Shown piece by piece: positions 1 through 45,129 of a stretch of DNA of 45,129 nt; the stretch's first letter is position 1; each line of letters starts with the position of its first letter. The stretch comes from Xanthobacteraceae bacterium. GTDB lineage: Bacteria; Pseudomonadota; Alphaproteobacteria; Rhizobiales; Xanthobacteraceae. The notes beneath the pieces were generated by a model. The model was not told where the DNA came from and did no database searches. It was given only the letters and a program-made list of their open reading frames with translations. The position numbers and the translations under genes are program-made. Where the stretch lies: positions 1-45,129 of the forward strand of contig JASHOR010000138.1 of the NCBI GenBank assembly GCA_030041005.1, read 5' to 3'.

Positions 1-528
1 CGCCGCCATTGGCGCGAGGTCGGGGTCAAAAAGGGCGACAAGTTTCTCGCCAGGCACGTGATTCCGGTCATCCTTGGTCCAAAGCACCGGCACTATGTTG
101 TCGACCATCATCACCTCGCGCTCGCATTGCACGACGAGGGCGTCGAGGACGTGGCGGTGACCATTATCGCCAATCTCGACAGGCTCGAGATCGACGCATT
201 TTGGGCGGTCATGGACAACCGCAACTGGATGCACCCGTTCGACGCCAGGGGCCGCCGCCGGCCTTATACGGAGATTCCCAAATCGGTGACGGCGATGGTC
301 GACGACCCATTCCGCTCGCTGGCGGGCGAATTGCGCCGCGCGGGCGGTTTTGCCAAGGACACCACGCTGTTTTCCGAATTTCTTTGGGCGGACTTTTTGC
401 GCCGGCGCATCAAGCGCGGCATTGTGGAAGGCGATTTCGACCGCGCGGTCGAAAAAGCGCTCGAATTGGCCAAGAGCATGGCGGCCGATTACCTGCCCGG
501 ATGGTGCGGCCCGGCGCCGGAGGATTGA
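1..528 (+). CDS. ParB-like (ParBc_2) protein, 5'-truncated
   Basis: The reading frame is open from the first base, so the gene begins before the window; about 175 C-terminal residues are visible. The segment VDHHHLALAL resembles the D-G-H-H-R motif of the putative ParB-like nuclease family (ParBc_2, DUF-type), and the downstream pattern of FWAVM, then WMHPFDARGRR, then DDPFRSLA, then F-x-EFLWADFLR also fits that family from memory. Family members are small stand-alone proteins of unknown function, not chromosome-partition ParB. The central motif reads HHHLA instead of the usual HHR, so a key basic residue may be missing. It ends with TGA 73 bp before the tandem repeat. No partner is visible. 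Confidence 0.8.
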   Translation, partial: RRHWREVGVKKGDKFLARHVIPVILGPKHRHYVVDHHHLALALHDEGVEDVAVTIIANLDRLEIDAFWAVMDNRNWMHPFDARGRRRPYTEIPKSVTAMVDDPFRSLAGELRRAGGFAKDTTLFSEFLWADFLRRRIKRGIVEGDFDRAVEKALELAKSMAADYLPGWCGPAPED

Positions 529-540
529 CGCCGTGCTAAT

Positions 541-615
541 ATCCGGCATTCAACTGTCCAGCACTCGACCATCCAGCACTTAACCATCCAGCACTCAACT
601 ATCCGGCATTCAACA
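541..615. repeat. Five-copy 15-bp tandem repeat
   Basis: Five head-to-tail 15-bp units fill the gap between the ParB-like gene and the lipoprotein gene: 541-555, 556-570, 571-585, 586-600 and 601-615. The consensus is ATCCRGCAYTCAACY. The first and last units share the variant ATCCGGCATTCAAC, and the middle ones carry CCAGCACT. The array ends 13 bp before the likely ATG of the lipoprotein gene at 629, so it occupies that gene's upstream region. Confidence 0.9.
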
Positions 616-628
616 CTTGCGCAGGCAG

Positions 629-1051
629 ATGAAGACAGTTCTTGCAATCAGTGCCGCATTGCTGGCGGCCACAGCGCTGGCGGGCTGCAGCAGCGGATTC
701 CCCGGTTTCGGCGGACCGAAGAAGCCGCGCGGCCCGCTGCCGACCGTCGATGCGAACCTGTACCCGTCCAACTACCGGCAGCAGATCGCCTATCTGCTGT
801 CCAGGAACTTGACCGACCGCGCCGACTTCTTCAACGCGATGATCGCTCCGCCGGCGCTCAAGCCGGTCGCCGACAGTCCGAACCTGCATTACGTCGTATG
901 CGTGCTGCTCAACGGGCACAACGAGCAAAAGACCAAGGTGGTGATCTATCTGGGGGGAGATCCCACGCAGTTCGTCGACGCCACGCCGCAACAATGCGCC
1001 GGCGTGGCGTACCAGCCGTTCGCCGAGCTGAAGGCGCAGTTGCCGAAGTGA
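629..1051 (+). CDS. Small predicted lipoprotein
   Basis: A 140-residue protein starting MKTVLAISAALLAATALAGC. A short basic N-terminus, a hydrophobic stretch and a lipobox ending L-A-G-C20 predict signal peptidase II processing and a lipid anchor at Cys20. The mature part is rich in Gly/Pro at first (FPGFGGPKKPRGP) and has no enzyme motif that I recognise; two later cysteines (in VVCVLL and QQCAG) could form a disulfide. A TTG at 617 would add four residues, but the ATG at 629 gives a cleaner signal peptide. Its stop codon overlaps a possible GTG start (1048) of the next gene, so the two may be co-translated. The function is unknown. Confidence 0.8.
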   Translation: MKTVLAISAALLAATALAGCSSGFPGFGGPKKPRGPLPTVDANLYPSNYRQQIAYLLSRNLTDRADFFNAMIAPPALKPVADSPNLHYVVCVLLNGHNEQKTKVVIYLGGDPTQFVDATPQQCAGVAYQPFAELKAQLPK

Positions 1052-1083
1052 GCGCGCCGACGCGATCTGCAGACGAAAGCAGA

Positions 1084-2709
1084 ATGGATTGCGACGTTCT
1101 GATCGTGGGCGGCGGACCGACCGGGCTTACGCTGGCCATCGACCTCGGCAGACGCGGCGTGCGCTCGATCCTTGTCGAGCAGAAGGAGCGCCCGGCCTTC
1201 CTGCCGAAAATGGAACGCGCCAACGCCCGCACCATGGAGATCTATCGCCGCATGGGGCTGGCGCAGCAAATTCGCGCCGCCGGTCTGCGAAGCGATTGCC
1301 CGATGGACGTCTATATCGTGCTGGCGCTCAACGCGCCGCCGCTGCTTCGCCTGCCGTATCCATCGGTCGCGCAGGCGCAGGCGGAAACGCGGGCGACCAA
1401 CGACGGCACTCTTCCGCTCGAGCCCTATCAACTGATCTCGCAATATACGCTCGAGCCGTTGCTGAAGTCGGTGGCCGAAAGCATCCCGGCGCTCCGCGTC
1501 CGCTTCGGCTGCGAATTTCTGTCACTGCGGCAGGATGACAGCGGCGTCGTCGCCCGCGTGCGTGCGCACGGCGGCGACGTGCAGGAGCTGCGCGCCCGTT
1601 ATCTCGTCGGTTGTGACGGCGGCAGCAGCGTGGTGCGCAAGGAACTGGCCATCAGGCTTGCCGGCGAAGGCAACATGCTGGCGTTGCGCCAGGCGCTCTA
1701 CCGCTGCGACGAATTGTTCGATCGCCTTCCGATCGGCAACGGACCGGGAAGGGGACGCCATTATCACGTCGCCGACGACAAGGCGACGCAGCTCATCATG
1801 CAGGATTCGACCAGGCACTGGACGCTGCACTCGATCGTCGACACCAACGAGGACATGAACGCTGCGTTCGAGCGCGCGGTGGGCGTTCCGGTCAAATACG
1901 AAATGCTGTCCTGCGACCCTTGGCGGCAGAACCTCCTGCTGGCCGATCGCTATGGCGAGGGACGCGCGTTTCTGGCCGGCGACGCCGTGCATCTTGTCAT
2001 CCCGACCGGCGGGCTCGGCATGAATTCCGGCGTGGCCGATGCGATCGATCTGTCATGGAAGCTTGCCGCGACGCTCGCCGGCTGGGGCGGGCCGAATTTG
2101 CTGAAATCCTACGAGGTCGAGCGGCGGCAGGTCGGCGAGCGCAACGTCGGCGCCTCGCGCTACGCCACGCTCGGCCGGCGCAAGTGGCGCTCGCTGTGGC
2201 GCCCGGACATCCGTGACGATACCCCGGCCGGCCAACAGAGCCGGCATATCCTCGCCGCGATCGCCGATGTCGAACAGCGCAAGAGCAACGAAATGATCGG
2301 AGCCGAGCTTGGCTATCGCTATGTCGACTCGCCCGTGATCTGCAACGTCCCCGGCGGGCCCGAGCATCTGTTCCGCGAATACCAGCCGACGACGTGGCCG
2401 GGCGCGCGCCTGCCGCACGTCTGGCTCGGCGACGGCACGCCGATCCAGGATCGCATTGCGGACGGCTACACGATCCTCAGGCTCGGCCGCAGCAAGGCGG
2501 ACGCCAGCGGTCTGGAAAAGGCCATCCGTTCGCGCGGTGCGCCGGTTGCGGTGCTCGAAGTGCCGGACCGCATCGCGCGCGAGCTCTACGGCTTCGATCT
2601 CATTCTCATTCGCCCCGACATGCACGTCGTTTGGCGCGGCAATGCGCCGCCGGAGAACGCGGGCGACGTGGCGGCGATTGCCACCGGACACGTCGCCGGC
2701 GCGAACTGA
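1084..2709 (+). CDS. FAD-dependent aromatic-ring-type monooxygenase
   Basis: A 541-residue class A flavoprotein monooxygenase of the MhpA/PheA/TfdB type (FAD_binding_3). The Rossmann motif VGGGPTG sits at residues 8-14, and the FAD-ribityl GD motif (FLAGDAVHLVIPTGGLGMN) is near residues 299-300. A short thioredoxin-like tail ends in LIRPDMHVVWRGN, typical of this group. Such enzymes use NAD(P)H and O2 to hydroxylate phenolic or related substrates. The substrate cannot be read from sequence. The ATG at 1084 gives an N-terminus that starts right at the nucleotide-binding strand. An alternative GTG at 1048 overlaps the preceding stop and would add 12 residues. The gene converges with the ABC ATPase gene on the other strand, 2 bp apart. 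Confidence 0.92.
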   Translation: MDCDVLIVGGGPTGLTLAIDLGRRGVRSILVEQKERPAFLPKMERANARTMEIYRRMGLAQQIRAAGLRSDCPMDVYIVLALNAPPLLRLPYPSVAQAQAETRATNDGTLPLEPYQLISQYTLEPLLKSVAESIPALRVRFGCEFLSLRQDDSGVVARVRAHGGDVQELRARYLVGCDGGSSVVRKELAIRLAGEGNMLALRQALYRCDELFDRLPIGNGPGRGRHYHVADDKATQLIMQDSTRHWTLHSIVDTNEDMNAAFERAVGVPVKYEMLSCDPWRQNLLLADRYGEGRAFLAGDAVHLVIPTGGLGMNSGVADAIDLSWKLAATLAGWGGPNLLKSYEVERRQVGERNVGASRYATLGRRKWRSLWRPDIRDDTPAGQQSRHILAAIADVEQRKSNEMIGAELGYRYVDSPVICNVPGGPEHLFREYQPTTWPGARLPHVWLGDGTPIQDRIADGYTILRLGRSKADASGLEKAIRSRGAPVAVLEVPDRIARELYGFDLILIRPDMHVVWRGNAPPENAGDVAAIATGHVAGAN

Positions 2710-2711
2710 TG

Positions 2712-3479
2712 TCAACCGGGCAGGAACGCCGTTCGTCCGTTGTCGCGATCGGTCACGAGGTCGACGGCAGCGTCGTAGATCGCTTCCAGCTCGCCGCGGC
2801 CGAGAATCGCGGCGGTTGCGCCCTCGGCGATCCGCTTTCCGTCGCGCATGAGATAGACGCGATCGGCGGCGCGCATCGCGTGGTTCGGATCGTGTGTCGT
2901 AAACAGCACGCCGTGACCGGCCGCCCGCAGCGTCTGTATTTCCCGCAGCACTCGGCCCTGGTTGCCGAAATCCAGGCTTGCGGTCGGTTCGTCGAGCACG
3001 ATGAATTGCGGTTCTTGCGCCAGCGCACGGGCAAGCAGCGCGAGCTGCCGCTCGCCGCCGGAGATCATCGTGTAGGGCCGCTCGCTCAAATGCGCGATGC
3101 CGAAGCGCTCGAGCGCTCGCGCCGCGACGGCGCGATCGGCGGCGCTCGGACGGCTGAACAGATTGCCGTGCGCGGTGCGCCCCATCACCACCATGGCCTC
3201 GACCGTGAAGGCGAAGGTCGAAAAGTGCGACTGCGGCACGTAGGCGAGGAGCCGAGCGCGTTCGCGGGGCGAATAGCTCGACAGCGGCCGGTCGCCGAGC
3301 CTCACTTCTCCGGCCCGCGGCGCCAAGAGGCCGAGCAATGTTTTCAGAAGAGTCGTCTTGCCGCCGCCGTTGGGACCAAGCAGCGCCAGCACCTCGCCGG
3401 TCGAGAGCGCCATGTCGAGACCGCGGCCGACCACGCGATCCGGGTAACCGATGGTGAGGTCGTGGCCCGAGAGCTGCAT
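2712..3479 (-). CDS. FecE/MolC-like ABC transporter ATPase
   Basis: A 255-residue ATPase of the iron-siderophore/B12/molybdate (FecCD-dependent) family. Walker A GPNGGGKT is at 35-42, the Q-loop in YVPQSHF near 80-86, the signature ISGGERQ at 139-145 and Walker B FIVLDEP at 159-165, with the H-loop in TTHDPNH. It is the last gene of the operon that begins with modA and lies 3 bp beyond the permease gene. FecE-type ATPases power import of chelated iron, cobalamin or, in the Haemophilus MolABC system, molybdate/tungstate. The position in a mod locus favours molybdate or tungstate here, but that is inference from context. Confidence 0.93.
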   Translation of the reverse strand: MQLSGHDLTIGYPDRVVGRGLDMALSTGEVLALLGPNGGGKTTLLKTLLGLLAPRAGEVRLGDRPLSSYSPRERARLLAYVPQSHFSTFAFTVEAMVVMGRTAHGNLFSRPSAADRAVAARALERFGIAHLSERPYTMISGGERQLALLARALAQEPQFIVLDEPTASLDFGNQGRVLREIQTLRAAGHGVLFTTHDPNHAMRAADRVYLMRDGKRIAEGATAAILGRGELEAIYDAAVDLVTDRDNGRTAFLPG

Positions 3480-3482
3480 GGC

Positions 3483-4496
3483 TTAGGACCAGGTCCTGGA
3501 CATGCCGGCGAGCAGCCAGATGAAAAACGGCGTTCCGACGACCGAGGTAAGAATGCCCAGCGGGATCTCGGTCGCGGTCGCGGTGCGCGCGAGCGTATCG
3601 ATCGCCAGCAGGAAGCCGCCGCCAAGGAGCGCCGCCGTCGGAAGAAGTCGTCCAAAATCCGGCCCGACCAGCGTCCGGGCAATATGCGGCACGACCAGGC
3701 CGACCCAGCCGATAATGCCGGCGGCAGCGACGCTCGCCGACGTTATCAGCGTTGCCGCCGCGATGATGGCGATGCGCAGCGGTCCGGTCGCCAGACCGAG
3801 CGCGCGCGCCTCCTCATCCGGCAGCGACATCACGTTCATGCGCCAGCGCAGCGCGGCGAGAATGAGAATGCCAAGCGCGACCGGGCCGAACAGCGGCAGC
3901 AGATCGGAGTCGGTCGTGGCTGCGAGGCTGCCGAGAAGCCAGAACGTCATGGCGGGAAGCTGGTTGTACGGATCGGCGATGTATTTCAGGAGGCCGACGC
4001 CCGAGCCGAGCAAGGCGCCGATCACGATGCCGGTGAGCACAAGAACCAGGATCGGGTCGCGCGCGCGCATCGCCGATCCGATCAAATAGACGGCGCCCAC
4101 TGCGACGAGGCCACCGGCGAATGCGCAGGCCTCGATCGCCAGCACGCCGAGCGAGAAATAAATGCCCAGCACCGCGCCCAAAGCAGCGCCGGACGAGGCG
4201 CCGAGCAAATCGGGCGACACCAGCGGATTGCGAAACAAGCCCTGAAACGCCGTACCGGCGACCGCCAGCGCCGCGCCGACCAGGACCGCAGCAAGCACGC
4301 GCGGCCCGCGAATGTGCATGAGCACGTCCACTGCGGCGGCCGGCACCTGCGCCGTTCCGCCCGTGAGCTTTGCGGCGATGTAGCTGAACAGGTCGCCGAG
4401 CCCGGCCGGATAACGTCCGACGGTGAGGGCGAGCAGCAGCGCCGCGAACAGGACGGCGAGCGCGATCAACAATCCCGGCGCGGAGGAGCGAGCCAT
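3483..4496 (-). CDS. FecCD/BtuC-type ABC permease (MolB-like)
   Basis: A 337-residue polytopic membrane protein, the usual size for the FecCD family, with about ten hydrophobic segments. Characteristic stretches are HIRGPRVLAAVLVGAALAVAG, the FRNPLVSPDLLG loop, GIIGWVGLVVPHIAR (the segment that docks on the ATPase) and the C-terminal EIPLGILTSVVGTPFFIWLL. Two copies would form the channel with the ATPase at 2712-3479. It lies 3 bp from that gene and 12 bp from the binding-protein gene, so the three are one transcription unit. The substrate is not determined by this subunit; see the binding protein. Confidence 0.94.
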   Translation of the reverse strand: MARSSAPGLLIALAVLFAALLLALTVGRYPAGLGDLFSYIAAKLTGGTAQVPAAAVDVLMHIRGPRVLAAVLVGAALAVAGTAFQGLFRNPLVSPDLLGASSGAALGAVLGIYFSLGVLAIEACAFAGGLVAVGAVYLIGSAMRARDPILVLVLTGIVIGALLGSGVGLLKYIADPYNQLPAMTFWLLGSLAATTDSDLLPLFGPVALGILILAALRWRMNVMSLPDEEARALGLATGPLRIAIIAAATLITSASVAAAGIIGWVGLVVPHIARTLVGPDFGRLLPTAALLGGGFLLAIDTLARTATATEIPLGILTSVVGTPFFIWLLAGMSRTWS

Positions 4497-4508
4497 ATCG
4501 GCAAGTTA

Positions 4509-5537
4509 TCAGCGCTGTCCGGCCAGCACGCGATCGATCTGCGCGTCGGTCGGGTTCATATGATAGAATTGTTGATAAAAGTCGCGCGTGATCGGCCGCA
4601 GATCCTCCGGAAACCGATCGGGATAGAGTGCCTTCGCCAGCCACCACAACCCGATGAGCCGGTTCACCGACGGCGGAAAATCGACCCAACCGAACGGCAG
4701 CCTCGGCGACAGGTAGACCCGCCCGGTCTTCACCGCCTTGATCGGCGCCCACACCGGATCGTTGCGGACGCTTGCGGCGAAAGCCGGCTCGATGGTGACG
4801 ATGACGTCGGGATTCCACGCCAGCACCTGCTCGACCGAGACCGTCGCCATGCCGCCGCGACGTGCGCCGGCGACGTTGTCGGCGCCGAGAAATTCGATCG
4901 TTTCCACGTTGATCGAGCCGCCGAGGCCGGTCTGCAAGCCGCGCGGCCCGCGAGCATAATAGACTCGCGGTCGGCGATCCGCCGGGATCCTGTCGATCCG
5001 GCCCTTGATCGTCGCAATCGTTTTGTCGGCATAACGCGCAAGCGTCTCGGCCGCACCCTGCCGGCCGGTCAGCTTACCGAGCTTGCGGTAGCTCTGCGCG
5101 ACAGCGGCGAAGCGACCGTCGAGCAATGCATAAGGAACGCCGGTCTGCTGCTGCACACGGTTGGCCAGCGAAACGTAGGTATCGTTGATGGTACCGACGT
5201 CGATCACGAGATCAGGCTTGAGGCTCAGCAGCACCTCAAGGTTTGTCGTATTGCCGCGACCGGTGAGGCGCCCGACTTCGGGTTTGTCGCAGGCGGCGGC
5301 GCCCAAATAGGTGCACGCGGCAGGCTCTGGACGGCGCGTCCAGCCAAGCAACAGGTCGGGCGCGAGCGTATAGAGGAGAATCGAAGCCGGCGGTCCGGCC
5401 GGAAAGACCCGCTCGATCTTTTGCGGAATGGCGACGTTTCGTCCGGCGTCATCGGTTACGACGGCGGCGCGCGCCGCGCGCTGCATAAGCGACGCGGCAG
5501 CAAGTCCGGCAAGCCATGTGCGCCGATCGATACTCAC
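4509..5537 (-). CDS. FecB/MolA-like periplasmic binding protein
   Basis: A protein of about 342 residues with an N-terminal twin-arginine-like signal (DRRTWLAGLAAASL) followed by two FecB/TroA-like lobes: GRNVAIPQKIERVFPAGP at the start and KPDLVIDVGTINDTYVSLANRV, WNPDVIVTIEP and FGWVDFPPSVNRLIGLWWLAK later. This is a class III (single-helix hinge) binding protein that feeds the adjacent FecCD-like permease. The GTG start at 5537 has AGGA seven bases upstream. An upstream ATG at 5594 is disfavoured because the extra 19 codons run across the dispersed hairpin repeat. The ligand is unknown: iron chelate is the default for the family, molybdate or tungstate is suggested by the modE/modA/modBC neighbours. 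Confidence 0.88.
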   Translation of the reverse strand: MSIDRRTWLAGLAAASLMQRAARAAVVTDDAGRNVAIPQKIERVFPAGPPASILLYTLAPDLLLGWTRRPEPAACTYLGAAACDKPEVGRLTGRGNTTNLEVLLSLKPDLVIDVGTINDTYVSLANRVQQQTGVPYALLDGRFAAVAQSYRKLGKLTGRQGAAETLARYADKTIATIKGRIDRIPADRRPRVYYARGPRGLQTGLGGSINVETIEFLGADNVAGARRGGMATVSVEQVLAWNPDVIVTIEPAFAASVRNDPVWAPIKAVKTGRVYLSPRLPFGWVDFPPSVNRLIGLWWLAKALYPDRFPEDLRPITRDFYQQFYHMNPTDAQIDRVLAGQR

Positions 5538-5544
5538 GACATTC

Positions 5545-5710
5545 CTAGTGGAGCGGATTTGACATTCGCTACCTCCAAGCCACTCGCTCATCAAGCGAAT
5601 GTCAGATCCAAAGCTCCACGAGCACTTGTACTTGCTAGTGGTCCTTCGATTCCAACATTCGCACGAGGGCGTGCCAAAAAGGGATGCGAATGTTGGAATC
5701 GGACCACTAG
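5545..5710. repeat. Dispersed double-hairpin repeat, copy A
   Basis: A 166-bp element made of two related inverted repeats. Hairpin 1 pairs 5549-5570 with 5594-5618 (arms GTGGAGC..GGATTTGACATTCGCT). Hairpin 2 pairs 5635-5663 with 5685-5710 (arms CTAGTGGTCC..GATTCCAACATTCGCA). Both start CTAGTGG and share the core GATT-x-ACATTCGC. The element begins with CTAGTGG and ends with CCACTAG. It fills the gap between modE and the binding-protein gene, and its terminal CTAG supplies the TAG stop of modE (5707-5709). A matching copy lies at 25893-26059. Confidence 0.88.
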
Positions 5711-6111
5711 CGCTTGCCGCCGCGGATCGAGGTCTTTCTTGGCGGCGAGTCGGGATTCAGCCGCCCTGAATTTCGCAGTTCGGCTTCGAGCCGGCGCAAT
5801 CGCGACTTGGCGGCGTCCGCAGCCGCCGTCTCGATGGCGCGATAGTCGCGCACCAGCCCGGAGCCGAATTCGGTGAGCACCGCCCCGCCGCCTTGCGAAC
5901 CGCCCGACTTGGCGCGCACCACAGCGCGGCGAAAGGCGCGATTGAGGTCGTCGATCAAAAGCCAGGCGCGCCGGTACGACATGCCGAGGCTGCGGCCGGC
6001 CTGCGAAATCGAGCCGCCCCGGCCTATTTCTTCGAGCAGACGAATCTTGCCGGGGCCGATCGATCGCCGTGAACCAAAGTCTACGCGTAGCGTCAGTCTG
6101 GTGTTGTTCAT
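5707..6111 (-). CDS. modE: ModE-type molybdate regulator, DNA-binding domain only
   Basis: A 134-residue protein matching the N-terminal winged-helix domain of ModE. It has the GPGKIRLLEEIGRGGSISQAG turn (19-39), the recognition region SLGMSYRRAWLLIDDLN (41-57) and the glycine-rich wing GGSQGGGAVLTEFG (70-83). E. coli ModE is about 260 residues and has two C-terminal MOP/TOBE domains that bind molybdate. Those domains are absent here, so this form must sense the oxyanion some other way or act with another partner. The ATG at 6111 has GGGAG about eight bases upstream. The gene follows modBC by 86 bp, and its stop codon lies in the terminal CTAG of repeat copy A. Predicted targets are the two palindromes upstream of modA. 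Confidence 0.88.
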   Translation of the reverse strand: MNNTRLTLRVDFGSRRSIGPGKIRLLEEIGRGGSISQAGRSLGMSYRRAWLLIDDLNRAFRRAVVRAKSGGSQGGGAVLTEFGSGLVRDYRAIETAAADAAKSRLRRLEAELRNSGRLNPDSPPRKTSIRGGKR

Positions 6112-6197
6112 GGCTCGCGCTCCCAGAGGGCACCGAGACGATACAACGCCTGTTGCCGCCGCCAAAGCGCCGACCGTTCGTCAAGAATGCGACGCGG

Positions 6198-8060
6198 CTA
6201 CACGTCCAACGGCCAAATCCGCACTGCATTGGGATCGATGTCGAAGCGGCACAAGCTGCCGGAGGGATAATCTTCGTGGCCGGCGAGCGCATAGATCAGC
6301 GATTCGCCGCAGCGGATCGCAATCTGGCGCTCGGCGCCAACCGCGAGGACAGTCTCGACTTGTCCGTGGTAGCGCCCGCTGTCGTGGATGCGTATGCGCG
6401 CCGGCGAGACGGTCCAGCCGACACGCGCGCCCGGCGGTAACCCAGCGCCGCCGACCAGGAGCGGCACGTTGGCGCCGATCGCCAGGCTGTTGGGCTCGGC
6501 GACAACGCCTTCGGCGACAAAGTCGGCGCCAAGGAGCCGCGCCGCAAGTTCGCTCGCAGGGCGCGCAAACACCTGCTCGGTCGGGCCGGATTGCAAGACA
6601 CGGCCACCTTCGAGCACGAGCAGTTCGTCGGCGAGCAGCGCAGCTTCGGCCGGGTCATGCGTGACGAGGACCGTCGTGATGCTCAATTCATTCTGCAGCG
6701 CCAGCATCTCGCGACGCAGCGTCGCCCGCAGCGGCGCGTCGAGTGCCGAAAACGGCTCGTCGAGCAGCAACAATCGGCTGGGCCGCACCAGCGCGCGCGC
6801 CAGCGCCACGCGCTGTTGCTGCCCGAGCGACAACGCATCCGGCCGCCGGCGTTCGAGACCGCGCAGCTCCAGGCGATCAAGCCAGGCGCGGGCCAGGTCG
6901 GGATCGGCGCCGCGCGGGAAGCGCAGTTGTTCGTTCACCGAAAGATGGGGGAAAAGGCCGTAGTTTTGCGGGACATAGGCGATTGCGCGGGCCGCCGGCG
7001 GCAGGCCCGCAACATCTTTGCCATCGAGGAAGATCGCCGCGCGATCGAAAACTTCCGTTCCGGCGATGATCTTCAGGGTCATCGACTTGCCCGACCCGGA
7101 AGGACCGACGATGGCGAGCCGGCGCCGCTGCGGCGACCATTGGACATCGAGGTGGAAGTCGCTGAGCCGCCGTTTAATCTTGAGCGCCAAATCGACGCCG
7201 CGCGTTTTGGCGGCAACCGGCCGCGAAACAATCGGAGGTCGAGCGACCGGGAGATCCTCGAGCGATCCGGCGTGCCGCGTCGCCGCCGGTGCGCCAAGCG
7301 TGCCGCTCAAAAGCAGGATTGCAAGAGCAAGCACCAGCGCCGGCAGCAGCACCGGCAGCATTGCCGGAAGTCCTTGCGAGCCGAATGCGACGTAGGTGTA
7401 AACCGGCAACGAATAGGGATGATAGGCGACCATGACGGTCGCGCCGAATTCGCCGAAACCGCGCAACCAGGCGAGCAGCAATCCGGACAGTATGCCCGGC
7501 CATGCGATCGGAAGGCTGACGCGAAAGAATATATAGAGGGGTTCGCGGCCAAGCGTCGCGGCCACATCCTCGAGGACCGGATCGATCGCGGCGAAGGCCG
7601 AGCGCGCCGCGATGATCAAAAACGGCGCGGCAACAAACGCTTCGGCGACGACGATGCCGGCGAAGGAGTCGGTCAGCGCGCCGGAGGTGAGTTGACCGAT
7701 CGGTGAACTGTAACCGACCAAAAACAGCAACAGGATGCCGCTCGCGAGTGGCGGCAACGCCAGCGGCAACTGCACGAGAAAGCCGATCACGGCCATGGCG
7801 CGGCTCGGCATCCGCGCCAGCAGATAACCAAGGGGGATGCCGCCGAACGCGATCAGCAGCGTCGATGTCGTCGCGCTGGCGACCGAGACGGCGCAGGCGC
7901 GCAGCAGCGCCGCCGTATCGACCGAGTGCCAATCGGCCAAGCCGGCTTGCTGCGCGCCGGCGACCAGCGGAGCAATCAGATAGATCGCAAGGAGGCCCGC
8001 AAGCCAGGGCAGCGGCGCTGGGACGCGGCGCGTCAGTCGGCTCGTCGCTTGATTCTTCAC
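6198..8060 (-). CDS. modBC: Fused molybdate/tungstate ABC permease-ATPase (ModB-ModC)
   Basis: A 620-residue single chain that joins two proteins usually made separately. Residues 15-255 are a ModB/CysT-like permease with about six membrane segments and the cytoplasmic coupling loop AATLGREPLYIFFRVSLP (167-184). Residues 290-500 are the ATPase: Walker A GPSGSGKS (319-326), Q-loop YVPQNYGLFPHLS, signature LSLGQQQR (410-417), Walker B LLLLDEP (430-436) and H-loop VTHD. The signature has Leu in place of the usual first Gly. Residues 515-615 look like a TOBE domain, which in ModC binds the oxyanion. The stop of modA is 7 bp upstream. The likely substrate is molybdate or tungstate, judged from the binding protein and modE. 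Confidence 0.93.
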   Translation of the reverse strand: MKNQATSRLTRRVPAPLPWLAGLLAIYLIAPLVAGAQQAGLADWHSVDTAALLRACAVSVASATTSTLLIAFGGIPLGYLLARMPSRAMAVIGFLVQLPLALPPLASGILLLFLVGYSSPIGQLTSGALTDSFAGIVVAEAFVAAPFLIIAARSAFAAIDPVLEDVAATLGREPLYIFFRVSLPIAWPGILSGLLLAWLRGFGEFGATVMVAYHPYSLPVYTYVAFGSQGLPAMLPVLLPALVLALAILLLSGTLGAPAATRHAGSLEDLPVARPPIVSRPVAAKTRGVDLALKIKRRLSDFHLDVQWSPQRRRLAIVGPSGSGKSMTLKIIAGTEVFDRAAIFLDGKDVAGLPPAARAIAYVPQNYGLFPHLSVNEQLRFPRGADPDLARAWLDRLELRGLERRRPDALSLGQQQRVALARALVRPSRLLLLDEPFSALDAPLRATLRREMLALQNELSITTVLVTHDPAEAALLADELLVLEGGRVLQSGPTEQVFARPASELAARLLGADFVAEGVVAEPNSLAIGANVPLLVGGAGLPPGARVGWTVSPARIRIHDSGRYHGQVETVLAVGAERQIAIRCGESLIYALAGHEDYPSGSLCRFDIDPNAVRIWPLDV

Positions 8061-8067
8061 GTCCCCG

Positions 8068-9033
8068 TCACTTGGCCTTATCGACGATCGACGTGATATC
8101 TGGCGGCATCGCGCTCGCGTCCCCGGAGACTGCCAGTTTTTGCAGCGTCAGGCCGTGCTCCTTTAGCAGCTTCCGCCCATTGTTCCCAAGCAGAAACGCC
8201 ACGAACGCCTCGGCGCCGGACGCGTTCGGCGCGGCGCGCACGATCGTCACGGTATAAACCGCCTTGGGTGTCATTGCTGCCGGCAAGCTCACTGCCGGGA
8301 TCTTGGCGTCGGCGGTTTCAGTCGAGTAGAAGAAGCCCACATCGAGCTGGCCGGATTGCAGCCGGCCGACCAGCGTCTCCTCGGGCAGCACCTGTGCCGG
8401 ATTTTCCGGCGCGCCAAGCACCTTCTGAGCAAGGCCCGGACTCTTATAGTAGTTTTCCGCCTGCTTCATCAGCGTAACGGTCAGCTTGCCCTTGGGATCG
8501 AGCTTGGGGTCGGTGCGGCCGATCTTGATTCCCGACTCCTGCAGGACCTCATACCAGGGCTTCGACTTGAAATCGGCGGCGAATTTGCTCGATGCGTTGT
8601 AGCCGATCACCAGCGGGGATTGGGCAAAAGCAACGTACCAGCTTACCCAATTGCCATTGGCTGCGCCCGTGAGACTGGCGTTGATCTTGGGATTTGCGCT
8701 GATGAAGACGTCGGCGCGGCGCAGCTTTGCCTTGATCTCGTTGGCGAGCTTGTTCGAGCCCCCGGCATAGCCCTGGAACTCGTTGCCGGTCGCCGCGTCG
8801 AACGCCGGGCCGACGCCGTGCTCCATCAGGTTGACCAGCGAGCCGGCGTAGAGGACGTTGACGGCGCCCGCGGCATCCGCGGCCGTAAGCGGCAAAAACG
8901 AAAGAGCCGCGGCGAGCAGGCCGACGGCGGGCAGCGCGAGACCGCCACGGGATCGCTGCCGCGACGCCTGTCTCGCCGCCGGATGATGAGCATCCGTTGA
9001 CGCCGTTCCTGAAAATCCATGGTGTGAAGGCAT
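8068..9033 (-). CDS. modA: ModA/WtpA-like molybdate or tungstate binding protein
   Basis: A 321-residue exported solute-binding protein. The start at 9033 is supported by AGGAGAGG a few bases upstream. It gives a long N-region before the hydrophobic signal core LALPAVGLLAAALSFLPLTAADAAG. The mature protein opens NVLYAGSLVNLME, the hallmark of the ModA/WtpA branch of periplasmic proteins, followed by YAGGSNKLANEIKAKLRRADVFISANP. It would deliver oxyanion to the fused permease-ATPase encoded 7 bp downstream. The YAGSL motif resembles the WtpA/tungstate type as much as bacterial ModA, so tungstate is possible. It is the first gene of the operon and lies directly downstream of the ModE-type operators. 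Confidence 0.9.
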   Translation of the reverse strand: MPSHHGFSGTASTDAHHPAARQASRQRSRGGLALPAVGLLAAALSFLPLTAADAAGAVNVLYAGSLVNLMEHGVGPAFDAATGNEFQGYAGGSNKLANEIKAKLRRADVFISANPKINASLTGAANGNWVSWYVAFAQSPLVIGYNASSKFAADFKSKPWYEVLQESGIKIGRTDPKLDPKGKLTVTLMKQAENYYKSPGLAQKVLGAPENPAQVLPEETLVGRLQSGQLDVGFFYSTETADAKIPAVSLPAAMTPKAVYTVTIVRAAPNASGAEAFVAFLLGNNGRKLLKEHGLTLQKLAVSGDASAMPPDITSIVDKAK

Positions 9034-9051
9034 CGTCCTCTCCTGTGCATG

Positions 9052-9079
9052 CAGCCCCGTTATATCAGCCCCGTTATAT
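9052..9079. repeat. 14-bp direct repeat overlapping the ModE box
   Basis: Two adjacent perfect copies of CAGCCCCGTTATAT at 9052-9065 and 9066-9079. Each contains the ModE half-site CGTTATAT. The second copy is the left half of the palindromic operator at 9072-9095, so the first may act as an extra half-site nearer to modA. Confidence 0.85.
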
Positions 9080-9095
9080 CCTAAAGGATATTACG
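9072..9095. promoter_or_regulatory. ModE-type operator 1 upstream of modA
   Basis: The palindrome CGTTATAT-N8-ATATTACG, extended inward by ATATCCT/AGGATAT around a central AA, pairs in all but one non-central position per arm. Half-site sequence and 8-bp spacer match the E. coli ModE site (CGTTATAT-N8-ACATAACG) as I remember it. It lies about 40-60 bp upstream of the modA start, where a bound regulator would block or cover the promoter. The modE gene itself is in the operon. Confidence 0.8.
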
Positions 9096-9144
9096 GATGG
9101 CGAAAGTGCGTCATGTCGGCCCACGGCGCAAGAGGCTTTCCGAT

Positions 9145-9170
9145 CCGCTATATTTTGCGAGATATTGCGG
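9145..9170. promoter_or_regulatory. ModE-type operator 2 in the modA upstream region
   Basis: A second palindrome, CCGCTATAT-N8-ATATTGCGG, with 9-bp arms that differ at one pair. Its ATAT-N8-ATAT core has exactly the spacing of operator 1, and the centres are 74 bp apart, close to seven helical turns. It sits 112 bp upstream of modA and 278 bp upstream of the MFS gene on the other strand, so it could support looping at the mod promoter or place the MFS gene under molybdate control. Confidence 0.68.
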
Positions 9171-9448
9171 GCGCGATCGAACCGACCCGGCGGCAGCCGA
9201 CAGCCGCGATGGGCAATCGGCTCACCGAAGCCGGTCGCGCCCGACGAACAGCCCCGGCGAAAAACTTGCGGGAACTGCCGTGCACGGACGCCCTCGCCGC
9301 AGCGTCCGCGTCCCCCGGCCCCACCGACATTGTTGACAAGCGCGGGTGTGGGGGCAAGATTTTGCGCGCGTGGTGGCGTCAGCTCGACGGCGCATGGCGA
9401 CGCCGAAGTACGGCACAACGCGCCGCGTTCAAGGGGGGGAGCAGTCCC
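9171..9448. other. Remainder of the modA-MFS intergenic region
   Basis: The divergent gap between modA and the MFS transporter spans 9034-9448 (415 bp). The modA-proximal half holds the ModE-type operators described separately. I see no convincing gene or terminator in the remaining 278 bp. A frame in phase with the transporter is open through part of it but has no family resemblance. Confidence 0.5.
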
Positions 9449-10750
9449 ATGGCCGTTACAGCTTCGCAGGATACCGTGCGCGGCGACGCCGCAGCACTCG
9501 CCGCTACCCGCGTGCGCTGGACCTACATCGCACCGTCGCTCTTGATCCTGTGGATCGTATCCATGTTCGACAAGAGCAACGTTTCCATCGTCATTGCCAA
9601 TCCACGCTTCCTCAACGAGATGCATCTCGTCGGACAGCCAAAGCTGCTCGGTTGGCTGGTCGGGGGGCTGTTCATCGCCTATGGACTGGCTGCGCCGGTT
9701 TGGGGCTGGGCGGTGACGCGCTATGGGCCGCGCGCGGTCACGATCGCCGGGCTCGCGATCTGGGCACTGACCTGCTTTTGGTCGGGGCTCTCGCACAGCT
9801 ATGGAATGCTGCTCGCTTCCCGCATCGCCTTGGGCGTCGGCGAGGCCATCTGTTACCCGATCACGCTCGCTCTGGTCGCCAACTGGTTCGCGCTTCGCGA
9901 GCGCGGAAAGGCGACGGCCTATTGGTGGATCGGCACGATGATCGGGCCAATGCTGACCGGCCTGATCGTGACCAGCCTGATCATCTATCTCGGATGGCGC
10001 GGCCAATTTTTCGCCATGGGCGTTCTCGCGATCATCCTGCCGATCCCGATGATGTGGCTCCTGGTCCGCGACAAGCCGCAGCAGCACCCCGCGGTGAACA
10101 GGGCGGAGGTCGAATTCATCGAAACCGGCGCCATCGAGAACAACGAGGACGCGCCGGGCCGCATCTTGAAAGGCATTGACAGTTTTTGGCGCAATTACCG
10201 CTTCTGGCTGATAACGATCGCCATTTCCTGCAATGCGATATTCTTCTGGGGCTGGTCCGGTTGGCTGCCCACTTATTTGCGCAGCGCGCGCCACTTCACG
10301 TTCAGCACGTCCGGCTATCTGACCTTCGTGATCTACGGCTTTGCCGTGCTGACCATTCTCGTCATCGGCAAGGTCTCCGACCGCGTGTTTCGCCGTGCGC
10401 CGTTTGCCGGTCTGGGATGGGCGCTGGCCGCGGTCTTTCTCATGGCGGCCGCGTTCGCGCCGAGCGCGGCCTGGAGCGTCGTCTTGATGATTTGCGCGTT
10501 ATGCGCGCAGCAGATCGGCATTTCCTGCGCTGAAATGCTGATGCACAGCGTGGTCGGCACGGCGCAGATGGGCAGCTCCCAGGGCGTGCGCGCCTTTGTC
10601 ACGCAAATGGTCGGCGCCTTCTCGCCGGTGATGATCGGCTACTTGCTGGCGCTCACAGGCGGCAGTTTCATCGTGCCGTTCGCCGCCCTGGCGGTCGCGG
10701 TGATCGTCTCCGCGAGTTGCATGATCGCGCTGACCAGCGAAGGATATTGA
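9449..10750 (+). CDS. Major facilitator superfamily transporter
   Basis: A 433-residue protein with about twelve hydrophobic segments, resembling the anion:cation symporter (phthalate/glucarate) branch of the MFS. Typical stretches are MFDKSNVSIVIANPRF in the first helix region, GWAVTRYGPRAVTIAG (motif A after helix 2) and RIALGVGEAICYPITLALVANWFALRERGKAT in helices 4-5. The start at 9449 is preceded by the purine run AAGGGGGGGAGC. In-frame upstream codons to 9113 are possible but look non-coding. It overlaps nothing and is followed after 1 bp by a metallo-hydrolase gene, so it probably imports the substrate of that enzyme, perhaps an organic acid. The substrate is unknown. Confidence 0.93.
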   Translation: MAVTASQDTVRGDAAALAATRVRWTYIAPSLLILWIVSMFDKSNVSIVIANPRFLNEMHLVGQPKLLGWLVGGLFIAYGLAAPVWGWAVTRYGPRAVTIAGLAIWALTCFWSGLSHSYGMLLASRIALGVGEAICYPITLALVANWFALRERGKATAYWWIGTMIGPMLTGLIVTSLIIYLGWRGQFFAMGVLAIILPIPMMWLLVRDKPQQHPAVNRAEVEFIETGAIENNEDAPGRILKGIDSFWRNYRFWLITIAISCNAIFFWGWSGWLPTYLRSARHFTFSTSGYLTFVIYGFAVLTILVIGKVSDRVFRRAPFAGLGWALAAVFLMAAAFAPSAAWSVVLMICALCAQQIGISCAEMLMHSVVGTAQMGSSQGVRAFVTQMVGAFSPVMIGYLLALTGGSFIVPFAALAVAVIVSASCMIALTSEGY

Positions 10751-10751
10751 C

Positions 10752-11579
10752 ATGGCGCTGCCGAGCATGCGCGTGGGCGCTGTCGAAGTAGAGGGCTTGA
10801 GCGACGGCATCCTGAAAACATCGCTCGATCTGGTCATCGGCATGGACCGCGAGCGGGCCGAGAGCCTGGTCGGCGGAACACAGAATGGCTCGTTCTATAT
10901 CCCGGTGAATAATTTTCTCGTTCGCCGCGGCGGCAAAGTGATCCTCATCGACGCCGGCGCCGGCAATACCATGCAGCCGACGCTCGGCAAGTTGCCGGAG
11001 AATTTACGCGGCGCGGGCATCGAGCCATCGGCCGTCACTCACATCGTGATGACCCATCTGCACCCCGACCACGCCAACGGCCTCGTCGACGATTCCGGCA
11101 GGCCGCACTACCCCAACGCCGAGATTGTCGTGCATGAGACGGAAGTGGATTTCTGGATGAGCGAGAACGTCGCCAGCGATGAGGATCGGGTGAAGGGTAA
11201 TCGAGCACGCACCAGGATCAATCTGCGGCCGTACCTCGACCGCATTCGGCGGATTCGCGACGACGAGGAATTCGCCGGCTTCGCGCCGGTGCTGGCGCCG
11301 GGCCACACGCCGGGACACACCTGCTGGGTGCTGGCGGCCGGCGGCGGCGGTTTCATGGCGTTCGGCGATGTGGTGCATCTGTCGGCGATACAGATATCGC
11401 ATCCGCAGATCGCGCTGACCTACGACCTCGACAAGAATCGGGCGATCGAATCGCGCAAGCGCATTCTCGACATGGCGGCGAGCGAGCATCTGGCCGTTGC
11501 CGGAGCGCACGTGAACGCGCCCGGTTTCGGTTACGTGGTGCGCAAGGGCTCGAGCTTCGCGTTCGAACCGGCCGGCTGA
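10752..11579 (+). CDS. Metallo-beta-lactamase-fold hydrolase
   Basis: A 275-residue MBL-fold enzyme. The metal motif THLHPDH occupies residues 101-107 (ligands H102, H104, D106, H107). Later ligands are the His of APGHTPGHT, the Asp of FGDVVH and the His of AGAHVNAPG. This pattern is that of the lactonase/glyoxalase-like branch, which opens lactones or thioesters with two zinc ions. No signal peptide is seen, so it is cytoplasmic. The ATG begins 1 bp after the stop of the MFS gene, which suggests a two-gene uptake-and-hydrolysis operon. Its 3' end overlaps the methyltransferase gene on the other strand by 49 bp. Confidence 0.93.
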   Translation: MALPSMRVGAVEVEGLSDGILKTSLDLVIGMDRERAESLVGGTQNGSFYIPVNNFLVRRGGKVILIDAGAGNTMQPTLGKLPENLRGAGIEPSAVTHIVMTHLHPDHANGLVDDSGRPHYPNAEIVVHETEVDFWMSENVASDEDRVKGNRARTRINLRPYLDRIRRIRDDEEFAGFAPVLAPGHTPGHTCWVLAAGGGGFMAFGDVVHLSAIQISHPQIALTYDLDKNRAIESRKRILDMAASEHLAVAGAHVNAPGFGYVVRKGSSFAFEPAG

Positions 11580-12202
11580 TCCGGCACGAGCGGCGCTTCA
11601 AGAGCCGGCGCGGCGTCGGCGCCGACCGCATAGGTGCGCCCTGCGGGTTTGATTGCGCGCACGACCAGATTGATCTGTTTGACGACGTTGTTGAAGCTGC
11701 GCATCGCGTGCTTCAGATCGTCGTCGGATATTTTCTTCTGCTCGAACGCCCTGTCCCATGGATCGGCCAGTTCGTAAGCGGCCGATTCGATGGCGAAGTC
11801 GACCCCGATATAAAGACCTAACGGCGTATTGGCGGCGCCCACGGCGAGCCATTCGCGATTGGCGGCCTGCGAGAGCAGATTGAGGCTCGCCTGCGTGACC
11901 GGCCGCACATGGGTCGGGTCGCCGAGGAAATCGTCGTGACGCGGATGCGGCACGATGATGTTGATCGACGCGTTATCGCGGCAGACGCGGTAGAGCTCCT
12001 TCATGATATCGAGATAGACTGCGGTCTGTTCGCCGAGATGCTCGAGGACGTGGTACATCCGCACCTCCTCGACCGAATTGTCCGGCCACGGCCAGGGAAA
12101 TTGCTCCAGGTCGACGACCTGATCCGGAGCGCAGGTCGGAAACTTGTCGACGTTGATCCAGCCGGGAAACTTTCGGCCGCCACAGCCCAGGTTCAAACGC
12201 AT
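11531..12202 (-). CDS. Class I SAM-dependent methyltransferase
   Basis: A 223-residue protein that begins MRLNLGCGGRKFPGWINVD, the SAM-binding glycine loop followed by the acidic strand end, and continues VVDLEQFPWPWPDNSVEEVRMYHVLEHL, typical of Methyltransf_11-like enzymes often linked to cell-surface glycan loci. The ATG at 12202 is preceded by GGAGG with a six-base gap. Longer starts (for example at 12262) lack a ribosome site. The C-terminal third (WDRAFEQKKISDDDLKHAMRSFNNVVKQINLVVRAIKP) is helical without a known domain. The tail overlaps the MBL gene on the opposite strand. The methyl acceptor is unknown. Confidence 0.88.
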   Translation of the reverse strand: MRLNLGCGGRKFPGWINVDKFPTCAPDQVVDLEQFPWPWPDNSVEEVRMYHVLEHLGEQTAVYLDIMKELYRVCRDNASINIIVPHPRHDDFLGDPTHVRPVTQASLNLLSQAANREWLAVGAANTPLGLYIGVDFAIESAAYELADPWDRAFEQKKISDDDLKHAMRSFNNVVKQINLVVRAIKPAGRTYAVGADAAPALEAPLVPDQPAGSNAKLEPLRTT

Positions 12203-12607
12203 GATCGCCTCCACGGCCCCAACCGGCGTCCGCGACGCCGATTCGTACGCCCCGACCTTCATCGGCTTGATTTGGCTAATGGTGCGTAAAAGACTGCCGC
12301 CAGGGGAGGGCGAACATCGCGCGTCCCTGCCGGCGCGCGATCGACCCATTGGCGCGCAAGTTCGTTCCGTGCATAAAGCCATTCAAGCAGAAATTGACTG
12401 TTGTAGAATATCATTTTCCGATCAGACTGAAATTTGGCATCGTATGGCAAATAATTCCACGCTGTCTGGTCATGGCTTGGGACCTCGTCGCCGGCCCGGT
12501 CATCGTGGAAGACGCGATGATGAGATCCCCCATTCGTCCAAACGAGCGAGATGACCGGGCCGACTGCAGCTTGGTATGTTGCGCCCTGTCTGACGAGCGA
12601 GGATGCC
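12203..12607. other. Intergenic region, no clear gene
   Basis: A 405-bp divergent gap between the methyltransferase and the dehydrogenase gene. It has an AT-rich stretch around 12390-12470, lower in GC than its surroundings, with a TTGACT hexamer at 12394-12399 that lacks a well-placed -10. Open frames exist on both strands, but none resembles a known protein or has a convincing start. It probably holds the promoters of both flanking genes. Confidence 0.5.
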
Positions 12608-13456
12608 ATGACGCCTGTCGTTGCTGTGATCGCGCCGGGGATGATGGGCGCGGCAGTCGGAAGGAGGCTGACGGAGAACGGCCTCAGAGTGCTCACCTCG
12701 CTGCGCGACCGCAGTCAGGAAACGGCGGTGCGCGCCCATGCGGCCGGGATGATCGCCGCAGAGGACGAGGAAATCGCAGCCACCGATTTTATTCTGTCGA
12801 TCCTGCCGCCGCGGGACGCGGTATCGCTGGCGGAGCGCTTCCGGCCGGCGCTCAAGGCCTCCAATGCGAAGCCGGTCTATGTTGATTGCAACGCGATCAA
12901 TCCGGCGACCGTCGAACGCGTCGCGGCGGTGATCGCGCCGACCGATTGTCCTTTCGTCGATGCCGGGATCATCGGCTCCCCGCCGAAGCCCGGCGATGCC
13001 GGACCGCGGTTTTACGCCTCCGGTCCGGCCGCGACACGCTTTGCGACGCTGCGCCAATACGGGTTGGACATTCGATTGCTGGACGGATCGCTGAGCGCCG
13101 CTTCGGCGTTGAAAATGTCATATGCCGGCATCACCAAGGGCACGCAGGCGATCGGCGCGGCGATGATGCTGGCCGCTTCGCGTGCGGGCTCGGCGGACGA
13201 TTTGTTCAAGGAGCTGCAGGGCAGCCAGAAGGAGATGTTCGCCTGGTTCAAGCGCGCGCTCGCGCAAATGCCGCCGAAGGCCTATCGCTGGGTTGCCGAG
13301 ATGCACGAAATTGCCGGCTTCGTCGGCGACGACCCGACCGCGGGCGAACTCTACGAAGGCGCCGCGCATTTCTATGAGCACATCGCCGAGGATTTTGCGA
13401 CGGAGCAGAAGGACGTCGCGGCGCTGGCAAAATTTCTCGGCAAAAGCATCTCATGA
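12608..13456 (+). CDS. 6-phosphogluconate/3-hydroxyisobutyrate dehydrogenase-like (DUF1932)
   Basis: A 282-residue NAD(P)-dependent reductase. The Rossmann start is VVAVIAPGMMGAAVGRRL; the usual GLGxMG appears as APGMMG, with Ala for the first glycine. The rest shows ILSILPPRDAV and VDCNAINPATV, then FVDAGIIGSPP, and a C-terminal DUF1932-type helical domain with LKMSYAGITKGTQAIGAAMM, where the lysine corresponds to the catalytic Lys of the beta-hydroxyacid dehydrogenase family. The start ATG at 12608 is the one next to the Rossmann strand. It converges with the TTT receptor gene 35 bp away. Substrate unknown. Confidence 0.9.
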   Translation: MTPVVAVIAPGMMGAAVGRRLTENGLRVLTSLRDRSQETAVRAHAAGMIAAEDEEIAATDFILSILPPRDAVSLAERFRPALKASNAKPVYVDCNAINPATVERVAAVIAPTDCPFVDAGIIGSPPKPGDAGPRFYASGPAATRFATLRQYGLDIRLLDGSLSAASALKMSYAGITKGTQAIGAAMMLAASRAGSADDLFKELQGSQKEMFAWFKRALAQMPPKAYRWVAEMHEIAGFVGDDPTAGELYEGAAHFYEHIAEDFATEQKDVAALAKFLGKSIS

Positions 13457-13491
13457 TGACATGTCAGCTCCGCCCCTGCGCGCTGATCACG

Positions 13492-14463
13492 TCATCCGAC
13501 CGAAATGTGGGCCGCCCGGATGACCTTGCCCCATTTTTCCGTATCTTCAACAATGAACTTGCCGAAGTCCGCAGAGGTCATTGCCTTCGGAAAACTGCCG
13601 AAATTGGCGAATTGCGCGATGACCTTCGGATCGGCAATGCCGGCAGTGACCGCGCCGTTGAGCTTGTTGATGATCGCGACGGGGGTGCCCTTCGGCGCGA
13701 CCACGCCATTCCACTGGATTGCCTCGTAGCCCGGCACAAACTCGGCCACGGTCGGGGTGCCTGGCAACGCTTGCGAGCGCGTTTCGGCCGTCACCGCAAG
13801 GGCGCGCAATTTGCCTGCCCTGATTTGCTGGATCGTCGTCGGGATGGGGCTGAACACGACTTGCACTCGTCCGGCAAGCATATCTGGCACGTAGCTTTCC
13901 CGATAGTGCACGACGGTCATTTTGATGCCGGTCCTCGCCATGAATAGCTCTCCGGCGAGGTGCGTCGTGCTTCCCTTGCCGGGCGTTGCCATGTTGATCT
14001 CGCCGGGATGGGCCTTGGCATAGGCGATGAACTCGGCGACGGACTTTGCCGGGAACGATGGATTGACGACTATGACGAACGGAGTCTGCGCAATGCTCGC
14101 GACCGGCACCGTGTCGCGCACGAAATTGAAATTGAGATGGGTGTAAAGCGTCGCGTTGATGGCGTTTGACGAGGTCGCCATAAGCAACGTGTAGCCGTCT
14201 GGAGCTGCCCGCACGACCAGTTCTGTGGCGATGTTTGTGCCGGCGCCGGGTTGGTCATCGACGATGACTTGTTGGCCGAGTCGCCCCGATAGGACTGGAG
14301 CGAGCACGCGCGCAAGGATGTCGCTCAGGCCGCCGGCAAAGAAGCCAACGACCAAACGCGCCGGTCGTGTCGGATACGATTGCGCCGTCGCAATGCCAGA
14401 AACAATCGGCAACGCGCCTGCGCCGGCAGCCAGACGCAGAAGTTTTTGACGGGTAAGTTTCAT
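13492..14463 (-). CDS. Bug/TctC-type tripartite tricarboxylate transporter receptor
   Basis: A 323-residue exported binding protein of the Bug family. A signal (KLLRLAAGAGALPIVSGIATAQS) is followed by the family opening YPTRPARLVVGFFAGGLSDILARVLAPVLSGRLGQQVIVDDQPGAGTNIA and by DGYTLLMATSSNAINATLY. The ATG at 14463 has GGAGGG nine bases upstream. Such receptors usually serve TctAB membrane proteins, which are not in this window, so this is an orphan receptor. It lies on the same strand 120 bp after livM and may be co-transcribed with the Liv operon or be separate. Ligands in the family are carboxylates. Confidence 0.92.
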   Translation of the reverse strand: MKLTRQKLLRLAAGAGALPIVSGIATAQSYPTRPARLVVGFFAGGLSDILARVLAPVLSGRLGQQVIVDDQPGAGTNIATELVVRAAPDGYTLLMATSSNAINATLYTHLNFNFVRDTVPVASIAQTPFVIVVNPSFPAKSVAEFIAYAKAHPGEINMATPGKGSTTHLAGELFMARTGIKMTVVHYRESYVPDMLAGRVQVVFSPIPTTIQQIRAGKLRALAVTAETRSQALPGTPTVAEFVPGYEAIQWNGVVAPKGTPVAIINKLNGAVTAGIADPKVIAQFANFGSFPKAMTSADFGKFIVEDTEKWGKVIRAAHISVG

Positions 14464-14583
14464 AATAATCCCTCCTGAGCCTGAGCAGGCTTCCGTACCC
14501 TCGGCGGGCGAGCAATTGGAAAATAAATCGACATTGGCTCGCACCTTCTGCATTGCGACGGCGGTTTGTGGCTCAACCGCAAG

Positions 14584-15585
14584 CTATCGATTGAGCCACC
14601 TTCGCGCGAAGCCGAGCAGGCCCTGCGGCAGAAAGATGATCATGGCGATGAACACGATGCCGAGCGGAATGAGATACGGGAATTGATCGCCGAACCACTG
14701 CGCCATGAATTGGCGCATGAGCTGGTAGAAGCCGGCGCCGACGATCGGGCCCACCAGGGTGCCGACGCCGCCGATGATGTTGTAGATGACCGTCTCCCCC
14801 GAAACGATGAAGTACACGAAATCCGGCGCGGCAAATTCCTTCTGGACGGCATAGAGTGCGCCGGCGAGCCCGGCAAACAGTCCCGAGAGCATGACGGAAA
14901 CGATCTTGTAGCGTTCGACCGGATAGCCGATGGCGCGGGTGCGCGCCTCGTTTTCGCGGATCGATTGCAGCACCATGCCGAACGGCGACTGCGTGATCCG
15001 GCGCAAGATCAGATACGACGCCGTCACAACGGCGAGCACGAACCAGTGCATCGTCGCCGTATGAAACGGCACGTTGACCAGGAACGGAATGGCGAAATGC
15101 GGCTGATCGAAGATCAGGCCATTCTCGCCGCCGGTAAGCGAGGTCCAGGTGAAGATGATGACGTAGAAAATCTGGGCGAAGATCAGCGTGGTGATGGCGA
15201 AGTAGATATCGCGGATGCGGGTGGAGAAATAGGCGACGCACAAGGCCGCACCGGCGGCGCCGGCGAGACCGAACATAATGGCCAGCCAAAGATTGGGCGG
15301 AGACACCAGCAGGAGCGCGGCGGCGGCGCCATACATGCCCAAGCCGAAGAACGCCGAATGGCCGAACGAGACGATGCCGGTGTAGCCGATCAGCAGGTCG
15401 GACGACATCGCCAACAGGCCCCAGATCAGGATCTCGGTCAGAAAGCCGCTCCAGAATTCCGGCAGCACCAGCGGCGCAATGATCAGCAACGCCATCACCG
15501 CGCTGAACGCGAGCCAGAAAGCGGCTGTATGGCTCAGGCGCGTCTTGGCGAGCGGTCTTGCGGTGTCGAGCGGAGCGTCGGTCAT
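14584..15585 (-). CDS. livM: Branched-chain-type ABC permease LivM
   Basis: A 333-residue membrane protein of the LivM family. Marker stretches are LLIGYTGIVSFGHSAFFGLGMYGAA, ISTRIRDIYFAITTLIFAQ (here with FSTRIRD), the ATPase-contact loop QSIRENEARTRAIGYPVERYKI and GGVGTLVGPIVGA. It pairs with LivH to form the channel. Its start overlaps the livH stop by 4 bp, a typical ATGA coupling. It ends the core of a five-gene importer that begins at 19306. Confidence 0.95.
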   Translation of the reverse strand: MTDAPLDTARPLAKTRLSHTAAFWLAFSAVMALLIIAPLVLPEFWSGFLTEILIWGLLAMSSDLLIGYTGIVSFGHSAFFGLGMYGAAAALLLVSPPNLWLAIMFGLAGAAGAALCVAYFSTRIRDIYFAITTLIFAQIFYVIIFTWTSLTGGENGLIFDQPHFAIPFLVNVPFHTATMHWFVLAVVTASYLILRRITQSPFGMVLQSIRENEARTRAIGYPVERYKIVSVMLSGLFAGLAGALYAVQKEFAAPDFVYFIVSGETVIYNIIGGVGTLVGPIVGAGFYQLMRQFMAQWFGDQFPYLIPLGIVFIAMIIFLPQGLLGFARRWLNR

Positions 15586-16475
15586 TTCGGTGCCGCAAAC
15601 AGGCCGGTGGGCCGGAACAGGAGCGTGAGAATGAGGACGACGAACGAGACGATGACCGCCTGCGATGGGTCGAGCCAGACTGCGGCATAGGCCTCAAGCA
15701 GGCTGATGAAGATGGCGGCGACGATGGAGCCGCCCAGATTGCCCATGCCGCCGACCACGACCACGATGAACGCCTCCAGCACCCACTGCAGTCCCATCTG
15801 GGAATCGACGCCGCCGAAAGGGGCGAACAGCACCCCGCTCACCGCCGCCATGGCGGCGCCGAGCGCGAACACGCCGGTGTAAACGAGCGGCACCGGGATG
15901 CCCATGGCTTGCGCCATCACGCGGTCCTGCGTGGTGGCGCGAACCCACACTCCGTATTTATTGAACTTGAGAAACAGCCAAACCGCGCCAATGATGGCCC
16001 CCGACAACAGCGCGATCACGATGCGGTACCAGGGGTATTGCAGGTAGAACAGGGTGAACTCGGCGCCAATGGGCTCCGAGATCTTGCGCGCCACAGGACC
16101 GAACTGCCAGAGCGCGTAATTCTGCAGCACCAGGGAGATGCCGAACGTCGCCAGGATCGTGTTCAACGGATCGCGGCCGATGAGCGGTCGCAGCGTCACG
16201 ATCTGCAAGGCCGCGCCGAATATGGCGAGGATCAGCGCCGACAGCGCCAAGGCCAGCCAGAAATTTCCGGTCATGGCGAAGGCGATGACGCCCATATAGG
16301 CGCCGAGCATGAAAAGCTCGCCGTGGGCGAAATTGACCACGTCCATGATGCCGAAGATCAGCGTGAGCCCGGACGCGACCAGCGCCAGGATCATGCCGGT
16401 GACGACGCCGTTCACCGTCTGGATGATCAGCAGATCGATGGGAATGGAGTGGAGAAACTGAACGATCGTCGCCAC
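15582..16475 (-). CDS. livH: Branched-chain-type ABC permease LivH
   Basis: A 297-residue LivH-family permease: NGVVTGMILALVASGLTLIFGIMDVVNFAHGELFMLGAY at the start, LRPLIGRDPLNTILATFGISLVLQN, the coupling loop WVRATTQDRVMAQAMGIP and FGGVDSQMGLQWVLEAFIVVVVGGMGNLGGSI. It starts 3 bp after the livF stop and overlaps livM by 4 bp, so its product is made in step with its partner permease. Confidence 0.95.
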   Translation of the reverse strand: MATIVQFLHSIPIDLLIIQTVNGVVTGMILALVASGLTLIFGIMDVVNFAHGELFMLGAYMGVIAFAMTGNFWLALALSALILAIFGAALQIVTLRPLIGRDPLNTILATFGISLVLQNYALWQFGPVARKISEPIGAEFTLFYLQYPWYRIVIALLSGAIIGAVWLFLKFNKYGVWVRATTQDRVMAQAMGIPVPLVYTGVFALGAAMAAVSGVLFAPFGGVDSQMGLQWVLEAFIVVVVGGMGNLGGSIVAAIFISLLEAYAAVWLDPSQAVIVSFVVLILTLLFRPTGLFAAPK

Positions 16476-16478
16476 CGC

Positions 16479-17216
16479 TCACACCCCGAGATACTGCTTG
16501 ATGAGTGGATCGTTGACGTCGATGGCGGACGCGGCGCAATGATGGCGCACGCATCCCTTTTCCAGGATGTACACGCGTTGGCTCGCTTCCAGCGTCAACG
16601 GGACGTTCTGTTCCACCAGGAGAATGGAAACGCGCTCGCCGTGCAGAACGTCGATGATGTTGCGGATCTGCGCGACCATGCGCGGCATCAGGCCTTCGGT
16701 CGGCTCGTCGAGCAGAATAATGCGCGGCTCCAGCATCATGGCGCGGGCGATCGCGAGCATTTGCTGCTCGCCGCCCGAGAGCGTGCCGCCGGCTTGGCCG
16801 CGGCGCTCCGCCAGCACCGGAAAATAGGTGAACACCTTGTCGAGCAAGGTTTTGCGCCTTTCCTCGGTGACGCCATGGCGGTCGAGGCCGGTGCGCAGGT
16901 TCTCGGTGACGGTCAACAGCCGGAAGATGCGGCGGTCTTCTGGCACGTAGCCGATGCCCAACCGCGCCAGCTTGTGCGGCGGCGTGCCGGTGATCCGCTT
17001 GCCGGCGAACAGCACCGCCCCACGGCTCGGCTGCACCAGGCCCATGATGGTCTTCAGCGTCGTCGACTTGCCGACTCCGTTGCGGCCGAGCAGGCCGACG
17101 ACCTCGCCGGTGCCCACGGTGAGCGAAACGCCATGCAGAATATGGCTCTTGCCGTAGTAGGTGTGAACGTCCTCGACGCACACCAGCGGCTCGGCGGCCT
17201 CGGTTGCGGCGCTCAT
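16479..17216 (-). CDS. livF: Branched-chain-type ABC ATPase LivF
   Basis: A 245-residue ATPase. Walker A is GRNGVGKST, the family motif VPEDRRIFRLLTVTENL contains the LivF-type PE/RRxF segment, the signature is LSGGEQQM and Walker B is IILLDEPTEGLMP. The ATG at 17216 overlaps the livG stop by 4 bp. Longer upstream frames are low-complexity and run inside livG. It drives the LivHM channel together with LivG. Confidence 0.94.
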   Translation of the reverse strand: MSAATEAAEPLVCVEDVHTYYGKSHILHGVSLTVGTGEVVGLLGRNGVGKSTTLKTIMGLVQPSRGAVLFAGKRITGTPPHKLARLGIGYVPEDRRIFRLLTVTENLRTGLDRHGVTEERRKTLLDKVFTYFPVLAERRGQAGGTLSGGEQQMLAIARAMMLEPRIILLDEPTEGLMPRMVAQIRNIIDVLHGERVSILLVEQNVPLTLEASQRVYILEKGCVRHHCAASAIDVNDPLIKQYLGV

Positions 17217-18010
17217 GTCTTGAGATAGACCTCCAGCACCTTGGGATTCTGCTGAATCTCCTGCGGGCTTCCCTCGGCGAGTACCTGGCCGTAATGCAGC
17301 ACCGTGATCCGGTCGCAAAGCTCCATCACCACTTCCATGTCATGCTCGACGATCAGGATGGTCAGGTCCTTGGCGATCCGGCGAATCAGCTCCTTTGTCT
17401 CGTTGGTTTCCGCCGCGCTCATGCCGGCGGTCGGTTCGTCGAGACAGAGCAGTTGCGGCTCGGTTGCGAGCGCAATGCCGATTTCAAGGTTGCGTTGCTG
17501 GCCGTGCGACAGATTGGCCGCCAATTCGTCGGCCTTGTCGAGCAGCCCAACGGATTGCAGGGCGGCTTCGGCCTTTTGGTTGAGATCGGCGAACGCGCTG
17601 TGGTGCGAGACCATGTTCCAGGCGTGCCGTCGCGACTGCGCGGCGATGCGTACGTTTTCCAGCGTGGTGGCGTTGGGCAGGATGTTCGTAATCTGATATG
17701 AGCGCGCGATCCCCTTCTGCGAGATCAGGTTCGGGCGCAGCCCGGTAATGTCCTCGCCGTTGAAAATGATACGGCCTCCGGTAGGGCGCAGTACGCCGGT
17801 CAGACAATTGAAGAATGTGCTCTTGCCCGCGCCATTGGGGCCGATGACCGCCCGCACCTCCTCTCGATCAAGCTCGAAATTGACCCCGGAGAGCGCGTTC
17901 AGGCCGCCGAAGCGGACGGCGAGAGATTCGGTCTTCAGCAGAGGCGATGGCGCCGCTCCCCGGTCGCCGACCGGGGAGCTTGTTGCGCCGGGCGAAGCTT
18001 CCGCGCGCAC
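17213..18010 (-). CDS. livG: Branched-chain-type ABC ATPase LivG
   Basis: A 265-residue ATPase. Walker A is GPNGAGKST, the signature reads LSHGQQRNLEIGIALA and Walker B is LLCLDEPTAGM, all typical of LivG, as is the IARSYQITNILPNATTLENV segment. It starts with GTG immediately after the TAA stop of the substrate-binding protein gene (no intergenic base). The first 25 residues before LLKTESLAVRFGG are poorly conserved-looking, so a later start is possible. Confidence 0.93.
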   Translation of the reverse strand: MRAEASPGATSSPVGDRGAAPSPLLKTESLAVRFGGLNALSGVNFELDREEVRAVIGPNGAGKSTFFNCLTGVLRPTGGRIIFNGEDITGLRPNLISQKGIARSYQITNILPNATTLENVRIAAQSRRHAWNMVSHHSAFADLNQKAEAALQSVGLLDKADELAANLSHGQQRNLEIGIALATEPQLLCLDEPTAGMSAAETNETKELIRRIAKDLTILIVEHDMEVVMELCDRITVLHYGQVLAEGSPQEIQQNPKVLEVYLKT

Positions 18011-19306
18011 TTACGCACTGAACGTGCAGGCCGGCGGCACCAAGGTCTTGTCCTTGGCCACCACTTGGAGAAGCTGATAATCGTCGTTGACGATCTTGAA
18101 CAGGAATTCGCGCAGGAACGCCTGGTGGTCGGCCTTGCGCAGGGTCTTGTTGCCCTGCGGAAAGTCGTAGCCTTCCTTCATTTCCATGCCTTCGAGCGCC
18201 TCGATGAGTTTGGGCGTGTCGGCGTGGCCCTCGAACTTCGAGGCTTCCATCGCCTGCTTCAAGGCATTCATCGCCTCGTAGTTCGACTGCACGTAGCGGT
18301 CGGGCAGCGGCCCGGACGGATCGACCTTGAGCAGCCGCTTCTTCGCTTCATCGAAGAAGGCGTGCAGATAGGGCGTGTTGAGCGGGCCCTGAAATACCGG
18401 GATGTAACGGTTGATGCCGATGAAGCCGTTAATCTTCTTGCCCAGCGCGGGCATGTTGCTCGACTCGCAAACCGCTCCATCGCCGGCCGATATGTACTTT
18501 TTGGTCAGCCCGAGATCGTACGCCTGGTTGCCGTAGGTCACGCCATCCTTGCCGAACAAGATGGCAAATATCCCGTCGATGTTGCCGGAGATTTTCGACA
18601 GGAAGGGCGTCATGTCGGCGGTGCCGAGCGGAATGCCGGTGGTGCCGACCACGTTGGCGCCGTTCTTCTTGATCCCGTCGGCATAGGAGTCGCGCGTCGA
18701 CTGACCCCAGGCGTAATCGGCATAGACGATGTGCCAGTTTTTGGCCAATTTGGCGAGCATCGGTCCGAAAGCCTTCGCTTGCGCAGGCGCGTAGTCGTGC
18801 ACGCGGAAGCTCTCGCGGTTGCAGTGGGTGGTGGTGAGCGTGGTGTCCAGGCACACGCTGATCATGTTGACGACCTTGGCGTGCTCAAAAACCGGCATGC
18901 AGGCGAGACAGATGTTGGACAGAAAGCCGCCGACATGGGCGTCGATCCCGTCCTCCTGCACCATTTTCTCGACCTTCTGCCGGGCGACGGCGGGCGAACT
19001 CTGATCGTCAACAACATCAAGCTCGACCGGGCGGCCGTTGATGCCGCCGTTCTTGTTGATGCGGTCGGCGGCCATCTGCAGACCGACCAGCGCGGTCTTG
19101 CCGCCGATGGCGCCGACGCCGGAAAGCGGCTGCTCCGAGCCGATCTTGTAGGATTTGGCGGCGCCGAACGCCGCACGCCACGGCTCGGGAACCAGCATCA
19201 TGGCGCCGATCGCGCCGCCGCCCCAGCCGACCACGCGGCGGCGGCTAACCTTGCCGCGATACCAAAAACCCTCCGCCCACTTCTCTTCTCTCCACTTCTC
19301 GGTCAT
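18011..19306 (-). CDS. LivK-type periplasmic binding protein, ligand unknown
   Basis: A 431-residue type I periplasmic binding protein (Peripla_BP_6). A twin-arginine-like signal (SRRRVVGWGGGAIGAMML) is followed by YKIGSEQPLSGVGAIGGKTALVGLQMAADRINKNGG, the family's opening. The ATG at 19306 has AGGAG about nine bases upstream. A start at 19324 would sit on top of that site. The binding-lobe region includes HVGGFLSNICLACMPVFEH with several cysteines, and the long C-terminal helix region (HADTPKLIEALEGMEMKEGYDFPQG) is typical of aromatic or amide-type Liv homologues. It is the first gene of livKGFHM; the substrate cannot be read from sequence. Confidence 0.92.
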   Translation of the reverse strand: MTEKWREEKWAEGFWYRGKVSRRRVVGWGGGAIGAMMLVPEPWRAAFGAAKSYKIGSEQPLSGVGAIGGKTALVGLQMAADRINKNGGINGRPVELDVVDDQSSPAVARQKVEKMVQEDGIDAHVGGFLSNICLACMPVFEHAKVVNMISVCLDTTLTTTHCNRESFRVHDYAPAQAKAFGPMLAKLAKNWHIVYADYAWGQSTRDSYADGIKKNGANVVGTTGIPLGTADMTPFLSKISGNIDGIFAILFGKDGVTYGNQAYDLGLTKKYISAGDGAVCESSNMPALGKKINGFIGINRYIPVFQGPLNTPYLHAFFDEAKKRLLKVDPSGPLPDRYVQSNYEAMNALKQAMEASKFEGHADTPKLIEALEGMEMKEGYDFPQGNKTLRKADHQAFLREFLFKIVNDDYQLLQVVAKDKTLVPPACTFSA

Positions 19307-19576
19307 TGGGAGTCTCCTCTGCATATCACAAGCTGCGAAAGCTCAGCGCCGCACGGGCGGCCGTCGGCTGTCGTGGCCCTTGGCGGGCTCTTGGGGATAA
19401 CGGATACGCTTTAGCAAACGCGATCTTGCGACCAGTTTCAACCAAATTCGCATCGGCCTGGTGGTGACGATGCGGCGCGGCTGCGCGTAACTTCGTCGCG
19501 GCTTTGGTGTTCTTTCGGCGGTGATTGATGATAAAATGGGCAACGGGATTATGACCGCATCAGACGGGAGTGCTCC

Positions 19577-20404
19577 ATGGCGACTGCTGCAATCCGTAGA
19601 GAGCAGTCAACGGCTCAGCCGGGCGCGCCGCGCACCGGCCGTGCGGCGCGCCTGAGCATCAGGTGCGGCGAGCATGCGGGGCCGACTTCAGGCCTGGCGC
19701 CCGGATTCGTGCAGGCCAATCTCGCCATCCTGCCGCACCGGCTCGCCGAGGATTTCCTGCGCTTCTGCCAGCTCAATCCGAAGCCGTGCCCGCTGATCGG
19801 CGTTTCGGCGCCGGGCGATTGGCGGCTGCCGGCGTTGGGCGAAGACCTCGATATCCGTACCGACCTGCCGCGCTATCGCGTGTGGCGCGACGGCGCGATC
19901 GTCGAAGAACCGACGGACCTCATGCGCTGGTGGCGCGACGACCTCGTTGTTTTTGCCATCGGCTGCTCGTTTTCCTTCGAGCAGGCTTTGATCGACGACG
20001 GCATCGAGCTGCGCCACTTTACCTGCGATTGCACCGTGCCGATGTACCGTACGTCGATCGAGACCGTGCCGGCCGGTCCGTTTCACGGGCCGCTCGTCGT
20101 TTCCATGCGGCCGATGACGCCGGCGAACGCCATCCGTGCCGTTCAGATCACTACGCGATTTCCCTCGGTGCACGGCGCGCCGGTGCACCTGGCCAAGCCG
20201 GAAGCGATCGGGATCGCCGATATCGCCAAGCCGGATTGGGGCGACGCCGTGCCGATCGGCCATGACGAAATTCCGGTATTCTGGGCCTGCGGCGTCACCC
20301 CGCAATCGGTGATCATGGCGGTCAGACCCGACTTCTGCATCACGCATTATCCGGGCGCCATGCTGGTGACCGACCGCCGCAACAGCGAATTCGCCATCAT
20401 GTGA
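19577..20404 (+). CDS. DUF1445 (UPF0317) putative hydro-lyase
   Basis: A 275-residue member of DUF1445, the family that includes the N-terminal domain of mammalian D-glutamate cyclase. Family signatures visible are [11 protein letters not shown] at the start, [54 protein letters not shown] and [13 protein letters not shown] ending with [14 protein letters not shown]. Bacterial members are annotated as putative hydro-lyases, and biochemical data for them are few. The ATG at 19577 follows GGGAG at a seven-base gap. An upstream GATAAAAT box (about 19530) could be a -10 element. It is divergent from the Liv operon and stands alone. Confidence 0.92.
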
Positions 20405-20474
20405 GGGGCGAATTGCGAGTAGCGAGCAGGGATCGCCCGGTTGCACCCCCATTCCCCATTCGCTATTCGCCCGT
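20404..20474. repeat. Imperfect hairpin downstream of the DUF1445 gene
   Basis: A GGGGCGAATTGCGAGTAGCG arm just after the stop codon pairs imperfectly with TCGCTATTCGCCC at about 20460-20473. It may be a transcription terminator without a T-tract or a REP-like palindrome. It borders the decayed segment that follows. Confidence 0.4.
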
Positions 20475-20505
20475 CGCGCTGCTTTGCCTCCAAGAGACTT
20501 CTGCG

Positions 20506-20539
20506 GCTCATCGACTTCCAACAATATCATACGCCGCCG
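20506..20539 (+). pseudogene. Fragment of an amidohydrolase gene start
   Basis: Thirty-four bases here match the start of the intact amidohydrolase gene (24874-24907) with 31 identities, and they read LIDFQQYHTPP against LIDFQQHYTPP there. The ATG is replaced by CGG and the similarity stops abruptly at the folD remnant on the other strand. This looks like a scar left by a rearrangement. Confidence 0.65.
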
Positions 20540-20552
20540 CGTCAACGCGGGC

Positions 20553-20914
20553 GGTCGCGGGTTTTCGAATGCGCAACCGTGACCGTGGCGTCCTCCGCCA
20601 TGAGCAATTGGACAAGCGGCTTGCCGACGATTGCCGAGCGCCCGATCACGAGTGCATCGAGGCCTGTAAATGACGGCCGCACGCTTTTTGCCAATTTGAC
20701 ATAAGCCGATGGGGTGCTTCGCCGGCCGGATCATGGCCGACCACGACGACTGCAAGACCTGGAACTATGCCCTCGCGCATCGCAAGAATGTGCGCCGCGT
20801 CGCGCATACGATCATGTGGCGGCGAGAGCCCCTGCCGTCGATCAATGCCGCGCCCGCAAGCGAAGTTCTGCGAGGCGTCCATGCCGCGGCGTCCGTCAAC
20901 GCCGCCGCATCCAT
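20553..20914 (-). pseudogene. folD: Decayed folD (methylene-THF dehydrogenase/cyclohydrolase)
   Basis: Pieces of FolD are recognisable on the minus strand in several frames. An ATG at 20914 leads to ALIDGRG. A second frame gives GIVPGLAVVVVGHDPA, a third gives AYVKLAKSV, and then, with about 80 residues missing, comes GLDALVIGRSAIVGKPLVQL and LLMAEDATVTVAHSKTRD, the NADP-binding core. At least two frameshifts and one internal deletion make it non-functional, with the C-terminus also lost. The ATG lies 4 bp beyond the stop of the hydroxypyruvate-reductase-like gene on the same strand, so it was once the third gene of that operon. Confidence 0.8.
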
Positions 20915-20918
20915 GATC

Positions 20919-21929
20919 TCATGCCGATTTTTGAAAATTCGTCGCGTCGGTCGGCGCGTCTGCGGTCTGCGGAGCGCCGACCACGTTGCTCGGTCGGCCC
21001 TGATGGAAATTCTCGATATGGCGAAGGACCTGGTCCCAGACCGTTTGAACGGCTTCAATGCTGGCCCAAGCGACGTGGGGCGTTACGATAACGTTCGGAC
21101 GATCAAGGATTGAGAGCAGCGGATTGTCCGGCTTCGGCGGCTCGCTTGTCAGGCAATCGAACCCGATCCCGGAGATCAGGCCGAGATCGAGCGCGGTCAC
21201 CAGGTCCGCCTCGTTGACCAGGCCGCCGCGGCCGCAATTGATGATCAGAGGGCGCTTCTTCATTTGCCGGAACTCGGCCATCGCCAGCATGTTGCGGGTG
21301 CCGGGCAGCAGCGGAGAGTGCAGGGTTATGACATCGGCTGTCGCCAGAACTTCATCGAACGGCGTGTACAACGGACCGAGGCCGGAAACGCCCTTGTGTG
21401 CGGCGAACAGCGGTCGCATGCCGAACGCCTCGCCTAATCGTCCCACCCGTTGCCCGATTACGCCCTCGCCGAAAATGCCGAGCACCGAACCAGCCAGATC
21501 GCTGATCGGATGCGCGAAGAAGCAGAACTGGTTCGCCTCCTGCCATTTGCCCGCCATCACATCCTGCCGGTACCCGGACAACGAGCGCTTCAGCGCAAGG
21601 ATCAAAGCAAAAGTGTGTTCGGGCACCGTATTGACGGCATAGCCGCGCACGTTCGAAACGACGATCCCTCTTTCGTTGCAGGCATCGATGTCGAACGCGT
21701 CATATCCCGTTGCTGGTATAACGATCATCTTGAGCTGCGGCAGCTTCTCGATGGTGCCGCGCCGGATCGGAACCTTGTTGGAAATTGCGATGTCGCAATT
21801 CTTCAGGCGCTCGACAACCTGCTCGGGCGTAGTGCGATCGTACTCGACCCACTCATGCGGGAAAGACGGGTGCGCCAGTTGCTTGAGCGGTGCCATCGTG
21901 CCGCGGTCGAGGAAGACGATACGGGTCAT
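20919..21929 (-). CDS. D-2-hydroxyacid dehydrogenase, hydroxypyruvate/glycerate type
   Basis: A 336-residue NAD(P)-dependent dehydrogenase. The nucleotide-binding loop FGEGVIG is at 153-159 and the catalytic triad is R234 (INCGRGGLVNEADL), E263 (TSEPP) and H285 (VTPHVAW). The length and SEPP/PHVAW motifs fit glycerate dehydrogenase/hydroxypyruvate reductase (HprA), which turns hydroxypyruvate into glycerate. It follows the serine-glyoxylate aminotransferase gene by 66 bp on the same strand; that enzyme makes hydroxypyruvate, which supports the assignment. The ATG at 21929 begins right at the first strand MTRIVFLDRG. A folD remnant follows at once. Glyoxylate reductase activity is also possible. 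Confidence 0.9.
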   Translation of the reverse strand: MTRIVFLDRGTMAPLKQLAHPSFPHEWVEYDRTTPEQVVERLKNCDIAISNKVPIRRGTIEKLPQLKMIVIPATGYDAFDIDACNERGIVVSNVRGYAVNTVPEHTFALILALKRSLSGYRQDVMAGKWQEANQFCFFAHPISDLAGSVLGIFGEGVIGQRVGRLGEAFGMRPLFAAHKGVSGLGPLYTPFDEVLATADVITLHSPLLPGTRNMLAMAEFRQMKKRPLIINCGRGGLVNEADLVTALDLGLISGIGFDCLTSEPPKPDNPLLSILDRPNVIVTPHVAWASIEAVQTVWDQVLRHIENFHQGRPSNVVGAPQTADAPTDATNFQKSA

Positions 21930-21995
21930 TTTCGGCTGGCCATTTCCGATCTCCGAGCGTGACCTCGGTGAAGACGTGCATTGCCGCCGCACGCG

Positions 21996-23189
21996 TCAGG
22001 CGGCTTTGGTGACGGCCGGACGTTTCGCGGTCTTGCTGTAGTGTTCGATCGCCGCACCGACGCCGGAGCCCGGCTCAATGGCTATTCCGCAGTCGAGCAT
22101 TGCCATCTCGGCTCCGCCGACTGCGGCCAGTACCATCAATTCGTTTAGATATCCGAGGTGGCCGATGCGGAAAACCTTGCCGGCGACCTTCGCAAGCCCG
22201 CCACCGAGAGAAAGGTTGTAGGTGCGGTATGCGGTTTTTATGACTGCGTTGGCATCGAAGCCGTCGGGCACGACGACCGCGCTGACCGTGTCCGAATTCC
22301 ATTTCGGATGCCTGGCGCAGAGCCGAAGCCCCCACGCATCGACGGCTTTGCGGACGCCGGTGGCCAAGCGATGATGGCGCGCACAGACCTCATCGAGGCC
22401 TTCGGCCAGCAGCATGTCGATCGACGCGCGCAGCCCGCGTAGCATCGTGGCTGCCGGCGTGTAGGGAAAATATCCGTCTTTGTTGGCCCGGATCATGTCC
22501 TCGAAGTCGAAGAAGCACCGGGGCAGCTTCGCGGTTTTGCGCGCGGCCAGGGCCTTTTCACTGACGCCGACGATCGCCAAGCCGGCCGGCAGCATAAATC
22601 CTTTCTGCGAACCGCAGACGGCAAGATCGACAGCCCACGCTTCCATCCTGAAATCGAGAGCACCGATCGAGCTGACGCCGTCGACCATCAAAAGAGCGGG
22701 ATGCCCGACGGCATCGAGAATCCTGCGCACGCCGGCAATGTCGCTGGTCACACCGGTTGCGGTCTCGTTGTGGCAGGCCAGGACGGCCTTGATCCGATGC
22801 GTCTTGTCGGCGCGAAGCTTTTGCTCGTACACATCGAGCGGCACACCCTCGCCCCACGGGACCTCGACAGCGTCAACCTCGAGCCCAAAGCGCCGGCACA
22901 GGTCGACCCAGAGAGACGAAAACTGACCGAAAACCGATGTCAGCACATGGTCGCCGGGCGACAGTGAGTTTGCGATCGCCGCCTCCCAACCGCCCGTGCC
23001 CGTTGACGGAAACACGAAGATTTGGCCCGTCGTGGTCCGGAAGATGCGCTTGAGATCGGCCAGCAGCGGTAAGGTGAATTCGGGAAAGTCCGGAGCGCGA
23101 TGATCCTCCAGAGCGACGTCCATTGCTTGCCGGATTGCGAATGGCATGTTTGTCGGCCCCGGCACAGCGAGTCCATTAAATCCTGACAT
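21996..23189 (-). CDS. sgaA: Serine-glyoxylate aminotransferase-like (class V, PLP)
   Basis: A 397-residue fold-type I aminotransferase of class V. It opens with NGLAVPGPTNMPFAIRQAM and has the DHRAPDF and FPSTGTGGWEAAI segments of serine-glyoxylate/alanine-glyoxylate transaminases. D170 (MVDGVSSIGALDF) would contact the PLP ring nitrogen and K196 (CGSQKGFMLPAGL) would form the Schiff base. The reaction converts serine and glyoxylate to hydroxypyruvate and glycine. The ATG is preceded by CGGAGG. It heads the operon with the hydroxypyruvate-reductase-like gene and the folD remnant, an order like that of the serine cycle loci of methylotrophs. It is divergent from an ScfR-type regulator. Confidence 0.93.
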   Translation of the reverse strand: MSGFNGLAVPGPTNMPFAIRQAMDVALEDHRAPDFPEFTLPLLADLKRIFRTTTGQIFVFPSTGTGGWEAAIANSLSPGDHVLTSVFGQFSSLWVDLCRRFGLEVDAVEVPWGEGVPLDVYEQKLRADKTHRIKAVLACHNETATGVTSDIAGVRRILDAVGHPALLMVDGVSSIGALDFRMEAWAVDLAVCGSQKGFMLPAGLAIVGVSEKALAARKTAKLPRCFFDFEDMIRANKDGYFPYTPAATMLRGLRASIDMLLAEGLDEVCARHHRLATGVRKAVDAWGLRLCARHPKWNSDTVSAVVVPDGFDANAVIKTAYRTYNLSLGGGLAKVAGKVFRIGHLGYLNELMVLAAVGGAEMAMLDCGIAIEPGSGVGAAIEHYSKTAKRPAVTKAA

Positions 23190-23279
23190 TTAAAACCTCC
23201 GAGAAAGCTTCCGGCGATCGGAACCAGGACGGAGGTAACACCCGCGTGAACGGACCGCACTGTTATTTTCGTTTTTGTG

Positions 23280-23308
23280 TTGCATGTTTGCAAACAAACT
23301 TTCATAAT
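23280..23308 (+). promoter_or_regulatory. Promoter with TTTGCAAA operator for the ScfR-type regulator gene
   Basis: TTGCAT (23280-23285) and CATAAT (23303-23308) are separated by 17 bp, a good sigma-70 layout pointing at the regulator gene. The spacer holds the perfect palindrome GTTTGCAAAC (23286-23295). RamB of Corynebacterium, a relative of this regulator, is reported to bind sites with a TTTGCAAA core. The palindrome therefore looks like the regulator's own operator, placed to act on both divergent genes. Confidence 0.7.
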
Positions 23309-23340
23309 CTGTTGTATTGTAAATAAAGGGACTTCGGGCG

Positions 23341-24747
23341 ATGGCGAAGACATTTGTCGGTCCGCAGCTCCGTCAATTGCGGCGCGAGCGAAAGCAGACA
23401 CAGGCCGAGATGGCAAAAACGCTGGGCATCAGCGCCGGTTATGTGAATCTGTTGGAAAACAACCAGCGCAGCTTGTCGGTGCGGCTCCTAATGTCGCTCG
23501 CCGACTCCTACGGCGTGGACTGGCGAGACATCGTTCGAGACGAAACGTCAAGTCTGCTGTCGGAGTTGCGCAACGTCATCCGAGATCCGATGTTTTCTGG
23601 CGGTGTGCCAGACCTGCCGGAGCTACGCGCCGCCGTCGACCATGCACCTCGACTGGTCGAGCACTTTCTTCATCTTTACAGAATCCACCGGACGACCATC
23701 GAGCGCATCATGCGCCAGAGCACCGGCGGTACGCCTGAAAGACTATTGGCGACCTCGGCCGAGGCTGTGATCCACGATTTCTTTCGCGATCGATCCAATT
23801 ATTTCCACGTACTCGAAGTTGCTGCCGAGAAATTACGGACGGCTGCGTCTTGCGATACCGACGACATCTACGCCGTGCTCAAGACACGACTGATCAACGA
23901 GCATGGCATCCGCGTCAGGAGACGCAGCGCGGAAGACATGACCCAGGCGCTCCGCGTCTACGATCGAGAAAGCCGTGTGGTTCACCTTTCGGAGGCGCTA
24001 GATCATTGCAATCAGGTCTTCCAGCTCGCTCACGTTCTGTGCTTGGTCGAACTGCAGAGCCCGTTGGACGAGTTGACCGAGGGCAGCAAAATCACCAAGC
24101 AGACGAGCATCGCACGGTGTCGCGTAGAGCTTGCCAATTATTTCGCCGCCGCATTCCTCATGCCGTACGAATCGTTCTTGCAGACCGCCGAGGAGACGGC
24201 GTACGACATCGATCGCATCTCCGCGCGCTTTGCAGTGTCGTTCGAGCAGGCCTGCCACCGCCTGACCACGCTGCAGCGGCCGGGCGCTCAGGGCGTTCCA
24301 TTCTTCTTTCTCCGCGTTGATAAAGCCGGCAACGTGACCAAGAGATTTAACTCGACCTCGTTCCATCTTGCCGAATATGGCGGCGCATGCCCGGTCTGGA
24401 ACATCCACATGGCGTTCCGCACCCCGGGCGTCATTCTTCCGCAATTTGTCGAATTGCCTGATGGCGGCCGCTTCTTCACAATCAGCCGGACGGTAGATCG
24501 TCCGGCAATCAATTCTGAAACCCAGGATCATCGCCTTTCGGTTGCGCTCGGCTGCGAGCTGAAATTTGCAAAAAAACTTGGCTATGCGGCGTCTTACAAT
24601 CTCGACGACCAGCGCATGTTCAGCCGCATTGGTATCAACTGCCATCTTTGTCCGAGACAGGCCTGCTCACAGCGCGCCCATCAACCCGTATTCATGGAAC
24701 TGCCGCTCGACACAAACCGGCGCGGCAGTACGAGGTATGAAAGCTAG
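23341..24747 (+). CDS. XRE-type short-chain fatty acyl regulator (ScfR/RamB family)
   Basis: A 468-residue regulator. Residues 8-62 are an XRE helix-turn-helix (LRQLRRERKQTQAEMAKTLG, then SAGYVNLLENNQRSLS). The middle region aligns in position with an IrrE/ImmA-like domain (FQLAHVLCLVEL to AAAFLMPYESFL) but has no HExxH, so it is not expected to be a protease. The C-terminal DUF2083 part ends with a conserved cysteine cluster C434, C437, C442 (NCHLCPRQACSQRA). Members such as RamB control acetate, propionate or glyoxylate-linked genes in response to acyl-CoA state. AAGGGA lies nine bases before the ATG. The divergent neighbours encode glyoxylate-consuming enzymes, its likely targets. The codon use and GC look slightly less extreme than in flanking genes. 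Confidence 0.9.
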   Translation: MAKTFVGPQLRQLRRERKQTQAEMAKTLGISAGYVNLLENNQRSLSVRLLMSLADSYGVDWRDIVRDETSSLLSELRNVIRDPMFSGGVPDLPELRAAVDHAPRLVEHFLHLYRIHRTTIERIMRQSTGGTPERLLATSAEAVIHDFFRDRSNYFHVLEVAAEKLRTAASCDTDDIYAVLKTRLINEHGIRVRRRSAEDMTQALRVYDRESRVVHLSEALDHCNQVFQLAHVLCLVELQSPLDELTEGSKITKQTSIARCRVELANYFAAAFLMPYESFLQTAEETAYDIDRISARFAVSFEQACHRLTTLQRPGAQGVPFFFLRVDKAGNVTKRFNSTSFHLAEYGGACPVWNIHMAFRTPGVILPQFVELPDGGRFFTISRTVDRPAINSETQDHRLSVALGCELKFAKKLGYAASYNLDDQRMFSRIGINCHLCPRQACSQRAHQPVFMELPLDTNRRGSTRYES

Positions 24748-24871
24748 CGCTTTTCCCCGGATGAAGGGCAGAAATCTGCAAGAGACCGCTACATTGCTGC
24801 TCCTGAAATGATAGTAGTTATCGCTTCCGGCTCTCGCCGCTGCCGCGCTCGGCCGGAATGACGAGGCCCCG

Positions 24872-25942
24872 ATGCTCATCGACTTCCAGCAACATTATAC
24901 GCCGCCGGAACTGCTCAAGGGCGCTGCCGGCAAAGTCACGGTCGATCTCGATCGCGACGGTAATCCGCATTATCTGCTCAATCCGCTGCTTGCCGACCTT
25001 GCCGCGCATGTGCGCGTCATGGATGCGGCCGGCATCGACGCCGGCGTGCTGTCGTGCGGGTCCGGCTTCGATCAGCCGGATCTTGCCGTCTGCCGCACCA
25101 TCAATGATCGCATGCGCGAGGCGGAAAAGAACCATCCCGGCCGCTTCGTCGGCTTGGCGCACGTGCCGGCGCTCAAGGCGACCGAAGCGGTCGCCGAACT
25201 CAAGCGTTGCGCGGTCGAGCTTGGCTTTCCCGGCGTAGTGATTGCCTCCGAACTCCAGGACCAGCCGCTCGATTGCGACGCACTACGACCATTTTGGAAG
25301 GCATGCGCCGATCTCGATCTCTACGTGTTCATCCACCCGCTGCCGCGCGTGATCCGCTGGAATCGCATGGATGCGGACGACCTCGGCCGCATGCTCGGCT
25401 GGGAGTTTTCGTTGATGACCGCGGCGGTGCGGCTGATCAATTCCGGCCTGCTCGATGCGCTGCCGACTTTGCGCATCCAGTTTTCCCATTTTGCCGGTGG
25501 CATCGGTCGCTATCTCGGACGCATTCGTGGATTTCAGCAGCGCGAGAAATGGGGGACCGCTGCGCTTGCGCGCCATGGCCGCCGGCCGGCGAAATCGTTC
25601 GACCATTACCTTGATCGCCGGCTGTTCTACGATATTGCCGGCTGGGCCGGCCCCGACCACACGGCGGAATGGGGCGCGGATTGGGTCAAATTCGGCTTGC
25701 AGGAACTGGCCTTTTCGCAGCTCGTCTTCGCCACCGACTATCCGCAGGCGGTGCGCGAGCCGAGCGAAGTCGTCGCCTATACCGAGGCGATGCGCACGTT
25801 CTCGGCCAATAGCCGCGCGCTGGCCGAGGGCGCCAATGCCGGCAAGCTCATCCCCGACCTGGAGCGGCGCCTGGCGGCAAGATCGAATCCTGCCAGTAGT
25901 GCGGATCTGAAATTCGCCAGCCACCTGGCCGCCAGATCGTGA
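24872..25942 (+). CDS. ACMSD-like amidohydrolase family protein, C-terminus from a repeat
   Basis: A 356-residue member of the amidohydrolase_2 family (aminocarboxymuconate-semialdehyde decarboxylase-like), with the fold signatures VMDAAGIDAGVLSCG, HPLPR, RIQFSHFAGG and LVFATDYPQAV. The N-terminal metal motif, normally H-x-H, reads D4-F-Q6-Q-H8, so one zinc ligand is replaced by Gln. Family enzymes decarboxylate or hydrate aromatic-ring cleavage products and related acids; the reaction here is unknown. The last 16 residues (ASSADLKFASHLAARS) and the TGA are encoded by the left arm and loop of the dispersed repeat that starts at 25893, so the natural end was probably near ERRLAAR. It lies 124 bp after the regulator gene. 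Confidence 0.88.
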   Translation: MLIDFQQHYTPPELLKGAAGKVTVDLDRDGNPHYLLNPLLADLAAHVRVMDAAGIDAGVLSCGSGFDQPDLAVCRTINDRMREAEKNHPGRFVGLAHVPALKATEAVAELKRCAVELGFPGVVIASELQDQPLDCDALRPFWKACADLDLYVFIHPLPRVIRWNRMDADDLGRMLGWEFSLMTAAVRLINSGLLDALPTLRIQFSHFAGGIGRYLGRIRGFQQREKWGTAALARHGRRPAKSFDHYLDRRLFYDIAGWAGPDHTAEWGADWVKFGLQELAFSQLVFATDYPQAVREPSEVVAYTEAMRTFSANSRALAEGANAGKLIPDLERRLAARSNPASSADLKFASHLAARS

Positions 25943-26059
25943 AGCGAATGTCAATCCCAAGCCCCGCCAGAACTGATATTTGCCGGTGGTCTCTTGATTC
26001 CAACGTTCGCATGAGAGCCTATGGGACCCGGATGCGAATGTTAGAATCGGACCACCAGG
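25893..26059. repeat. Dispersed double-hairpin repeat, copy B
   Basis: A 167-bp relative of the element at 5545-5710, in the same orientation. Hairpin 1 pairs CGGATCTGAAATTCGC (25901-25916) with AGCGAATGTCAATCCCAAGC (25943-25962). Hairpin 2 pairs GTGGTCTCTTGATTCC plus AACGTTCGCA (25986-26011) with TGCGAATGTTAGAATCGGACC (about 26033-26053). Loops and the short spacer between hairpins also align with copy A. Its left part lies inside the amidohydrolase gene; its right end is 8 bp before the thioesterase start codon. Confidence 0.85.
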
Positions 26060-26067
26060 CTCCCCGC

Positions 26068-26496
26068 ATGAACGACAAGGCGAGAACCGACGGCGTGACG
26101 TTCGAGCCCGCCGCCAACGGCTGGGAGCGCGTCACAGCGCATAATTTCGGCGAGCTGATCGGACCGGTCTGGCGCAAAGGCGACGGCCTGTTCGGCATCG
26201 TCGCCGCCGAAAAGCACGGCAATCATCGGGGCGTCGTGCATGGCGGCCTGCTGATGAGTTTGGCCGATCAGGCCATGGGCATGACCGGTCGTCGCGCCAC
26301 CGGCGACCAGCCGCACGCGACCATCGAGATCAACATGCAGTTCGTCGGCGCGGTGAAGATCGGCGATTTCGTCGAGGTGCATTGCAACGTGGTGCGCAAG
26401 ACGCGCTCGGTGCTGTTTCTGGAGTCGAAGCTGAAAGTCGGCGATCGCGTCGTTGCCGCGGCAAGCGGGCTGTGGAAGATTTTGGGGAAGGATTAA
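26068..26496 (+). CDS. PaaI-like hotdog-fold thioesterase
   Basis: A 142-residue hotdog protein of the PaaI/YdiI thioesterase type. It shows HRGVVHGGLLMSLADQAMGMTGRRA, the family's active-site helix (G-x-x-H-G-G), followed by HATIEINMQFVGAVKIGDFVEVHCNVVRKTRSVLFLESKL. Such enzymes hydrolyse acyl-CoA thioesters in the cytoplasm. The ATG at 26068 starts just past repeat copy B; an earlier in-frame start at 25939 would be repeat-derived. The 3' end overlaps the HMG-CoA-lyase-like gene on the other strand by 4 bp. Confidence 0.92.
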   Translation: MNDKARTDGVTFEPAANGWERVTAHNFGELIGPVWRKGDGLFGIVAAEKHGNHRGVVHGGLLMSLADQAMGMTGRRATGDQPHATIEINMQFVGAVKIGDFVEVHCNVVRKTRSVLFLESKLKVGDRVVAAASGLWKILGKD

Positions 26497-27443
26497 GCCC
26501 GAAACTTCTCCAGCGTGCCGCCTTTCATCACCGAGCCGGGCAGCGGATGGCCGACAACGACTTCGGCAAGCTGCGCGCATTCGATCAGCGCGTCGAGATC
26601 GATGCCGGTCTCGATACCCATTTCGCGGCACATGAACACGAGGTCTTCCGTGCAGACATTGCCGGCGGCTCCGGCGTGACCGGCGAACGGGCAGCCGCCG
26701 AGACCGGCGACCGAGGCGTCGAAGCGCGTGACGCCCATTTCCAGGCCGGCGCAGGCATTCGCAATCGCCATGCCGCGGGTGTCGTGCAGGTGCAACGCGA
26801 TCTCAAGATCCGGCCAGCGCTCGCGCAGCGCCCCGACAACGCGCTTGACTGCAAGCGGTGTCGCCCAGGCCATCGTGTCGGCGAGCGACACGTATTGCAG
26901 CGTGACGCTGTGCTCTTTCGCCACGTCAAGGATTTTCTCAACGATTGCGACCACGCGCTCGACCGCGATATCGCCCTCGAAATTACAGCCGAATGCCGCC
27001 ATGACGCTGCCGCGCTTAACCGGCACGCCGTGCGCTTCATACAGCGCAACGATGGCGTGCTGGCCGGAAAGCTGCTGCTCCATCGTGCGGTTCTGATTGC
27101 GTTTGAGAAATTTTTCCGAGGTGCAGAGCTGGATCGTGCCGGCGAGCGCGAGCCGGTTGGCGTGTTTGAGCGCCCGCTCGAATCCTTTCTCGTTGAGCCA
27201 CAGCGCCGTGTACGCGACGCCCGGTCGCGGCGCGATCCCTTGCACCACCTGGTCGGCGTCGGCCATGCCCGGCACCAGTTTCGGGTTGACGAAAGAGGCG
27301 ATCTGGATGTGATCGAGACCGGTGCGCGACAGCGCGTCGATCAGCTCGATCTTGCGCGCGGTCGGGATCGGGCCCTTCTCGATCTGAAAGCCCTCGCGCG
27401 GACCTTCCTCGGTGATGCAAACCGACTTCGGCAGATCGCTCAT
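26493..27443 (-). CDS. Hydroxymethylglutaryl-CoA lyase family protein
   Basis: A 316-residue TIM-barrel enzyme of the HMGL-like family. R16 lies in TEEGPREGFQ, the metal-binding H218 and H220 in LHLHDTRGM, and C251 in GLGGCPFAGHAGAAGNVCTED, which is the HMG-CoA lyase signature with its catalytic Cys. The family cleaves HMG-CoA to acetoacetate and acetyl-CoA, but close homologues beside CoA-transferases act on other 3-hydroxy-3-methylacyl-CoAs such as citramalyl-CoA. Its ATG overlaps the stop of the CoA-transferase gene by 4 bp, so the two proteins probably act in sequence: CoA is transferred to a diacid, which is then cleaved. Confidence 0.92.
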   Translation of the reverse strand: MSDLPKSVCITEEGPREGFQIEKGPIPTARKIELIDALSRTGLDHIQIASFVNPKLVPGMADADQVVQGIAPRPGVAYTALWLNEKGFERALKHANRLALAGTIQLCTSEKFLKRNQNRTMEQQLSGQHAIVALYEAHGVPVKRGSVMAAFGCNFEGDIAVERVVAIVEKILDVAKEHSVTLQYVSLADTMAWATPLAVKRVVGALRERWPDLEIALHLHDTRGMAIANACAGLEMGVTRFDASVAGLGGCPFAGHAGAAGNVCTEDLVFMCREMGIETGIDLDALIECAQLAEVVVGHPLPGSVMKGGTLEKFRA

Positions 27444-28660
27444 GGCCGTTCCCGTGCTTGGCGTTTGTCGACGCCGATAATGCCCTGCCGGGCGAGCGTT
27501 TCGCGTTCGGACTTGCCCAGGCCGAGTTCGTCCAGGATTTCGCCCGTGTGCTCGCCGACCATCGGCGGTTGGGCTCGCAGCCCGAGATCGTGATCGCCGA
27601 TTTCGAGCGGCAGCCGTGGAAGTTTTGCCGAAATCCCGCCGGCCAAGTCGACGTCGAGCATGCGGCCGGCGGCGTTGAGCTGCGGATCGTCGAACAGGTC
27701 GCCGGGCTTGGCGACGGGGGCGAACGGGATATCGATGCGGTCGAACAGTTCAGCAAGCTCCTGGCGTGTGTGCTTGGCGATGATGGCGGCCACGGTCGGC
27801 AACAGCGTCGGGCGCTCGCGCACGCGGTCCTCGTTGGCCTTGTAGGCCGGATTTTCCAGGAGATCGGCGCGGCCGAAATGCTCGCAGAACCGCCGCCACT
27901 GGCGGTCGCTGGTGATGCCGACGAAAATCTGCTCGCCGTCGGCGGTCGCAAACGGCTCGTAGATCGCCCAGGCGCCTTCGCGCGCCGGCATCGGCGGCGG
28001 CGGTCGTCCGGTGATCGCCTGCCCGGCCAGATGCTGGGCCATCAGGAATGCGGTCGATTCGAAAAGGGCCGATTTGAGCAATTGGCCGCGTCCCGTTCGC
28101 TCGCGCTCGCGCAGCGCCGCCTGAATCGCAATCACCGCGAAGGCGCCGCCCATGATGTCGACCACCGAGGTGCCGGCGCGCAGCGGCTGGCCCGGCGGCC
28201 CGGTCATATAGGCGAGACCGGCCATGAATTGCACGACCTCGTCGAGCGCCGGGCGGTGCTCGTAGGGGCCGCTCAAGAAACCCTTGAGCGCGCAATAGAC
28301 GAGCCGCGGATTGGTCCTGGCCAGATCGACGTAGCCGCAGCGAAGCCGATCCATGGTTCCCGGCGCATAGTTTTCAATCGCGACATCGGCCGTCGCCGCC
28401 AGCCGATGCAGCAGCGCGCGGCCTTCGTCCGCTTTCAGATCGAGCGCGAGGCTGCGCTTGTTGCGGTTGAAGGTGCCGAAGAAGCCTGCAGCGAAACCGG
28501 GCAACCGTCGGGTGGGGTCGCCGCCGACCGGCTCGACCTTGATCACGTCGGCGCCGAGATCGGCGAGAATGAGCCCTGCGCTCGGCCCCATGATGGCATG
28601 GCAGAATTCGAGCACGCGCATGCCGGCAAGCGGCAGGGCGTCGGTTGCGAGGATCGCCAT
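27440..28660 (-). CDS. Family III CoA-transferase (CaiB/BaiF)
   Basis: A 406-residue CaiB/BaiF-type transferase. Marker segments are RVLEFCHAIMGPSAGLILADLGADVIKVEP, NRNKRSLALDLK and LSGPYEHRPALDEVVQ, where D140 aligns with the catalytic aspartate that forms an anhydride with the substrate. These enzymes move CoA between carboxylic acids in the cytoplasm. The ATG at 28660 starts at the conserved N-terminus and has GGAG nine bases upstream. It is coupled by a 4-bp overlap to the HMG-CoA-lyase-like gene. Confidence 0.92.
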   Translation of the reverse strand: MAILATDALPLAGMRVLEFCHAIMGPSAGLILADLGADVIKVEPVGGDPTRRLPGFAAGFFGTFNRNKRSLALDLKADEGRALLHRLAATADVAIENYAPGTMDRLRCGYVDLARTNPRLVYCALKGFLSGPYEHRPALDEVVQFMAGLAYMTGPPGQPLRAGTSVVDIMGGAFAVIAIQAALRERERTGRGQLLKSALFESTAFLMAQHLAGQAITGRPPPPMPAREGAWAIYEPFATADGEQIFVGITSDRQWRRFCEHFGRADLLENPAYKANEDRVRERPTLLPTVAAIIAKHTRQELAELFDRIDIPFAPVAKPGDLFDDPQLNAAGRMLDVDLAGGISAKLPRLPLEIGDHDLGLRAQPPMVGEHTGEILDELGLGKSERETLARQGIIGVDKRQARERP

Positions 28661-28675
28661 ACGACGATTACTCCG

Positions 28676-28798
28676 TCTCGTCGCCGCCGGGCTTGACCCG
28701 GCGGTCCATGGTGCGCATTCGTTTGCGCTGCGTCCAGTCGGTGGACGCGGCGGTTTCGGACGGCAGCATGGATTGCCGGGTCGAGCCCGGCAATGACG
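28676..28798. repeat. REP/BIME-like palindrome pair
   Basis: Two palindromic units in opposite orientation fill the gap between the CoA-transferase and RidA genes. The first, around 28684-28710, has GCCGGGCTTGACCCGGC. The second, around 28768-28798, has TTGCCGGGTCGAGCCCGGCAA followed by TGACG. Sequences of this GCCGGG-x5-CCCGGC type are widely scattered in alphaproteobacterial genomes, as I recall. Confidence 0.65.
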
Positions 28799-28816
28799 AA
28801 TCGTGAGGGGGAAGCC

Positions 28817-29203
28817 ATGCAGAAGTCGTTCGTTCGCGGTACCTGGCAGAAGAAGCGCGCCTATTCGCCGGCGGTGATCACCGCCGGCGCCGGCAAGATC
28901 ATCTGGGTTGCGGGCCATACCGGGGCGGTGGACGATGCCGGCAAATCGCTCGCCGGCGACTTCGACGCGCAGTGCCGGCAGACGTTTCGCAACATCGAAA
29001 AGACGCTGGCCGAGGCCGGCGCGAAGCTGTCCGACCTCGTGACCATGACGGTCTTTCTCATCGACGCGCGCCACACCACGCGCATGACCGAATTGCGAAC
29101 CGAGATTTTCGGCAAAGACTTTCCGGCCAGCGCCGCGATCACCGTTGCCGGCTTCGCTCAACCGGAGATGATGCTCGAGATCCAGTGCGTGGCCGTTGTT
29201 TGA
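28817..29203 (+). CDS. RidA/YjgF/UK114 family protein
   Basis: A 128-residue RidA-type protein. The family deaminates reactive enamine/imine intermediates made by PLP enzymes and forms trimers in the cytoplasm. Visible features are PAVITAGAGKIIWVAGHTGAVD near the start, QTFRNIEKTLAEAGAKLSDLVTMTVFLID in the middle and a C-terminal tail (AAITVAGFAQPEMMLEIQCVAVV) that carries the usual E-I-x-x-x-A ending. The arginine found in RidA (IRTSAA) is not present in the equivalent stretch, so it may belong to one of the Rid subfamilies without deaminase activity. A GAGGGGGAAG ribosome site precedes the ATG. Confidence 0.92.
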   Translation: MQKSFVRGTWQKKRAYSPAVITAGAGKIIWVAGHTGAVDDAGKSLAGDFDAQCRQTFRNIEKTLAEAGAKLSDLVTMTVFLIDARHTTRMTELRTEIFGKDFPASAAITVAGFAQPEMMLEIQCVAVV

Positions 29204-29393
29204 ATTCCGGCCGCCATACCTTGCCCTGAAGACGCCGATGCGAAGCATCGGCTATGGGTGGTGGGAAGCACTTTCAGATCGACGCGCGAGCTTTTAAATC
29301 GCTCCCCCGCCCCCGCCACTCACGCGGTTCGCGGCGATCCCCCGCCGCTTCGCGCAGGGGAGGGGAAGCGAGAGAGCCGCGCGAGCGGCCTCG

Positions 29394-31721
29394 CTACGCC
29401 CCTCTTGCGCGCGCGTCGTGGATGGCGCGCCACAGCACTTCCGGCGTCGCCGGCATTTCGACGTGCTTGATGCCGAGCACCGAAAGCGCATCGACGAGCG
29501 CGTTGGCGACCGCCGGCATGGCGCCGACGCAGCCGGCCTCGCCGGCGCCCTTGACGCCGAGCGGATTGGTCTTGGTCGGTACCGGATTGGAGTCGACATG
29601 GTAGGCCGGAAGGTCGCTCGCCCGCGGCATGGCATAATCCATGAACGAGCCGCTGAGGATTTGTCCCTGCTCGTCGAACTTGATGCCTTCCATCAGAATC
29701 TGGCCCACGCCCATGGCGACGCCGCCGTCGACCTGTCCATGAAGCAACAGCGGATTGATCACGGTGCCGACGTCGTCGACCACGTTGTAGCGTAGAATCT
29801 CGACTTCACCGGTGTCCTCGTCGATCTCCAGTTCGCAGACGTGGCAGCCATTGGGGTAGCTTGCCACCTTGCCCTGATAGATCGCCGTGGCGATCAGGCC
29901 GACTTCCATGCCTTCCGGCAGATTCCTCGGATCGATCGCGGCTTTGGCGACTTCCTTGATGGTCAGCGTCTGATTGGTCTTTTGGCTTGAAAATACGCCG
30001 TCGGTGAACTTGATGTCGGCCACGTCCACCTTCAGCATTTTGGCGACGATCGCCTTGGCTTTGGTCTCGATCTTCTCTGCCGCGAGTGTAAAGGCCGAGC
30101 CGGACATGGTCGCCGATCGTGAGCCGCCGGTGCCCTCGGCGAAAAACACCTGGTCGGTGTCGCCCTGAATGTAGGTGACTTCGTTCGGGTCGAGCCCGAG
30201 GCGGTCGCACACGACCTGCTTGAACGCGGTCTCGTGACCCTGGCCCTGGTTGATGCTGCCGGAGAAGATCGTTACCGAGCCGGTGCGGTCGAAGCGGATC
30301 TCGGCGCCTTCGAGGCCGGCGGCGGCCGAGCGTTCGATGGTATTGGAGAAGCCGAGGCCGCGCAGCTTGCCGTGCCGCCGCGAGGTCTCTCTGCGCTCCT
30401 CGAAGCCGCGCTTGTCGGCGGTCTCGAGCGCAAGGTCCATGTTCTTTTCGAACTCGCCGCAATCGTAGGTGAAAGTGACGCTGGTCTTGAACGGCAAGGC
30501 GCTCGGCGGAATGGTGTTGCGCCGGCGCAGTTCCGCGGGATCGATTTTCAGTTCGTCGGCGGCAAGATCGACCATGCGTTCGATCACATAGCCGGCCTCG
30601 GGGCGGCCATTGCCGCGGTAGGGGCGCACCGGCTGGGTGTGCGTGAACACGCCCGTCACATCGATGTGCGAAGCCGGCGTGCGATAGACGCCGGCGAGCG
30701 TGCCGAGATTGCCGGTGAAGGCCGGCATGCCGACCTGCAGATAGGCGCCGATCGCGGCGATGATCTTCGCCCGGAAGCCAAGGAAATTTCCATCGTTGTC
30801 GACAGCGAGTTCGGCGTCGGTGACATTGTCGCGCGCCTGAGCGTCGCAGAGGAACGATTCCGAGCGCGTCGCCACCCATTTGACCGGTCTGCCTGTGAGC
30901 TTGGCGCCTAAAAGCACCAGTGCCACCTCGTTGTAGACGGCGGATTTCATGCCGAAGCTGCCGCCGATATCGCCGCAAACGACGCGGATTTTGTTGTCGG
31001 GCACTTTGAGAACGAAATTCGACAATTCGGTTTGAAAGACGTTGGTGCGCTGCAAGGTGGTGTAGATCGTGTAGCGGCCGTCGATCGGCTCGAACAGGCC
31101 GATGCAGCCGCGCGGCTCCATGGTCGCGGCCGTCACCCTGTTGATCACGAAACGGTGCTTGACCACGTGCGCGGCATGCGCGAAGGCCGCGTCGGTTGCC
31201 GCCTTGTCGCCCTCGATCTGCACGAAGCCGATATTGTTTGGACAGTCGTCCCAGACCAGCGGCACACCGGGCTTGACGGCATCGCCGGTGGAGACGATGG
31301 CCGGCAGCGGCTCATAGTCTATTTCGATCAACTCGGCGGCCTCGACGGCCTGGTAATAGCTATCAGCGATGACGAAGGCGACGTAATCGCCGATCATGCG
31401 CACCCTGTCCTCGACCAGAGCCGGATAGCGCGGCTTGTAGCCGGGCACGCCGTCGCGGCGCTTGAGCCCGCCGGGAACCGGCAGGTCGCCAAAGCCCGCG
31501 TTCCTGTAGTCGGCGCCGGTCAAGACCGCGAGCACGCCGGGTGAAGCTTTGGCCTTCGCAGTATCGATCGAGCGAATGCGCGCGTGGGCGTGGGGCGAGC
31601 GGAGCACGTAGCCAAACGCCATGCCCGGAAACGCCATATCGCCCACATAGCGTCCGCCGCCCTTGACGAGCCGCGGATCCTCGAATCGCGGAACCGGTTG
31701 ACCTATGGCGAACTCACCCAT
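29394..31721 (-). CDS. Xanthine dehydrogenase/CoxL-family molybdenum hydroxylase large subunit, orphan
   Basis: A 775-residue molybdopterin-cytosine-dinucleotide-binding large subunit, normal length for CoxL/XdhB-like enzymes. The N-terminal domain has RFEDPRLVKGGGRYVGD and SPHAHARI. The MoCo domain shows GGSFGMKSAVYNE, PYRGNGRPEA and GQGHETAFKQV, and the catalytic Glu is in GVKGAGEAGCVGA. The PYRGNGR loop is of the form-II (AYRGAGR-like) kind, not the AYxCSFR loop of true CO dehydrogenase, so CO is not the likely substrate. The [2Fe-2S] small and FAD medium subunits needed for electron transfer are not within the window on either side. The ATG at 31721 has GAGG five bases upstream. It depends on molybdenum, which the locus at 2712-9170 may supply. 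Confidence 0.92.
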   Translation of the reverse strand: MGEFAIGQPVPRFEDPRLVKGGGRYVGDMAFPGMAFGYVLRSPHAHARIRSIDTAKAKASPGVLAVLTGADYRNAGFGDLPVPGGLKRRDGVPGYKPRYPALVEDRVRMIGDYVAFVIADSYYQAVEAAELIEIDYEPLPAIVSTGDAVKPGVPLVWDDCPNNIGFVQIEGDKAATDAAFAHAAHVVKHRFVINRVTAATMEPRGCIGLFEPIDGRYTIYTTLQRTNVFQTELSNFVLKVPDNKIRVVCGDIGGSFGMKSAVYNEVALVLLGAKLTGRPVKWVATRSESFLCDAQARDNVTDAELAVDNDGNFLGFRAKIIAAIGAYLQVGMPAFTGNLGTLAGVYRTPASHIDVTGVFTHTQPVRPYRGNGRPEAGYVIERMVDLAADELKIDPAELRRRNTIPPSALPFKTSVTFTYDCGEFEKNMDLALETADKRGFEERRETSRRHGKLRGLGFSNTIERSAAAGLEGAEIRFDRTGSVTIFSGSINQGQGHETAFKQVVCDRLGLDPNEVTYIQGDTDQVFFAEGTGGSRSATMSGSAFTLAAEKIETKAKAIVAKMLKVDVADIKFTDGVFSSQKTNQTLTIKEVAKAAIDPRNLPEGMEVGLIATAIYQGKVASYPNGCHVCELEIDEDTGEVEILRYNVVDDVGTVINPLLLHGQVDGGVAMGVGQILMEGIKFDEQGQILSGSFMDYAMPRASDLPAYHVDSNPVPTKTNPLGVKGAGEAGCVGAMPAVANALVDALSVLGIKHVEMPATPEVLWRAIHDARARGA

Positions 31722-31867
31722 CGCATCCTCGCATTCGGGTTTGCAGCGGACCTGCCCGCGCGTCGCGGGCACAAAGGCAGGGCTGCGGTCTTACATCGGC
31801 TTGCAGAGCCCTTCAATCGGGCACAAGTTACGGATACTCTGGCCGCTGCGCCCCGGGGGGAAGCCCA

Positions 31868-33187
31868 ATGGTCGAAACATTCGAATCCGCTCTGCAGGTC
31901 CGCGTCGATGAAATGGTCGATGCCTGCACCCGTTGCGGCAAGTGCGTGGAGGCTTGCCCGACCACCGGGCCCGCCGGATTGACGGTAGAAGAGCAGAAAA
32001 ACCCGGTGGCGGTGATTGGCGGCATCATCGACATTCTGCGGCTCGGCCCCGGCAACGACGCAGCGCGCAAATGGGCGTCCGGCTGCGTGCGTTCGGGCGA
32101 CTGCATCGAGGCCTGCGAATACGGCGTCAATCCGCGATTCCTGCTCAGCATGGCGCGGGCGGCAATGGCGCGCGCGAAGAACGATGCGGCGACGCTCCGC
32201 CGCGCCGGCGTCGACGGCTTCCGTAAAATCGCGACCGATGTGAACAATCTTTCGCGGCTGCAGCTCGACGATGCATTGTTGGCGCGGCTCGGGCAGGGCG
32301 CTCCACGGTCTGCGGACGTGCCGCCGGATTTCGTCTTCTACACCGGATGCAACGTGCTCAAGACGCCGCATATGGCGCTGCTCGCGCTCGACATCATGGA
32401 TGCGCTCGGAATCACCTACGAGGTCTTGGGCGGTCCGACCCATTGCTGCGGCGTGCAGCAATTGCGCTCCGGCGATCTTGCGACCTTCGGTCGGTTCGCG
32501 GAAAGCTCGCTCGACAAGCTGGCGCGCAGCAAGACCGGCCAAGTGCTGTCCTGGTGTCCGTCCTGCCATGTCCAATTCACCGAAATGACGCTGCCGGCGA
32601 TCGAAAGAACACGTGGCGCAAAACCGTTCGAAATGACGCCGTTCACGTTGTTCGTGCGCAATAATCTCGATCGACTGCGGCCGTTGCTGCGCGAGCCGGT
32701 GCCGATGCGGATCGCCCTGCACAAGCATCCGGGGATTCGCGGCGTCGTCGAAGCCGCCGAGGACATATTGCGCGCGGTGCCGGGCGTCGTGCTTGTCGAT
32801 CTGCAGCAGCCGAAGGCCGGCCTGCAGGCCAACGAGTTGCGGGCGCTGCCGACCTATCGCCGCCAGTCGCAGGAGGCCGAGCTGCGCGCGGCGGAAGCGG
32901 CCGGCATCGATGCGCTGGTCGCGGTCTATCATTCCGATCACCGCGAGCTTTGCGCGCACGAGCGCGACTGGCCGTTCCGCATCTTGAATCTGTACGAGAT
33001 CGTCGGCGCCAGCATGGGGCTGCATCGCGACGATCGATTCAAGCAAATGAAATTGATGCAGGACGCCGACGCCGTTCTGGCCGACTGCCGCGACCTGATG
33101 AACGATCACGGGCTCGACCCCGCGACGGCGCGGCAGGTCATTCAATCAATGCTCGACGAGCAGCCGGTGCCGTTGCGCGGCGGTTGA
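31868..33187 (+). CDS. 4Fe-4S/CCG-domain Fe-S oxidoreductase (HdrC/GlpC-like)
   Basis: A 439-residue protein with a ferredoxin-like N-terminus and a CCG domain. Cys 20, 23, 26 and 30 (CTRCGKCVEAC) form a full [4Fe-4S] motif. The second motif is incomplete: C73, C79 and C83 are present but position 76 is Ser (CVRSGDCIEAC). The CCG domain (CNVLK, then THCCGVQ, then SWCPSCHVQF) is complete. The second CCG repeat seen in HdrB/GlpC-type proteins is replaced by a cysteine-free segment (HKHPGIRG to LQQPKAGLQ). Such proteins pass electrons to quinone or to flavoprotein partners. It is divergent from the CoxL-like gene, with 146 bp between, and preceded by GGGGGGAAG. A link to that enzyme as electron acceptor is possible but unproven. 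Confidence 0.85.
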   Translation: MVETFESALQVRVDEMVDACTRCGKCVEACPTTGPAGLTVEEQKNPVAVIGGIIDILRLGPGNDAARKWASGCVRSGDCIEACEYGVNPRFLLSMARAAMARAKNDAATLRRAGVDGFRKIATDVNNLSRLQLDDALLARLGQGAPRSADVPPDFVFYTGCNVLKTPHMALLALDIMDALGITYEVLGGPTHCCGVQQLRSGDLATFGRFAESSLDKLARSKTGQVLSWCPSCHVQFTEMTLPAIERTRGAKPFEMTPFTLFVRNNLDRLRPLLREPVPMRIALHKHPGIRGVVEAAEDILRAVPGVVLVDLQQPKAGLQANELRALPTYRRQSQEAELRAAEAAGIDALVAVYHSDHRELCAHERDWPFRILNLYEIVGASMGLHRDDRFKQMKLMQDADAVLADCRDLMNDHGLDPATARQVIQSMLDEQPVPLRGG

Positions 33188-33436
33188 TCAATCGCGGATG
33201 TGCGGCAAGAACCGCTCGGTCGGAACGTTTCGGCTGAGACCGGCAGGCTTCGCCGCCGCGTGAATTTTTCCGAACGAGTGAATAGGCCGGCGATCGATGC
33301 GGCCGTTGCCGGCTCCGCTCGAGCAAGAGTTCCGCGACTTTCAGGTCGGTGAGCCGGCTTCGCCGGGCTGGCGTCCCTGTTTGCGAACATCGAGGAATGC
33401 GGCGTTCTGACTCTGCGCATGCGGCAGCGATTTCTT

Positions 33437-33721
33437 TTACACGCCGCCGATCGGCTCGCCCGCGCGCAGCAAGCCCGTCACCAGCGCTTCGATCCGCGCG
33501 ATGGAGCGAAAATTGGCCGGCCGCATGTCGAGTTCGGGAATGCTGAGGTCGAACTCGGCCTCGACCGCGAGCATAAGATTAACCAAATCGAGCGACGACA
33601 ACCCGCTCTCGCCAAGATCGTCGTGGTTACCGACCGGCCGCTCGATCGAGCGTTTGGCAAGGAGCTCCCGGACGATAGCCAGGACGCGTTCGCTCGCGTC
33701 CGATTTGGTCCGATCTAGCAC
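33437..33721 (-). CDS. Acyl/aminoacyl carrier protein 1
   Basis: A 94-residue carrier protein. The phosphopantetheine-attachment region reads ESGLSSLDLVNLMLAVEAEF, with Ser43 in the place of the DSL serine (here SSL). It has the four-helix acyl carrier pattern and an acidic surface. The GTG at 33721 has GGGGA nearby upstream; a GTG at 33748 would add nine residues. It is divergent from the acyl-CoA-dehydrogenase-like and amino acid:[carrier protein] ligase genes, in the same neighbourhood order as reported pairs of such ligases with small carrier proteins in Bradyrhizobium, as far as I recall. It is therefore the best candidate acceptor for the amino acid activated by that ligase. Confidence 0.85.
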   Translation of the reverse strand: MLDRTKSDASERVLAIVRELLAKRSIERPVGNHDDLGESGLSSLDLVNLMLAVEAEFDLSIPELDMRPANFRSIARIEALVTGLLRAGEPIGGV

Positions 33722-33759
33722 GGTGAATATCCCCAAATTCGCGCGCACGTCACCCGTGC

Positions 33760-33775
33760 TGACGTAATGACATCA
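33760..33775. promoter_or_regulatory. Imperfect palindrome in the divergent carrier protein promoter region
   Basis: TGACGTAATGACATCA matches its own reverse complement at 12 of 16 positions. It lies 39 bp upstream of the carrier protein start, in the 250-bp divergent region with the acyl-CoA-dehydrogenase-like gene. It could be a regulator site; the match is modest, and I see no clear -35/-10 pair for either gene. Confidence 0.2.
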
Positions 33776-33971
33776 TCTCATTAACCGGAGGTGACTCGAA
33801 CCGAATACTTTTTCGGCTGAGCCGCTTTCCCTTGGTAACCTTGACGGAAAAGAACATCGGAAATTTTCGCCAAAGGACACGATGAATTGCAAATTGTGAT
33901 GTAACCCTCGCACCATACGAACGCTGCCGTTACCGACCGCGCGGAAGAACATTCCATCGTGAGGCAGACCC

Positions 33972-35231
33972 ATGAATATTCACACTGCGACGATTGCGGG
34001 CGCTTCCAAGGACCTTCGTCTTCTTGAGGCCGCGCGTGGCGGCCAGCGTGCCGTCAATTTCGCAGAGACAACCGACACGGCCGAACTACGCGCGCGCGTC
34101 GATAAAGTCGCCGCCGTAGCCGCCGCCCATGCCAAGGCTGTCGACGCCGGCTCGCGGTTTCCGCACGAGGCGATCGGGGCGGCGCGCGCCGAGGCGCTCA
34201 TGAGCATCGGCGTGCCGCGCGAATTTGGCGGCGAGGGCGCCGGCGTCGCGGAGATTGCCGATGTCTGTTATTCGCTTGGTCGCGTGTGCGCGTCCACAGC
34301 CATGATCTATGCGATGCATCAGACCAAGGTTGCGTGTCTGGTCCGCCACGGGCGCGCCAGTTCCTGGCACCGGCTTTTGCTGCGGCGGCTCTGCGCGGAG
34401 CAGATGCTGCTGGCATCCTCGACCACGGAGGGCCAATCCGGCGGCGATTTGCGCAATAGCGCGGCCGCCGTCGACGGGGAGCAGCGGATCACGCTTGATC
34501 GGCAGGCGACCGTCATCTCGTATGGCGAACAGGCCGACGGCATCGTCACCACGGCGCGTCGCGCGGCCGAGGCGGCCAGTTCGGACCAGGTGCTGATCGT
34601 CTTTCTCAAGGAGAATTACACGCTCGAACGTCTCAACGGCTGGGACGCGTTCGGCATGCGCGGCACGTGCAGCGAGGGATTCAAGCTCGTTGCGTCCGGG
34701 TTGCGCGAACAGATCCTGCCGGCAAGTTACGAGAAGATTCACGGCCATACCATGATGCCGTTTGCGCACATTGCCTGGAGCAGTGCGTGGGCGGGTATTG
34801 CGGCCGCCGCCGCCGAACGTGCCCGCGCTTTCGTACGCAAGGCTGCGCACCGCTCCGGCGGCACGTTGCCCCCGGGCGCCGATCATCTGACCCGATCGAC
34901 TGCCACCTTGCGTACGCTGCGCGGCCTCATTGCCACTGCAATCCGGCGTTTTGAAGCGGCGTCCGCCGACCCGGCAGCGCTCGAATCCGTGGACTTTCAA
35001 ACCGGCATGAACCTGCTCAAGGTCAATGCGTCGGAGCTTGCGGTGTCCACCGTCCTTTCCGCCATGCAGGCCTGCGGGCTCTCGGGTTACCGCAACGACA
35101 GCGAATTCAGTGTCGGCCGGCACCTGCGCGACATTCTGTCGTCGCCGATCATGATCAGCAACGATCGCATCCTTGCCAACATGGCGTCGCCGTCGCTGCT
35201 GGCGAGCATTCCGACATCGTTGTGCGATTAA
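33972..35231 (+). CDS. Acyl-CoA-dehydrogenase-fold flavoprotein without the usual catalytic Glu
   Basis: A 419-residue acyl-CoA-dehydrogenase-like protein with the N-terminal helical domain (LRARVDKVAAVAAAHAKAVDAGSRFPHEAI), the middle beta domain (LASSTTEGQSGGDLRNS) and the C-terminal helices. In dehydrogenases the catalytic Glu lies in a Y-E-G-T-x-E-I stretch after the RD pair; here that place reads RDILSSPIMISNDRI, with Ile395 where Glu would be. This tail resembles flavin hydroxylases of the same fold (DszC-like) and the homologues found beside amino acid:[carrier protein] ligases. It precedes the ligase gene by 79 bp on the same strand, so it may act on the carrier-bound amino acid or acyl group by oxidation or hydroxylation. 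Confidence 0.85.
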   Translation: MNIHTATIAGASKDLRLLEAARGGQRAVNFAETTDTAELRARVDKVAAVAAAHAKAVDAGSRFPHEAIGAARAEALMSIGVPREFGGEGAGVAEIADVCYSLGRVCASTAMIYAMHQTKVACLVRHGRASSWHRLLLRRLCAEQMLLASSTTEGQSGGDLRNSAAAVDGEQRITLDRQATVISYGEQADGIVTTARRAAEAASSDQVLIVFLKENYTLERLNGWDAFGMRGTCSEGFKLVASGLREQILPASYEKIHGHTMMPFAHIAWSSAWAGIAAAAAERARAFVRKAAHRSGGTLPPGADHLTRSTATLRTLRGLIATAIRRFEAASADPAALESVDFQTGMNLLKVNASELAVSTVLSAMQACGLSGYRNDSEFSVGRHLRDILSSPIMISNDRILANMASPSLLASIPTSLCD

Positions 35232-35310
35232 CCGCGCCGCAGCGCGGACGACATACAGAATAAGGACGGAAAGCGAGGCGGCAAACCGCAAGGCAGGAGG
35301 CGTTGTTCCA

Positions 35311-36234
35311 ATGAATGTTGCGTTCAAACAACCGGTCCACTCGACACCCACGCTCGATTCCATCGCCGAGGCGCTGCTGCTGCCATCCGGCATCGATGGC
35401 GTCTACGCGCGCACTGCGGCGTTCGAGCAGATCGTCGGCGGCCTTACCGATCTGATCTCGGAGTATCGCGGGCCGGCAACGGAAGTGCTGCGTTTTCCGC
35501 CGGTCATGAGCCGCCGGCAAGTGGAGAAGTCCGGCTACCTCAAGAGCTTTCCGCATTTTCTCGGTTGCGTAAGCTGTCTTTCCGGAGAGGAAGTGGAGAT
35601 CAGGGCGGCCGTTGATCGTCACGAGGCGGGCGAGGACTGGACGCCGGCACTGGCGCCTGCCGATCTCGTCCTGAGCCCCGCGGCCTGCTATCCGGTCTAC
35701 CCGCTGGCAGCGAGCCGCGGTCAAATTCCGGCCGGCGGGCTTGTGTTCGATGTCGCTTGCGACTGTTTCCGTCGCGAGCCGTCGAAAATGCTCGACCGGC
35801 TGCAATCGTTCCGCATGCGCGAATACGTTTGCATCGGCACGCCGGCCGAGGTCGACGTTTTCCGCCGCCGCTGGATGAAAACGGCGGAGGATTTTGCCGG
35901 ACGGTTGGGCCTGAGCTGGCACATCGACTACGCCAGCGATCCATTCTTCGGCCGTGGCGGCAAGCTCATGGCGGTAAGCCAGATCGAGCAGGCGCTCAAG
36001 TTCGAGCTGCTGATTCCGGTGCACTCCGCCGACAAGCCGACCGCCTGCATGAGTTTCAATTGCCACCGCGACCATTTCGGCACGACGTGGAATATCCGCA
36101 CGTCCGACGGCGAAGTGGCGCATACCGGCTGCGTCGCCTTCGGCATCGATCGTCTGGCCTTGGCGCTTTTTGCGACGCACGGTCTCGAATTGTCGCGCTG
36201 GCCGGCAGCGGTGCGGAAGTCCCTGGCGCTTTGA
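35311..36234 (+). CDS. Amino acid:[carrier protein] ligase, class II aminoacyl-tRNA synthetase homologue
   Basis: A 307-residue homologue of the seryl-tRNA-synthetase catalytic core without a tRNA-binding arm. Motif 2 is visible as DCFRREPSKMLDRLQSF (151-167, with R154/R155/E156) and MREYVCIG; motif 3 as HTGCVAFGIDRLALALF (271-287). C126 (SPAACYPVYPL), E171 (MREYV) and C274 (TGCVAFG) match, with a constant offset of five, the Cys-Glu-Cys zinc site reported for the Bradyrhizobium ligase Bll0957, which loads glycine or alanine onto the phosphopantetheine of a small carrier protein. The ATG at 35311 is preceded by AGGAGG with a 12-base gap. The carrier partner is probably the protein encoded at 33437-33721. 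Confidence 0.92.
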   Translation: MNVAFKQPVHSTPTLDSIAEALLLPSGIDGVYARTAAFEQIVGGLTDLISEYRGPATEVLRFPPVMSRRQVEKSGYLKSFPHFLGCVSCLSGEEVEIRAAVDRHEAGEDWTPALAPADLVLSPAACYPVYPLAASRGQIPAGGLVFDVACDCFRREPSKMLDRLQSFRMREYVCIGTPAEVDVFRRRWMKTAEDFAGRLGLSWHIDYASDPFFGRGGKLMAVSQIEQALKFELLIPVHSADKPTACMSFNCHRDHFGTTWNIRTSDGEVAHTGCVAFGIDRLALALFATHGLELSRWPAAVRKSLAL

Positions 36235-36293
36235 AATATGAGCCGGCCGCGAGCGGCGGCAAGAGCGGCACTGAATTCCAGCTCGACTTGGTC

Positions 36294-36391
36294 GTCATTG
36301 CGACCCCGAGCGCAGCGAGGGGGAAGCAATCCAGTTCAGCACAAAGAATCGTGGATTGCTTCGTCGCCCCTTCGGGACTCCTCGAAATGAC
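36294..36391. repeat. REP-like long inverted repeat
   Basis: A 98-bp palindrome between two convergent genes. The left arm (36294-36333) runs GTCATTGCGACCCCGAGCGC onward to GGGGAAGCAATCCA; the right arm (36352-36391) runs TGGATTGCTTCGTCGCCCCT onward to CGAAATGAC. Paired CGTCATTGCGA/AAGCAATCCA palindromes are common dispersed repeats in Hyphomicrobiales, from memory. It may also end transcription from both sides. Confidence 0.75.
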
Positions 36392-36403
36392 GGCATGCCC
36401 GGT

Positions 36404-37282
36404 CTAGACACCCATGACCGCATATTCGGTGTAGGCGAGATCGCCGAGGCGCGGCCGTTGCGGGCCCTTGAAATATTTCGGCATGCGGCCGCGGCGGAAC
36501 GTGCCGAGGAGGCCCGGTATCGGGCCGTTGGCGTCGAGGACGACGAACGGCCTGCCGCGCACGGCGAGAAACCGTCCGATCGGGCCAGCGAAGCGCACGA
36601 AATCGTCCACGTCCCGGCAATAGATCAGTTGGGTGTATGGAATCAGGTTCTTTGCCAGGCGGGGGCGGAAGACGAAAGGATAAGCGCGCTCGGCCGTCGC
36701 GCACCACAACGCGATGCAGCCGTGCGCCGCATGCTGCTGCAGGATTTCCTGATCGAAGTGTTCGAAGCTGACGGTCGGCGGCTTGCGCGCGTCGAGCAGT
36801 TTCACGCCGGGACTGCCGAGCAAGCCGCTCAACAGCGGGATGGAAACGAATACGCCGTCGCTGTAGCGCGAGAAGCCTTGCGCCTCGATGATCGGCCAAG
36901 TGTGCGGCGCCGGCGAAATGTTGAGATAGGTCACGTCCTTGTGCGAAAGCGCGCGGGAGACGAGCAGCGGGGCATAAATTCGAAACGCCGGCTGCACGTA
37001 CCAGCTTGAGAGATTGCACCGCCTGATAAGCTTCTCGCCGTCGTGCAGCGTCGAGCAGATGAGCAGGATGGCGCCGACCGGACCGTTTGCACTCTCCAGG
37101 AGGTAACCGTAGCGCGGCAGGCCGGCCGGCGGCTGCCGCTCCGCGAGCTGCGCCATCGCATCCGCCCAGAACGGCCTCTGGCGAGCGGGAAATCCACCGG
37201 TGAGCAAGTCCGTAACGGCGGGAACGTCTGCATCGGTGATTTGGCGGCAACGGATGGCCGGCACGGGAGCAACCATTGGCAT
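36404..37282 (-). CDS. GNAT-like acyltransferase
   Basis: A protein of about 292 residues. The N-terminal half (IRCRQITDADVPAVTDLLTGGF, then GYLLESANGPVGAILLICS) has the strand-helix pattern of GNAT acyltransferases, and the C-terminal half (ALWCATAERAYPFVFRPRL) may be a second, degenerate GNAT-like unit. The assignment is from fold pattern only. Starts at 37282 (ATG), 37276 (ATG) and 37348 (TTG) are possible; none has a strong ribosome site, and ATG 37282 is chosen because the TTG frame runs into the divergent promoter. It is convergent with the ligase gene and divergent from carrier protein 2. It could join the carrier-bound acyl and aminoacyl groups. Confidence 0.75.
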   Translation of the reverse strand: MPMVAPVPAIRCRQITDADVPAVTDLLTGGFPARQRPFWADAMAQLAERQPPAGLPRYGYLLESANGPVGAILLICSTLHDGEKLIRRCNLSSWYVQPAFRIYAPLLVSRALSHKDVTYLNISPAPHTWPIIEAQGFSRYSDGVFVSIPLLSGLLGSPGVKLLDARKPPTVSFEHFDQEILQQHAAHGCIALWCATAERAYPFVFRPRLAKNLIPYTQLIYCRDVDDFVRFAGPIGRFLAVRGRPFVVLDANGPIPGLLGTFRRGRMPKYFKGPQRPRLGDLAYTEYAVMGV

Positions 37283-37304
37283 TGACCACGACAATGTTGT
37301 GAAC

Positions 37305-37332
37305 TTGATCGTAAGTGTTGCGCGAATATACC
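37305..37332 (+). promoter_or_regulatory. Candidate promoter of carrier protein 2 operon
   Basis: TTGATC (37305-37310) and TATACC (37327-37332) are spaced by 16 bp and point at the carrier protein gene starting 35 bp further on. The divergent region is only 84 bp long, so this promoter would overlap that of the GNAT-like gene. The layout fits sigma-70 but is not strong. Confidence 0.4.
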
Positions 37333-37366
37333 GGGGCCAAATGAACAAACAGTAGGGTTCGCGGTA

Positions 37367-37612
37367 ATGTCGATAAAATTAACCATACTTGAGCAAATGA
37401 CGCAGGTTGCGCGCGAGCAGGGGCGGACGCTGGCGCCGCTGCGCGATGATCTTGCGCTGCTGGATTCCGGCCTCGATTCTCTCGGCATTGCCGTATTGGT
37501 TGCGCGCCTCGAGGACAGGCTGGGGACCGATCCGTTCACGAATTCCGAAGACGTCCACTTCCCGGTGACGCTCGGGGATTTCGTGAAGGCGTACGAAAAT
37601 GGCGCTCCCTGA
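37367..37612 (+). CDS. Acyl carrier protein 2
   Basis: An 81-residue carrier protein. The phosphopantetheine serine is Ser38 in LLDSGLDSLGIAVLVARLED, a canonical DSL motif, unlike SSL in carrier protein 1. The four-helix pattern is complete. Its gene overlaps the following adenylate-forming ligase gene by 14 bp, which argues that the ligase loads this carrier. The ATG is at 37367, with AGGG about ten bases upstream. Confidence 0.92.
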   Translation: MSIKLTILEQMTQVAREQGRTLAPLRDDLALLDSGLDSLGIAVLVARLEDRLGTDPFTNSEDVHFPVTLGDFVKAYENGAP

Positions 37613-38981
37613 GGCGCTGTCGCTGCGCCGGCACGTCGCCGAGACACAGGCGGATCGCTTTCTGTTTGATCGCGCGGCGCGCATACGCATCGCCGACCTG
37701 GTCCGCGGCACCAGCCTTGACGGCGATCCGACGGCGTTGCACGGCCGCTCGGTACTGATTGCGACCGCGAGCCAGTTGACCAGCGCCCTGACGCTGATCG
37801 AGCTTGACGGAAACGCCCGCCGGCTCACCATTTTGCCGCCCGACATCGATGGCGCGCATCTTGGAGCGTTGATCGCCGATGCCGGGATCGATGCGGTGGT
37901 GACCGACGGCGAGACCCCGCACGGCCTTCATGACATACCACTGCACGTCGCCTGCATGCCGAAAGTCGTGCCGATCGATCGCGGCCGGCCGGAGCACGTG
38001 CGAACCGAATGGGTCCTGCTGACCTCCGGCACCACGGGCGTGCCGAAAATGGTCGTGCACAGCCTCACCAGCCTGACGGCAGCGATTGCGCCACGCGCCG
38101 ATTCCGATCCGCTCGTGTGGGGCACATTCTATGACATTCGTCGCTACGGCGGCCTTCAGATCTTCCTGCGAGCGATGCTCGGCGGGGCATCGCTCGTGCT
38201 GTCGAGCGCCGGCGAACCGGTCGCCGAGCACCTTTTGCGGCTGGCGCGGCATGGCGTAACCCATCTCTCCGGCACGCCGTCGCACTGGCGGCGCGCGCTG
38301 ATGGCGTCCGCGATCGGTAGTATTTCGCCGCGCTATGTCCGGCTGTCGGGGGAAATCGCCGATCAGGCAATTCTCGACAATCTGCGCGCCGCCTTCCCGC
38401 AGGCAGCGATCGGTCATGCTTACGCTTCGACGGAAGCCGGCGTGGGCTTTGCCGTCGATGACGGGCTCGCAGGCTTTCCCGCCTCCTACCTTGAGGGTGG
38501 GTGCGGCGCCACTGAGATCAAGATTGTCGAGGGTTCGCTGCGCATGCGGTCGGCGGCGCTCGCCGCGCGCTACGCGGGCGCCCGTGGCGCTTCGCTTCGC
38601 GACAGCGACGGTTTTGTCGATACCGGTGACATGGTCGAGCGCCGCGGCGATCGGTATTTTTTCGTCGGCCGCAAGGGCGGCATCATCAATATCGGCGGCT
38701 TGAAGGTTCACCCTGAGGAAATCGAAGCGGTCATCACCCGGCACCCGCAGGTCCGCATGTGCCTGGTGCGTTCGAGGTCCAGTCCTGTCACCGGCGCGCT
38801 TGTCGTCGCCGATGTCGTCCTGAAACCGACGTGTGTACGCGAGGAGGGACGGGCGCAAGTCAAGGACGAGATACTGGAACTCTGCCGCGGTGCATTGGCC
38901 CGGCACAAGGTTCCAGCGTCGATCGCCTTCGTACCGGAGCTTGCCGTCGCCGCCACCGGCAAGCTGGCGCGTCTGAGTTGA
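37599..38981 (+). CDS. Adenylate-forming acyl ligase (AMP-binding), probably loads carrier protein 2
   Basis: A 460-residue class I adenylate-forming enzyme, short for the family (usually 500-550). The P-loop-like motif TSGTTGVPK is at 142-150, the adenine region at YASTEAG, the hinge region at FVDTGDM and RKGGIINIGGLKVHPEEIE, and the catalytic lysine is K455 in ATGKLARL near the end. The N-terminal domain is reduced. The acid it activates cannot be read: it could be a fatty, aromatic or amino acid. The 14-bp overlap with carrier protein 2 suggests transfer of the acyl group to that carrier. The next gene, a ketoreductase, starts 4 bp after its stop. Confidence 0.9.
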   Translation: MALPEALSLRRHVAETQADRFLFDRAARIRIADLVRGTSLDGDPTALHGRSVLIATASQLTSALTLIELDGNARRLTILPPDIDGAHLGALIADAGIDAVVTDGETPHGLHDIPLHVACMPKVVPIDRGRPEHVRTEWVLLTSGTTGVPKMVVHSLTSLTAAIAPRADSDPLVWGTFYDIRRYGGLQIFLRAMLGGASLVLSSAGEPVAEHLLRLARHGVTHLSGTPSHWRRALMASAIGSISPRYVRLSGEIADQAILDNLRAAFPQAAIGHAYASTEAGVGFAVDDGLAGFPASYLEGGCGATEIKIVEGSLRMRSAALAARYAGARGASLRDSDGFVDTGDMVERRGDRYFFVGRKGGIINIGGLKVHPEEIEAVITRHPQVRMCLVRSRSSPVTGALVVADVVLKPTCVREEGRAQVKDEILELCRGALARHKVPASIAFVPELAVAATGKLARLS

Positions 38982-38985
38982 TCCG

Positions 38986-39756
38986 ATGACCGCGACGAAG
39001 ACCGCTCCCGCGACTGACGGCGTGCGCAATGTTCTCGTCACCGGCGCCAGTCGCGGCCTCGGGCTTGGCATCGCCCGCAAATTAAGCGAGGCCGGCTACC
39101 AGGTGATCGCGGTTGCGCGCAGCAAAAGCAAAGCAGTGACCGAGGCGATGGCCGAAGCCAGGCGCGGCAATCACGGTCATCTGCACTTCGCACCGTTCGA
39201 TCTCGGCAATATCGGCGAACTTCCCGACCTGGTGCGAAATCTACGCCAGGAATTCGGTCCCCTCTACGGCCTCGTCAACAATGCCGCGATCGGCCACGAC
39301 GGCGCGTTGGCGATGATGCACAATGCGCGGATCGAAGAACTGGTGCGGCTCAACACGCTCTCGCCCATCGTGCTCACCAAGTACGTCGTGCGCTCGATGA
39401 TGTCGCAAGGCGTCGGCCGCATCGTCAACGTCGCCTCGATTATCGGCTTCACCGGCTATAGCGGGTTGTCCGCCTATGCGGCCACGAAAGCCTCGATGAT
39501 CGGTTTTACCCGGTCGCTGGCGCGCGAGGTCGGTCGGGTCGGCATCAACGTCAATGCCGTGGCGCCAGGCTTTCTGGAGACCGAGATGACGCACGGCCTT
39601 GCCGGCGAACAGCGGCAGCGCGTGATACGCCGCAGCGCATTGCGGCGGCTGGCGGAGGTGGAGGATGTGGCCAGCGCCGTCGAATATCTGCTCGGCGACA
39701 ACGCCCGCAACATCTCCGGCACCGTGATTACGGTGGACGCCGGCGCGACCGCCTAG
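38986..39756 (+). CDS. Short-chain dehydrogenase/reductase, FabG-like
   Basis: A 256-residue classical SDR. The cofactor loop TGASRGLGLG is at 19-28, NNAA is present, the catalytic Ser151 is in NVASIIGFTGYSG, and Y164 and K168 lie in YAATK. The C-terminus ISGTVITVDAGATA is typical of FabG-like 3-oxoacyl-ACP reductases. It starts 4 bp after the ligase gene and is the third gene of the carrier-protein operon, so a carrier-bound beta-keto group or an amino-acid-derived ketone is a likely substrate. The exact reaction is unknown. Confidence 0.92.
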   Translation: MTATKTAPATDGVRNVLVTGASRGLGLGIARKLSEAGYQVIAVARSKSKAVTEAMAEARRGNHGHLHFAPFDLGNIGELPDLVRNLRQEFGPLYGLVNNAAIGHDGALAMMHNARIEELVRLNTLSPIVLTKYVVRSMMSQGVGRIVNVASIIGFTGYSGLSAYAATKASMIGFTRSLAREVGRVGINVNAVAPGFLETEMTHGLAGEQRQRVIRRSALRRLAEVEDVASAVEYLLGDNARNISGTVITVDAGATA

Positions 39757-39908
39757 CGTGGCGGTTCAGAAGTCCGCATCATTTCTGCCGCGACCTCGTC
39801 TGTCCGTCCCGCCGTCCGCCTCGGCGCTGGGCCGGCCCGCGGCCCCGCGTATGGTAGATTATCCGCTGATGATCGTTTCCCCACCGCTCCGAACGGAGCC
39901 CCTGCCGT

Positions 39909-42089
39909 ATGCCCGAGCAGGGTAGCGCCTGGAACCATGCCGTTGAAACCTGGAAGAAACCCATGAAGCTTTTGAGCCTCGCCGTTGCTCTTTTCGGCCT
40001 CGCCGCGCTGGCGCAGCCCGTCGTGCTGCATATGAATTTCGCCGCGGCGTTTCTTGGCATCGTTGCCCTGGTCAGTGCCGCAACAACGTTCCGCTCGACC
40101 GCCATATCGAGCTTTCTCAAGATCTTTGTCGGTATCTTTTCGACGGAGACGGTCGTGTTCGGAATTCCCGTCCTGATTTCGCGGGCGGGCTATTGGCCGA
40201 GAGCCTTCGCCGGAAATCCGCCGCCCGAATCCCTGCCGCTTACGGTCGCGATCTTCTCGATCCTGGTTTACGCGGTGGCGCAACTGCGCACCGTCGGGCA
40301 GATCACGCGCATCGCCGACCGCTATTTCAATGCCGGAGAGACCAATCGCGCGCGCATCTGGCCGTTCCCCTCTTTCGCGGCGAGGGAACGCCGCATCGCC
40401 GTCGCCATGGTCGTTTTCCTCGTTCTCATCAACCAGGGCGAAGTCGGAATCATCGTGCGGCTGAACTTCTTCAACCGCGCCTGGTTCGACGCCATACAAA
40501 ACCGCGACGAGGTGGCGTTCTGGACGCAGCTTCTGCTCGTCTTCACGCCCTACGCCTTCATCTATGTGGCGATGAGCGTCGTCGAGTTTTTCGTCCAATC
40601 GATGCTGGTCGTGCGCTGGCGTACCTGGCTCACCGACCATTTCGTCTCGCGTTGGCTCGGGCTGCACAACCATTACCGGATCAGCCTTCTTTCCGGTCAG
40701 ACCGACAACCCAGACCAGCGCATTTCCGAAGATATTTTTCGCTTCATCAACGGCGGCTCCGACGGCTCCAATAGCGCCTACGGACTGTACGACTTTTCGA
40801 TTCTATTGATCTCGACCGTCACCACGCTCGTGTCGTTCTCGATCGTGCTATGGACGCTGTCAGCGTCCTTCACGCTGCCCTTCACCGAGATTATCTTCCC
40901 CGGCTTTCTGTTCTGGGTCGCCGTGATCTATGCCGCGACCGGGACGCTGATTACGCATCTGATCGGCCGCCCGCTGATCCGTCTCTATTTTGTGCGCCAG
41001 CACATGGAAGCCGATTTCCGCTTCTCGCTGGCGCGGCTCCGCGAATATACCGAGCAGGTCGCGCTGCTGGGCGGAGAGGGCGCCGAGAAGGAAATCCTCG
41101 GCCAGCGCTTTACGGCGCTGATCGCCAATTATGTTGCCGTCATCTTTCGGCGGATGCGGGTTACTGCGTTCACGGCAACGTTCGGCCAGTTGTCGCCGAT
41201 CATCCCTTTCATTTTCACCGCGCCATTCTACTTCGCACGCAAGATCCAACTCGGCACCATGACCCAGACCGCCGGCGCCTTCGGGCAGGTGTCCAATTCG
41301 CTGACGTTCTTCGTCAACTACTACACCTACCTCGCCGGGTTTAAGTCGGTGGTCGATCGATTGAATTCGTTCGATACGGCGATCGACGAAGCGGAGGCGC
41401 TGCGCGACGCGGGCCCGGAGCGCGTCGTCGCTGCAGCGGGAGTGTCCTCGCTCGATCTCGACGATCTCGCTCTCGCTCTACCGGACGGACGGCATGTCGT
41501 CGAAGTCAAGCATCTCAAGCTCAAGGGCGCCGAGAGCGTCGCGGTTTCCGGCCCTTCGGGCTCCGGTAAATCGACGCTGTTTCGGGCCATTGCGGGAATC
41601 TGGCCATATGGCAAGGGGCGCATCAGCAAACCGCAAGACCTCAGCGTCATGGTGTTGCCCCCCAAGCCCTACATACCCATCGGCACGCTGCGATCCGCCG
41701 TCACCTATCCGGCGGTGGCTGGCACCTATCGCGATGAGGAAATCCGCGCCGCGCTCATCGACGCCCAACTGGGCGATCTTGCGGGCGAGCTCGACCGCGA
41801 AGAAGTATGGTCGCAGCGCCTGTCGAGCGGAGAGCTGCAGCGCCTGGCGTTGGCTCGCGCCCTGCTCACGCGTCCCGACTGGCTCTTGCTCGACGAATCG
41901 ACGTCCGCGGTGGAGGAAGCGCTGGAAGCGGAGCTTTACGCCATGCTGGCGCGGCGGCTGCCGAACACCACCATCGTCTCGATCGGCCACCGCTCGACGC
42001 TGGCGGAACTGCACCGCCGTCGTCTCGAAATGACACCGGAAGGCGATCACTTCGCGCTGCGTGATGCGCTCGAGGCGGCCGCCGAATGA
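39909..42089 (+). CDS. SbmA/BacA-like ABC transporter with fused ATPase (YddA/BclA type)
   Basis: A 726-residue half-transporter of the SbmA/BacA family with its own ATPase. The membrane part (about 20-450) has the SbmA_BacA pattern: FFNRAWFDAIQNRDE, then RWRTWLTDHFVSRWLG, NPDQRISEDIFRFINGG and TFFVNYYTYLAGFKSVVDRL. The ATPase has Walker A GPSGSGKS near 548-555, signature RLSSGELQRLALARALL and Walker B WLLLDESTSAVEE. Relatives take up peptide antibiotics, bleomycin or symbiotic NCR peptides (BclA of Bradyrhizobium), but a transporter at the end of a biosynthetic operon may equally move the product. It is 152 bp after the ketoreductase gene. A later start at 39963 is also possible. Confidence 0.92.
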   Translation: MPEQGSAWNHAVETWKKPMKLLSLAVALFGLAALAQPVVLHMNFAAAFLGIVALVSAATTFRSTAISSFLKIFVGIFSTETVVFGIPVLISRAGYWPRAFAGNPPPESLPLTVAIFSILVYAVAQLRTVGQITRIADRYFNAGETNRARIWPFPSFAARERRIAVAMVVFLVLINQGEVGIIVRLNFFNRAWFDAIQNRDEVAFWTQLLLVFTPYAFIYVAMSVVEFFVQSMLVVRWRTWLTDHFVSRWLGLHNHYRISLLSGQTDNPDQRISEDIFRFINGGSDGSNSAYGLYDFSILLISTVTTLVSFSIVLWTLSASFTLPFTEIIFPGFLFWVAVIYAATGTLITHLIGRPLIRLYFVRQHMEADFRFSLARLREYTEQVALLGGEGAEKEILGQRFTALIANYVAVIFRRMRVTAFTATFGQLSPIIPFIFTAPFYFARKIQLGTMTQTAGAFGQVSNSLTFFVNYYTYLAGFKSVVDRLNSFDTAIDEAEALRDAGPERVVAAAGVSSLDLDDLALALPDGRHVVEVKHLKLKGAESVAVSGPSGSGKSTLFRAIAGIWPYGKGRISKPQDLSVMVLPPKPYIPIGTLRSAVTYPAVAGTYRDEEIRAALIDAQLGDLAGELDREEVWSQRLSSGELQRLALARALLTRPDWLLLDESTSAVEEALEAELYAMLARRLPNTTIVSIGHRSTLAELHRRRLEMTPEGDHFALRDALEAAAE

Positions 42090-42111
42090 AGAGGCGGCCG
42101 CGTCGGCGGTG

Positions 42112-43932
42112 CTAAAGGCGCATCGCCCCCGATTGAATACGCTGGTAGAGCGCGTTGTCGACGCGGACGAACGCTTGCTGCGCCGGGTCGTCGAAATAGA
42201 CGACATCGGGCGAGGCCGCAGGATTGTATCCCTCGTGCTTGAGGTCGTTCTTCTTGTGCTTGAATGTCGCCGTCAGCTCGATGCGATCCTTGATCCGCAA
42301 GAACAATGGCTGCGCATAAGGCGGCAAAAGCAGCGCGAGATGGCGGCGGAAGGCAATGAAATCGAGCGCTCTGTCGAGCACCAGCGTGGCCATGCCGGCC
42401 GCGCCCTCGGTTCCCGGCACGGCGACGCCGTACACCGTCGCCTCCGCCACGCCGGGAAACGTCGCGATTGCTGCCGCCACCTCGGAGGCAGCCACGTTCT
42501 CGCCCTTCCAGCGAAAGGTGTCGCCCACCCGGTCAACGAAATAGTAGAAGCCGCTCGCGTCCTTGCGCATCAGATCGCCGGTGCGATACCAGGCATCGCC
42601 GGGCTGGAAAACGTCGCGCAGGATCTTGCGCTCGGAATCCCCGGCGCTGGTGTAGCCTTCGAACGCCGCGCCCGATTGCCTGGCGCCGCCGCCGATCCGG
42701 CCGATCGCCTCCCCGATTTCGTCGCTTGAACACCGGATGCAAAAGCCGTCGGCACCGCGCGCCGGTTCGCCCGCTTCGCTGTCGAATCGCACCAGCGCCA
42801 GCGGAAAGCGATGATCCAGGAACGACGGCACGCGGCCGATCGCGCCGACCGCGCCCTCGACGTTATAGAGCGAGACGTTGGCTTCGGTCGCGGCATAGAA
42901 TTCCAGGATCCTGGGGATAGAGAAGCGCTGCTGGAATTGCCGCCAGACCTCGGCGCTGAGGCCGTTTCCGCAGGCCAATCGCAGCCGGTGCTCGCGCTCG
43001 TGCGGACCGGCCTGTGCCTTCACCAGGTAGCGGCACAGTTCACCGATATATTGAAACAGCGTGCAGTCCCATCGGCTCACGTCTTCCCAGAAATTCTGCG
43101 CGGAAAACCTCTCGCGCAGCACGACCGAACCGCCGCTCACCAGCAATGCGCCGGGCGCGACGACGCCGCCGACGGAGTGGTACATCGGCAGACAATCGTA
43201 CATGCGATCGTCCGGCCCGGCGTTCATCAAGCCGGCGAACCAGAAGCTCCATTGCATCAGCCGATGGTGACTGACATTGGCGGCCTTCGGCAGGCCGGTC
43301 GTTCCCGACGTGTAGATCAACAGCGCGCGATCGGCGACGGTCACGCCGCGACGCTCGGCGGGCGAAAGATTCTTTGCAGAATACTGTTCGATCTGGCGGT
43401 CGATGCGGAGAAATCCGCTGTCGCCGTCGGCGCCGTGCATCCAGAGTGTCGGCCGAACCGAAAGGTGCGCGCTTGCCGAGCCGAACGCGTCGTCCATTTC
43501 CGTGGCGACGATGACGTGCTTGGGCGCCGCAACCTCGATGCAATGTGCGAGCGCCGGCCCGCGCAGATTGGTGTTGATGAGCGCAACGGCGACGCCAGCG
43601 GCGCTGATGCCGAGCCAGATCGCCATGTATTCGGGACGATTCGGCATCAACAGCGCCACCGTATCGCCCTTGGCGAGGTTCTGGTCGAGCGCCCAGCGGG
43701 CATAACGGGCGGTTCGCTCCGCGAGCCCGCGATAGGTCAAGCGTTCGCGCCTGGAGAGCAGTGCCGCAACGTCGCCGCGGGACGCGGCCAACTCCTCGAT
43801 CACGCAGGGCAGCACGCGCTGCGGATTGCGCGCGATCGGGGCGGTGGCCTCCAGCGCGCGCACCCAGTCGCGCAGCGCGCTCTCCTTGCCGCCGATGCGA
43901 CGGGTATCGGATTCCGGGTCGAGCAGGGCCAT
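42112..43932 (-). CDS. Long-chain/very-long-chain acyl-CoA synthetase-like
   Basis: A 606-residue adenylate-forming enzyme of the FATP/VLACS type (long-chain-acyl-CoA synthetase). The P-loop-like motif is LIYTSGTTGLPKAANVSHH. Other family segments are CLPMYHSVGG, FYAATEANVSLYN, YRTGDLMRKDASGFYYFVDRVGDTFRWKGENVAASEV and LRIKDRIELTATFKHKKNDL, where the lysine of TFKHKK is expected to be catalytic. It activates fatty or branched acids to acyl-CoA at the membrane. It converges with the SbmA-like transporter gene (22 bp apart) and is divergent from the O-acetylhomoserine sulfhydrylase gene. ATG 43932 is preferred to a TTG at 43953. It might supply acyl-CoA to the GNAT-like enzyme, but that is a guess. 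Confidence 0.92.
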   Translation of the reverse strand: MALLDPESDTRRIGGKESALRDWVRALEATAPIARNPQRVLPCVIEELAASRGDVAALLSRRERLTYRGLAERTARYARWALDQNLAKGDTVALLMPNRPEYMAIWLGISAAGVAVALINTNLRGPALAHCIEVAAPKHVIVATEMDDAFGSASAHLSVRPTLWMHGADGDSGFLRIDRQIEQYSAKNLSPAERRGVTVADRALLIYTSGTTGLPKAANVSHHRLMQWSFWFAGLMNAGPDDRMYDCLPMYHSVGGVVAPGALLVSGGSVVLRERFSAQNFWEDVSRWDCTLFQYIGELCRYLVKAQAGPHEREHRLRLACGNGLSAEVWRQFQQRFSIPRILEFYAATEANVSLYNVEGAVGAIGRVPSFLDHRFPLALVRFDSEAGEPARGADGFCIRCSSDEIGEAIGRIGGGARQSGAAFEGYTSAGDSERKILRDVFQPGDAWYRTGDLMRKDASGFYYFVDRVGDTFRWKGENVAASEVAAAIATFPGVAEATVYGVAVPGTEGAAGMATLVLDRALDFIAFRRHLALLLPPYAQPLFLRIKDRIELTATFKHKKNDLKHEGYNPAASPDVVYFDDPAQQAFVRVDNALYQRIQSGAMRL

Positions 43933-44040
43933 CGTTCGATCTTCGTCCGACAACGTGAAATTTTTCGCTTCGACATTGCATAAAATTGGAACTTTTCGCT
44001 CGATGGCACGCGACGGTGCAAAGGTGCCGCTCGGCGCGTG

Positions 44041-44090
44041 GCTAACAATTAAGGTTATTCCTTCTTCTCCAACGCGCCTTCATTGTTAGC
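44041..44090. promoter_or_regulatory. Widely spaced 9-bp inverted repeat upstream of metY-like gene
   Basis: GCTAACAAT (44041-44049) and ATTGTTAGC (44082-44090) are perfect inverted copies with centres 41 bp apart, close to four helical turns. They lie in the 230-bp divergent region between the acyl-CoA synthetase and O-acetylhomoserine sulfhydrylase genes. This could be a pair of half-sites for one regulator or a long hairpin. No identified regulator gene is adjacent. Confidence 0.4.
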
Positions 44091-44162
44091 GTCGAGCATG
44101 ACGGATATGAAACTGAAACTGCTTACAATTGCGCGCGTGTTGCACATACGCGGCGGGGAAGC

Positions 44163-45129
44163 ATGAGACGCGAAACGCTGGCCGTCCACGGCGGCTATGA
44201 AACCGATCCAACGACAAAGTCGGTCGCGGTACCGATCTATCAAACTGTGGCTTACGAATTCGACAGCGCCGATCATGGCGCGGCCCTGTTCAACCTCGAA
44301 GCCGAGGGTTTTCGCTACAGCCGGATCAGCAATCCGACCACCAAGGTGCTCGAAAGCCGCGTCGCTGCGCTCGAGGGCGGCCTCGATGCCTTGTGCGTCA
44401 GCACCGGGCAGGCCGCGCTCAATTATGCGATGCTCAATCTGGCGGAGCTGGGCAGCAACATCGTTTCAGTGCCGCAGCTCTACGGCACCACGTACACGCT
44501 GTTCGCACATATCCTGCCGGGGCAGGGGATTTCCGTGCGCTTTGCCGAATCGGATCATCCCGACGCCATCGAGAAGCTGATCGACGAACGCACGCGCGCG
44601 GTTTTCTGCGAAAGCGTCGGCAATCCGGCCGGCAATATATGCGACATCGAAGCGCTGGCCGCGGTCGGCGCGCGACATGGCGTTCCGCTCGTCGTCGACA
44701 ATACCGTGGCGACGCCTTTCATGCTGCGCCCGATCGAATACGGCGCCGACATCGTCGTGCATTCGCTGACCAAGTTTTTGGGCGGCCACGGAACTACGCT
44801 CGGCGGCGCTGTCGTCGACAGCGGCCGCTTCCCCTGGAAGGCACAGGCGCGGCGCTTCCCCAGGTTCAGCGAGCCCGACGCGTCCTATCACGGCATGATC
44901 TATACCGAGCATTTCGGCGAGGGTGCCTACATCGCGCGCTGCCGCAGCGTGCAGCAACGAACCACCGGTGCGGTGATCTCGCCGCTGGCGGCGTTCCTGC
45001 TGCTGCAAGGCATCGAGACGGTGGCGCTGCGCGTCGAGCGACACGTCGAGAACGCGCGCCGCGTCGCCGAATTCCTGCGCTTTGACGCGCGGGTCGCCTG
45101 GGTCAATTACACGGGCTTTCCCGACAATC
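44163..45129 (+). CDS. O-acetylhomoserine sulfhydrylase-like, 3'-truncated
   Basis: The first 322 codons of a Cys/Met-metabolism PLP enzyme; the frame is open to the end of the window. It begins with RRETLAVHGGYETDPTTKSVAVPIYQTVAYEF, the opening of O-acetylhomoserine aminocarboxypropyltransferase (MetY). The PLP lysine is K204 in VVHSLTKFLGGHG and D179 in VVDNTVATPF contacts the ring. MetY forms homocysteine from O-acetylhomoserine and sulfide in methionine synthesis; cystathionine-type activities are alternatives in this family. The ATG has GGGGAAG just upstream. About 100 residues of the usual 430 are missing beyond the window edge. Confidence 0.93.
   Translation, partial: MRRETLAVHGGYETDPTTKSVAVPIYQTVAYEFDSADHGAALFNLEAEGFRYSRISNPTTKVLESRVAALEGGLDALCVSTGQAALNYAMLNLAELGSNIVSVPQLYGTTYTLFAHILPGQGISVRFAESDHPDAIEKLIDERTRAVFCESVGNPAGNICDIEALAAVGARHGVPLVVDNTVATPFMLRPIEYGADIVVHSLTKFLGGHGTTLGGAVVDSGRFPWKAQARRFPRFSEPDASYHGMIYTEHFGEGAYIARCRSVQQRTTGAVISPLAAFLLLQGIETVALRVERHVENARRVAEFLRFDARVAWVNYTGFPDN

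What the first reader, a model, noticed from the sequence alone, without database searches (positions are those of the whole stretch)
33437..42089. Candidate biosynthetic cluster built on an amino acid:[carrier protein] ligase
In the sequence, an aminoacyl-tRNA-synthetase homologue with the family zinc-site residues (C126, E171, C274) lies among two carrier proteins, an acyl-CoA-dehydrogenase-fold enzyme, a GNAT-like acyltransferase, an adenylate-forming ligase, a ketoreductase and an SbmA/BacA-like transporter. Known work on this ligase family shows that it loads glycine or alanine on a small carrier protein, but products downstream are, to my knowledge, not described. Inference: carrier 1 holds an amino acid, carrier 2 an acyl group, and the GNAT-like enzyme joins them into a small acyl-amino acid or amide.
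Basis: partly seen in the sequence, partly recalled or inferred. Interest (0 to 1): 0.85.

Follow-up and report, generated by a model that had tools for sequence, protein, structure and literature searches.

The report
Glycine-on-carrier-protein pathway with unknown product
A soil bacterium carries a linked set of genes that probably load an amino acid, and a second acid, onto two small carrier proteins; related genomes tend to keep or lose the set together, which makes the still unknown purpose of this enzyme family testable.

Summary
The ligase is about two-thirds identical to Bradyrhizobium Bll0957 (amino acid:[carrier protein] ligase), and carrier 1 best matches the carrier co-crystallised with Bll0957. 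Ligase, ACAD-fold enzyme and carrier 1 form a conserved triad (ACAD beside the ligase in 58 of 59 loci). The ligase family splits into two fully supported clades. In all 26 mapped type B loci (Atu2573 kind) DUF1839 and a GH2-like glycosidase lie alongside. None of 24 type A genomes (this window's kind) has DUF1839; all 24 encode the GNAT-like protein and the adenylating ligase with carrier 2, even where these lie elsewhere in the genome. For type B, a 2010 note already predicted ligation of an amino acid to a cell-surface sugar. New here is the type A variant: a probable transferase swap plus a second carrier module. The product is unknown; a surface-glycan or lipid decoration is my best guess, at no better than even odds.

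The parts
33437..33748 (-). CP1: carrier protein, aminoacyl carrier (partner of the ligase)
   Evidence: PF00550 30.6 bits; best PDB match 4h2s_C 'Aminoacyl carrier protein 1' E 1.4e-13; Ser52 kept in 50 of 50 aligned
33972..35231 (+). ACAD: acyl-CoA-dehydrogenase-fold flavoenzyme; predicted to oxidise the carrier-bound aminoacyl group
   Evidence: PF02771/PF00441; beside the ligase on the same strand in 58 of 59 loci, median gap 62 bp; usual Glu position is Ile395 in 60 of 60
35308..36234 (+). aaRS-type amino acid:[carrier protein] ligase
   Evidence: NF005479 452.6 bits; Bll0957 PDB 3mey/4h2s E 2.8e-132; C127/E172/C275 kept
36404..37282 (-). GNATL: GNAT-like acyl/aminoacyl transferase candidate (the ORF can start as far up as 37348; homologues fit a start near 37282)
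   Evidence: alignment A1, PF00583 in 3 of 16 members, Foldseek hits mostly to GNAT proteins; present in 24 of 24 type A genomes
37367..37612 (+). CP2: second carrier protein
   Evidence: PF00550 25 bits; near AMPL in 38 of 38 loci, median gap 8 bp; Ser38 kept in 40 of 40 aligned
37599..38981 (+). AMPL: adenylate-forming ligase, presumed loader of CP2; its start overlaps the end of CP2
   Evidence: PF00501/PF13193; Lys455 in 37 of 37 aligned; in 24 of 24 type A genomes
38986..39756 (+). KR: SDR ketoreductase
   Evidence: PF00106 176 bits; Tyr164/Lys168 in 37 of 37 aligned; near AMPL in 37 of 38 loci, the miss being cut by the end of the stretch
42112..43953 (-).
   Evidence: NF006134 748 bits; within 10 kb of AMPL in 30 of 38 loci, among them the detached loci of 9 g23 genomes
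39909..42089 (+). SbmA/BacA-like transmembrane half with ABC ATPase; local passenger or lineage-specific transporter, not a core part
   Evidence: PF06472, PF05992, PF00005; near AMPL in only 6 of 38 loci, the window and five of its genus

Best explanation
A two-carrier pathway, the 'type A' variant of the amino acid:[carrier protein] ligase systems. Step 1 (by homology): the ligase adenylates glycine, perhaps alanine, and loads it on CP1. Step 2 (inferred): the ACAD-fold flavoenzyme oxidises the carrier-bound aminoacyl group at the Calpha-N bond or at N; it is probably not an ordinary alpha,beta-desaturase. Step 3 (inferred): AMPL loads a second acid on CP2 and KR reduces it, with FACL supplying an activated acyl group. 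Step 4 (inferred): the GNAT-like enzyme makes an amide bond, taking the place that the papain-like DUF1839 protein holds in the sister 'type B' systems, and so attaches the (acyl-)aminoacyl unit to an amine, most likely on a sugar or lipid of the cell surface.
For: Triad: ACAD beside the ligase in 58 of 59 loci, CP1 within 3 kb in 49 of 59 (of the 10 others five are cut by contig ends, and two have a CP1-family ORF by clustering). CP1 and ligase match two chains of the same PDB entries, 4h2s-4h2v. Two ligase clades, 100/100 support, 62 rows. DUF1839 occurs in 64 of 397 genomes, all 64 with a non-type-A ligase; GNATL (E<1e-50) and AMPL occur in 24 of 24 type A genomes; at the 24 AMPL loci CP2 is present in 24 and KR in 23. 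In genus g23 four genomes without the ligase also lack GNATL and AMPL; in g71 three with only a distant ligase homologue lack both; in g92 four genomes have type A with AMPL and three have type B with DUF1839 and no AMPL. DUF1839 is papain-like, as is the domain of BtrH, an ACP:aminoglycoside acyltransferase (PMC10318531, passages). Type B loci have a GH2-like protein in 26 of 26 mapped. Polysaccharide families in 13 of 50 ligase loci against 1 of 36 random stretches. No CP2 was found in the 26 type B loci, so ACAD most simply acts on CP1 cargo. AzsF/Tri22, annotated as acyl-CoA dehydrogenases, dehydrogenate carrier-bound hydrazinoacetyl (PMC10445470, passages). The orthologues bll0957 and bll0958 are expressed and both rise in a phaR mutant (PMC10888616, table passage).
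Against: No step is shown by experiment in this organism. The glycan link comes mainly from type B: polysaccharide families were met in 4 of 24 type A and 9 of 26 type B loci, and that test is partly circular because its queries came from loci around the ligase or GNATL. I identified no polysaccharide gene in the window, but scanned only ten of its proteins (31.9-44.0 kb) and did not examine 1-29 kb. 'GNAT' rests on weak similarity. GNATL and AMPL also occur in G279 (type B ligase with DUF1839) and G212 (no ligase), and AMPL-like genes in G322 and G393. In G413 triad, GNATL and AMPL are on three different contigs, and in G220 GNATL lies away from both. Weaker GNATL homologues (E 4e-49 to 2e-5) occur in 24 more genomes, with and without ligases. 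The closest solved ACAD relative, 7p98, has Thr rather than Glu at the usual catalytic position (alignment) and is still named an acyl-CoA dehydrogenase, so missing Glu there alone does not exclude dehydrogenation. DUF1839 and GNATL being exchangeable is inferred from position and distribution only.
Confidence: 0.45

Rival explanations
1. Aminolipid pathway: GNATL N-acylates glycine (from CP1 or free) with a 3-hydroxyacyl group made by KR on CP2 or with FACL-made acyl-CoA, giving a glycine lipid in the manner of OlsB/GlsB.
For: GNAT-like enzyme, carrier, ketoreductase and a long-chain acyl-CoA synthetase in one set; a review (PMC11631085, passages) describes OlsB-like N-acyltransferases, acyl-ACP as one form of activated fatty acid, and glycine lipids in Bacteroides.
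Against: A dedicated aminoacyl carrier would be hard to explain if free amino acid is used (that OlsB/GlsB use free amino acids is recalled); no O-acyltransferase was noticed in the set, though not all neighbours were scanned; no FACL or AMPL homologue was met in the 26 type B loci; no Pfam/NCBIfam hit of GNATL to such a model.
Confidence: 0.2
2. Free small acyl-amino acid or amide, carried by the BacA-like ABC protein.
For: Two carriers, two ligases and a GNAT-like enzyme together; [quoted passage not shown] 2011 seen, in the reference list of PMC11631085).
Against: Transporter near AMPL in 6 of 38 loci only, the window and five of its genus; sister type B carries a GH2-like glycosidase and in some loci polysaccharide genes.
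Confidence: 0.2
3. Two separate pathways that only sit side by side here: the triad (CP1, ACAD, ligase) and the GNATL/CP2/AMPL/KR set.
For: The triad and AMPL are apart or on different contigs in 13 of 24 type A genomes; the second set occurs without a type A ligase in G212 and G279.
Against: 24 of 24 type A genomes have both (Fisher p about 1e-34, not corrected for relatedness); co-absence in four g23 genomes; GNATL sits with the triad and away from AMPL in 9 of 10 g23 genomes but with AMPL and away from the triad in G242, G066 and G171, so it ties the two.
Confidence: 0.12

Closest known systems
Bradyrhizobium Bll0957 / aminoacyl carrier protein 1 (amino acid--[acyl-carrier-protein] ligase 1, PDB 3mey, 4h2s-4h2v)
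   Same: Ligase matched over residues 15-307 at E 2.8e-132, about two-thirds identical by eye (not counted); carrier 1 is the best solved match of CP1.
   Different: Different organism; ligase and carrier are in solved structures, but for the rest of the pathway I found no described product (review PMC9437257: biological role unknown, passages).
Agrobacterium Atu2573 type systems (type B): ligase, carrier, ACAD, DUF1839, GH2-like glycosidase
   Same: Same triad; predicted in 2010 to ligate an amino acid to an amino group of a cell-surface sugar (PMC2922099, note in proof, passages). That the paper's Atu2574 is the DUF1839 protein is my inference; the locus tag Atu2573 for the ligase is recalled.
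   Different: DUF1839 and the glycosidase are replaced in type A by GNATL, CP2, AMPL, KR and mostly FACL; the ligases form a separate clade.
Exosortase-A-associated modules with a TIGR03098 ligase and a TIGR03099 decarboxylase
   Same: Distant GNATL relatives (24-31% identity, in the 8 of 9 loci where blastp labelled them) lie beside a FACL-like ligase and an Orn/DAP decarboxylase family; a carrier ORF was called in 4 of the 9. Of those scanned, two ligases score 567 and 568 bits to TIGR03098 and two decarboxylases 441 and 419 bits to TIGR03099.
   Different: No aaRS-type ligase beside them in the maps; a PLP decarboxylase in the place of the ketoreductase; the scores lie under the curated cut-offs (592 and 478).
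Prolyl-carrier oxidation modules (adenylating enzyme, carrier, ACAD; PltF/PltL/PltE, RedW, PigA)
   Same: Same logic of an amino acid on a carrier oxidised by an ACAD-fold flavoenzyme; weak partial hits of ACAD to PigA (40 bits) and RedW (30 bits).
   Different: aaRS-type ligase instead of an ANL ligase; glycine/alanine rather than proline; no glutamate at the usual catalytic place. The Plt comparison is recalled.

Membership tests
amino acid:[carrier protein] ligase (NF005479, Bll0957 kind) | Score over the curated equivalog cut-off | tested here: met
   452.6 bits, cut-off 357
amino acid:[carrier protein] ligase (NF005479, Bll0957 kind) | Cys-Glu-Cys zinc site of atypical SerRS-like enzymes | tested here: met
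amino acid:[carrier protein] ligase (NF005479, Bll0957 kind) | No tRNA-binding domain; short catalytic core | tested here: met
   308 aa; matches only about positions 306-504 of the 518-position serine--tRNA ligase models
amino acid:[carrier protein] ligase (NF005479, Bll0957 kind) | Loads glycine or alanine on the neighbouring carrier | not testable with these tools
   Inferred from Bll0957 and its carrier
Type B (Atu2573/DUF1839) surface-sugar aminoacylation system predicted in PMC2922099 | Conserved ORF Atu2574 (DUF1839 in my reading) next to the ligase | tested here: not met
   No DUF1839 match (E <= 0.001) in G000 or any other of the 24 type A genomes
Type B (Atu2573/DUF1839) surface-sugar aminoacylation system predicted in PMC2922099 | GH2-like glycosidase in the cluster | tested here: not met
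   None among the ten window proteins scanned around the ligase; 26 of 26 mapped type B loci have it. The rest of the genome was not searched for it
Acyl-CoA dehydrogenase (catalytic) | Catalytic Glu in the YEGT-like motif | tested here: not met
   Ile395 there in 60 of 60, aligned to Glu of 8i4p; but 7p98, the best solved hit, has Thr there
Acyl-CoA dehydrogenase (catalytic) | Alternative Glu in the isovaleryl-CoA-dehydrogenase position | tested here: inconclusive
   Ala/Ser/Thr/Cys at 265 in 57 of 57; the register to that enzyme is recalled, not aligned by a call
GNAT superfamily | GNAT fold | tested here: inconclusive
   3 of 16 members hit PF00583 at E <= 0.1; Foldseek on a low-confidence model gives mostly GNAT proteins, best E 1.2e-3

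The most novel reading that the evidence does not exclude
The type A pathway makes a chemically new surface decoration. Glycine on a carrier protein is oxidised by a glutamate-less ACAD-fold enzyme at its Calpha-N bond (or N-oxygenated). A GNAT-fold enzyme that uses a carrier protein instead of CoA or tRNA then joins it with a second carrier-bound acid and puts it on a glycan or lipid; a FemX-like reaction with a carrier protein in place of aminoacyl-tRNA.
Probability: 0.2. Interest if true: 0.8.

Novelty: new variant of a known kind. Interest (0 to 1): 0.6.

Why it matters
[quoted passage not shown] This work shows that the family comprises at least two kinds sharing one front end but with different back ends (DUF1839 plus glycosidase, or GNAT-like plus a second carrier module), and it lists a gene set to delete or reconstitute. 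That turns an orphan enzyme of soil and nodule bacteria into a testable pathway, with an unusual ACAD-fold enzyme at its centre.

Tried and rejected
AlphaFold of GNATL and ACAD with shallow alignments (11 and 9 sequences, limited to window and the search for related loci sequences) gave mean pLDDT 52 and 46; the ACAD model was not used, the GNATL model only for its N-terminal half. phmmer and profile searches of GNATL against solved structures found nothing significant. Plasmid records hold no near match to the region. Considered and rejected: transporter as core part; ACAD acting on CP2 cargo (no CP2 met in 26 type B loci); FemAB-, OlsB- or exosortase-acyltransferase identity of GNATL (no such hit).

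Papers: full-text searches were made, of an open-licence library. Of the locus tags searched only PMC10888616, PMC11941606 and PMC2922099 were seen to hold any; DUF1839 was found only in PMC10318531. None of these searches used locus tags of the type A back end (GNATL, AMPL), which I do not know, so its absence from print is only weakly supported. Of all papers cited I saw passages found by term, never a whole text. The PNAS 2010 paper is not held; substrate claims about Bll0957 are from reviews and recall.

Limits of the counts. Genome handles for one search were copied by hand from the printed tables. Type A was set as ligase identity of 57% or more; the tree supports that split (61 loci plus window; one truncated locus, L069, dropped; G167's ligase locus was not fetched). 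Searches scored only the best 6 and 4 candidates per genome, and one search used E <= 1e-60, so an absence means none found at those settings. Relatedness is not corrected for: 10 of the 24 type A genomes are one genus (g23, probably Bradyrhizobium; no call names it). One search required identity thresholds set by me (AMPL 45%, FACL 48%, GNATL 35%, CP2 38%, KR 50%, ACAD 40%, CP1 30%).

The polysaccharide test is weak: its seven query proteins were taken from loci fetched around the ligase, GNATL or AMPL (self hits removed only for the source locus), and three pairs of positive loci come from the same genera (L070/L074, L087/L088, L099/L107). It used 50 of 65 fetched ligase loci; left out were 13 genus contigs, most of them short, L115 and L153. 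Of 40 random stretches drawn I fetched 36: two drawn ones (on G219:C12 and G409:C3) overlapped a ligase locus and were replaced by the second draw of the same contig, and the second draws on G094 and G294 were left out for room.

Full report
What is there. The window lies in a 4.9 Mb draft genome; named contigs with its GNATL gene are Xanthobacteraceae, Hyphomicrobiaceae and Hyphomicrobiales metagenome assemblies. The genes are, in order: CP1 (-), ACAD (+), ligase (+), GNATL (-), CP2 (+), AMPL (+), KR (+), an SbmA/BacA-plus-ABC protein (+) and FACL (-). CP2 and AMPL overlap by 14 bases and 4 bases separate AMPL and KR, so these read as an operon; GNATL is transcribed divergently from it.

The ligase. 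It scores 452.6 bits to NCBIfam NF005479 (cut-off 357) and matches Bll0957 of Bradyrhizobium at E 2.8e-132, about two-thirds identical by eye (not counted; ligases of the g23 genomes are 65-68% identical to the window's). CP1's best solved match is the aminoacyl carrier protein of the same PDB entries, 4h2s-4h2v. Cys127, Glu172 and Cys275 are kept in 60/60, 59/59 and 59/59 aligned sequences. By homology it charges CP1 with glycine or alanine; that was not tested here, and glycine as the main Bll0957 substrate is recalled.

A conserved triad. Over 59 loci with a full ligase, ACAD is beside it on the same strand in 58 (in the miss, L112, ACAD matches fall in two pieces) and CP1 is within 3 kb in 49. 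Of the 10 loci without CP1 there, five (L058, L059, L060, L063, L065) are cut by contig ends (maps) and two (L103, L112) have a small ORF that clusters with CP1; in L089, L091 and L096 none was found.

Two clades with different partners. In 397 genomes of the order the ligase is found in 95. DUF1839 (PF08893) occurs in 64, each of which has a ligase. In all 26 type B loci that I mapped, four of them from outside the order, DUF1839 adjoins the ligase and a GH2-like protein follows (the 27th locus examined, L115, is a distant homologue without these partners). None of the 24 genomes with a window-type ligase has DUF1839. All 24 have GNATL (E<1e-50) and AMPL; at their AMPL loci CP2 is found in 24 and KR in 23, the miss lying at the end of its stretch. 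Outside the 24, GNATL occurs at that level in 2 genomes (G279, G212) and AMPL in 4 (G279, G212, G322, G393); weaker GNATL homologues occur in 24 more. Seven further ligase-positive genomes have neither DUF1839 nor a type A ligase, only distant or partial matches. A tree of 62 ligases separates the two kinds on one branch with 100/100 support. The pattern is not only shared descent: four g23 genomes lacking the ligase also lack GNATL and AMPL, three g71 genomes with only a distant homologue lack both, and genus g92 contains both kinds, four type A with AMPL and three type B with DUF1839 and without AMPL.

One pathway although split. By the coordinates, the triad and AMPL lie within 10 kb in 11 of the 24 type A genomes and are apart or on different contigs in 13. 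In 9 of 10 g23 genomes GNATL stays with the triad and CP2-AMPL-KR-FACL lies elsewhere; in G242, G066 and G171 GNATL is with AMPL instead. Against this bridging, in G413 all three are on different contigs and in G220 GNATL is away from both. Around 38 AMPL genes (24 type A genomes, 12 further genus loci, G279, G212), within 10 kb, CP2 is found in 38, KR in 37, FACL in 30, GNATL in 26, a ligase in 22 and the BacA-like transporter in 6. So FACL probably joins the set and the transporter leaves it.

The ACAD-fold enzyme. Its best solved relatives are acyl-CoA dehydrogenases (7p98, E 2e-14; profile 3.5e-26), with weaker hits to DszC and to 'FAD-dependent oxidoreductase' entries 4kcf and 3m9v (an N-oxygenase by recall). 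Where 8i4p has the Glu of its YEGT motif this family has Ile395 in 60 of 60; position 265, by recalled register the isovaleryl-CoA dehydrogenase base, is Ala, Ser, Thr or Cys in 57 of 57; His266, Trp269 and Trp273 are invariant. A caution: 7p98 has Thr, not Glu, at the first of these places. Glycine has no beta carbon. I therefore infer oxidation at Calpha-N or at N. Precedent: AzsF/Tri22 dehydrogenate carrier-bound hydrazinoacetate (PMC10445470, passages read).

The transferase question. DUF1839 was classed as papain-like with a C(T/S)H triad and a glycan-related context (PMC10318531, passages), and the domain of BtrH, an ACP:aminoglycoside acyltransferase, is papain-like too. GNATL is my candidate for the same step in type A: beside the triad in many loci, and complementary in distribution apart from G279. 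Its GNAT assignment is weak but consistent. Distant GNATL relatives lie beside a ligase and a decarboxylase which, where scanned, come close to the exosortase-A-associated families TIGR03098 and TIGR03099. In 12 of 26 mapped type B loci there is a double alpha/beta hydrolase; the one scanned with NCBIfam (L105) matches TIGR03100 and TIGR03101, exosortase-A hydrolases 1 and 2, at 96 and 74 bits, below their cut-offs. Polysaccharide families were met in 13 of 50 ligase loci (4 of 24 type A, 9 of 26 type B) and 1 of 36 random stretches, p 0.003, a suggestive but partly circular test.

What is known. The 2010 paper PMC2922099 (passages read) predicted, in a note added in proof, that this ligase neighbourhood (carrier, redox enzyme, conserved ORF Atu2574, glycosidase, liposaccharide genes) ligates an amino acid to an amino group of a cell-surface sugar, with Atu2574 as the ligase and the redox enzyme modifying the aminoacyl group, probably by monooxygenation. 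My reading of type B arrived at the same place and is not new. A 2022 review says that the biological role remains unknown (PMC9437257, passages). In B. diazoefficiens, bll0957 and bll0958 both rise in a phaR mutant, as transcripts (3.0-fold each) and proteins (PMC10888616, table passage). I met no paper on the type A back end in the searches, none of which could use its locus tags.

Verdict. The new content is the type A variant, the probable swap of the transferase, the 24-of-24 co-occurrence and the removal of the transporter from the set. The product remains a prediction.

Noticed in passing
window 44163-45129 and L059 9269-11720: An O-acetylhomoserine sulfhydrylase-like gene (family f10), and next to it in relatives a MetA-like gene (f11), follow FACL in many loci; the window's contig ends inside f10. 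Probably conserved synteny rather than pathway.
   Followed up: partly
L070, L074, L084-L086, L090, L138, L140, L146, L147, L153, L178: A thiamine-diphosphate enzyme (PRK08199 subfamily in the one scanned with NCBIfam) lies near GNATL or the triad in these 12 loci; some also have a class IV aminotransferase and a small cupin. Genus locus L073 has the cupin beyond f11, a place that the window does not reach.
   Followed up: partly
L148-L152, L154-L157: Distant GNATL relatives (labelled in 8 of 9 loci) beside a FACL-like ligase and an Orn/DAP-type decarboxylase, in four with a carrier ORF; the scanned ones resemble exosortase-A-associated families TIGR03098 and TIGR03099.
   Followed up: partly
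L115, and G061, G128, G281, G304, G346: A more distant ligase-like family (open frames of about 400-450 aa, 33-36% identity) whose one mapped locus (L115 = G281) shows no CP1, ACAD or DUF1839 match.
   Followed up: no
L075-L078, L080-L082: In these g23 loci the triad plus GNATL lies next to a large protein that in L082 matches GGDEF/EAL phosphodiesterase models (DibA, 468 bits, below cut-off), and near a second protein that looks GGDEF/EAL-like by eye; a possible link with c-di-GMP control.
   Followed up: no
L216 15259-16215: A second DUF1839 match (41% identity, opposite strand) lies about 4 kb from the first in one genome outside the order.
   Followed up: no
window 31868-33187: An Fe-S protein with a CCG domain beside CP1 is kept in several genus loci (L057, L061, L064, L067), in some next to a large xanthine-dehydrogenase-like subunit; apparently an unrelated neighbour.
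   Followed up: partly
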